A DNA stretch of 42,125 nucleotides, taken from positions 1 through 42,125 of the forward strand of contig SBGP01000019.1 of the NCBI GenBank assembly GCA_006226595.1. The letters are read 5' to 3'. Positions 1 to 42,125 of the stretch are shown piece after piece. Position 1 is the first letter of the stretch. Each line of letters opens with the position of its first letter. The stretch is from Deltaproteobacteria bacterium (GTDB lineage: Bacteria > Myxococcota_A > UBA796 > GCA-2862545). Below the pieces are notes generated by a model. It searched no databases and was not told where the DNA came from. It saw nothing but the letters and a program-made list of their open reading frames with translations. Made by a program: the position numbers and the translations under genes.

Positions 1-107
1 AGGGCACCGTAGGGGAGGAAGCGTGCTGAAGCACGTGACCGACGAGACGACGGGCGAAGGCGTGAAACGGGTCCAGAACGCGACGGGAGAGTTTTCAGCA
101 GCCTGCT
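1..107. repeat. Left copy of inverted terminal repeat
   Basis: Positions 22-89 are identical, as reverse complement, to 42035-42102 (68 bp). Similarity continues outward: 1-14 matches 42103-42116, with 7 extra bases at 15-21 here. It also continues inward, nearly to the stop codon of the neighbouring gene at 110. The core is bounded by TGCTGAAG-type inverted ends (24-31 and 93-100, the second degenerate here). The segment CGTGCT-GA-AGCACG (22-35) is a perfect 6-bp hairpin. It looks like one copy of a dispersed, gene-end-associated repeat. No transposase is attached. Confidence 0.85.
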
Positions 108-109
108 CG

Positions 110-1105
110 CTACTCGCCCCGTTCCTGGGCCACGTAGTCCTCGAACAGGGCCTGCCCATCGGCGATCGTGTCGTGCATGCGGGCTTCGGCGTCTCGCCAC
201 TCCGCGAGCAGCGACGCCGCATCCTCGGACACGCCCTCCATCGCACGGTCGTAGCGACCGAGGTCGGGAGCCTCGGGAGGCTCGTTGTCGTGAGGCTCGA
301 CGACAATCACCACCGCCCCCGATCGCGACTCGGTGTGCCCGCTCAACACCTCGTCCTCGAGGATGGCCATCGCGGAGAACCAGCTCTGCACGCCCTCGTG
401 GACCTGGACGGTCGCCTGCCCCCGCGCATCGGAGCGCCTGGGCACGCTGGACGGGAGCGGGCTGCTCACCGAAGCACCCTCGATCGGGTTCTGGTCCGCG
501 TCCACGACGGAGACTTGAACGTCGACCAGCGCGCCGGGCAGGGTCACCTCGCAGCGGCCGACCTGTCCAGGCGCGACCTCGTCCCACCGCAGGTAGGCCC
601 GCGGCGATTCCCAGTCCTCGCGGTAGGCGTCGAGCTCGTCGACGTACGCTTCGTACGCACCCGGCGGCGGCCGATAGCTGCCGTCCTCGAACTCCACGTC
701 GCGGTCGAGCGTGGGTCGGTCCGGGGGATTCGCGCCGTGCAGCGCCGCTTCGCCCGCCCCAGCCCAGGTGAAGCTGACCACCCCGCCCTCCTGGACGACC
801 GGCAGGCCGTACATCTGGACCTCGCCGACCTCCGCGGGCAGCGCACACCGGTACAGCGACAGCTCGGTCCCACGCGCAAGGGCCAGCAGTGCTTCTTCGC
901 CCGGACCCGAGGGCTCCACGGCCACCGCGGCCGCATCGGAGAGCTCGACCGCCGCGCCCTCGCGGCGAGCGCCTGCGTGTGGCTTCGCCGACTCCCCACC
1001 CGTCGCCCGAGCCTCGACTTCGGGGACCGCCCGGTCAAAGCGCATCCACCACCAGGCCACGGCCAACACCGCGACCACGGCCACCGCCGTTGCCACTCGC
1101 TTCAT
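110..1105 (-). CDS. Secreted or membrane-anchored hypothetical protein
   Basis: A 331-residue protein of unknown function. The start at 1105 has a GGAG ribosome site about 8 bases upstream; a GTG at 1117 is possible but would place that site inside the gene. Residues 1-26 form one hydrophobic segment (ATAVAVVAVLAVAWWW) with basic residues before it, so this is a signal anchor or signal peptide. An acidic, low-complexity stretch follows. Around residues 195-270 the pattern VDVQVSVVDADQNPIEGASV followed by a beta-rich stretch resembles the carboxypeptidase-regulatory-like (Ig-like) fold common in secreted proteins. The C-terminal 60 residues are helical and charged. It is transcribed away from the copper monooxygenase-like gene and its TAG stop abuts the left terminal repeat. 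No enzyme motif seen. Confidence 0.75.
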   Translation of the reverse strand: MKRVATAVAVVAVLAVAWWWMRFDRAVPEVEARATGGESAKPHAGARREGAAVELSDAAAVAVEPSGPGEEALLALARGTELSLYRCALPAEVGEVQMYGLPVVQEGGVVSFTWAGAGEAALHGANPPDRPTLDRDVEFEDGSYRPPPGAYEAYVDELDAYREDWESPRAYLRWDEVAPGQVGRCEVTLPGALVDVQVSVVDADQNPIEGASVSSPLPSSVPRRSDARGQATVQVHEGVQSWFSAMAILEDEVLSGHTESRSGAVVIVVEPHDNEPPEAPDLGRYDRAMEGVSEDAASLLAEWRDAEARMHDTIADGQALFEDYVAQERGE

Positions 1106-1247
1106 GCACAACTCCACGTGCGATCGGTATCGCGTCGAACTCGAAGCCGCCGCCGGTGCCGCTTCACGCGACGTCTCGCGACAACCTCGCGCCGCTCCAC
1201 ATCACGTCCACATGGGCCCCGTATTCCTCCATGCACCGGGAGGAACC

Positions 1248-2621
1248 ATGCGCTCACGACCCCTGCTCGCCCTGCTCGCTCTCACCGCCTGTGGCGGAGG
1301 CAAGCCCACCTACTATGCCGATGCCAAGCCGATCATCGATGCACGATGCGCCACGTGCCACCAGGAAGGCGACATCGCACCCTTCCCGCTGACGAACTGG
1401 GAAGAGGTCGAGCCCCAGCGCGGAATCATGGAGTTCTCGATCCGTGCCGGCACCATGCCCCCGTGGCAGGCGGCCGATGGCTGCAACGACTACGAGAACG
1501 ACTTCTCGCTCACGCCGGAGGAGGAGTCGGTGCTGCTCGCCTGGTTCGACGCCGACGCGCCCATGGGCAAGCCGGAGCACGAGCCCGAGCCCGTGGAAGC
1601 GGCCGCCCCGTGGCCGGCGGACCTGAGCCTGCAGCTTCCCGAGGCGTACACGCCCACCCGCGAGCCCGACGACTATCGCTGCCAGATCATCGAGTGGCCG
1701 CTCGAGGAGGAGGCGTTCATCACCGGTGTGCGCGTTCAGCCCGATCAGCGCGCGCTGGTACACCACACCATCCTCTTCGCGATCGATGCCGCCGACGCGG
1801 ACACCTACCGGGCGATGGACGCCGCGGAGGAAGGGCCCGGATACACCTGCTTCGGCGGCCCGACCTCCGGCGAGGGCATGATCCCCGAGGGCGCCACGCT
1901 CCAGGAGATCCTCGAGATGGCGCAGAACGGCGAGCTCGAGGGCGGCAGCCGCTGGCTCGGCAGCTGGGTGCCGGGGGCCGAGGCGCTGCCCTTCCCGGAG
2001 GGAACGGGCCTGCGTATGCGTCCCGGCGACCTCGTGGTCGTGCAGATGCACTACAACACGCTGTCCGCCGCCCCCGTGGCCGACCAGTCCTCGGTCGAGC
2101 TGAGCCTCGCCGACGCCGTGGCCAAGGAGGCCTACGTCCTGCCCGTGACCAACCCCGGGTGGGTCACCGGGGTCGAGGCCCTGGGCGGGACGATGGACAT
2201 TCCCGCGGGCGAGTCCGACGTGTCGCACACTGCCGCCCTCGACGCATCGAGCATGGTCCTCGGACGCGCGCGCACGGCACTGGGACTGCCCGAGGACAGC
2301 GACCTCGTCGCGTACACGGTCGGACACCACATGCACCAGCTCGGCACCTGGGGCCGACAGTCCGTGGTCCACGAAGACGGCACGGAGACCTGCATGGTGC
2401 AGATCGACGACTGGGACTTCGCCTGGCAGGGCGCGGTCCACCTGTCGCAGCCAGTGACGATCACGCCGACCGACACCTACGAGCTCTCCTGCGGCTGGGA
2501 CAACTCCGCCGAGAACCAGCCCGTCATCGACGGCCAGGTCCTCGACCCCCAGGACGTCACGTGGGGCGAGGGCACCACCGACGAGATGTGCCTTTCCACG
2601 CTGTACGTGACCGGCCCGTGA
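1248..2621 (+). CDS. c-type haem / copper type II monooxygenase-like lipoprotein
   Basis: 457 residues. The ATG at 1248 follows a GGGAGG ribosome site and begins a lipoprotein signal ending in the lipobox L-T-A-C (Cys15). Residues 34-38 are CATCH, a c-type haem attachment site, followed by AGTMPPW (68-74), a usual place for an axial Met. The C-terminal two thirds resemble the PHM-type copper type II ascorbate-dependent monooxygenase fold: an HH pair in ALVHHTILF (His172, His173), a QMHY motif, and HHMHQLG near residue 365, in the order of the copper ligands of that family. It probably hydroxylates or oxidises an unknown organic substrate at the outer membrane. The haem domain might pass electrons to copper; that is inference. 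The next gene overlaps its stop codon. Confidence 0.8.
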   Translation: MRSRPLLALLALTACGGGKPTYYADAKPIIDARCATCHQEGDIAPFPLTNWEEVEPQRGIMEFSIRAGTMPPWQAADGCNDYENDFSLTPEEESVLLAWFDADAPMGKPEHEPEPVEAAAPWPADLSLQLPEAYTPTREPDDYRCQIIEWPLEEEAFITGVRVQPDQRALVHHTILFAIDAADADTYRAMDAAEEGPGYTCFGGPTSGEGMIPEGATLQEILEMAQNGELEGGSRWLGSWVPGAEALPFPEGTGLRMRPGDLVVVQMHYNTLSAAPVADQSSVELSLADAVAKEAYVLPVTNPGWVTGVEALGGTMDIPAGESDVSHTAALDASSMVLGRARTALGLPEDSDLVAYTVGHHMHQLGTWGRQSVVHEDGTETCMVQIDDWDFAWQGAVHLSQPVTITPTDTYELSCGWDNSAENQPVIDGQVLDPQDVTWGEGTTDEMCLSTLYVTGP

Positions 2622-3094
2622 GCCGGGGCCTGCTGCTGCTGCTCGTGGGCTGCGGCAGCGCCGAGCCCCTCGTGGACGCGACGCTGTGGCGTCCGACCTC
2701 CGACGAGCCCCTCGATCACCGGCCGGAGCGGGACGACTGCCCTCCGGCAGCGTGGGGAGCGGAGGACGGCGCCTTCGAGGTCCAGACCGGGGTGTGCGCG
2801 TACGGGGCCTTCGCTCAGCCCGCGCTGATCGACGTCTCCGAGCGTCAGGCCCTCGATGTGTTGCTGTGGCACGACGACCTCGACGCCCCCGAGCCCGCGA
2901 GCGCGCACGTCGCGCTGTGGGCGGGGGACGCGGTCCTGTGGGAGGCCATGATCGCGATTCCCTCTGCCGCCGAGAGCACGGCGCTCACCGTCGAGCTCGA
3001 CGAGCCCATCGCCGCGGGAGACCCGGTGGGCCTGCACCTCCACAACCACGGCTACAACAGCTGGTCGCTGGCCCGCATCGACGTGCTCCCGTGA
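2618..3094 (+). CDS. Small lipoprotein, partner of the copper/haem protein
   Basis: 158 residues starting at GTG, which overlaps the preceding TGA (GTGA), so translation is probably coupled to the upstream haem/copper protein. It starts MSRGLLLLLVGCGS, a minimal lipoprotein signal with the lipobox at Cys12. The mature part is beta-rich and ends in LHLHNHGYNSWSLARI, which contains a His-x-His-Asn-His cluster. A role in binding metal or substrate for the neighbour is possible but unproven. No named family recognised. Confidence 0.7.
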   Translation: MSRGLLLLLVGCGSAEPLVDATLWRPTSDEPLDHRPERDDCPPAAWGAEDGAFEVQTGVCAYGAFAQPALIDVSERQALDVLLWHDDLDAPEPASAHVALWAGDAVLWEAMIAIPSAAESTALTVELDEPIAAGDPVGLHLHNHGYNSWSLARIDVLP

Positions 3095-3159
3095 CGAAGG
3101 CACCCACCACGCCGGCTCCACATCGGTCGGGGAAGCTGTCATCATCCCCTGGAGGATTC

Positions 3160-3231
3160 ATGCGCATCGCCCCAGCCCTTCCCGCGCGGCCCGACCCGAG
3201 CGCCGCCGCCGACCCGAGCCGAGACTCGTGA
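3160..3231 (+). CDS. Possible 23-residue leader peptide of the two-component operon
   Basis: A short frame beginning with ATG behind a strong GGAGG site (3151-3155). It encodes a Pro/Ala/Asp-rich peptide beginning MRIAPALPARPDPS. Its TGA overlaps the GTG start of the response regulator (GTGA). The regulator has no good ribosome site of its own, so the short frame may serve to bring ribosomes to it. It could also be a remnant of a signal peptide, or chance. Confidence 0.35.
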   Translation: MRIAPALPARPDPSAAADPSRDS

Positions 3232-3902
3232 GCGCGCGCATCCTCGTGGTCGAGGACGACCCCGCCATCGGACCCCAGCTGGTGGCGGGGCTGTTGCGTG
3301 AGGGCTTCGATGCGAGCCTGGCCGCGGACGGCCCGACGGGACGAGCCCTCGCCACGAGCGAGAGCTTCGACCTGGTGGTGCTCGACCTGATGCTGCCTGG
3401 CGAGGACGGCTTCTCGCTGCTCGAGGCGTGGCGCTTCCGCGCCGCATTCCCGATCATCGTGCTCACCGCGCGCACCGGGCTCGACGACCGCCTGCAGAGC
3501 TTCCAGCTCGGCGCCTCGGACTGGCTGCCGAAGCCGTTCTTCCTCGAAGAACTGGTGGCACGCATCCGCGCGCGACTCGGCCTGGGCATGGCCGTCGAGC
3601 GACGCCGGGTCGTGACGGTCGCCGACTGCGAGGTCGATCTGGACGGACGCCTCGTGTGCCGGGCCGGTGAGGACATCGAGCTCACCGCCGCCGAGTTCGC
3701 GGTGCTCGAACTGCTCGTCGACCAGCCGTCGCGCGCGTTCACCCGCGCCCAGATCGCCGCGCGCGCCCTGCCCGACGGCGGCGACCGGGTCGAACGGACC
3801 GTCGACACCTACGTGTACCGCCTGCGCCGCAAGCTGGGTCCGACCTTCGCGAAGCAGCTGCGCACCATCGTCGGCGTCGGCTATCGGCTGGACCCGGGAT
3901 GA
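3228..3902 (+). CDS. OmpR/PhoB-family response regulator
   Basis: 224 residues. The receiver domain spans 1-115, with acidic pocket E9/D10/D11, phospho-acceptor D53 (VLDLMLPGEDG), T80 and K102 (LPKPF). The winged-helix DNA-binding domain spans about 128-224 and ends with the usual RRKLG...IVGVGYRL pattern. It activates or represses target genes after phosphorylation by the kinase encoded next, which overlaps it by ATGA. The GTG start at 3228 overlaps the stop of a short upstream frame. The signal and regulon cannot be read from the sequence. No palindromic target site was recognised nearby. Confidence 0.92.
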   Translation: MSARILVVEDDPAIGPQLVAGLLREGFDASLAADGPTGRALATSESFDLVVLDLMLPGEDGFSLLEAWRFRAAFPIIVLTARTGLDDRLQSFQLGASDWLPKPFFLEELVARIRARLGLGMAVERRRVVTVADCEVDLDGRLVCRAGEDIELTAAEFAVLELLVDQPSRAFTRAQIAARALPDGGDRVERTVDTYVYRLRRKLGPTFAKQLRTIVGVGYRLDPG

Positions 3903-5242
3903 GTCGCCGGCCGCCCCAGCTCATGCGCGACCTGCGCCTGCGACTCGTCATCGGCTCGGTGCTCGGCGCGCTGATCTGCGTGGTGCTCACCTGGGTAGGC
4001 GCCCTCGGAACCGCGCGGTGGTGGACGCTTGGGCAGCTCGAGGACCTGCGGGCCTCGGTCGGTGTCGAGGCCCTGGCCGACTGCGCCGCCCATCCCGACA
4101 CCTGGCACGCCGACGAGGGCGTGTACCAGACCTGGGCCTACGACCGGCACGGTGTGTCGAGGAACCCGGCCGCACCGCCCCTCCCCGAGGTCGAGCTCGG
4201 AGAGCCTGGAGCGCCTTCGCAGCTGTTGCGCGGCCTGAGCATCCTCCCGGACGGGCTTCGCGCCGTTCAGGTGGTCGCTGCGGACGGTCCGTGCGCAGTC
4301 CTCTACTCGCGCCCAACCAAGCGCATGCGCGGTATCGAGCGCGCGCAGACCGGCGGACGCCTGGGTCTGGGACTCGGCGTGGCCCTCGTCGTCGCCCTGA
4401 CCTCGCTGCTCGCCATCGCCCCGCTGCTGCGGCGCCTGCGCGAGCTCGACACCGCCGCCGCCGTGGTCGGTTCACCCGAGTTCGCCGCCCCGCAGGTCCT
4501 CACGGACGACGCGCTCGGTCGCATCGCGGCGACGCTGACCGCGGCCCACGAGCGCATCCTCGCCGATCGCCGCGAGCGCGAGGCGCGCCACAGCGCTCAG
4601 GAGCGCTACCTCGCCGCCGTAGCGCACGATCTGCGCACCCCGCTGGCCTCGCTTCAACTGATGCTCGAAGGACTGAACCGGGAGCACCCGGAGAGCCAGG
4701 CGCTGGGCGAGGCACGCCTCGAGCTCGCCTACCTCGAGGCCATCGCCGACAACCTGCACCAGGCCACGCGCCTGGAGGGTGGACTCGAGGCTCGACAGCC
4801 CGGACAGACCGAGTGGGTCGCCATCGCCGAGCGGGTCGCGCTCCGGTTCTCGATCCTCGGCCGGGTCCGGGGCAACACCGTGCTCACCGCCCTCCCGGAC
4901 TCACCACTCCGCGCAGACTGCGACCCCGCCCTCGCCGAGCGCCTGCTCGCGAACCTCGTGCACAACGCCCTGGTCCACGGTACGCCCGGCAGTGAGATCG
5001 TGCTCGCCGTCGACGGCACCGCCGACGGATTCCGCCTGGTCGTCGTCAACCAGGGCGCACCCCTGACGGCCGATCAGGCCGCGAGGCTCGGCACCCGACG
5101 CTTCCGCGACCTCGACACCGCGCGCACACGCGGCCCCGGCCTCGGCGTCGCCATCGTCAACGAGATCGCCGAAGCCGTGGGCTGGACCGTCCGCTGGCAG
5201 CCGCTCGAAGGCGGCGGCCTCGAGGTCGTCGTCGAGGGCTAG
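3899..5242 (+). CDS. Membrane sensor histidine kinase
   Basis: 447 residues, cognate to the response regulator it overlaps by 4 bases. Membrane helices lie at about 14-37 and 153-177, enclosing a periplasmic sensor region of about 115 residues with several Cys and no recognised domain. The dimerisation/phospho-transfer segment carries H243 in AVAHDLRTPLASLQL. The ATPase domain has the N box LANLVHNALVHG and the G box RGPGLGVAIV. Its TAG stop is interlocked with the stop of convergent clpA (shared CTAG, 5239-5242), leaving no intergenic space. Confidence 0.92.
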   Translation: MSRRPPQLMRDLRLRLVIGSVLGALICVVLTWVGALGTARWWTLGQLEDLRASVGVEALADCAAHPDTWHADEGVYQTWAYDRHGVSRNPAAPPLPEVELGEPGAPSQLLRGLSILPDGLRAVQVVAADGPCAVLYSRPTKRMRGIERAQTGGRLGLGLGVALVVALTSLLAIAPLLRRLRELDTAAAVVGSPEFAAPQVLTDDALGRIAATLTAAHERILADRREREARHSAQERYLAAVAHDLRTPLASLQLMLEGLNREHPESQALGEARLELAYLEAIADNLHQATRLEGGLEARQPGQTEWVAIAERVALRFSILGRVRGNTVLTALPDSPLRADCDPALAERLLANLVHNALVHGTPGSEIVLAVDGTADGFRLVVVNQGAPLTADQAARLGTRRFRDLDTARTRGPGLGVAIVNEIAEAVGWTVRWQPLEGGGLEVVVEG

Positions 5243-7527
5243 TCCTCGTCGGCGTGCGCCTCGATCTCGACCTCTTCGGTGGACGAGTCGGTGAGCGTGC
5301 GGCGGCCCAGGCTGCGGATCACGACCTTGTCCTCGACGAGGTCGATCTCGGCGCGGCCGCCCTCCTTGAGGGAGCCGAACAGGATCTCCTCGGCGAGCGG
5401 CTTCTTCACGTGCTCCTGGATGACGCGTCCCATCTCGCGGGCACCGAACTCCTCGGAGAAGCCCTTCTCGGCGAAGAACTCGCGGGCGCGCTCGGTGGCG
5501 ACCAGGGTCACGTCGCGCTCGGTGAGCTGCTGCTCGAGCTCGACCAGGAACTTGTCGACGATGTTGAGGATGACCTCGCGCGGGAGCCCGTTGAACGCCA
5601 CCACCGCATCGAGGCGGTTGCGGAACTCCGGCGGGAACATGCGCTTGATCGCGGCCTCGGCCTTGCCGTGCGCGAAGCCTCCGGAGAATCCCACGCTGCG
5701 GGTCGAGCCCTCACGCGCTCCGGCGTTCGTGGTCATGATCAGGATGACGTTGCGGAAGTCCGTGCGCCGGCCGTGCGTGTCGGTGAGCTCGGCGGAGTCC
5801 ATGACCTGGAGCAGGATGTTGAAGATGCTCGGGTGCGCCTTCTCGATCTCGTCCATGACCAGCACGCAGTGCGGGGTCTTGTGCACGGCGTCGGTGAGCT
5901 GGCCGCCCTGCTCGTGGCCGACGTAGCCCGGAGGCGCGCCGATCAGCCGGCTGACCGTGTGCTGCTCCATGTACTCGGACATGTCGAACTTGATGAACTC
6001 GAGGCCCAGGGTGTGGGCGAGCTGCCGCGCGAGCTCGGTCTTGCCGACGCCCGTCGGTCCCGCGAACAGGAACGAGCCGGTGGGCTTGCGCTGGTGGCCG
6101 ATGCCGGCCCGAGCGACCTTGATGTTGGTCGCGATGGCCTCGATGGCCTCGTCCTGGCCGAAGATCACGCGCTGGAGGTCGGGCACGAGGTTGGCGAGCT
6201 TGGACTCGTCCTCCGTGGAGACGCGGCGCGGCGGGATGCGGGCGATGCTCGCGATGGTCTCTTCGATCTGGTCGACGTCGACCGACGCGATGTTGGCGAG
6301 CTTGGCGCGCGAGCCGGCCTCGTCCATCACGTCGATGGCCTTGTCCGGGAGGTGCTTGCCGGAGACGTGCCGCGCGGAGAGCTTGACCGCCTGCTCGAGG
6401 GCCTCGGGGGTGTAGACCACGCCGTGGTGCTTCTCGTAGCGAGACTGCAGGCCGCGGAGGATCTGCAGCGCCTCGTCCTGGGTGGGCTCGACGACCTCGA
6501 TCATCTCGAAGCGACGGGCGAGCGCCTTGTCCTTGGTGAAGGCGCGGCGGAACTCGTCGTGGGTGGTGCTGCCGATGCAGCGCAGGCTGCCGTCCGCGAG
6601 CGCCGGCTTGAGCAGGTTGCTCGCGTCCATCGAGCCCCCCGAGGTCGCGCCCGCGCCGACGAGGGTGTGGATCTCGTCGATGAACAGGATGGCCTTGTCG
6701 TTGTCGACCACCTGCTCGATCACGGCCTTGAGCCGCTCCTCGAAGTCGCCGCGGAAGCGGGTGCCGGCGAGCAAGGCACCCATGTCGAGGCTGTAGATGT
6801 GCACGCCCTCGAGGGACTGGTGCACGTCACCCTCGTAGATCATGCGGGCGAGGCCCTCGACGATGGCGGTCTTGCCGACGCCGGCGTCGCCCACGAACAC
6901 GGGGTTGTTCTTGCGGCGGCGGCCGAGCACCTGCAGGGAGCGCTGGATCTCCTTGTCGCGGCCGATGAGCGGGTCGATCTTGCCGGCCTTGGCCTTCTCG
7001 AACAGGTCGGTGGTGTAGGCCTGGAGCGCGTCGTCGGCGATGGGCGCCTCGGCGTCGGGACCGGTGCCGACCGGCACGCCGAGCTGCTTCTGACGGCCGT
7101 CCTTGCGCTTGCCGTGGCTGATGTAGGCGGTGACGTCGAGCCGGGTGACGCCCTGCTCCTCGAGGAGGAACACCGCGTGGGACTCGGGCTCGGCGAACAT
7201 GGCGACGAGCACGTTGCCGCCCTTCACCTCGTCCTTTCCGGAGGTCTGCACGTGCATCATCGCGCGCTGCATCACCCGGTTGAAGCCGAGGGTCTGCGTC
7301 GGCGTGTACGGCTGCCCGTCGGGAACGGACGGGAAGTCCTCGATGAACTCGGACAGATCCGCCTCGAGCTTCTCGACGTTGGCACCGCAGGCCTCGAGGA
7401 CCTCGGCGGCGTCCGGGTCGTGGAGCAGCCCGAGCAGCAGGTGCTCGAGGGTGAGGAACTCGTGGCGCTCGTCAGTGGCAGCGCCAAGGGCGGCGCCGAG
7501 CGCGATTCGCAGGGTATCGGAGAGCAT
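5239..7527 (-). CDS. clpA: ATP-dependent Clp protease ATP-binding subunit ClpA
   Basis: 762 residues, normal for ClpA. The start at 7527 shares one base with the clpS stop (TAATG). The Clp N-domain repeats cover 1-140. The first AAA+ module has Walker A GDAGVGKT (213-220) and Walker B LFIDE (281-285). There is no long ClpB-type middle coiled coil. The second module has Walker A GPTGVGKT (490-497) and a Walker B LVMDE. A VGF loop in RSVGFSGG matches the ClpP-docking IGF/IGL loop. It unfolds substrates delivered by ClpS and feeds them to ClpP, which is not in this window. The C-terminus is Glu/Asp-rich. Confidence 0.97.
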
Positions 7528-7835
7528 TACTCGGGCTCCATGCTGCACTGGAGAGGGTGACCGGCCTCACGGGCGAGCGACATGACCTGCTCGACCCGGG
7601 TCTCCGCGATGTCGCGGGTATAGATGCCCGCCACCCCGATGCCCGACTTGTGGATGTGGAGCATGATGCGGGTGGCCGCGGCAGGGCTGTGGTGGAACAC
7701 GATCTGGAGCACGTACTGGACGAACTCCATGGTGGTGTAGTCGTCGTTGTGGATGAGCACCTTGTACTTGCGAGGCTTCTTGAGCCTGGTGCGCTCCTGG
7801 ACTTCCCCTTCGCTGTCGCGCCGGCGACCGGGCAT
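7527..7835 (-). CDS. clpS: ATP-dependent Clp protease adaptor ClpS
   Basis: 102 residues, typical length. It has the core [20 protein letters not shown], whose N-D-D and Met form the N-degron pocket in this family, followed by the conserved second half with [21 protein letters not shown]. It recruits N-end-rule substrates to ClpA, encoded immediately downstream with a one-base overlap. The N-terminal 25 residues are basic and disordered, as usual. The operon is clpS-clpA on the minus strand. Confidence 0.96.
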
Positions 7836-8094
7836 GGCACTCCTCTCGTCGAGCGGACATGGCTACCGTCGACACGAACAGCGTACCCGTCCACTGGTTG
7901 CGAAGCACGCGTGACACACCGTGACCCACGGGCTCGTCGGGCGATGTCTGTCGAAAGCCCGCGCGTCCCTCGGGTTCCCCTCGTGGGAACGCGGTGGTGC
8001 AGCCCACCGTACGACGACTCGGCGCGGTCCCTGAGCACGAGAGGCCGCGCGAACGCGGCCTCGAGACTCGGGCGGGCATCGTCGTCCCGGAGGA
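7836..8094. other. 259-bp gap upstream of clpS
   Basis: No coding region is supported. The clpS promoter must lie here, reading leftward. No convincing -35/-10 pair or CIRCE-type heat-shock palindrome was recognised. The only clear structure is the hairpin at 8041-8062 behind alkB. Confidence 0.6.
8041..8062 (-). terminator. Hairpin behind alkB
   Basis: A perfect 9-bp GC stem (arms 8041-8049 and 8054-8062) with a TTCG loop on the alkB strand, 33 bp after the alkB stop. No T-run follows, so it may protect the 3' end or aid Rho rather than terminate alone. Confidence 0.5.
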
Positions 8095-9141
8095 CTACTT
8101 GGCCGCGAGTGGCGCCTGGACCTGGGCCTCGAGCTGCGGGTGCATGATGGCCCGCCACAGCGGCGGCACCAGCGACACGAGGATGGCGGTCGGGTACGAG
8201 AACGGCAGCTGGGGCCCCTCCTGCAGTGCACGCAGGTGGTAGTAGGGCCGCGACGCGTTGGCGTGGTGGTCGGCGTGGCGCTGCAGGTTGTACAGCAGCC
8301 AGTTGGACACGCGGTGGTTGGTGTTCCACGAGTGCCGCGGCTGGACGCGCTCGTAGCGACCGTTCGGGAGCTTCTCACGCTCGAGGCCGTAGTGCTCGAC
8401 GTAGTTGATGATCTCGAGCAGCACGACAGCGGCGAAGCCCTGGGCCCAGAGGAAGGCCACCCCGAGCGGGCCGAACACGAGCCCGACCACCGCGGCCAGC
8501 GCAACGAGATCGACGGCGTAGCGAAGGCGGCGGTTCTCCCACGAGGTCCACGCGATGCCGCGGCGCTCGCAGCGCGCGGTCTCGAGCGACCAGGCGCTGA
8601 GCAGGCCCCCGACAATGGTCCGCGGGAGGTACGTGTACACGCTCTCGCCGAAGCGCGAGCTCGCCGGGTCCTCGGGGGTCGCCACGTTGCGGTGGTGTCC
8701 GAGCACGTGCTCGACGCAGAAGTGCGTGTAGCCGGCCAGGGTCATCAGCCACTCGGCTGCGGCGCGGTGGGTGTTGGTCTTGCGGTGCATCAGCTCGTGC
8801 GCGACGTTGATGCCGCCGCCACCGGTCATCACCGCCGCGGAGAGGGTGACGCCGAACCACTCGAGCCCGGTCGGGGCCTGGGTGGTCAGGAACCACAGGG
8901 CGACGCCGAGCACGAAGGTCTGCAGGCCGACCCAGCCGAACAGGACCACGTCGAACCAGGGGTCGTGCTCGTCCTCGGGGCTGGTGTCCTCGGTGTTCAT
9001 GCCGACGACGAGGTCGAGCAGCGGCACGCCGAGGAACACGACGATCGGCGTGAGGAGCGTTCCCCAGCCGCCAATCGCCATGCCGGCGAGCAGGCTGAGC
9101 GCGATGACGTACACCGCGGTGAAGGGCAGGGCGCGGATCAT
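8095..9141 (-). CDS. alkB: Alkane 1-monooxygenase (AlkB family membrane di-iron hydroxylase)
   Basis: 348 residues with several membrane helices (near 8-45, 66-88, 95-112, 230-265). All histidine boxes of AlkB are present in order: HELMHR (115-120), EHVLGHHRNVATPEDPAS (144 onward), NYVEHYG and LQRHADHHAN. The HYG and VATPEDP signatures favour AlkB over generic fatty acid desaturases. It would hydroxylate the terminal carbon of medium or long alkanes using electrons from rubredoxin; no rubredoxin gene is in the window. The start at 9141 has a GGGAGG site and overlaps the tetR stop (ATGA), so the two form one operon. Confidence 0.93.
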   Translation of the reverse strand: MIRALPFTAVYVIALSLLAGMAIGGWGTLLTPIVVFLGVPLLDLVVGMNTEDTSPEDEHDPWFDVVLFGWVGLQTFVLGVALWFLTTQAPTGLEWFGVTLSAAVMTGGGGINVAHELMHRKTNTHRAAAEWLMTLAGYTHFCVEHVLGHHRNVATPEDPASSRFGESVYTYLPRTIVGGLLSAWSLETARCERRGIAWTSWENRRLRYAVDLVALAAVVGLVFGPLGVAFLWAQGFAAVVLLEIINYVEHYGLEREKLPNGRYERVQPRHSWNTNHRVSNWLLYNLQRHADHHANASRPYYHLRALQEGPQLPFSYPTAILVSLVPPLWRAIMHPQLEAQVQAPLAAK

Positions 9142-9737
9142 GGAACCTCCCGAAGCAGGGTGCGAGCGATCTGAAAGCTGCGGTCCGGGTTGGGAGCGCC
9201 CCACAGGGGCCCCCGCAGCGGTCCCGCACAGTTGCGGAGCAAGGCGTCGGACGCGATGTGCATGAGCACCACGCGCACCTCGAGGTCCGCGCGCAGGCGG
9301 TCCCCAGCCGAGGCGACAATCCACGCCTCCATCTCGTCGAGCAGGGGTGCCGCACGCTCGAGGAGCAGGGCGCCGCCCGGGCCGTCGGAGTCGAGCAGCT
9401 CGCGGACGAAGATCTGCGCCACGTGGGGCTCTTCATCGAGGAACGCGCCGAAGGCATCGGCCACGCCGCGAAGCTTGGCCTCGAAGTCGCCCTCGACCGC
9501 CCGCGCGGTCGCCAGGCCCACGCCGAGCCGCGCGAAGCAGCGCTCGACGACGGCGGCGTACAGCACGTCCTTGGTCTTGAAGTGGTACAGCAACGACGGA
9601 CGCCGCAGTCCCGCGGACCTGGCGATGTCGGCCAGCCGCGCGTTCGCGAGGCCCTGCGCCGCGAAGGCGACCTCGGCTGCCGCGAGGATGCGCTCGGGGG
9701 TCGCCACGTCGATGGAGTCGGATCGGGGTCTTGCCAT
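9138..9737 (-). CDS. TetR-family transcriptional regulator of the alkB operon
   Basis: 199 residues. The N-terminal helix-turn-helix spans about 14-58 and contains LADIARSAGLRRPSLLYHFKTK, the usual TetR recognition region. The rest is the helical ligand-binding and dimer domain. It is the first gene of the tetR-alkB operon, overlapping alkB by ATGA. No ribosome site is visible before its ATG. Two palindromic sites stand 13-60 bp upstream, so it very probably represses its own operon and is relieved by an alkane-derived or fatty acyl ligand. The ligand is inference. Confidence 0.9.
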   Translation of the reverse strand: MARPRSDSIDVATPERILAAAEVAFAAQGLANARLADIARSAGLRRPSLLYHFKTKDVLYAAVVERCFARLGVGLATARAVEGDFEAKLRGVADAFGAFLDEEPHVAQIFVRELLDSDGPGGALLLERAAPLLDEMEAWIVASAGDRLRADLEVRVVLMHIASDALLRNCAGPLRGPLWGAPNPDRSFQIARTLLREVP

Positions 9738-9749
9738 GCCCGAAGATTA

Positions 9750-9796
9750 TCTACTCACGAGTAGAATCGCCACGCATTTATCTACCCATGAGTAGG
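9750..9796. promoter_or_regulatory. Two palindromic operators upstream of tetR-alkB
   Basis: Site 1 (9750-9765) is a perfect palindrome TCTACTC-AC-GAGTAGA. Site 2 (9782-9795) is CTACCC-AT-GAGTAG with one mismatch. Their centres are 31 bp apart, about three helical turns, so two TetR dimers would sit on the same DNA face. AT-rich bases between them may hold the promoter. Confidence 0.75.
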
Positions 9797-9803
9797 TATC
9801 CTC

Positions 9804-9832
9804 CGTCGATCGCCGGCACACGCGGATCGACG
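9804..9832. promoter_or_regulatory. Inverted repeat in tetR upstream region
   Basis: Perfect 8-bp arms CGTCGATC and GATCGACG separated by 13 bp. It lies beyond the two tetR operators and has a different sequence, so it could be a site for another regulator. No partner is identified. Confidence 0.4.
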
Positions 9833-9871
9833 AACACGAAATTCTCGTGCTCCGCCCGCACATCGCGGTGA

Positions 9872-9888
9872 CGGCCGCTAGAAGGCCG
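9872..9888 (-). terminator. Hairpin behind the 9906-10370 gene
   Basis: Arms CGGCC and GGCCG around a 7-base loop, 18-34 bases after the stop of the leftward gene. There is no T-run, so this is a weak candidate. Confidence 0.3.
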
Positions 9889-9905
9889 ACGCGTTCAGCG
9901 AGGCG

Positions 9906-10370
9906 CTACTCGCTCCAGTACACGAGCCAACCCTCGCCGGGCAGCATCGCGCCGACGGCCGACTCGTCGTCACCGCCCTCGGCACGGTCGAGCCACAGCA
10001 CCTTGGGGAGGGGCGGCACGAAGCCGTTCGCGAGCTCGGCGACGATCTCGGTGAGCTCGTCGGACCAGGAACCCGGCGCCTTGACCGTGGCCTGGGCCGC
10101 GCCCTCGCCGTCGTCGCACCAGATCAGGAAGCTGCCCTCGCGCCCGCCGAGCCCGTCGAGACGCGTGTAGTTCGGGGTGCCCGGCAGCAGGAAGCCCGCG
10201 CTGTCGAGGGTCGTCTTGTCCACACCGCTCTGGAACTGCGCCCGCAGCGCCTCCTCGGTGGTCGCCTCGCACGCGAAGGCCTCTCCGGGTCCAAAGCGGT
10301 CGATCAGCGCGGCATGCAGGGTGGCGAGGTCCTCGGCGGACACGCCACCAGCGAGCAGGACGAAGTTCAT
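9906..10370 (-). CDS. Hypothetical protein
   Basis: 154 residues, start at 10370 behind a GGAGG site. It is acidic and soluble with no signal peptide and no membrane segment. The N-terminus MNFVLLAGGVSAEDLATLHAAL and the tryptophan-rich C-terminus (VLWLDRAEGG, GWLVYWSE) are distinctive, but I do not recognise the family. It is a single gene, with its promoter in the short gap shared with the divergent membrane protein at 10440. Confidence 0.7.
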   Translation of the reverse strand: MNFVLLAGGVSAEDLATLHAALIDRFGPGEAFACEATTEEALRAQFQSGVDKTTLDSAGFLLPGTPNYTRLDGLGGREGSFLIWCDDGEGAAQATVKAPGSWSDELTEIVAELANGFVPPLPKVLWLDRAEGGDDESAVGAMLPGEGWLVYWSE

Positions 10371-10439
10371 GGAGCCTCCGGGCGACCTCTTGCTAGCCCG
10401 TCCTGTCCCCTGCCCCCAGAACATTGGTAGGCTGCGCGC

Positions 10440-10805
10440 ATGGCTCCCATCTCGATGCGCTACAACCTCGCTTTTCCCGCCCTTCTCTTCGTCGCCGGGC
10501 TGTTCATGCTCGGCGTGGGGCTGCTCGTCGGCGAGCTCACCCAGCTCGTGCTCGGGTGCATGAACGTGCTCCTCGGCTTTCTGTTCGCGACCCAGCCGAT
10601 GTGGGTGCTCACCGGCACCGAGATCCAGGTCCGCAACGCGCTGGGCATGACCCTGAAGCGACACGGATACAGCAGCCTCGCCGAGCTCGAGGTGCGCGGC
10701 GGGAGCCTGCACCGCAAGAGCGACGGCAGCAAGCTGGTCGGCAAGAGCTTCGTCGGTCGCCAGGCTGACTGGGACGCCGTTGTCGCTGCGGTGAGCGGCG
10801 CCTAG
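10440..10805 (+). CDS. Small membrane protein
   Basis: 121 residues. Two adjacent hydrophobic helices (about 10-30 and 32-52) are followed by a soluble domain of about 65 residues containing GMTLKRHGYSSLAELEVRGG. This resembles the layout of bacterial PH-like or YdbS-type membrane proteins, but the match is weak. The start could be the ATG at 10440 or at 10455; no strong ribosome site precedes either. Its TAG is interlocked with the stop of the convergent glycosyltransferase (CTAG, 10802-10805). Confidence 0.7.
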   Translation: MAPISMRYNLAFPALLFVAGLFMLGVGLLVGELTQLVLGCMNVLLGFLFATQPMWVLTGTEIQVRNALGMTLKRHGYSSLAELEVRGGSLHRKSDGSKLVGKSFVGRQADWDAVVAAVSGA

Positions 10806-11737
10806 CGCGTCGCGCGCGCCGCCCCCTCGAGCACCCGCTTGAGTACCGGGCTCGGCATCCACATCAGCGCAGCCATGACGTATGCCCGCCTTGGCGGCCG
10901 GCCCTCCGCGAAGCTGCGCAACAGCGGCCTGCGGAAGCTTCCTCCGTGGTGGAGCACGGCGTCCCGGGCTTCTTCGTAGTGCAGGAAGGCGCGGCGCACG
11001 CGCTGCTGCTCCTCGTCGAGCAGGCCCTTCTCGACGAGCACCTCCTGAATACGCCAGCCGCGCGGATTGCCCGCCTCGCGGTTCGTGCCGGAGAGCGAGT
11101 CGTGCTCGGGGAACTGGCGCCAGCGCGCGAGGACCTCGTCGGTGCGCCAGATCGTGAACCGCGTGAGCAGGCGCAGCCAGTACTCGTAGTCCTGGCCGCT
11201 GCGCAGCCGGGGATCCGGGTCCATGCCGCCGAGTTCGTCGTAGCAGGCCCGGCGCATGACGAAGCAGGTCGTCAGCCACGGGGTGCGGGTCACCGCCTCG
11301 TCGTAGGGCACCGCACCGCTCGGGCCCTGCATGCGGATGTTGTCGCGCTCGGCCCCGTCGTAGCCGAACACCTCGTAGCGACAGGCCACGCCGCCGATCT
11401 CGGGATGCGCGTCGAGGAGCGCGACCTGGGTGGCGAGCTTCTCGGGCAGCCACACGTCGTCGGCATCGAGAAATGCGAAGAACTCGCCCCTGGCGACCGC
11501 CATGGCCCGGTTGCGAGCCGCCGCCGCCGAGCCCGTGTCGCTACCGGGGGCAAGTACGCGAATCCGCGGGTCCTCGGCCGCGAGCGCCTGGGCCACGGCC
11601 AGCGTGTCGTCGGGACTTCCGTCCTCGGCGATGACCCACTCCCAGTCGGCGAAGGTCTGCGCCCGCACCGAGGCCGCGGTCTCCGCGAGCAGGTCGGCGA
11701 CCTTGTAGGCCGGCGTGATGATCGACACCCTGGGCAT
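10802..11737 (-). CDS. Family 2 glycosyltransferase
   Basis: 311 residues, start at 11737 behind GGGGAG. The GT-A fold opens with PRVSIITPAYKVADLLAETA, has the nucleotide-binding WVIAEDGSPDDT, and the DXD-type FFAFLDADDVW (residues 87-95), which binds the metal and nucleotide sugar. A later EDYEYWLRL-like segment (GQDYEYWLRL) matches the acceptor/catalytic region of GT2 enzymes. It transfers a sugar to an unknown acceptor, perhaps a surface polysaccharide. The sulfotransferases 0.7-4 kb away may act on the same polymer; that link is inference. A weakly hydrophobic C-terminal stretch could touch the membrane. Confidence 0.9.
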   Translation of the reverse strand: MPRVSIITPAYKVADLLAETAASVRAQTFADWEWVIAEDGSPDDTLAVAQALAAEDPRIRVLAPGSDTGSAAAARNRAMAVARGEFFAFLDADDVWLPEKLATQVALLDAHPEIGGVACRYEVFGYDGAERDNIRMQGPSGAVPYDEAVTRTPWLTTCFVMRRACYDELGGMDPDPRLRSGQDYEYWLRLLTRFTIWRTDEVLARWRQFPEHDSLSGTNREAGNPRGWRIQEVLVEKGLLDEEQQRVRRAFLHYEEARDAVLHHGGSFRRPLLRSFAEGRPPRRAYVMAALMWMPSPVLKRVLEGAARATR

Positions 11738-11823
11738 GGCTCCCCTATGGCTCCCCACGCGTCGAGATGCCACCCCCGAAGGCCTGGCCGCGCGCACACA
11801 CCCAGCGGAGGTCTGGAGTGTGC

Positions 11824-12387
11824 ATGTTCCCGCTGTTCCTCGCCGCCGCCCTCGCTCAGCCCGTGCCGGTGGACACCGACCGACCGCTTCCCTCCCCGCT
11901 GCCCGAGCTGGCGCGGCCCGACCAGCTGTCGCTGGGCATGGGCTTCGCGCCGTCCACCGACGACGGTCACGCGAACCTGTCGCTGCGCTACCAGCTTCGT
12001 CCGCGTATCCCCATCGCCCTGGAGCTCGGCATCGGCGCGAGCTGGGACCGAAGTGCCGAAGGCGAGCTCGAGCGTCACCTCGAGTACCGCGCGGCCCTGT
12101 CCTTTCGGCCGGTCCTGCTGCGCTCGCGCCACGTGTGGGCCGCGGTGGACCTGACCTTCGGCGTGCGCACCCGCGACGACTGGCACGGGGTGTACGAGTC
12201 GTGGCTTCGGGCCGGCGTCGTCATCGGGTTTCGCCCCCAGTGGGCCCCCGCGCTCACCGTGGGACTCACCCAGAACCGCGGTGGCAACCTCACCCCGAGC
12301 ATCGGCTTGTCGTGGGGACTGGATCGCCGCAAGCGCCGCCTGAAGGGTGTGGAGCCGAAGTCCGACGCGCGACCGCTGGGCCGATAG
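11824..12387 (+). CDS. Exported beta-rich (outer-membrane-like) protein
   Basis: 187 residues. Starting at 11824 (GGAG eleven bases upstream) gives a short signal peptide MFPLFLAAALAQ. An in-frame extension to 11767 would bury the signal. The mature part alternates hydrophobic and polar residues in strands (LSLGMGFAPS, ANLSLRYQL, IALELGIGAS, AWAAVDLTFGV-like, GVVIGFRPQW, LTVGLTQNRGG, SIGLSWGL), the look of a small beta-barrel or transporter-like outer membrane protein. It has a basic tail. It reads away from the glycosyltransferase and is followed 25 bp later by a sulfotransferase. No specific family recognised. Confidence 0.7.
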   Translation: MFPLFLAAALAQPVPVDTDRPLPSPLPELARPDQLSLGMGFAPSTDDGHANLSLRYQLRPRIPIALELGIGASWDRSAEGELERHLEYRAALSFRPVLLRSRHVWAAVDLTFGVRTRDDWHGVYESWLRAGVVIGFRPQWAPALTVGLTQNRGGNLTPSIGLSWGLDRRKRRLKGVEPKSDARPLGR

Positions 12388-12412
12388 CCCGCGCAGTGCT
12401 AGCAGAGGCCCC

Positions 12413-13360
12413 ATGATCCCCTCCCCCCGAGCCAATGGCCTGGTCTACCTGCTCCACCGCGCCCGCAAGCGCCTGGCGCGGGTCGACCGCCGCCTCGAAG
12501 AAGCCCAGCTGTTCGCGGCGAACGGCCTCGCGGCCCTCGGCTACCGCAAGCAGGGCTGGCCCCAGGACGAGCACGTGCTCCGCGCCCAGGTCCGCCCGGT
12601 GTTCGTGCTCTCCCCCGGCCGCTCCGGGACGATGACGCTCTCGGCGCTGTTCGACCTGGTGCCCGAGGTGCACGCCGAGCACGAGCCCTCGCCGGCGCTG
12701 GTCGCCGCCTCCTACCTGGCCTGGACCCAGGACGCGCAGCCCCGCGCCTTCTGGAAGGACACCATCCACCAGGCTCGGGACGTCGCCATCTTCCGGGCCC
12801 ACCGCCGCGGGCGCGTGTGGTTCGAGTCGAACAACCGACTGACCTTCCTCGCCGAACCCCTGCTGGCCGCGTATCCGCGGGCGCGCTTCGTCCTGCTCAC
12901 CCGCAAGCCCGAGGGCTTCGTCGCCAGCGCCATGGCCCGCGAGTACTACCAGGGCCATCCCTGGGACTTCGCCCGGGTTCGCCCGCGCCCGCAGGACCCC
13001 GAGTTCGCCGGATGGAACGCGCTGCCGCCGCTCGACAAGTGCGCGTGGCTGTGGGCCCGCACGGTGAGCCACGGCCTCGACCTCGCCGAGCGCCTCGGCC
13101 CGGAGGTCGTGCACGTGCTCGACTCGGAGGACCTTTTCTCGGGCAACCGGGACGCGCTGGACGGCCTGTTCCGCTTCGTCACCGGCAAGCCCGCGCCCGC
13201 CGGGGTCGAGGCGGTGCTCGGCGCCCGGCTCAACGCCCAGAAGGAACGCGGTGCCCGAAAGGGACGCGTCGAGGGCTGGACGGACGACGACCACGCTCGC
13301 GTCGCCAAGGTCGCGAACCCGGTCCTCGAGCGCCTCGAGCGCCTGATCACGGAGCACTGA
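12413..13360 (+). CDS. Sulfotransferase-family protein
   Basis: 315 residues, ATG at 12413 behind AGAGG. The P-loop VLSPGRSGTMTLSALF (P-loop core residues 67-75) is the 5'-phosphosulfate-binding motif of PAPS-dependent sulfotransferases. A 3'-phosphate-type segment ARFVLLTRKPEGFVASAMAR follows at about 160-180. The Arg/His-rich middle could hold the acceptor site. It probably moves sulfate from PAPS to a carbohydrate or other hydroxyl group. It begins a three-gene overlapping set: its TGA shares one base with the methyltransferase ATG. Confidence 0.82.
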   Translation: MIPSPRANGLVYLLHRARKRLARVDRRLEEAQLFAANGLAALGYRKQGWPQDEHVLRAQVRPVFVLSPGRSGTMTLSALFDLVPEVHAEHEPSPALVAASYLAWTQDAQPRAFWKDTIHQARDVAIFRAHRRGRVWFESNNRLTFLAEPLLAAYPRARFVLLTRKPEGFVASAMAREYYQGHPWDFARVRPRPQDPEFAGWNALPPLDKCAWLWARTVSHGLDLAERLGPEVVHVLDSEDLFSGNRDALDGLFRFVTGKPAPAGVEAVLGARLNAQKERGARKGRVEGWTDDDHARVAKVANPVLERLERLITEH

Positions 13361-13965
13361 TGCAAGAGGACTACCGCCACGGGGGCTACGACACCCTCCG
13401 CCGCTGGACCTCGTACTGGTACCAGATCGACCGCGCGTTGTCCGGGCCCGAGGGCGAGGTCCTGCTCGTCGGCGTCGGCTCGGGGGTCGTCGAGCGCGAG
13501 CTCGCCGCCCGCGGGCGCAAGGTCACCACCGTCGACGTCCAGGAAGTGCTGAAGCCCGACGTCATCGCCTCGGTCGACGACCTGCCGTTCGAGGACGGCC
13601 GCTTCGCGGTGAGCATCTGCTGTCAGGTGCTCGAGCACGTGCCCTGGGAGCAGTCCACCCGAGCGATGGCCGAGCTGGTGCGCGTCACCGACGGGCGACT
13701 CGTGATCAGCGTGCCCGACGTGCAGTACTACGCCGGGGTGGTGCTCATGGACGGCGTGCGCCGCAAGCACAAGCAGCTGCGCGCGGACCTGCCCCGCCTG
13801 CTCGGACGCAAGCGCATGGCCCCGGCTCATCACTGGGAGATCGGCCGCAGCGGGACCTCCGCCGCGAAGGTGCGCCGGGCGCTGGAGGCCGCGGGCATGG
13901 CGGTGGACGAGGAGTTCCGGAACCCCCAGATGCCGTACCACCGCTTCTTCGTGGGTCGCGGGTGA
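13360..13965 (+). CDS. Class I SAM-dependent methyltransferase
   Basis: 201 residues, start overlapping the previous stop (TGATG). Motif I is VLLVGVGSGVVERELAARG (35-53), followed by an acidic residue after strand 2 (VTTVDVQE), then a DLPFEDGRFAVSICCQVLEHV segment typical of the methyltransferase_11/25 group. The substrate cannot be read; the position between two sulfotransferases suggests methylation of the same product. It ends in GTGA overlap with the next gene. Confidence 0.87.
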   Translation: MQEDYRHGGYDTLRRWTSYWYQIDRALSGPEGEVLLVGVGSGVVERELAARGRKVTTVDVQEVLKPDVIASVDDLPFEDGRFAVSICCQVLEHVPWEQSTRAMAELVRVTDGRLVISVPDVQYYAGVVLMDGVRRKHKQLRADLPRLLGRKRMAPAHHWEIGRSGTSAAKVRRALEAAGMAVDEEFRNPQMPYHRFFVGRG

Positions 13966-14864
13966 GGCGTCCGAAGGACATCCGCCGCAAGCTGTGGCGA
14001 CGGGTCGCTGGCAAGCTGGTGCAGAACCCGCCGACCGACCTCGACCGCACGGTGCTCCTCGCCGGCAGCGGGCGCAGCGGCACGACCTGGGTCGCCGAGC
14101 TGATCAACGCCGCGCACGATCACCGCGTGATCTTCGAGCCCTTCGACGCGCGCTTCAACGAGGACTGGCCGGTGACCCGCCGGTTCGCGCCCCCGGGTAC
14201 CGACGACCCGGTCCTCGAGGCGGCCGCGCGCCAGGCTCTCGACGGGACCCTGTCGAACCGCTGGGTGGACGCGCACAACACGGCCATCCGCCCGCAGTAC
14301 CGACTGGTCAAGGCCATCCGCGCGAATCTCGCGCTGGGCTGGATGGGCGAGCGCTTCCCCGAGCTTCGCATCGTGTTCCTGATGCGGCACCCGCTCGCCG
14401 TGGCCCGCTCGCGCCAGCAGATGGGATGGGGGCCAGCCCTCGACCAGCTTCTCGCCCAGGATGCGCTGCTCGCATTTCTCGGCGACCGCGCCGCCCCGCT
14501 ACACCGGGAGCAGGACCCGTTCCTGCAGCACGTGCTCCTGTGGTGCGTCGAGAACGCCGTCGCGCTGGCGCACCTGCCCGCGGGCGCCCACACCGTGTAC
14601 TACGAGCGCCTGTGCACCGAGCCCGTCGCCGAGGCGCGTGCGCTGTTCGCGGCCCTCCACCGCCCGGTGCCAGCGAACCTCGAGGAGGCGGTGTCGCGAC
14701 CGTCCCAGCTCGCGCGTGACCACAGCGCGGTGCTGCTTGGCGCCCGCCCCGTGGACGCCTGGGCCGGCAAGATCGACGCCGCTACGGTCGACGCCGCCAT
14801 GCGCTACCTGACCCTGTTCGGGCTCGATACGGTGTACGGCCCGGACCCGCAGCCGCGGGTCTAG
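13962..14864 (+). CDS. Sulfotransferase-family protein
   Basis: 300 residues, GTG start overlapping the methyltransferase stop. The P-loop LLAGSGRSGTTWVAELI (33-49) is a textbook PAPS 5'-phosphosulfate site. The 3'-phosphate region is LRIVFLMRHPLAVARSRQQ with the usual R-x-P-x-x-x-x-x-S-like pattern. It has a basic N-terminus. With the first sulfotransferase and the methyltransferase it forms a translationally coupled set. Its stop is interlocked with that of the convergent redoxin (CTAG, 14861-14864). Confidence 0.88.
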   Translation: MRRPKDIRRKLWRRVAGKLVQNPPTDLDRTVLLAGSGRSGTTWVAELINAAHDHRVIFEPFDARFNEDWPVTRRFAPPGTDDPVLEAAARQALDGTLSNRWVDAHNTAIRPQYRLVKAIRANLALGWMGERFPELRIVFLMRHPLAVARSRQQMGWGPALDQLLAQDALLAFLGDRAAPLHREQDPFLQHVLLWCVENAVALAHLPAGAHTVYYERLCTEPVAEARALFAALHRPVPANLEEAVSRPSQLARDHSAVLLGARPVDAWAGKIDAATVDAAMRYLTLFGLDTVYGPDPQPRV

Positions 14865-15421
14865 CGGCGCTCGCTCGCCGCAGGTACGCCCGGCCACGGC
14901 TGCTCGTCTTCCGTCGGCGGGGTCAGGTCGAAGATGTCGCGCGGCGGACGGTCGTCGGTCGGCTGCACGTCGCGGCGACGCTCGCGAGCAATGGCTCGCT
15001 CCCGGCCGTCGTCCGCAGGCGCCAGCAGCATGCTCGGCCCTTCGGCGCGGGCCTGGGCCACGCCGGACTCGACCATGAACGCCCCACCCTGCTCGCCGCG
15101 CACGCGCTGCATCAGCGCTGCGTCCGCATCGACCGTGGCCGGAAGCTCACCCAGCCCGTGGCGACGCAGGTAGGGACGCACCTGTCCCCGACGCGTCGGC
15201 CCATCGGTGTTCACCGCGAGCACCGGCCATCCGAGACGCTCGGCCTCGGCGAGCTGCGCAAGCTCGGCGGGAGCATCGGCATCGCTCATGGACCAGAACA
15301 GCACCACCGTCCCCGCATCTTCGAGGGAGACCTGGCGACCCGAGAGGTCGCGGACGGTCTCGGCGCCCACCGCCGTCGACGAGATGAGAAGGGTCAGTGC
15401 CATCAGCCATGCACGCGCCAT
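14861..15421 (-). CDS. Exported redoxin-like protein lacking active-site cysteines
   Basis: 186 residues, start behind GGGAGG. Signal peptide 1-20 (MALTLLISSTAVGA). Residues 21-140 follow the TlpA/redoxin pattern: VRDLSGRQVSLED, then VVLFWSMSDADAPAELAQL where FWAxWCxPC is expected, then VLAVNTDGP and a GAFMVESGV segment in place of the cis-proline strand. The W-C-x-x-C pair is replaced by W-S-M-S-D, so thiol redox chemistry is unlikely and a binding or scaffold role is more plausible. The C-terminal 40 residues are charged and Pro-rich. Confidence 0.75.
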   Translation of the reverse strand: MARAWLMALTLLISSTAVGAETVRDLSGRQVSLEDAGTVVLFWSMSDADAPAELAQLAEAERLGWPVLAVNTDGPTRRGQVRPYLRRHGLGELPATVDADAALMQRVRGEQGGAFMVESGVAQARAEGPSMLLAPADDGRERAIARERRRDVQPTDDRPPRDIFDLTPPTEDEQPWPGVPAASERR

Positions 15422-15645
15422 GAAGCCTCCCGGTACGAACAGCAAAGCACGTCATGGACATGTCTTGGACATCTGCATGACACTTTCCACACAAGTGCCG
15501 AAAACGCACGGCTTTGTCCGTGCAGTTTTGGCAGCCATCTCTGTTTCGGCTGCTCGAAAATGGCGCACCGAGTGGCGCAAAGTGGATCCATCGCGGTCGC
15601 GGAGTCGGCGGTGTAAGGTCCACACACCGTCTCCGTTCTCCGCGC
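15422..15645. promoter_or_regulatory. Divergent promoter region with hairpin and direct repeats
   Basis: A 224-bp gap between divergent genes, noticeably richer in A/T than its surroundings. It holds GGACAT twice, 12 bp apart (15452-15474). It also holds an inverted repeat at 15501-15529 with arms AAAAC-GCACGG and CCGTGC-A-GTTTT around a 6-base loop. The latter could be an operator or, in either direction, a short terminator-like hairpin. No clear -35/-10 pair. Confidence 0.45.
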
Positions 15646-16857
15646 ATGCTCACGCTCCTCGCCCTGTCCGCCGCAGCCTTCGAGCCCGCCGACCTGCCGC
15701 TGTTTCACCGGCAGACGTACATCTCGACCGTGTCCGAGCCCATGCACTGGTTCTCGGCGAGCTTTCACGACGTGGAGCGCGCGGGCTGCCGGGTCGGCAT
15801 TCCCGTGAACGAGCTTCGCCGCGAGCACGCGGTGATCGGGTGCTACTTCCCGGCGGGACGTGGTGAGGACGAGCGTCCGGACTCCCCTCACCTCGCCGAG
15901 GCGTGGCGTGAGGCCCGCAAGCTCGTGAAGGCGAACAACCGACGCGCTTCCGACCTGCGCCTCCACTACGTCGGGACCTGGCAGGAAGTCGTGGTCGAGG
16001 ACGTCGTCCCGCTGCCCGCCGGCGACAACCCACACGTGAGCCGGCTGTACGACCACGGCCGCGCGATCTACGCGGTCACCGACGAGGGCATCGCCAGGGC
16101 CGAGGTCGTGGGCATGGTGTCGCTCGGAGGCGTCGGCCTGCTCGATGCCGTCGACGAGGCGTCCTTCTTCGTTCCCGAGGTGGACCCGTCTCTCGCCGCG
16201 ACCTCCATCCTGCGCCACTCGTGGGACGAGGCCGCTGACCCACGCTTCCACACGGCGGAGCGCGCGCTGCTCCAGGCGCTGCCCAGCGAGCTCGCCGCCT
16301 GGAACGACGGCGTTCGCCGCGCTCCGCGGACCAGAGCGTCGACCGTGCTCCCTCCCGGAACGCGCCGTGCGGTCGGCGGCAGTCTGTCGATCTTCGGACG
16401 CGCTCCCTGCGACGACAGGGGCATGAAGGCGGGCGAGGACATCCGCGTGACCCTACCCGTCTACGCCCCGCTCGACGTCGCACGCGCCGGGGCAGTGCGC
16501 TTCGAGCGCGAGGTCGCCGAGCTCGACCTCGAGGTCGTGTACGAGCTCGACCTTCCCGCCGGCGTCGCGACCCTGGCCCTCACCGACGGCACCGGCCGCA
16601 TCGCGCGGGCGACGTGGTCCGTCGAGGTCGAGCTGCTCGAGGATGGGGACCGTCTGTGGCCCGTGGCCGTGCGCTCGACGCTGACCGACAAGCAGGCCGA
16701 GATCGTGCGCCAGGCCGCCGAACTTCGCGAAGACCAGCTGCAGCTCGCGGCCCCCGAGGGCTCCGGCGCATACGTGGTGGACGTGTACGCGGCGTCGGTC
16801 CACGTGATGGATGGCCCGTGGCTGGGCGAGGTCGACAGGGGTCCCGCGGACCGCTGA
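15646..16857 (+). CDS. Exported hypothetical protein
   Basis: 403 residues. The ATG at 15646 gives a short signal peptide MLTLLALSAAAF; the frame is open further upstream but without a signal. The mature N-terminus (LPLFHRQTYISTVSEPMHWFSASFHDVERAGC) and two Cys suggest a periplasmic or outer-membrane location. A beta-rich second half from about residue 270 has many acidic strands (VAELDLEVVYELDLPAGVAT). No known domain recognised. It is a single gene, 134 bp before the protease. Confidence 0.7.
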   Translation: MLTLLALSAAAFEPADLPLFHRQTYISTVSEPMHWFSASFHDVERAGCRVGIPVNELRREHAVIGCYFPAGRGEDERPDSPHLAEAWREARKLVKANNRRASDLRLHYVGTWQEVVVEDVVPLPAGDNPHVSRLYDHGRAIYAVTDEGIARAEVVGMVSLGGVGLLDAVDEASFFVPEVDPSLAATSILRHSWDEAADPRFHTAERALLQALPSELAAWNDGVRRAPRTRASTVLPPGTRRAVGGSLSIFGRAPCDDRGMKAGEDIRVTLPVYAPLDVARAGAVRFEREVAELDLEVVYELDLPAGVATLALTDGTGRIARATWSVEVELLEDGDRLWPVAVRSTLTDKQAEIVRQAAELREDQLQLAAPEGSGAYVVDVYAASVHVMDGPWLGEVDRGPADR

Positions 16858-16991
16858 CACCCGCCCACGAAAACGTTGCACGGCGGTTCACGAGGTCTGT
16901 CGCGCACGATGCGGAGGCGGCTCGCCAGTTCGGCACACGAGAGTCGCGGGCGAGCAGTCGGGGCTCTACGTTGCGCGGCCTTGGAGGTCCC

Positions 16992-17924
16992 ATGCGTCTG
17001 TCTGCCCTGTTGCTTCTCACCCTCACCGCCTGCGAGCACGAGCCCAGCGAGGTCGAGACCGAGCTCGCGCTGGAGCATGCCCACAGCGAGGCCCGCACGC
17101 GCGGTGGCAACACCTGCATCGCGGACACGGCGATGATCATCGGCAGCGACGACCGCACCCCTGGCCTCACCGCCGCCCAGAATGGGGCAGCGCGCCTGCC
17201 CCAGGCAGCCGTCGGCACCCTGGATGGCTGCACCGGGACATTGCTCGACGACCGACACGTTCTCACGGCCGCGCACTGTCTGTGGGACTACCGAAAGGAC
17301 GAAGCGCGGACGGGATTCTCTCGGTCCCGGGCCGTGTTCCGCCAGGCGTACAACACCACCTACTCGCCGGATTGGCCCTACGGGGAACGGGTGGTCACCG
17401 ACTTGTACGTGCCCATCCTGTACACGACGCTCGGGAACGGCGAGCTGAAGCGGAGCTTCGACTGGGCCGTCGTTCGACTCAATCGACCGGTGTCGTTCGA
17501 GGCCAGCCTCCCACTCGAGGCGGTGAGCAACGACCTGCTCGATGGCACGCGGCTGTACAGCCTGGGATACCCGCAGGACCTGGGAAGTCCGGATGTGTGG
17601 ACCGTGAGCGGCGTGCGGAACGGCGGCTGGGAAGCCTGGGGCACCGGCCTCATCAAGCACGACCTCGACACGTACAACGGTCAGAGCGGTTCACCCATCT
17701 ATCGGGTCCGCAACCGGCAGCGGTCGATCGTCGGCGTGATGGTCGGCAGCCCCGTGGACGACTGCGAGAAGGGCCACGTGTGGGCCGCGAAGATCACCGA
17801 CGAGGTGATTGCGCAGATCGACGACATCCTCGCCTTCGACGAGGACGCAGCCCACGACCACTTCGCCATCGGGCGGTGCGAGAGTTCGGACAAGTGCTTC
17901 CAGGAGATGGTGATCAGCTTCTAG
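16992..17924 (+). CDS. V8-like trypsin-fold serine protease, lipoprotein
   Basis: 310 residues, ATG behind GGAGG. Lipoprotein signal with L-T-A-C (Cys14). The S1 catalytic triad is readable: His95 in VLTAAHC, Asp157 in SFDWAVVRL, Ser232 in NGQSGSP. The G-x-S-G-S-P form and the DWAVVRLNRP stretch are those of the glutamyl-endopeptidase (V8/eMpr) branch rather than trypsin. Acidic residues at 16-30 may form a short propeptide or linker. It probably sits on the outer membrane or is secreted and degrades extracellular protein. Its stop abuts the stop of the convergent lipoprotein gene (TAG then CTA). Confidence 0.9.
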   Translation: MRLSALLLLTLTACEHEPSEVETELALEHAHSEARTRGGNTCIADTAMIIGSDDRTPGLTAAQNGAARLPQAAVGTLDGCTGTLLDDRHVLTAAHCLWDYRKDEARTGFSRSRAVFRQAYNTTYSPDWPYGERVVTDLYVPILYTTLGNGELKRSFDWAVVRLNRPVSFEASLPLEAVSNDLLDGTRLYSLGYPQDLGSPDVWTVSGVRNGGWEAWGTGLIKHDLDTYNGQSGSPIYRVRNRQRSIVGVMVGSPVDDCEKGHVWAAKITDEVIAQIDDILAFDEDAAHDHFAIGRCESSDKCFQEMVISF

Positions 17925-19388
17925 CTAGGGCTGAAGCGCCGTCCCCGTGTAGTCGCCACCCGCGTAGATGCCGATCTTGCGCCCGTTCTCGGTGCCCGCC
18001 AGCCCGCAGTTGCCGGCGGTGCCGAACACGTTGTTCGTGAAGTCGGTGTACGCGCAGAAGTTGTCGGCGACGTTGTGCATGCGCATCGGGTAGCTCGCGT
18101 CGAGGCCGCCCTGATCGTAGGTCTCGAGGTCCCACTGCTGCTCGGCCTTGTCCGGGTTGCACGCCTCGAGCACGAGATCCCAGGGCCCGAGCCAGCCTCC
18201 GGACGTTCCAATGCAGGTGCCGGTTCCGGCGAGCTCGAAGCCGCTGTGCCCGCCATGGTCGCGCATCACCCAGCGCTGCTCGGCGGCACCGCTGTCGCAG
18301 GTGGTCGTGCTGCTCACGTCGGCGCCGGAGCCGGCCAGGCAGCGCTCGCCGCTCTTGAAGCGGATGCCGTAGAAGCCCGGATCGTCGTCGCAGGCATCGC
18401 CGATCCCGTCTTCGTCGACGTCCTCCTGGAGCGGGTTGGGCCACTCGGGGCAGTTGTCCTCGTCGTCGGCGACGCCGTCATTGTCGCCATCGGGACCGGT
18501 GAGGATCTGGCCGGGCTCGGGGCAGATCGCTCCGTGACAGCTCCAGTCCGGGAAGTCGTAGAGGATCATCGCGCCACCGGGCGCACAGACCTCGTCGTCG
18601 AGCGGGTCGACGGTGCATCCAGCGAGGAAGCCGCCACCGCCCCGAGCCTTGTTCACGATCTCGATCCGCGACTCGACCTTGCCGGTGAAATCCCCGGAGA
18701 TGTCGACGGTTCCGCCCTCGTTGCCATTGCCAGAGAAGTTCGTGTCCTGGCGAATCACCCCGTCGAGCACGAGGGTGATGTCGAGGTCGACGGTCGCGTT
18801 CTCGTCATCCCAGTTCGGGTCGTTCACGTAGTCGTGGACGGCCACCGTCGCCGTGCCCTCGCAGGCGCTGTACGTGAACTCGCTGATCGCGCGCGTGCCC
18901 GACAGGGAGACGTTCCACGCCACCGAGCCGCTGTCGCAGTTCGCACTCCAGTTGCCGGTACCGCTTGGGTTCTCGCAGTTGTTCATGCGGCACTGGATGT
19001 CGTCCTTGATCGGGACGAAGGCCTTCACGAGCTCGTCGTTCGCCCACAGCGGAACGACCACGTCCTCGCAGCCGGGCGACTCGACCTGATAGTTCGCGCT
19101 GTCGGTCTCGGTGCCCTCGTTCCACGCGATCTGGACGAGGTTGAAGCCACAGGCGAGCGGCACGCGGCGGTCCTCGGCGAGCGGCGAGCAGTTCGACCAG
19201 TCGGGCTCCGAGCCGTCGGTCGTCACGCAGATCTGCCCCACGTCATCGAGGTTGATCACGCTCACCGCCGGGTCTGCGTCCGTGATCACGGTTCCCGTGC
19301 CCGGGTCGAAGTGGTCTTCGGGAAGCTCGAGTCTTTCCCCGCCACAGGCGACGAGAGCGAGGCACAGCAGGAGGCGAGACGGCCACAT
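17925..19388 (-). CDS. Lipoprotein with TSP3 repeats and ricin-type lectin domain
   Basis: 487 residues, start behind GGAG. Lipobox L-V-A-C at Cys15. Residues 50-75 (CVTTDGSEPDWSNC) match the chitobiase-type beta domain often found in extracellular glycosidases. A Cys-rich beta domain covers 100-290. Residues 300-338 (DGDNDGVADDEDNCP, then DVDEDGIGDACDDDPG) are calcium-binding thrombospondin type 3 repeats. Residues 345-480 form a ricin-type beta-trefoil with two Q-x-W signatures (EQRWVM, EQQWDL), so carbohydrate binding is likely. This is a surface-exposed adhesin- or carbohydrate-binding protein of the sort common in Myxococcota. Confidence 0.85.
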   Translation of the reverse strand: MWPSRLLLCLALVACGGERLELPEDHFDPGTGTVITDADPAVSVINLDDVGQICVTTDGSEPDWSNCSPLAEDRRVPLACGFNLVQIAWNEGTETDSANYQVESPGCEDVVVPLWANDELVKAFVPIKDDIQCRMNNCENPSGTGNWSANCDSGSVAWNVSLSGTRAISEFTYSACEGTATVAVHDYVNDPNWDDENATVDLDITLVLDGVIRQDTNFSGNGNEGGTVDISGDFTGKVESRIEIVNKARGGGGFLAGCTVDPLDDEVCAPGGAMILYDFPDWSCHGAICPEPGQILTGPDGDNDGVADDEDNCPEWPNPLQEDVDEDGIGDACDDDPGFYGIRFKSGERCLAGSGADVSSTTTCDSGAAEQRWVMRDHGGHSGFELAGTGTCIGTSGGWLGPWDLVLEACNPDKAEQQWDLETYDQGGLDASYPMRMHNVADNFCAYTDFTNNVFGTAGNCGLAGTENGRKIGIYAGGDYTGTALQP

Positions 19389-19544
19389 CGGGGGCTCCAG
19401 GACCGGCTCAGCTTGCCGGATCGCCGAGGCCGAGCGCAAGCCATTGCCCGCGGAGCTTGCCGAATGCGCTGAACTCACTTACTTGGGGCCGTCTTTTCCC
19501 TTCCCTTGGCGACGCCGATCCCGCGCGCGCCCACCGGAGTCCAC

Positions 19545-19844
19545 ATGTACCGCTGCGCCAAGTGCGACCGCGTCACCACCGCCCGCTCCTCCGCCCACTC
19601 GGTCGTCTCCGAGATCCGGATCATGGAGTACCCCCACCGCTCCAACGCGATCCCCGTCGCCGGCGGCAAGCGCCGCAAGCGCGCCAAGCGCGATGATCGC
19701 GGCGGCCGTGGCTGGGAGATCAAGAAGGAGGTCCTCGTCTGCACGGACTGCCTCCCCCAGGCCAAGGCCGACTTCGAGGCCATGGTGGCCTCGGTCCCGA
19801 CCTCGCTTCCCGTGATCACCGAGGCGGTCGCCGAGGAGGCCTAG
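19545..19844 (+). CDS. Small zinc-ribbon protein
   Basis: 99 residues, ATG at 19545 with GGAG nine bases upstream. CAKC (residues 4-7) and CTDC near residue 67 form a Cys4 zinc-ribbon pair with a basic insert (GGKRRKRAKRDDRGGRG) between them, suggesting nucleic-acid or ribosome contact. It is reminiscent of small ribosomal or transcription zinc-ribbons, but no family is assigned. The C-terminus is helical. A strong hairpin follows 42 bp downstream. Confidence 0.7.
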   Translation: MYRCAKCDRVTTARSSAHSVVSEIRIMEYPHRSNAIPVAGGKRRKRAKRDDRGGRGWEIKKEVLVCTDCLPQAKADFEAMVASVPTSLPVITEAVAEEA

Positions 19845-19885
19845 CCTCTTCGCCCCACTCGCCCGAGGCCCTGCCTCGCGAGGAT

Positions 19886-19917
19886 CCAGGACTCGGCGCC
19901 AAGCGCCGGGTCCTTGG
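19886..19917 (+). terminator. Strong hairpin between zinc-ribbon and kinase genes
   Basis: Arms GGACTCGGCGC (19889-19899) and GCGCCGGGTCC (19903-19913) pair over 11 bp with one U-G wobble and a 3-base loop, and flanking bases extend it. There is no T-run, so it may be a Rho-assisted terminator or an attenuator for the kinase gene. Confidence 0.45.
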
Positions 19918-19943
19918 TCGTTCTGGGGGTCTGTGCGGAGTGG

Positions 19944-19960
19944 CGAGTCTGATAGACTCG
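19944..19960. promoter_or_regulatory. Inverted repeat before the kinase start
   Basis: Perfect arms CGAGTCT and AGACTCG around GAT, 17 bp before the preferred TTG start. It is a candidate operator. It would fall inside the gene if translation began at GTG 19933. Confidence 0.4.
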
Positions 19961-19977
19961 CGCGGAACGAGGACTTC

Positions 19978-22326
19978 TTGCAGGACTCCCTCCCCCGCAC
20001 CCTTGCAAACGGCCGCTACGACCTGATCGACCTGCTGGGGCGGGGCGGTGCTGCGTCCGTGTACCGCGCACGCGATCGCCTGCTCGATGTCGAGCGTGCG
20101 ATCAAGGTGCTCGGCGACGGCTTGCGCGAGCACTATCTCGAGCGCTTCCTCACCGAAGCGCGGGCGATGGCGCTGCTTCAGCACCCGAACATCGTCACGA
20201 TCTACGACATCGGCACGACCAAGAACGACGACTACATCGTGATGGAGCTGTGCCGTGGGGGCAGCCTCTCCTCGCGGGTGAAGGCCGATGGCCCTCTGCC
20301 GGTGCCCGAGGCCGTTCGCGTCGCGGTCCAGACGCTGTCCGCGCTGTCCGTCCTCCACCAGGAAGGCATCGTCCACCGCGACGTGAAGCCGTCGAACATC
20401 CTGCTCACCGAGACGGGCCAGGCGAAGCTCTCGGACTTCGGCATCGCGCTGCTCCAGTCCCAGGCGACCTACCGAACCGAGCCGGGCACCGCGATGGGCA
20501 CGCGCTCGTTCATGCCCCCCGAGCAGCGGCTTGATGCCCACTCGGTGGGACCACAGGCCGACCTGTACTCGGTGGCGACCTCCCTGTACGCGGTGATCAC
20601 CGGCGAGTCGCCCATCGACCTCGCGTACGCGCGTCCGCACTCCGACCGGTGGCTGCGCCTGCCGCCCGAGCTGCGCGAGCCTCTCCAGCACGCCTGTTCG
20701 CTCACGCCAGCCGAGCGTCCCTCGACCTCGCGCGCGATGGCCAACGAGCTGATGGAGGCCATCGGCATGCGCGAAGGCGAGCGTGCCTCGCTGCTGCAGC
20801 ACTTCCATGGTGCACCGCCGCTGACGCCCCTGCCGAGCGCGCCGTCCACGCCGGAGATCGAGTCCGAACCCAGCGGCGTACCTCGCCGGACCTTCCCGGA
20901 CCGACTCCGGCTCCGCGCCGATGCGCTCGATCGTGCCATGGCGGCAGTCAGCCGCGGCGAGCCCGCCACCGACACCGTCCGCCGCGTGGCCCACGCCATC
21001 GCGACCGGTGCCCAACACCACGGCCTGAGCGACCTCGCTGCTCTCGGCAGCGCCGTCGAAGCTGCGAGCGCCGCCGACCTCGGCACGCGCGTGGGTGAAC
21101 TGCTCCAGGGGATCCAGGACCACCTGTCGGACCAGACCGACCACCGCTCGGTCCTCGTCGTCGAGGACGACCCGTCCGTCGCACGCATCCTCTCGGTCGC
21201 CGCGTCCCGCTATAGCGACCGGGTCTCGGTCGCCGACAGCGCGGGCGCCGCGCGAACGGCACTCGCGAAGAGCCACCCCAGCCTCGTCCTGCTCGACCTC
21301 TTCCTCCCCGACGAGGACGGTCGCGAGGTCCTGCTGTGGATGCGCGAGCAGCCGCACCTCCGTGAAGTACCCGTCGTGGTCGTCTCCGGACGCGCCTCCG
21401 AGCAGGTCCGCAGCGAGTGTCTCGCGCTCGGCGCGGACGAACTGCTGCCGAAGCCCGTCGACCTCTCCACGCTCGACGACGTGCTCAAGCGACGCCTCAC
21501 CCACGCCAGTCCCCCGCGAGCCGAAGAAGCGCGCGACCGCTTCCTCGACCAGTTCCGCCGTCTGCGCACGCAGTTCGAGCGCGACCGCACGCCCTACTCC
21601 GTGGCTCTCGTGGTCGTGCGCGAAGAAGAGTCGGTCCCTCCGGGTCTGGCCACCCGCCTGCGTGGCGCGCTTCAGCGCTTGCTCCCCGACGCCGTGACCG
21701 CCGAGTGGGACAGCAACGTGGTCGCCGTACTCCTCGACGAGACGCCCGCGGCGGCCGCCGAGCTCGGACTACGCGCAGTACTCACGGCGATCTCCCGCGA
21801 GCGGGCGGTGCCGAACGTGACCCTTGCCGCTGGCGTCGTCGAGGCCATGGGCGCACGGGCTGAAGACGCGCTGTACCTGGCACGGCGCATGTCGCGCCTC
21901 GCGCGAGCCGCGGGTCCGAACCAGATCGTCGGCACCACCTGCGACGCACCGTCCGCCCAGCGGGCCGTGGTCGTCGATGACGATCCCACGGTCTCGGTCC
22001 TGGTGCGAACCCTGCTCGAGAGCCACGGCGCCGAGGTGACGACCTTCAGCTCGGGCGACGAGCTCCTGCGCGAGGTCGATGACCTCGACGTCTCGCTGAT
22101 CGTGCTCGACGTCCAGATGCCCGGCACCGATGGGCTGACCGCCCTCGAGACCCTGCGCGCGCACAGCCGCCACGCCCACACCCCGGTCGTCATGCTGACC
22201 GGGATCGGCGACGAAGAGACCGTCGAGCAGGCATTCAGCCTCGGCGCGGACGACTACGTGACCAAGCCGTTCCAGCCGCGGGCGCTCGCTGCCCGCCTCT
22301 CACGGCTGATGAAGCGCGTGCACTAG
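19978..22326 (+). CDS. Ser/Thr kinase fused to Hpt-like domain and two receivers
   Basis: 782 residues from TTG 19978, chosen for its GAGG site 5 bases away; GTG 19933 would add 15 residues. Kinase domain 13-265: G loop GRGGAAS, K43, E60, catalytic HRDVKPSN (133-140), DFG (153-155), PPE (180-182). Residues 310-385 are helical with VRRVAHAIATGAQHHGL, resembling an Hpt domain (His339). Receiver 1 covers 391-505 (D440, K492). Residues 538-652 look like a GGDEF fold with the catalytic motif lost. Receiver 2 covers 663-780 (D711, K763). No membrane segment, so cytoplasmic. It would join Ser/Thr phosphorylation with His-Asp phosphorelay. It converges on the FHA regulator gene. Confidence 0.9.
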   Translation: MQDSLPRTLANGRYDLIDLLGRGGAASVYRARDRLLDVERAIKVLGDGLREHYLERFLTEARAMALLQHPNIVTIYDIGTTKNDDYIVMELCRGGSLSSRVKADGPLPVPEAVRVAVQTLSALSVLHQEGIVHRDVKPSNILLTETGQAKLSDFGIALLQSQATYRTEPGTAMGTRSFMPPEQRLDAHSVGPQADLYSVATSLYAVITGESPIDLAYARPHSDRWLRLPPELREPLQHACSLTPAERPSTSRAMANELMEAIGMREGERASLLQHFHGAPPLTPLPSAPSTPEIESEPSGVPRRTFPDRLRLRADALDRAMAAVSRGEPATDTVRRVAHAIATGAQHHGLSDLAALGSAVEAASAADLGTRVGELLQGIQDHLSDQTDHRSVLVVEDDPSVARILSVAASRYSDRVSVADSAGAARTALAKSHPSLVLLDLFLPDEDGREVLLWMREQPHLREVPVVVVSGRASEQVRSECLALGADELLPKPVDLSTLDDVLKRRLTHASPPRAEEARDRFLDQFRRLRTQFERDRTPYSVALVVVREEESVPPGLATRLRGALQRLLPDAVTAEWDSNVVAVLLDETPAAAAELGLRAVLTAISRERAVPNVTLAAGVVEAMGARAEDALYLARRMSRLARAAGPNQIVGTTCDAPSAQRAVVVDDDPTVSVLVRTLLESHGAEVTTFSSGDELLREVDDLDVSLIVLDVQMPGTDGLTALETLRAHSRHAHTPVVMLTGIGDEETVEQAFSLGADDYVTKPFQPRALAARLSRLMKRVH

Positions 22327-22365
22327 CCTGCAGCCCGGCTCGTGGGGATGCCGTGCTCATCGTGC

Positions 22366-22408
22366 GTCACGCTGGGTGACCAGGCTCTCGAGGAAGCCCG
22401 CCTCCGAG
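22366..22408. terminator. Weak hairpins between convergent kinase and FHA genes
   Basis: GTCAC-GCTGG-GTGAC (22366-22380) and an imperfect CTCGAGG / CCTCCGAG stem (22387-22408) lie in the 86-bp convergent gap. Either could end transcription from one side. Neither has a T-run. Confidence 0.25.
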
Positions 22409-22412
22409 GGGA

Positions 22413-23378
22413 CTAGTCGATCTCGGCTTCGCGAAGTCGCAGACGGGTGAACCGTCGCCGCTTCTCGAGAAACCACGGATCGAAGCCGACCTTCTTCAGC
22501 TCGTTGCGCAGCCGGTAGACGAGCACGTGCAGCTTGTTGTCGTCCTGAGCGGAGCGCCCCCACACGCCGGTGAGTAGCTCTTCGTTGGAGCACCAGCCGC
22601 GAGATGTCTCGTCGTGTCCGACGTCCAGCGACCACTGCCGGGCCAGCAGGTACAGCAGCACCGCGCGGTTCTCCGCCTCGACCTTGTACGTGATGTCGCG
22701 CGTCACATCGAAGACCGTGGCCTCGGGACCAGTGGGTCCATCGAGCGTGGCCTGGATCTTGTAGGGGTACCGACCACTTGCGGCCTGGCGCGTGGGGACG
22801 GCCGTGGTCTCGAACAGCGAGCCGCGACGCATCACCTTGTAGTTGTTGCCTCCGACGGTGAACACCTGATCCAGCTCGATCGGACGGTCCTCGGTGCCCT
22901 CGCCGAGCCAGATTTCCTGCTCGCCGACCACGAGCAGCGTCGCCACCCGGTCATCCGCGCCCGCTACGGGCACCTCGCACTCCGGCGACCCGCCAAAGTG
23001 CAGGCGGTCGTCGCGCAGCGGGAAGCACACGCCAGTCCCCTCCTCCTGCACGACGAGCTCGGTCATGCCCTGGGTCGGGTCGACGGTCGCGGCGATGCGC
23101 AGGCGGGTGTCCGGACCGATGCCGACCACATCGCCCTCGGCGAGCTCAGCCGTGCCCTGGATGCGCTTGCCGTTCTGAAACGTGCCATTGCGGCTGCCCA
23201 GGTCGCGGATGTGGGCCCGCTCGCCCTCGACCCACATCAGCGCATGGAACTGCGAGACCATCGTGTCGTTGATGACGAGGTCGTTGACCGGCGCGCGCCC
23301 GACCTGGCATGGCCGCTCGGCGAGGCGGTGGAGGTAGACGACGTCATCAGACGAAGAAAGGACCTGCAGATCGAACAC
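22413..23378 (-). CDS. FHA-domain transcriptional regulator with C-terminal winged helix
   Basis: 321 residues. The N-terminal FHA domain (about 1-95) has the phosphothreonine-binding residues in order: GR (27-28), S42, H45 in VSQFHA, and N64-G65 in LGSRNGTFQNGKRI. Residues 105-205 look like a second, degenerate FHA-like fold. Residues 225-318 resemble an OmpR-type winged helix: SNEELLTGVWG, then KLHVLVYRLRNELKKVG and a basic wing RRRFTRLRL. It probably binds DNA under control of Thr-phosphorylated partners. It is divergent from one Ser/Thr kinase gene and convergent with another, so they are its likely kinases. Mycobacterial EmbR/PknH is the nearest known logic, though EmbR has the domains in the other order. 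Confidence 0.85.
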   Translation of the reverse strand: MFDLQVLSSSDDVVYLHRLAERPCQVGRAPVNDLVINDTMVSQFHALMWVEGERAHIRDLGSRNGTFQNGKRIQGTAELAEGDVVGIGPDTRLRIAATVDPTQGMTELVVQEEGTGVCFPLRDDRLHFGGSPECEVPVAGADDRVATLLVVGEQEIWLGEGTEDRPIELDQVFTVGGNNYKVMRRGSLFETTAVPTRQAASGRYPYKIQATLDGPTGPEATVFDVTRDITYKVEAENRAVLLYLLARQWSLDVGHDETSRGWCSNEELLTGVWGRSAQDDNKLHVLVYRLRNELKKVGFDPWFLEKRRRFTRLRLREAEID

Positions 23379-23424
23379 ATAGCCTCCGTGGGGAGCACCG
23401 CGACGATAGATTAGGCGGGCTGTG
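23379..23424. promoter_or_regulatory. Compact divergent promoter, FHA regulator / Ser/Thr kinase
   Basis: Only 46 bp separates the two divergent starts, so their promoters must overlap. GATAGATTAGG (23405-23415) is the only A/T-rich patch. Self-control by the FHA/winged-helix protein is a natural guess. Confidence 0.45.
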
Positions 23425-25011
23425 ATGTCATCCTCCCCCCATCCGCTCCCGAACGCCGGCAGTACCCTCGCCCAGGGCCGCTATCTCCTGACCGCGGTCA
23501 TCGGAGAAGGCGCGAGCGCCGCCGTGTACGAGGCCACCGACACCGCGCTCGACCTCCAGCGAGCGGTGAAGGTGCTCCGCCCTGGGCCCTCGCGAACCGA
23601 CGACCAGCGACGCCGCCTGCGCGCCGAGGCCCGCACACTCTCCGAGCTGGGACACCCCAACATCCTGCGGATGTACGACTTTGGCGCCGAGGGCTCCTAC
23701 GACTACGTCGTGATGCAGCTTGCTTCCGGCGGCTCGCTCTCCGACAAGCTGCATCGGGACGGCCCCCTGCCGCCCGCCGAGGCCGTGGGCTACACGCTCC
23801 AGATCCTCGCCGGACTCGCCCACGCGCACGAACGCGGCATCATCCATCGCGATATCAAGCCACAAAACATTCTTCTCGACCAGGATGGCATCGCACTCGT
23901 CGCCGACTTCGGCATCGCGCTGGTCTCCGCGGATGACGCACGTGCCACACGCACCGGCGTCGCCATGGGCACGCTCGCGTTCATGGCCCCGGAACAACGG
24001 CTCGACGCGCGCTCGGTCGGTCCCCGAGCAGACATCTACGCGGTGGCGGCGACGCTGTACAACCTGCTCACCGACGATACGCCGGTGGACCTGTTCGCGG
24101 CCCCCCCGCACTCCACCCGCTGGCGAGGTCTCGAGCCACGTCTGGTCGGCATCATCCAGCAGGCCGTCGGCTACGACCCAAGCGAGCGCTACGAGTCGGC
24201 CGGGGCCATGGCGGCCGATCTGATCTCGGTGATGGAGGCGCTCGAAGGCCGCGCAGAGCTTCCACGGACCTTTGCCGAGGCCAGTGAGCGCGCCGCGACC
24301 TACCTGACCGAGAACACCGGAGTTACGCTGGCTCCCCCCGGCGCTCCAAAGAACCCGGTGGTCTCCGAGGCCGCGACCTTGCCTCGCCCGGAGCCGGAGC
24401 CTCTCGCAGCGACCGAGCCCCTCCCCCCCGCCACGCAGTCGTCGCGGGCGTGGTGGGCGGTTCCGGCGGTGCTGCTGCTCCTCGCGCTCGGGCTGTGGTT
24501 CGCGTCGAACCGCGACGAGGCGCCGGCGGGAGCAGCCCAGGTCCCGGAACCCGTGGTCACGGCACCACCCGAACCCGTGGCCGCGCCCGTGCCCGACCCA
24601 GCCCCCGAGCCCGCCGACATCGTGGAGCCCGACGTTCCCGAGCCGGGGCCCACCGCCGCCCCGAAGCCCAAGAAGCCGAAGCCGAAGCCGAAGCCGACGT
24701 CGACCAGGCACCTGCCACTCCCGTTCGGAAACTGGCTCGCGAGTGCCCGGGGGCGAACCCTCACCGTGCTCATCGACGGCACCCCCGAGGCCCTCACCGG
24801 CGAGCTCGTCTCCGAGTTCAAGGGCAGCGAGGTCCGCACGCGCTTCACGGGGAGCTACCACGCCGACAGCGGCGTGCTCGAGTGGCACGACGAGGACGTC
24901 GACGACGCCATGGACGTGTTCCTGACCCGCAATGGGGACGGTTTCTCGGGGGAGTACACCTACCGCAACCGCGCCGACAAGGGCTTGTTCGAACTCATCG
25001 AGCGTCGTTGA
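23425..25011 (+). CDS. Membrane Ser/Thr protein kinase
   Basis: 528 residues from ATG 23425 (GTG 23422 is also possible). Kinase domain 20-275: G loop GEGASAA, K49, HRDIKPQN (141-148), DFG (161-163), MAPE (187-190). A low-complexity juxtamembrane region is followed by one membrane helix at about 342-361. The periplasmic part begins with Pro/Glu-rich sequence and a KPKKPKPKPKP stretch, which could span or bind peptidoglycan. It ends in a beta domain of about 90 residues with no PASTA repeats and no family I recognise. The kinase domain is close to the one at 19978, so the two are paralogues. It is a likely envelope sensor, with the divergent FHA regulator as candidate substrate. Confidence 0.93.
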   Translation: MSSSPHPLPNAGSTLAQGRYLLTAVIGEGASAAVYEATDTALDLQRAVKVLRPGPSRTDDQRRRLRAEARTLSELGHPNILRMYDFGAEGSYDYVVMQLASGGSLSDKLHRDGPLPPAEAVGYTLQILAGLAHAHERGIIHRDIKPQNILLDQDGIALVADFGIALVSADDARATRTGVAMGTLAFMAPEQRLDARSVGPRADIYAVAATLYNLLTDDTPVDLFAAPPHSTRWRGLEPRLVGIIQQAVGYDPSERYESAGAMAADLISVMEALEGRAELPRTFAEASERAATYLTENTGVTLAPPGAPKNPVVSEAATLPRPEPEPLAATEPLPPATQSSRAWWAVPAVLLLLALGLWFASNRDEAPAGAAQVPEPVVTAPPEPVAAPVPDPAPEPADIVEPDVPEPGPTAAPKPKKPKPKPKPTSTRHLPLPFGNWLASARGRTLTVLIDGTPEALTGELVSEFKGSEVRTRFTGSYHADSGVLEWHDEDVDDAMDVFLTRNGDGFSGEYTYRNRADKGLFELIERR

Positions 25012-25112
25012 CGCGAGACCACACGCCTGCGGATGGCCCCGGGCCAGCGGTTCACGCCGAGGACACGCGGCGCTGGTTGCGGAAGGCGCCAGGCCCGACG
25101 TAGGGTTCGCGA

Positions 25113-26351
25113 ATGCTCGCGATGCTGCTCGGAATGATGGCCCTCGCTGCCGCACCGCACGGGGACCTGCACGTCTCCGGCGGTGTCGGTGCCGAAGGCT
25201 CGGGCGGCGCCCTTGCCGGCGGATCGCTGGGGGTTCGCGTACATCCCCGTCTTCGCGGGACACTGCGGATCGACGGCGGCTTGTTCCCCGACTTCGGTCC
25301 CGGGTTCACCGCACGCCCCGAGCTGCGCTTCACGGTGAGCGATCCCAGCGCGGTGTGGGGACGGTTCGACCTGGTGGGCGGCCTCGGACCGAGGATCGCC
25401 GGAGGCGTGGGCGAGCTCGGCTTCGCCGGAATTGCCCTCGACGTACCCGGCCCCCGCCCGCTCGATCTGCGCGTCGAAGGTGGCTACCTGTTCGACCGCA
25501 ACGGTCTCGGCGCCGCGGTGCTCGCGATCGGCCCCGTGTTCGACGTCCGTCGCAAGCAGCCCGAGCCCGAACCCGAGCCCATACCCGAGCCCGAGCCGCC
25601 AGCCCCCGTGGTGGCAGAAGTCCCGGATACCGAGCCCGATGGCATCGTCACCGACCTCGAGGGTGTGGAGGTGTGGCTTCCGCACCCCGTGTGCCGCTGG
25701 ATGCCGCTCGACGAGGCCAACAAGCTGCTCCAGGAGCTCGGCGGCGGCGAGGTGCAGGTGGCGGCACCCGGTCACCGCAGCCGCTGGCTCACCGTGGACG
25801 GCCAGACCCCGCTGTCCCTGATGCCCCTCGCGAAGATCGGCTCCCTGGTGGTCGTCACCGCCGTGGGCGACCGCGTGGAGCTCGACGGTGCACCGGTCGC
25901 AGTCAACGAAGACGGCGTCCTCATGCTGAGCACCAAGCCCGGCCTCGTGGTCCTCGAGGTCGTGGGCAACGGCCGCCGCGAGACCCTGGAGCTTCCGGTA
26001 GCCGCCGAGGTGACCACCTGGGCCCGTGCGCGCTCCCCCCAGACGCTGCACGTGACCTTCCCCGCCGACTCGGCCGTGCTCTCGACCCGCGGGCTGCGCG
26101 AGATCGAAGCTATCGCCAAGGCTCGCGGCGACGCGCGCTTCACCGTCGAGGGCTCGTTCTCTCCCGAGGGCGACCTCGTCCGCAACCGTGCGCTCGCCGC
26201 GGACCGCGCCCGTGCGGGCGTGGCGGCGCTGGTCGCAGCCGGGGTCCCCGAAGACCAGATCGACCTGATCACCGAGCCCAAGCAGATCGACAGCACCGAC
26301 TGGCGCGTGCTTCGCGCCGCGGTGATCACGCCATCGGGGATGCCGCGATGA
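25113..26351 (+). CDS. OmpA-like outer membrane protein
   Basis: 412 residues with an N-terminal signal (MLAMLLGMMALAAA). Residues 20-145 contain strands like a small beta-barrel or periplasmic beta domain. A Pro-Glu linker (EPEPEPIPEPEPPAP) follows, then a domain of unknown type, then at about 330-405 an OmpA/MotB peptidoglycan-binding fold (LHVTFPADSAVLSTRGLREIEAIA, and NRALAADRARAGVAALVAAGV). It probably ties the outer membrane to peptidoglycan. It starts 101 bp after the membrane kinase and its TGA overlaps the next ATG (ATGA), so it is likely co-transcribed with both. Confidence 0.85.
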   Translation: MLAMLLGMMALAAAPHGDLHVSGGVGAEGSGGALAGGSLGVRVHPRLRGTLRIDGGLFPDFGPGFTARPELRFTVSDPSAVWGRFDLVGGLGPRIAGGVGELGFAGIALDVPGPRPLDLRVEGGYLFDRNGLGAAVLAIGPVFDVRRKQPEPEPEPIPEPEPPAPVVAEVPDTEPDGIVTDLEGVEVWLPHPVCRWMPLDEANKLLQELGGGEVQVAAPGHRSRWLTVDGQTPLSLMPLAKIGSLVVVTAVGDRVELDGAPVAVNEDGVLMLSTKPGLVVLEVVGNGRRETLELPVAAEVTTWARARSPQTLHVTFPADSAVLSTRGLREIEAIAKARGDARFTVEGSFSPEGDLVRNRALAADRARAGVAALVAAGVPEDQIDLITEPKQIDSTDWRVLRAAVITPSGMPR

Positions 26352-27343
26352 TTGCGCTGTGGCTGTCGCTCGCGTTCGCAGCGGACTTCCGCGTGGTCCA
26401 CGCCGGTGACACGGTGGAGTCCATCGCGGCGGCCGCGGGACAGAGCCCTGAAGTCCTGCGCACGCTCAATGGACTCGGCGCCGACGAGCAGCCTCGCGTG
26501 GGACAGCTGCTCGAGCTGACCGACAACGAGCACGCCCACCAGGTCGGCTACGTCATCGCCCTTAGCGGCTCGGGCACGGCTCGCTCCCCAGCAGCCGCGG
26601 AGACGGCGCTGCGCCTTGGAGACGAGCTTCCAGTCGGCACCACCGTGTGCACGAAGGCGGGGAGCTTCGCGACCATCCGACTCGCCGCGAACGCCGCCAC
26701 CGGCGTACACGACGACGTCAGCCTGCTCTCGGAGACCTGCGTCGTGATCCGCGGCCTCGGAAGCCACAAGACCTCCCGTTCCAGCACCCTGGGCCTGGAG
26801 AGCGGCAGCGTCTCCGTGCGCTCCGTCAGCGAAGAGGCCGAAGGCGAGATGAACGTGGTCACGCGCGATGGCGTCACCACCGGTGCGCTGGGCGGCTTCC
26901 GTGTCACCCTCGAGCCCAAGGCATCCCGCACCGAAGCGCTGTATGCCAAGGTCGCAGTGATCGGCGCCGAGGTCGAGCGCGAGCTGCCCGCAGGCTTCGG
27001 CGCCCGCGTCACCGAGGGCCAGGCCCCCACCGAGACCACCCCCCTGCTGGTCCCCGGCCAGCCGCGGTTTCCCGAAGATGGCTCCGTGCTCCGCCGCCAC
27101 GACTTCGGCTGGACCGAGGTCAACCGCGCTCTCGGCTACCGCGTCGAGATCTCCGCGACGCCCGACTTCTCGGACCTGGTGTTCGTCGAGGACGTCCCAC
27201 AAGCCACCTGGCTGCCTGACCGCCTCGCGCTGCCGCGACCCGCGCGAGCCTGGTGGTGGCGGGTGTCCACCTTCGACCGCCTTGGCTACCTCGGCATCCC
27301 CTCGGACGGACAGCAGGTACTCGAGCCCCTGCCGAGCGAGTAG
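26348..27343 (+). CDS. Exported LysM and FecR-domain protein
   Basis: 331 residues, start overlapping the previous stop. Signal peptide MIALWLSLAFAA. A LysM peptidoglycan-binding motif covers 14-57 (FRVVHAGDTVESIAAAAGQ, then LRTLNGL, VGQLLEL). Residues 85-215 match the FecR fold (LPVGTTVCTKAGSFATIRL, then VTRDGVTTGALGGFRVTL). The C-terminal 90 residues resemble a fibronectin III-like module (FGWTEVNRALGYRVEISATPDFS). LysM plus FecR proteins are frequent in Myxococcota and probably bind the cell wall. It pairs with the OmpA-like neighbour. Confidence 0.87.
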   Translation: MIALWLSLAFAADFRVVHAGDTVESIAAAAGQSPEVLRTLNGLGADEQPRVGQLLELTDNEHAHQVGYVIALSGSGTARSPAAAETALRLGDELPVGTTVCTKAGSFATIRLAANAATGVHDDVSLLSETCVVIRGLGSHKTSRSSTLGLESGSVSVRSVSEEAEGEMNVVTRDGVTTGALGGFRVTLEPKASRTEALYAKVAVIGAEVERELPAGFGARVTEGQAPTETTPLLVPGQPRFPEDGSVLRRHDFGWTEVNRALGYRVEISATPDFSDLVFVEDVPQATWLPDRLALPRPARAWWWRVSTFDRLGYLGIPSDGQQVLEPLPSE

Positions 27344-27346
27344 GCG

Positions 27347-29737
<2,391 letters not shown>

Positions 29738-29763
29738 GCCGTGACGATACACCGGGTGACACG

Positions 29764-32280
29764 TCAGCTCCTGCGTTCTGCCGCTCTGGCATGGCCCTCC
29801 AGACCCTCGAGTCGAGCCAGGGCGACGCAATCGCCCACCAGTGCTGCACTGGGCTGCAACCGAAGCTGGGTCTGGACCCGCAGGAAGGAGAGAACGCTCA
29901 AACCTCCGAAGCTGCGCGCCGCCCCTCCGGTCGGGAGCACGTGGTTCGGGCCCGCCCCGTAGTCGCCAAGGACCTCCGCGGCGCCGGAACCGACGAACAG
30001 GGCCCCGTACTCGGTGAGCTGCGACTCCAGGGCCTCCGCGCCGGGCCCCTGAAGCTCGAGGTGCTCGGGAGCCAGGCGATTCGCGAGCTCGGCGGCCTCG
30101 TCCCAGGACGACGCCAGGATCGCTCGCCCGGCGGTGCACAGCGCAGCCTCGGCCGTGTCCCGGGTGGGCAGTACCGACAACTGCTCGCGAAGCGCCTCGT
30201 CGACGGCATCGAGCAGGGCCGCGTCGGTCGCGATGACCGTGACCCGCGCGTCCGGATCGTGCTCGGCCTGCGCGAGCAGGTCGGCGGCAATCACGCCCGC
30301 ATCCGCATCGTCCGCGACGACGAGCAGCTCGCTCGGCCCGGCGGGTAGGTCGATGGCCACGCGTCCACTCACCGCCTGCTTGGCGGCGGTCACGAAGCGA
30401 TTGCCCGGGCCCACGATGATGTCGCAGGCCGGGACCTCGCCGGCCCCGAAGGCGAGCGCGCCCACCGCCTGGGCGCCCCCCACCGCGAGGAAGCCATCCG
30501 CGCCGGCCACCGCCGCCGCCGCCAGGGTCACCGCCGTCGGTCGTGGGGAGGCCACCCACACCTCGCGCACGCCGGCAACGCGCGCCGTCACCGCGGTCAT
30601 CAGCACGCTCGACGGCAGCGGGAAGCGCCCGCCCGGTGCATAGCAACCAGCCCGCTCGACCGGCTGCAGCCGCGCGCTCGCCGTGCCCCCGTCGATGGGA
30701 AGGCTGGCCCCGGCCAGGCCCTCGCGCTGGGCCTGGGCAAACGTTCGAATGCGATCGGCGGTGCGCCGCAGCACGTCCTGCTGCTCGCGGGGAAGGCTGT
30801 CGAGCGCCGCCTGGAGCACGTCCTTGCCAAGCACCACGTCGTCCCCGGCCTTCGCGTCGCCAAACTGCTCCGCGAACCGGCGGACCGCGGGCATGCCCTC
30901 GCGCTCCACCGCTTCCAGGATGGGGCGAACCGCCGCCGCAGCGCTCGGATCCACCGGATCGACGCGCTCGAGGCGCACCTCTTCGGGCTCCACCCGGCGC
31001 AGGGCCTGGAACACGGGCGCCTCGGGCTCGGGCTTCGCATCCCCCTTGCGGCGGGTGGTCTTGCGCGCGCGTCGGTCGAGCACGGCCTCCACATCGGCGA
31101 AGGTCACGCCGGCCCGCGCCATGGCGACCGCCGCGAAGTAGGCCACGTCCGCCGCTTCCCAAGCCACATCCTCGACCGTCTCGGCCTCGGCGAGCTCCTT
31201 CGCCTCTTCGACCAGCTTCTTGCCGAGCAGCACCGGGTCGTCGAGCAGCCGACGCGTGTAGCTCCCGACCGGCGCGTCACTCACCCGGCTCGCGAGCGTG
31301 CGCTCCAGCTGGCCGAAGCCTCGGTCGGGGCCAAAGCAGCTGCGGGTCTCGAGGTGGCAGAAGGCCCCGGCCTGGCGCACCTCGAAGGCGAGCGCATCGC
31401 GGTCGCAGTCGACGCGGACGCGCAGCAGCTTCTGGGTGTTGCCGGAGGTCTCGCCCTTGCGCCACAGCCCGCGCTTGCGGCTCTGATACACGCCAGTGCC
31501 GGTGCGCAGTGCCTCGGCCAGGCTCTCGCGGCTCGAGTAGCAGAGTCCGAGCGCCACCCCGCGCTCGTCGGTGACCACCGTCGGAAACAGGCCGTCCGGG
31601 CGGTCGCTGACGAGCGGGGCCGCGAAGGCCTCGCCCAGATCCATGCGGCCCGAGTACAGGGCCATGCCGACCTGCGCCTCCGCTCCGAGCCGATCGAGCG
31701 CCGCCACCTCGTCGACGGTGGTGATACCGCCGGCGATGGTCACCCGCGCCTTGCCGGCCGCCGCGACCAGCGCCTCGACCTGGTCGAGGTTGGTGCCGCC
31801 GAGGCGCCCCTCGCGCTCGACGAAAGTAACGAGGAAGCCGCCGCACAGGCCCTCCAGCGCCTTCATGCGCTCGAGGATGCTGGCGCCTGTCTTCGTCTGC
31901 CAGCCCTCGACGACGACCTCGCCATCCACGGCGTCCAGCGCGACGATCACGCGCTCGGGGGGCAGCTGGCGCAGCAAGTCGGGCCTGGCCGCGGTGCCGA
32001 TGACGATCTTCGCCACGCCGCGGTCGAGCCAGGCACGCGCCGCCTCGACCGAGCGGATGCCGCCGCCCACGCGCACTTCCGCGCGCTTGGAGACGGCCTC
32101 GATGAGTGCAGTGTTCTCGCCCTTGCCGAGGGCGGCGTCGAGGTCGACCACGGCCACCTCGCCGACGATGCCGAAGCGGTCGGCCCACGCGAGCGGGTCG
32201 CCGGCCTCGATGGCGAGATCCTTGCCGCCGACGAGCTGGACGGCCTGGCCGCCCTGGATGTCGATGCTGGGGACGATCAT
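29764..32280 (-). CDS. hisA-hisI-hisE-hisD: Four-domain histidine enzyme HisA-HisI-HisE-HisD
   Basis: 838 residues in one uninterrupted frame; start at 32280 behind GGAG, overlapping the hisHF stop (ATGA). HisA isomerase covers 1-222 (D7, D116 in [12 protein letters not shown] at 72-74). HisI cyclohydrolase covers 224-318 with [16 protein letters not shown] (291-295), CH at 308-309 and RSCFG. HisE pyrophosphatase covers 322-408 with [10 protein letters not shown] and [10 protein letters not shown] charged linker (408-425) leads to HisD histidinol dehydrogenase, 425-838, with [15 protein letters not shown], the zinc ligands in AQAEHD, the catalytic pair in LAPEHLEL and [10 protein letters not shown]. 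Fungal HIS4 has the HisI-E-D order; here HisA is added in front. It covers steps 2, 3, 4 and the last two oxidations. Confidence 0.95.
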
Positions 32281-33674
32281 GGGGAAACTCCAGAAGCGAA
32301 GGGTCGGACGGCCACGCCGAGGGCAGAGAGCGCGTCCTTGACTCGAGCCACGGTGGTGTCCCGGTCGTGGAAGATGCTGGCCGCGAGCGCGGCGTCGGCG
32401 CCGGCGGCGAAGGCCTCGGCGAGGTGGTCGGGGGTGTTGGCGCCCCCAGAGGCGATGACCGGAATGGGCACGGCCTTCGACACCGCCTGGACGAGGTCGA
32501 GGTCGTAGCCCGAGCGGGTTCCGTCGCGATCCCAGCTGGTGAGCAGGATCTCTCCGGCCCCCCGGGCCTCGCCATCGCGGCACCACTGCACCGCATCGAT
32601 GCCCGTGCGGTTCGTGCCGCTGCGGGTGACCACCTCCCAGCCGCCGCCGTCGCGACCCGCCGCGTCCACGGCGAGGACCACGCACTGCCGGCCGAGGGCC
32701 GTGGCCATGCGCTCGAGCAGCGAGGGGTCGGTGACCGCGGCGGTGTTCACGCCGACCTTGTCCGCACCCGCATCGAGCAGGCGACGGGCGTCGTCCACCG
32801 CCCGCACCCCGCCACCCACGGTCAGCGGCAGGTTGATGCGCGCCCGCACCCGGGCGACGGTCTCGGCGGCCGTCTTGCGGCCCTCGGGCGTCGCGGACAC
32901 GTCGAGGATGCACAGCTCGTCCGCACCCTGCTCGGCGTAGGCCGCGGCGAGCTCGGCCGGATCGCCTGCATCGCGCAGCCCCTGGAAGCGCACGCCCTTG
33001 ACCACGCGACCGTCACGCACGTCCAGGCACGGAATGATGCGCCGGGTCAGCGCCTTCGGCGAGGCGGTGGCGAGGCCCTCGCCACGCGTGCCGGCGACCC
33101 AGCGCCTCAGGAAGTCCAGGCCCCACGACCCGGAGAGCTCGGGGTGGAACTGGCACAGCACCACGTCGCCGCGCTCGAGTCCCGCGGCGAACGGCGACCC
33201 GTGGGTGGTCCACGCGACGTCCCAGCCGGTGGGCGGCTCGGCGATGCGGAAGGAGTTCGCGAAGTAGGCCGCCCCTTCGCGAAGGTAGCCGCCATCCACC
33301 GCGGAGACGCCGTTCCAGCCGAGCTGAGGTACCCGAAGGTCCTCGGGGAACCGCCGCACCACGGCATCGAGCACGCCGAAGCCCGCGACACCCGGCGACT
33401 CCTCGCTCCCGGCGGCGAACAGCTGCATGCCGAGGCAGATGCCCAGGGTCGGCCGTCCGGCGCGAACCCGGGCGACCACTGCATGGACGAGCGGCTGCGG
33501 CAGGCGCTCGCGCACCGCTCCGAACGCACCCACGCCAGGCAGCACCACCCGCGACGCAGCACCGACGGCTTGCGGCGAGGTACCCCGCTGGACCCGCGCA
33601 CCGACCCGCTCGAGCGCCGCAAGCACGCTCGCCACGTTCGCGGCGCCCGTGTCGATCACGTACACGTCGCTCAT
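32277..33674 (-). CDS. hisHF: Imidazole glycerol phosphate synthase, HisH-HisF fusion
   Basis: 465 residues. Residues 1-205 are the glutaminase HisH, with nucleophile Cys80 in [10 protein letters not shown] and the His177/Glu179 pair in FHPEL. Residues 211-460 are the cyclase HisF, with D218 in [20 protein letters not shown] at 287-290 and D337 in VVLAVDAAG. The glutaminase-then-cyclase order is that of yeast HIS7. Fusion guarantees equal amounts and ammonia channelling. It makes imidazole glycerol phosphate and AICAR. It overlaps both neighbours by ATGA. Confidence 0.96.
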
Positions 33675-34246
33675 GACAGCGTCCCCTTCTCGCTCGGCAC
33701 CGCCTGGGAGCCAGTGAGTGCGACCGCCTGCTTGAGCGACAGCGCGACCGCCTTGAACGCCGCCTCGACCCGGTGGTGGTCGTTGTCCCCGCGGATCAGG
33801 TCCACGTGCAGGTTCATGCGTCCCTCGATGGCGAGGGTGTTGAGCACGTGCTCCGCGTTCTCGGTCGCGAGCCCGCCGATGGACTCGCGCTTGCAGCCGA
33901 GCGCGACCACGGGCCAGGGACGACCGGAGAGGTCGACGGCGACCCGCGCCAGCGCCTCGTCGAGGGGCGCCATGGCCCACCCGAAGCGGGCGATGCCCCG
34001 ACGCTCGCCGAGTGCTTCACGCAGCGCACTGCCCAGCAGGATCGCCGCGTCCTCGGCCGTGTGGTGGTCGTCGACCTCGAGATCGCCCTCGATCTGCAGG
34101 GCCAGGTCAAAGCCGGCGTGCCGCGCGAGGCTCCGGAGCATGTGGTCGAGGAAGCCGATGCCCGTCTCCACCTGGGAGGTGCCGGTGCCATCGAGGTTCA
34201 GGGTCACGGAGCCGCGGGTCTCGCGGGTCTCCCGGGTCAGGGTCAC
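33671..34246 (-). CDS. hisB: Imidazoleglycerol-phosphate dehydratase
   Basis: 191 residues, single-domain form without the N-terminal phosphatase of enterobacterial HisB. The GTG start overlaps the TGA of the hisC fusion. Manganese-binding motifs are in place: GFLDHML near residue 32, [10 protein letters not shown] near 60, and [12 protein letters not shown] near 160. It dehydrates imidazole glycerol phosphate to imidazole acetol phosphate. The missing phosphatase is probably supplied by the HAD domain fused to HisC next door. Confidence 0.95.
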
Positions 34247-36081
34247 ACGGCGCACTTGGCCTCCTCGGCGTCGGCGGCGATGAGCGAGATCAGGGGAAGG
34301 ATGTCGGTGAGGTCGTCGACCACGCGAGCGCAGCCCGCCGCGAACAGCGCGGCGTCCGGCACCCCGCCAGAGCGCACGCCCAGCGGAACGACGCCGGCGG
34401 CGCGGGCGGCGCGCGCATCGTCCGGGGTGTCGCCGACCATCCACGCGCTGGACACGCCGAGACGGGACAGCGCCTCGAGCACCGGCGCCGGGTTGGGCTT
34501 CGCGGGCCCATCCTCCATGCACACCACGGTCTGGAACAGGCCGGCGATGCCCTGCGTCTCGAGGAAGCGCTCGGCGTCGAGTCGCGGGCGACCCGTAACC
34601 GCGGCGAGCGGGATGCGCGCAGCGAGTGCCTCGAGCGTCTCACGGGGCACCAGCAGCTTCTCGCGGGTCCACAGGCCGGGCGCCTCGTCCGTGCCCTGGA
34701 CGAGGCCCTCGAAGGTCGCGGTGACCTCGGCGAGGGACACGGTGACGCCGCGCTCGGCGAGCAGACGCTCGGTGAGCACCCAGTCGTTGTTCGCATCGCC
34801 CGCCTCCTTGGCGGCGAGCACCTCGGCCTCGGTCAGCGTCACGCCATAGGCCGCGGCGGTGGCGGCAATCGCCGCCCTGTAGCTGCCGGTGACATCGGCG
34901 AACACGCCATCCACGTCGAGGAGCAGCACCTGTGGCTTCAGCGCGGCACGCAGCCCACGGCACACGCGGTCGGTGGCCTGGGCATCGCCGGGCACGCTGA
35001 TGCGCACGGCATCCTGGAGCCAGGCGCGCCCGGGAAACGCGCGAATGCCGATGCCGAGCCCGGCCATGGCATCGCGCAACCACACCGAGCGCGACTCCTC
35101 GCCAAGACGCGCGAAGGCGAAGTTGCCCTGGCTATCGGCGACATCGACACCACAGCCGCGCAGCGTGGCCTCGATCGCGGCGCGCTCCTGCTTGGCGATG
35201 GCCACGAAGCGACGCATGGCCTCTTCCCCGCGCTCGACGCGGTCGAGGGCAAGCGCCAGCGAGGGCCCGGAGACCGGGTACGGCGCGCCGCAGGCCCGCA
35301 GCCAGCCGACCACCTCGGCATCGGCCAGCGCGTAGCCGACCCGCAGGCCAGCGAGGCCCCACGCCTTGGACAGGGTGCGGATGACGAGCGCGTTCGGGTA
35401 CTCCAGCGAGACGGCGGTGAGGTCCTCGTCCTCGTCCCCACGGTCCTCGGGCTGCGGGGGATTCGGCTCGCTCGCTGCGCTCGTCGTCTCACCCCCACCT
35501 TGCGGTGCGGCGCGCCCGCTGGCGCGCCTGTCGCCGAACTCGGCGTAGGCCGCGTCGACGAGGATCAGCGCGTCCGGGCGCGCCTCGCACAGCCGCCGCA
35601 CGTCCGCGGCCGCGCCCACCGCGCCCGTGGGGTTGTTCGGCGAGGTGAGCACGATCACGCCGGCATCCTCGACCGCGAGGCAGGCTTCCGTCGGGAAGGC
35701 ACCGCCCTCCCACGGGATCTCGACGATGGCGGCCCCCGCGAGCTCGGCGTAGCGGCGGGTCATCGCAAAGCCCGGCACCGGCAGCACCAGGGACTTGCCC
35801 GGGCGCAGGAAGGTGCGGCACACGCGGTCGATGAGGTCGTCCCCGCCGGCGCTGACGATGCATCGCTCGGGGCCGACGCCGAGACGCGCGGCGAGCGCGG
35901 CCTCGAGCTTGGCGGCCTTGGGATAGCGGCGCACCACCTCGGGGTCGGCGAGGAGCGCGAGCAGGTCCTCACGCGGGGTGGCAGGGCCCTCGTTGCCGTC
36001 GATGACCAGGTCCACGGGAGCCTGGGCACGGGGCACGCTGTAGGCCTTGCCAGCGGTGATGGCGGGGTTCGGCTTCAGCAT
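34243..36081 (-). CDS. hisC: HisC aminotransferase fused to HAD-family phosphatase
   Basis: 612 residues. Residues 1-380 are a PLP-dependent histidinol-phosphate aminotransferase: SPNNPTG (147-153), VDAAYAEF (175-182), PLP lysine K239 in TLSKAWGLAGLRVGYA, and a C-terminal VRISVPG. Residues 384-612 are a HAD subfamily IA phosphatase: LLLDVDGVFAD (D389, D391), VTGRP, KPNPAPV and GDTPDDARAARAAG. Since no other histidinol phosphatase is present, the HAD domain most likely does that step, directly on the product of HisC. This is inference. Residues about 185-220 are a Gly/Ser/Pro/Glu-rich insert absent from normal HisC (see repeat entry). It lies 3 bp after hisG. Confidence 0.93.
   Translation of the reverse strand: MLKPNPAITAGKAYSVPRAQAPVDLVIDGNEGPATPREDLLALLADPEVVRRYPKAAKLEAALAARLGVGPERCIVSAGGDDLIDRVCRTFLRPGKSLVLPVPGFAMTRRYAELAGAAIVEIPWEGGAFPTEACLAVEDAGVIVLTSPNNPTGAVGAAADVRRLCEARPDALILVDAAYAEFGDRRASGRAAPQGGGETTSAASEPNPPQPEDRGDEDEDLTAVSLEYPNALVIRTLSKAWGLAGLRVGYALADAEVVGWLRACGAPYPVSGPSLALALDRVERGEEAMRRFVAIAKQERAAIEATLRGCGVDVADSQGNFAFARLGEESRSVWLRDAMAGLGIGIRAFPGRAWLQDAVRISVPGDAQATDRVCRGLRAALKPQVLLLDVDGVFADVTGSYRAAIAATAAAYGVTLTEAEVLAAKEAGDANNDWVLTERLLAERGVTVSLAEVTATFEGLVQGTDEAPGLWTREKLLVPRETLEALAARIPLAAVTGRPRLDAERFLETQGIAGLFQTVVCMEDGPAKPNPAPVLEALSRLGVSSAWMVGDTPDDARAARAAGVVPLGVRSGGVPDAALFAAGCARVVDDLTDILPLISLIAADAEEAKCAV
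35421..35535. repeat. In-frame low-complexity insert with hairpin inside hisC
   Basis: Between the AAYAEFGD block and the LTAVSLEYPN block, where HisC proteins normally have a few residues, about 35 codons are added. The DNA has a perfect hairpin: GGCGCGCC at 35509-35516 and again at 35521-35528 with loop CGCT. It also has CTCGCTCGCTGCGCTCGTCG-like simple sequence (35468-35486). It looks like a small palindromic element that settled in frame on a surface loop. Confidence 0.5.
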
Positions 36082-36084
36082 GGG

Positions 36085-36954
36085 TCAGGCCACGATCTGG
36101 GAGGGACGCGAAACGAGGATGTCGGTACCGCCGGCGGCCCGAACCTGCGGGATCAGCGTCGGCAGGTCGGCGCGCGGAACCGCGACCTTCACCGCGAAGC
36201 CGGTGCCGCGAGCGAGGCGCGCGATAGTGGGCTCGCGCATCGCAGGAAGCATGGCGAGCACCTGCTCCAGCGCCTCCTCGCTGACGTTGAGCTCGACCAG
36301 CACCCGGCGGCGTGCCTCGAGCACGCTGCGCAGCAGGAGCGCCAGGTCCTCGATGGCGGCCTTGCGCTCGGGGTCGTTCCACGCCTCGTTGCTCGCGTAC
36401 ATGCGCGTGGTCGAGGTCATCAGCGTATCGACGATCGTCAGGCCGTTGGCCCGCAACGTCGAGCCGGTGGCGGTGTTGTCGACGATGAGGTCGGCGTCCT
36501 CCGGCGGGTACACCTCGGTCGCGCCCCAGCTGCGGATGAGCCGGCCGTCGATCCCGCTCGACGCAATCCAGCGCGTGGTGAGCGAGGCGTACTCGGAGGC
36601 CACGCGCAGGGGCACGCCCTTCGGCAGCTGTCCGTCCACGAGCAGGTCGTCCGGCGCCGCCGCGACGAGCCGCACCGGGTCGAGGCCCGTGTCGAGCACC
36701 TCGACCACGTCGAGGCCGAGCTCGTCGACCCAGTCGGCACCGGCGAAGCCGATGTCGCGCGAGCCGGCGGCAAGCATCTCGAGGATGCTCTGCGGCTTGA
36801 GCAGCTTGGCCTCGTAGCCGGCGAGACTGACGAGCGGCCGGTAGCCACGCACGGTGGCGCGCAGCGACACGCCGGCGTCGGCGAGCAGCGATTCGACGCC
36901 CTTGGACATGGAGCCCTTGGGCAGTGCGAGGCGAATGGTACGAGTCGAGGGCAT
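36085..36954 (-). CDS. hisG: ATP phosphoribosyltransferase, long form
   Basis: 289 residues. The start at 36954 follows GGAGG; the frame is open further upstream through the attenuator, but that part is not HisG-like. The catalytic part carries ALPKGSMSKG, GADWVDELGLDVVEVLDTG and the PRPP-binding ADLIVDNTATGSTLRANGL. The last 75 residues (RRVLVELNVSEEALEQVL to the end) form the C-terminal PII-like domain of long HisG, so feedback inhibition by histidine is expected and no HisZ is needed. It catalyses the first step and is the first structural gene of the operon. Confidence 0.95.
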   Translation of the reverse strand: MPSTRTIRLALPKGSMSKGVESLLADAGVSLRATVRGYRPLVSLAGYEAKLLKPQSILEMLAAGSRDIGFAGADWVDELGLDVVEVLDTGLDPVRLVAAAPDDLLVDGQLPKGVPLRVASEYASLTTRWIASSGIDGRLIRSWGATEVYPPEDADLIVDNTATGSTLRANGLTIVDTLMTSTTRMYASNEAWNDPERKAAIEDLALLLRSVLEARRRVLVELNVSEEALEQVLAMLPAMREPTIARLARGTGFAVKVAVPRADLPTLIPQVRAAGGTDILVSRPSQIVA

Positions 36955-37003
36955 CGGAACCTCCGTTTGGTTCCGCCAGCCCCGCGGGGTCGACCTCGTG
37001 CCC

Positions 37004-37037
37004 AAAAACACGAACGCCGGCCTCGAGGGGCCGGCGT
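37004..37037 (-). terminator. his attenuator: intrinsic terminator in the leader
   Basis: On the his strand, a perfect 9-bp stem (arms 37029-37037 and 37014-37022, ACGCCGGCC and GGCCGGCGT) with a 6-base loop is followed by a T-rich tail ending in TTTTT (37004-37008). It lies 27 bp after the leader-peptide stop and 50 bp before hisG. Small upstream hairpins (37079-37092 with arms CCCACG/CGTGGG, and 37049-37060) are candidates for the alternative pairings. Confidence 0.85.
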
Positions 37038-37063
37038 CGGTGCGTGAAGAGCTTGAGCTCGGG

Positions 37064-37126
37064 CTACACCCCTGCCGACCCACGAACGTGGGCATGATGC
37101 AGGTGGTGGTGGAGCGCGATGAGCAT
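37064..37126 (-). CDS. hisL: his operon leader peptide
   Basis: A 20-codon frame with six His codons, five of them within HHHLHH and one in HAH, then TAG. This is the hallmark of ribosome-mediated his attenuation: scarce charged His-tRNA stalls the ribosome on these codons and prevents the terminator that follows. The best ribosome site (GGAGGAGGA, 37145-37153) is 19 bases before this ATG and fits better an out-of-frame ATG at 37137. The start used is therefore not certain, and a leaderless message is possible. Confidence 0.8.
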   Translation of the reverse strand: MLIALHHHLHHAHVRGSAGV

Positions 37127-37132
37127 GGCGTA

Positions 37133-37177
37133 TTCATGCCGGAGTCCTCCTCCCGCGTCAAGTCTCCGGAGTGTCAA
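37133..37177 (-). promoter_or_regulatory. Candidate his promoter
   Basis: TTGACA (37177-37172) and TTGACG (37161-37156) are candidate -35 boxes reading toward hisL. The second has a poor -10 (CATGAA) 17 bp on, which would start the message almost at the hisL ATG. The choice is unclear. Confidence 0.35.
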
Positions 37178-37277
37178 CGCTCGTCGCGCACCCACGAGGA
37201 TGCCGTCATCATCGGGATCCTCGCAGGGCGATCGCACTGCGATGTTCCCGAGAGACACATGAGCTTGCCGTCATATG

Positions 37278-37301
37278 ATGAATGTGTCACACGTCATTCA
37301 T
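37278..37301. promoter_or_regulatory. SmtB/CzrA-type operator overlapping the exporter start
   Basis: Perfect arms ATGAATG and CATTCAT 10 bp apart, with a TCATATGA palindrome directly upstream (37271-37278). The right arm includes the ATG of the exporter. The TGAA...TTCA pattern is that of ArsR/SmtB metal sensors. Confidence 0.7.
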
Positions 37302-38241
37302 GGGACACGGCCATCACCACCACGCGGGCGGCACCCAGCGCGCCCTCCTCATCGCCCTCGTCCTCAACGGCGGCTTCCTCGCCGTGGAGGCCGGACTCGG
37401 CTGGTGGACCGGATCGCTGGCGCTGCTCTCGGACGCGGCGCACATGGCCAGCGACGTCGGCGCCCTGCTGCTCGCGCTCGGGGCCGCCTCGCTCGCGAGT
37501 CGCGCAGGCAGCGCCGAGAAGACGTACGGATGGCGCCGATCCGAGGTCCTGGGTGCGTTCACGAACGCGATCCTGCTGTTCGTGCTCTGTGGCTGGATCG
37601 CCTGGGAGGCGGTCGGGCGCATGGTCGGCGGCGCCCCCGAGGTCGCATCGATGCCCGTGCTCGTTGCCGGCGTGCTCGGCCTCGCGATCAACCTCGGCAG
37701 CGCGTGGTTCCTGCATCAAGAGGCGCACGAGCATGACCTGAACGCCCGGGGCGCCATGATTCACATGCTCTCGGACGCGCTCGGCTCGGTCGGCGCCATC
37801 CTGAGCGCCGTGGCCCTCTCCCGCGGGTGGTGGCTCGCGGACCCGCTGATTTCCTTGCTGATCGCTGCACTGGTGCTCTACTCGACCGTTGGCCTGCTCA
37901 AGGAATCGGCTCGGGTGCTCCTCGAGTTCGCACCAGAACACGCCGATATCGAGCGCATTCGCCACGGACTCTCCGCGGTCGAGGGCGTCACCGAGGTCCA
38001 CGATCTCCACCTGTGGAGCCTCGACGGACGCCGGCTGCTCCTTTCGGCCCACCTGGTCACCGACGCCGATCCATTCAAGGTCCGCGAGGCCGCCGCGCAC
38101 GCGCTGGAGCACATGGGCATCGGCCACTCCACCCTCCAGATGGAGCCCACGGCCTGCGGCCACCCGTGTCCGCTCGAGCAGGCTGGTCATGACCACCACG
38201 ACCACGACCACGACGGTCACGACCATGACCACTTCCACTGA
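37300..38241 (+). CDS. Cation diffusion facilitator, zinc-type exporter
   Basis: 313 residues. Six membrane helices lie in about 14-210. The metal site of zinc CDFs is complete: H48 and D52 in SDAAHMASD, H155 and D159 in IHMLSDALGS. The cytoplasmic domain is about 215-290. His-rich at both ends: MGHGHHHHAGG and a tail with repeated H-D-H after residue 293. It resembles CzcD/ZitB and exports Zn, perhaps also Cd or Co. No ribosome site is present and the operator overlaps the ATG, so it may be leaderless. The repressor gene overlaps its 3' end by 17 bp. Confidence 0.93.
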   Translation: MGHGHHHHAGGTQRALLIALVLNGGFLAVEAGLGWWTGSLALLSDAAHMASDVGALLLALGAASLASRAGSAEKTYGWRRSEVLGAFTNAILLFVLCGWIAWEAVGRMVGGAPEVASMPVLVAGVLGLAINLGSAWFLHQEAHEHDLNARGAMIHMLSDALGSVGAILSAVALSRGWWLADPLISLLIAALVLYSTVGLLKESARVLLEFAPEHADIERIRHGLSAVEGVTEVHDLHLWSLDGRRLLLSAHLVTDADPFKVREAAAHALEHMGIGHSTLQMEPTACGHPCPLEQAGHDHHDHDHDGHDHDHFH

Positions 38242-38539
38242 CGCGCTCGACGCCACCGCGTCGCTGTTCTCGGTGCTCGCCCACCCGGGTCGACTCGGGG
38301 TCCTGCACACCCTGTACGTCGAGGAGTGCATGTCGGTGAGCGAGCTGACCGAGCGCCTCGGCGTTGAACAGAGCGCGATGTCCCACCAGCTCCGCATCCT
38401 TCGCGACGCACGGCTGGTCATCGCCGAGCGCGACGGTCGACACAGCCGCTATCGCCTCGCAGACGCCCACGTGGCCCGCATCGTCGAGGACGCGATGGCG
38501 CACGTGACCGAGGTCATTCCCGAGACAGTTCCACGGTGA
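38225..38539 (+). CDS. ArsR/SmtB-family zinc-responsive repressor
   Basis: 104 residues from ATG 38225, overlapping the exporter's His-rich tail in another frame. Winged helix with recognition helix QSAMSHQLRILRDARLV (49-65). The C-terminal helix carries D80, H82, H93 and E96, exactly the spacing of the alpha5 zinc site of SmtB (D104/H106/H117/E120). Cysteines typical of a CadC/ArsR site are lacking. It should leave the operator at 37278-37301 when zinc binds, switching on the exporter and itself. Confidence 0.9.
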   Translation: MTTSTDALDATASLFSVLAHPGRLGVLHTLYVEECMSVSELTERLGVEQSAMSHQLRILRDARLVIAERDGRHSRYRLADAHVARIVEDAMAHVTEVIPETVPR

Positions 38540-38729
38540 CCAGTCGTGGCGGACCCGGGTTGATGCGCACCCGGATCTCCACGTCCTCCCCGAAATCGCG
38601 CCGGATCGCCGAGGCCAATCGCTCGCCTTCTCGCTCGGTCGGCACGGACAGGCTCACGCTGAAAAGCACGGCTCTCTCGGCAATGCGAGCCAATCGCGCC
38701 AGGACCATCGCGTCATCTACGGCACTCAT
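38514..38729 (-). CDS. Small hypothetical protein
   Basis: 71 residues from ATG 38729, with GGAG eight bases upstream. Predicted helix, then strand (RAVLFSVSLSVPTEREGERLASAIRRDFG), then strands (VEIRVRINPGPPRLVTVEL). The balance of residues looks like a real folded small protein. It is convergent with the repressor gene, overlapping its 3' end by 26 bp. Family unknown. Confidence 0.5.
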   Translation of the reverse strand: MSAVDDAMVLARLARIAERAVLFSVSLSVPTEREGERLASAIRRDFGEDVEIRVRINPGPPRLVTVELSRE

Positions 38730-38779
38730 CGCGCCCACTCCACGGCCACATCGACCGAAAACGGTTTATTTTGGCGCAC

Positions 38780-40144
<1,365 letters not shown>

Positions 40145-40146
40145 GG

Positions 40147-40410
40147 TCACGAACGCACCGGCGCGAAGCGGCACTCCACCAGCTTCAGTTCGTCACCGGC
40201 GTGAACACGAACGTCCACGCCGTCGATGTTGAGGTCGAAGAGACACGCGGAGAGCACCGCGCGCAGCTCGTCCTGCCGCTCGGGTGAGCTGACCAGCACC
40301 TCTTCCAAGAACCGGGGCGCGTGACGCTCGACCTCGCCGAGAACCTCGACGGCAAGACGCGACGCGATGCGATGAACAGTGTCCGACTGCACGACGGGTG
40401 TGCGGTGCAT
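40147..40410 (-). CDS. Small hypothetical protein, predicted sigma-54 target
   Basis: 87 residues from ATG 40410 behind GGAGG. Mostly helical and soluble (VQSDTVHRIASRLAVEVLGEVERHAPRFLEEVL), ending in a short strand pair. No known family. It ends 2 bp from the stop of the convergent NtrC-type gene. A -24/-12 promoter match (40449-40432) puts the message start about 12 bases before the ATG, right at the ribosome site, so the spacing is realistic. Confidence 0.7.
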   Translation of the reverse strand: MHRTPVVQSDTVHRIASRLAVEVLGEVERHAPRFLEEVLVSSPERQDELRAVLSACLFDLNIDGVDVRVHAGDELKLVECRFAPVRS

Positions 40411-40431
40411 GGCGACCTCCGTGGTCGACGG

Positions 40432-40449
40432 TTGCAAGTGCTGGGCCAA
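40432..40449 (-). promoter_or_regulatory. Sigma-54 promoter of the small gene
   Basis: Reads TTGGCCC then TTGCAA, with GG (40447-40446), exactly ten bases, and GC (40435-40434). It matches 11 of 13 consensus positions. The predicted start of transcription is near 40422. Confidence 0.75.
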
Positions 40450-40475
40450 GCGAAAACCCGCTGTCCACCGCGCAG

Positions 40476-40518
40476 CACACCGTTGCGGTGTGGGTGTTCC
40501 CCCACTTGTGTGGGGGAA
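40476..40518. promoter_or_regulatory. Tandem inverted repeats, candidate NtrC-type enhancer
   Basis: Repeat 1 (40476-40492): CACACCG-TTG-CGGTGTG. Repeat 2 (40497-40518): 9-bp arms TTCCCCCAC and GTGGGGGAA with a 4-base centre. A third half-site CACACCG follows at 40523-40529. They lie 54-96 bp behind the leftward sigma-54 start and about 150-195 bp behind the rightward one, normal distances for activator binding. Confidence 0.6.
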
Positions 40519-40529
40519 ATTACACACCG

Positions 40530-40643
40530 ACCTCCCCGCTCCTTCGATACCGCGGGCTCACTCGGGCCCTGAGATGACGAAAAGACGTGTTTTCACCAGC
40601 ATCTCTGTGCGCCCTCCACCCCGGGAGGCGCACCTCCTCTCTC
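40530..40643. other. Remainder of the divergent gap
   Basis: No coding region and no further clear motif. It completes the 262-bp gap 40411-40672 between the divergent pair. Confidence 0.5.
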
Positions 40644-40660
40644 CCGGCACGACCGTTGCT
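40644..40660 (+). promoter_or_regulatory. Sigma-54 promoter of the TauE/SafE-like gene
   Basis: GGCACG (40646-40651), four bases, TTGCT (40656-40660). GG and GC are exactly ten bases apart and only one consensus base is missed (T before GG). The predicted start, about 40671, is two bases before the ATG, implying a nearly leaderless message. Confidence 0.75.
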
Positions 40661-40672
40661 AGAGCCCAAGGC

Positions 40673-41305
40673 ATGACACTCGCACCGCTCGTCGCCGCTC
40701 TGCTCGCCGGTCTCGCCGGTTCCCCTCACTGCGTGGGCATGTGCGGCCCGTTCGCCGCCGCCGCCAGCCGCGAGACCAGCTCCGGTGTGGCGTGGCACGT
40801 CGGCCGCCTGGTCACCTACGCGAGCCTCGGCATCCTCGCAGGCACCCTGGGAGAGGCACTCCCCGCCGGCACGTGGATCGCTCGCGGCGTGGCCACCGTG
40901 CTGCTCGTCGGGTTCGCCGCCCGCCTCGCCGGGCTGCTGCCCGAGGTGCACCTGTCGCATCTGCCCGGGCTTCGCGGTGCCCTCGGCTGGGCCGCGAAGC
41001 GCAGGGGTCCGCTCGGCGGCTTCCTGTTCGGCGGCCTGTCCGGGCTCATGCCCTGCGGCCTCGTGTACGCCGCTCTCGCGGTGCCCGTGGCCAGCGCCGA
41101 CCCGCTCGTGGGAGGCCTGAGTATGATCGCCTTCGGTCTCGGCACCATCCCGCTGCTCGCCATGCTCAGCGGGGCTGCACAGAAGCTGATGGCCCACAGC
41201 AAGTGGGCACGGTACGCGGTGGCAGCCCTGGTCCTCGTCAGCGGGCTGTCGGCCATCGCCCACCGCGAGCCGCCCCCGCCGAACGAGGCTCCCGCCTGCC
41301 ACTGA
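40673..41305 (+). CDS. TauE/SafE (UreH-like) family membrane protein
   Basis: 210 residues, six predicted helices. It opens LAPLVAALLAGLAGSPHCVGMCGPF, whose HCxGMCGP motif (19-26) is the signature of the group near cytochrome oxidase assembly (ccoI/ccoS) genes. A second motif GLSGLMPCGLVYAAL has another conserved Cys. The Cys pairs suggest metal or thiol handling, such as copper delivery or redox transport across the membrane. Substrate unproven. A sigma-54 promoter match stands directly upstream. The C-terminus ends Pro/Glu-Ala-Cys-His. Confidence 0.85.
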   Translation: MTLAPLVAALLAGLAGSPHCVGMCGPFAAAASRETSSGVAWHVGRLVTYASLGILAGTLGEALPAGTWIARGVATVLLVGFAARLAGLLPEVHLSHLPGLRGALGWAAKRRGPLGGFLFGGLSGLMPCGLVYAALAVPVASADPLVGGLSMIAFGLGTIPLLAMLSGAAQKLMAHSKWARYAVAALVLVSGLSAIAHREPPPPNEAPACH

Positions 41306-41312
41306 GGCTCGC

Positions 41313-42017
41313 CTGAACCGCGCCACCGACCTCCTCGACGACCACCGCGACCTGGAGCGCGCCGTCCGCGATGTGCGCTGGGCCGTGTTCGACCGGTGCA
41401 TGGCCGATGCGCGCGCCGCCTGGGCGTGGCTCGTCCCCCTTCTCCGCGCCCACCTGGCCTTCGAAGAGCAGGCGCTGCTCCCACGCTACGAGAGCCTCGG
41501 CGAGTTCCCTCCCAACGCCTCGCCGCGCGTGTTCCGTCGCGATCACCGGCTGATCCTCGAGGCGATCGACGCGGTGGAGCTGGACGGCGACCGGGTGGCG
41601 CTGTGTGACGCGCTCGCCAAGCTCGAAGGCGTGCTCGAACACCACGATCTGCGCGAGGCCGAGCACTTCAAGCCCCGCCTCGACGCGGCCTTCGACGACC
41701 TCGGCGAGGACCTCGCGAGGTGGGCCGAGACCCGGGCCTCGCTGGGCAGCTGTCCGACGCGCGCCCACGAGCGCGAGGAGCTGGCTCCCCCACCCTTTTG
41801 GGGTGACGCCCTGGCCGAGGCCCGGCACGCGCTGGCCTGGGGAGACGTGGGGACCGCGGAGGCCCGACTCGCGGGGCTCGACACCGACGGGCACCCCAAG
41901 GCGCGACGCCACGCCACCACCGCGCTGCGCTGCCTGCAGCACGGGTCGCCCCTCGAGGCCTGGGACAAGCTGAAGCTACTCGCCATCCTCGCCGCGCATC
42001 CGCCGAGGTCGACCTAG
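41313..42017 (+). CDS. Hemerythrin-like HHE protein with probable CTG start
   Basis: 234 residues if read from CTG 41313, which has GAGG five bases upstream. The first ordinary start is GTG 41373, but that would remove H11. With the CTG start the full hemerythrin set is present: H11 (DDHRDLE), H47 and E51 (HLAFE), H78 (RRDHRL), H111 and E115 (HDLRE). This binds a di-iron centre that senses or carries oxygen, NO or similar. Residues 150-234 are an extra helical domain. It lies 7 bp after the TauE/SafE-like gene and is probably co-transcribed, putting it in the putative sigma-54 regulon. Confidence 0.8.
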   Translation: MNRATDLLDDHRDLERAVRDVRWAVFDRCMADARAAWAWLVPLLRAHLAFEEQALLPRYESLGEFPPNASPRVFRRDHRLILEAIDAVELDGDRVALCDALAKLEGVLEHHDLREAEHFKPRLDAAFDDLGEDLARWAETRASLGSCPTRAHEREELAPPPFWGDALAEARHALAWGDVGTAEARLAGLDTDGHPKARRHATTALRCLQHGSPLEAWDKLKLLAILAAHPPRST

Positions 42018-42116
42018 CAGGATGCTGAAGAACGCTCCCGTCGCGTTCTGGACCCGTTTCACGCCTTCGCCCGTCGTCTCGTCGGTCACGTGCTTCAGCA
42101 CGCCCTACGGTGCCCT
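42018..42116. repeat. Right copy of inverted terminal repeat
   Basis: Reverse complement of the left copy, with 68 identical bases at 42035-42102. The unit 42023-42100 is bounded by perfect inverted ends TGCTGAAG and CTTCAGCA. It begins directly after the hemerythrin gene's TAG. Confidence 0.85.
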
Positions 42117-42125
42117 TGGCCACAG

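Follow-up and report, generated by a model that had tools for sequence, protein, structure and literature searches.

A divergent sigma-54 control region with paired palindromic sites, a probable node of a low-oxygen regulon conserved in a bacterial order

The system that the locus described here most resembles is the NmpRSTU oxygen-utilisation system of Myxococcus xanthus. There NmpR, an NtrC-type regulator that depends on sigma-54, binds GCGCA-N5-TGCGC, and its targets, induced by hypoxia, include cbb3, USP, hemN-hemerythrin and a CBS protein (PMC11841059). NmpU of the same organism is a protoglobin kinase (PMC11841059); it phosphorylates NmpS, and NmpR is phosphorylated by NmpS only (PMC6211767). 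The regulator encoded at our locus shares the general character of this system, yet on sequence comparison it appears distinct from the NmpR-type group in its clade, its activator loop and its predicted operator. We are fairly confident that the 262-bp gap near its gene is a control region shared by genes of an NtrC-type regulon that serves low-oxygen respiration, with the neighbouring regulator predicted to activate both of the promoters found there.

The window, that is, the whole stretch of 42,125 nucleotides that was analysed, is one entire contig (C19) of a 7.23-Mb assembly of 117 contigs. Throughout the analysis, genes were called with a simple script. The regulator (38780..40144, plus strand, 454 aa), assigned from Pfam, conserved residues and a clade tree, has the domains of an NtrC-type activator, namely a receiver with the conserved Asp53, an AAA+ sigma-54 interaction domain with GAFTDA at 217-222, and a Fis-type helix-turn-helix (HTH_8). 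On the far side of the gap are a DsbD_2 membrane protein (40673..41305, plus; PF13386, E 3.7e-33, with further support from the cbb3 gene neighbourhood of the order) and a hemerythrin-domain protein (41313..42017, plus; Pfam PF01814, E 1.5e-07, the match running from profile position 32). The gap is bounded on its near side by the gene of an 87-aa protein (40147..40410, minus), which was assigned from a family HMM, its relatives' promoters and its predicted structure. The sequence-only reading had proposed a regulon of this small protein, a TauE/SafE-like protein and the hemerythrin; the first and last of these are retained, while the second is better described as the Pfam DsbD_2 protein of the cbb3 cluster. 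Among ATG, GTG and TTG codons in frame, the earliest at which the hemerythrin gene could start is at 41373, which is downstream of the first hemerythrin His motif (DDHRDLE). A CTG at 41313, with GAGG ahead of it and just past the DsbD_2 stop, may be the true start and would include this motif.

Orthologs of the regulator are present in 38 of 58 genomes of the order at 57-82% identity, with paralogs at no more than 47%. In a tree that did not include M. xanthus NmpR itself, the regulator clade, including three class-mates, is separated at 100/100 from the globin-linked regulators of other members of the phylum, which gene content suggests is Myxococcota. All members of the clade have GAFTDA or GSFTDA, whereas the other (NmpR-type) group has GAFTGA or GSFTGA; the recognition-helix region also differs (RRKIQYRLKE in the other group), and perfect NmpR boxes are present in the intergenic regions of several loci of that group. 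It could be argued that the locus is simply the Myxococcus NmpR system found elsewhere, with an orthologous NmpR and the same regulon, and the globin kinase, the NtrC-type regulator, sigma-54 and the overlapping targets do match the published NmpR regulon. We regard this as improbable given the separate clade, the presence of NmpR boxes, as near-matches, in only 2 of 70 promoters of the order, and the lack of any hit to an NmpS-like kinase at E 1e-45 in any genome of the order searched with a class-mate query, which did give hits in three class-mates. The window gap has no NmpR box, and class-mates outside the matrix training described below carry TGTG sites. Some other lineages (L259, L260, L269) likewise have kinase-regulator pairs but no NmpS, so that loss of NmpS in the order is not unique; at the one locus considered for NmpT, beside the globin kinase on contig C18, no double-receiver protein was called.

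The gap extends between the ATG of the 87-aa gene (40410, minus) and that of the DsbD_2 gene (40673, plus). The sequence-only reading had noticed two outward-facing -24/-12 matches with GG-N10-GC spacing here, and these turn out to be the two best sigma-54 sites on both strands of the 42-kb window. The plus-strand site, CGGCACGACCGTTGCT (40645-40660), scores 15.1 and would serve the DsbD_2-hemerythrin genes; the minus-strand site, TGGCCCAGCACTTGCA (40448-40433), scores 15.0, lies 24 nt from the ATG at 40410 and would serve the 87-aa gene. The third site scores 13.5, all values coming from an approximate matrix written from the general -24/-12 consensus. The single departure from consensus that had been remarked on, C for T as the first base of CGGCACGACCGTTGCT, is usual here, as CGGCACG opens six of seven small-gene promoters in other genera. 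The TGGCACG-N4-TTGCW context was also found, and the genome encodes RpoN in a single gene. First-order Markov simulations give 0.25 sites scoring at least 15 per 42 kb, so two within one 262-bp gap are far beyond chance, in agreement with the earlier judgement.

The -12 C of the plus promoter is only 14 nt from the ATG at 40673, and its mRNA leader would therefore be about 1-3 nt, making the transcript nearly leaderless. This raises the possibility that only one promoter works and that the plus match, almost on the start codon, is decorative. Similar gaps elsewhere in the promoter set (for ccoN in L060 and a small gene in L074), and the retention of a sigma-54 site before the DsbD_2 gene in the sister genome, argue against it, and we consider it quite unlikely. 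Two working promoters remain the preferred reading.

The interval between the two promoters contains a pair of 18-bp palindromes at a spacing of 22 bp; these are the predicted enhancer sites and have no strand: site 1, GTGTGGGTGTTCCCCCAC (40488-40505), and site 2, GTGGGGGAAATTACACAC (40510-40527). The inverted repeats of the sequence-only reading are thus real, although its coordinates, 40476-40518, were slightly misplaced; a further partial dyad, CACACC-GTTGC-GGTGTG, overlaps the enhancer at 40476-40492. About 60 bp separate the pair from the minus promoter; on the other side, the plus promoter is 138 bp away. Among promoters taken from around the activator and cbb3 genes of the order, which were picked for having a sigma-54 site, even-spaced TGTG-N8-CACA dyads are enriched (23 of 53), and a palindromic matrix reaches 10.8 bits, shuffled sets giving 6.6-7.0. 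A second matrix, trained on promoters of other genera with the window, the cbb3 promoter of its own genome and the sister genome left out, has the consensus gTGTGcGatatCgCACAc, and the spacing of its site pairs peaks at 22 bp, the spacing seen in the window. This held-out matrix ranks site 2 first (18.5) and site 1 second (14.4) in the window, where the best pair, that of the gap, scores 32.8 and the best pair elsewhere 10.8. The predicted operator pattern of this regulator group is TGTGYG-N4-CRCACA, for which no published description was found in the literature.

The same sites recur in the genome, as the sequence-only reading had proposed be looked for, before usp-ccoNOQPGHIS and other candidate promoters. 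Searching the 7.2 Mb for exact copies of the pattern GTGN4TTCCCCCAC gives four, of which two are in the gap and one is upstream of usp-ccoN on C18, where there is a second near-copy 22 bp on; the enhancer sites of this cbb3 promoter are arranged as direct copies. The oxidase region encodes USP and CcoN, O, Q, P, G, H-like, I and S; the sigma-54 site TGGCACAGATGCTGCT lies ahead of usp at a distance of about 23 nt, and a Protoglobin-PAS-histidine kinase (C18 29936-31387, minus) adjoins the usp-cco genes. A one-mismatch pattern search of the genome, taken alone, gave no enrichment over its control, and reliance was therefore placed just on the exact matches and on a paired-site model. This model draws on other genomes, with two sister-species promoters among the sources, and on nothing from the genome under study. 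It finds ten distinct places at 14.8 bits or more (its E-values are rough), eight of which have a nearby sigma-54 site against a background of about 2%. They include the gap, usp-cco, acetate-CoA ligase, a second divergent pair on C37, a sulfide:quinone reductase-like gene (NCBIfam SQR_III_seleno) and a DUF892 protein. Of the remaining two, one lies at the 3' end of hemN (C18:51156-51195; L270, L294) and the other at that of a CBS-domain gene (C103:98033; L292). Both of these pairs are strong, each of the two genes has a sigma-54-like site before its start, and it is possible that the 3'-end pairs act as enhancers from downstream.

Two further places deserve description. On C37 (L301) a divergent sigma-54 pair, at 1334 on the minus and 1633 on the plus strand, surrounds an enhancer site at 1517, and on one side there is a lipoprotein weakly similar to multihaem cytochromes. 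The gene of an MBL-fold protein resembling sulfur dioxygenases has a single, strong enhancer site (20.3) ahead of it, at C87:24573 (L144), along with a weaker sigma-54 site.

Across the order, most activator loci are surrounded by genes for the globin kinase, ccoNOQPGHIS, DsbD_2, USP and the small protein. G001 has the genes for the activator, DsbD_2, the globin kinase, USP and the cco proteins in one uninterrupted run, and a sigma-54 site likewise precedes its DsbD_2 gene. Sigma-54 sites scoring at least 13 lie before ccoN in 16 of 17 cases, the small gene in 7/7, a CRP-type gene in 6/6 and the DsbD_2 gene in 5/9, in contrast to 15 of 174 for other genes (P 2e-22). Of the 38 genomes that have the activator, 31 also encode the globin kinase, and it is missing from all 20 genomes that lack the activator (P 5e-10); the copy in this genome is 68% identical to that of its sister. 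Divergent sigma-54 pairs are common: in the f2 family they lie between the activator and either the small gene or DsbD_2, and in L044 between the small gene and USP, around one site. The activator clade is well supported and kept through the order adjoining globin kinase and cbb3 genes, and the main conserved target of the regulator is predicted to be the cbb3 oxidase. In other families of the order the CRP-type regulator gene lies divergent from the activator, and its promoters (6/6 with sigma-54) mostly have an enhancer site as well (L046, L050, L058, L065, L068, L072), which suggests a cascade. G026 has three activator-clade copies in different neighbourhoods (L054, L077, L078).

The genome encodes several further sigma-54 activators (12 hits at E 1e-80), and the palindromes might be bound by one of these in place of the product of the neighbouring gene. 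The motif is found around the orthologous activator order-wide and in class-level relatives outside the training, and binding by another activator is accordingly given a very low probability. It is scarcely credible that the palindrome is instead an RNA hairpin serving as terminator or attenuator: the strand folds well (z -3.4), but no terminator-like site and no Rfam match were found, and the sites at the cbb3 promoter are direct copies, which makes a large hairpin there impossible. Short motifs do turn up at random in a 7-Mb GC-rich genome, but the rank, orientation, conservation and enhancer pairing of the sigma-54 matches make chance a negligible explanation. Control of the divergent promoters by a shared enhancer and the neighbouring NtrC-type regulator, as first proposed, is supported in sequence terms by the held-out motif test, recurrence in the genome, order-wide conservation and the single RpoN.

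The 87-aa protein has no match in Pfam or NCBIfam, in keeping with its original description as unknown; it does, however, belong to a small family associated with the regulon. An HMM made from its relatives, with the protein itself held out, recovers it at E 0.0013 and matches a 71-aa protein upstream of the activator at E 7e-06. This second member (38514..38729, minus), recognised from the family HMM (E 3.7e-06) and alignment, is divergent from the activator gene. In hhalign the small-family profile gave no significant match to the 87-aa protein, whereas the enlarged family HMM did. The family has an alpha-beta-alpha-beta-beta pattern, and those members with detected promoters mostly have sigma-54 and enhancer sites. 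The AlphaFold model of the 87-aa protein (pLDDT 90.7) resembles the N-terminal domain of HypA (5aun) at 1.7 A over 66 columns with probability 0.99 and a weak E of 0.12. The family alignment has no conserved N-terminal His or metal ligands, and with 87 residues, no zinc domain and no nickel-ligand conservation the protein was not classed as HypA, because it is without the defining metal sites; the likeness is one of fold only. The 87-aa gene is absent from the corresponding place in the sister genome.

The paired site before cbb3 genes order-wide, beside a haem-globin sensor kinase, suggests that the switch is probably controlled by oxygen. Low oxygen, the most likely inducing condition, would act through the globin kinase to bring about phosphorylation of the regulator, the signal, the phosphotransfer and the sign of the response all being supposed here. 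The phosphorylated regulator may then bind both palindromes as a higher oligomer, and looping of the DNA from the enhancer would activate sigma-54 polymerase at the two outward promoters, giving the 87-residue protein from one and the DsbD_2 protein and hemerythrin from the other. The likely partner is the Protoglobin-PAS-histidine kinase beside the genome's own cbb3 operon, whose promoter has the same site pair. Kinase and operon are on C18 and the activator is on C19, so their linkage to the activator rests on relatives and on the shared sites. DsbD_2 probably handles copper or thiol for cbb3 assembly and would in that role fit low-oxygen physiology, as would hemerythrin through oxygen binding. 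The promoters, paired sites, recurrence, conservation, clade and linkage to kinase and oxidase are all conclusions drawn from sequence.

The gap is thus a probable node of a low-oxygen sigma-54 regulon, and the analysis assigns to a regulator that had not been characterised, across a whole bacterial order, a DNA code and a candidate regulon of cbb3 oxidase, USP, hemerythrin, DsbD_2, sulfide:quinone reductase-like protein, DUF892 and the small unknown family. The chance is a little under even that low-oxygen respiration in the order is run by a second lineage of globin-kinase-linked sigma-54 regulators, one that has not been described, with its own operator code and no NmpS relay. A question of signalling also becomes testable, namely how a globin sensor kinase can serve one kind of regulon whether or not an NmpS relay is there, and how a different operator came about although the target genes overlapped. 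If the kinase phosphorylates the regulator directly, either its oxygen response must be reversed compared with AfGcHK and NmpU or it must be a phosphatase in air, and the PAS domain that it has in addition may contribute to such a changed response.

Among known systems, NtrC-family enhancer-binding proteins at shared divergent regions have the same domain plan, paired upstream sites and -24/-12 promoters on both sides. The regulator differs from them in that no NCBIfam equivalog cut-off for a named member was reached, and NtrC, ZraR and AtoC were rejected as names for it. The N-terminal domain of the nickel metallochaperone HypA compares with the 87-aa protein only in the weak fold likeness noted above. 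AfGcHK, the globin-coupled oxygen-sensor histidine kinase of Anaeromyxobacter sp. Fw109-5, is like the order's kinase a protoglobin-histidine kinase, to which the latter adds PAS. The fullest comparison is with NmpRSTU, which shares the combination of a protoglobin kinase, an NtrC-type sigma-54 regulator and paired palindromic enhancers; an NmpU-like protoglobin histidine kinase is present in the genome and is linked to the activator in relatives. The targets cbb3 with its copper ATPase, USP and hemerythrin are also shared and carry sites, while hemN and the CBS protein are candidates only, being weaker and with their sites at the 3' ends. The order differs from NmpRSTU in its operator, TGTGYG-N4-CRCACA at 22 bp in place of GCGCA-N5-TGCGC, in the PAS domain of its kinase and in the addition of the small-protein family.
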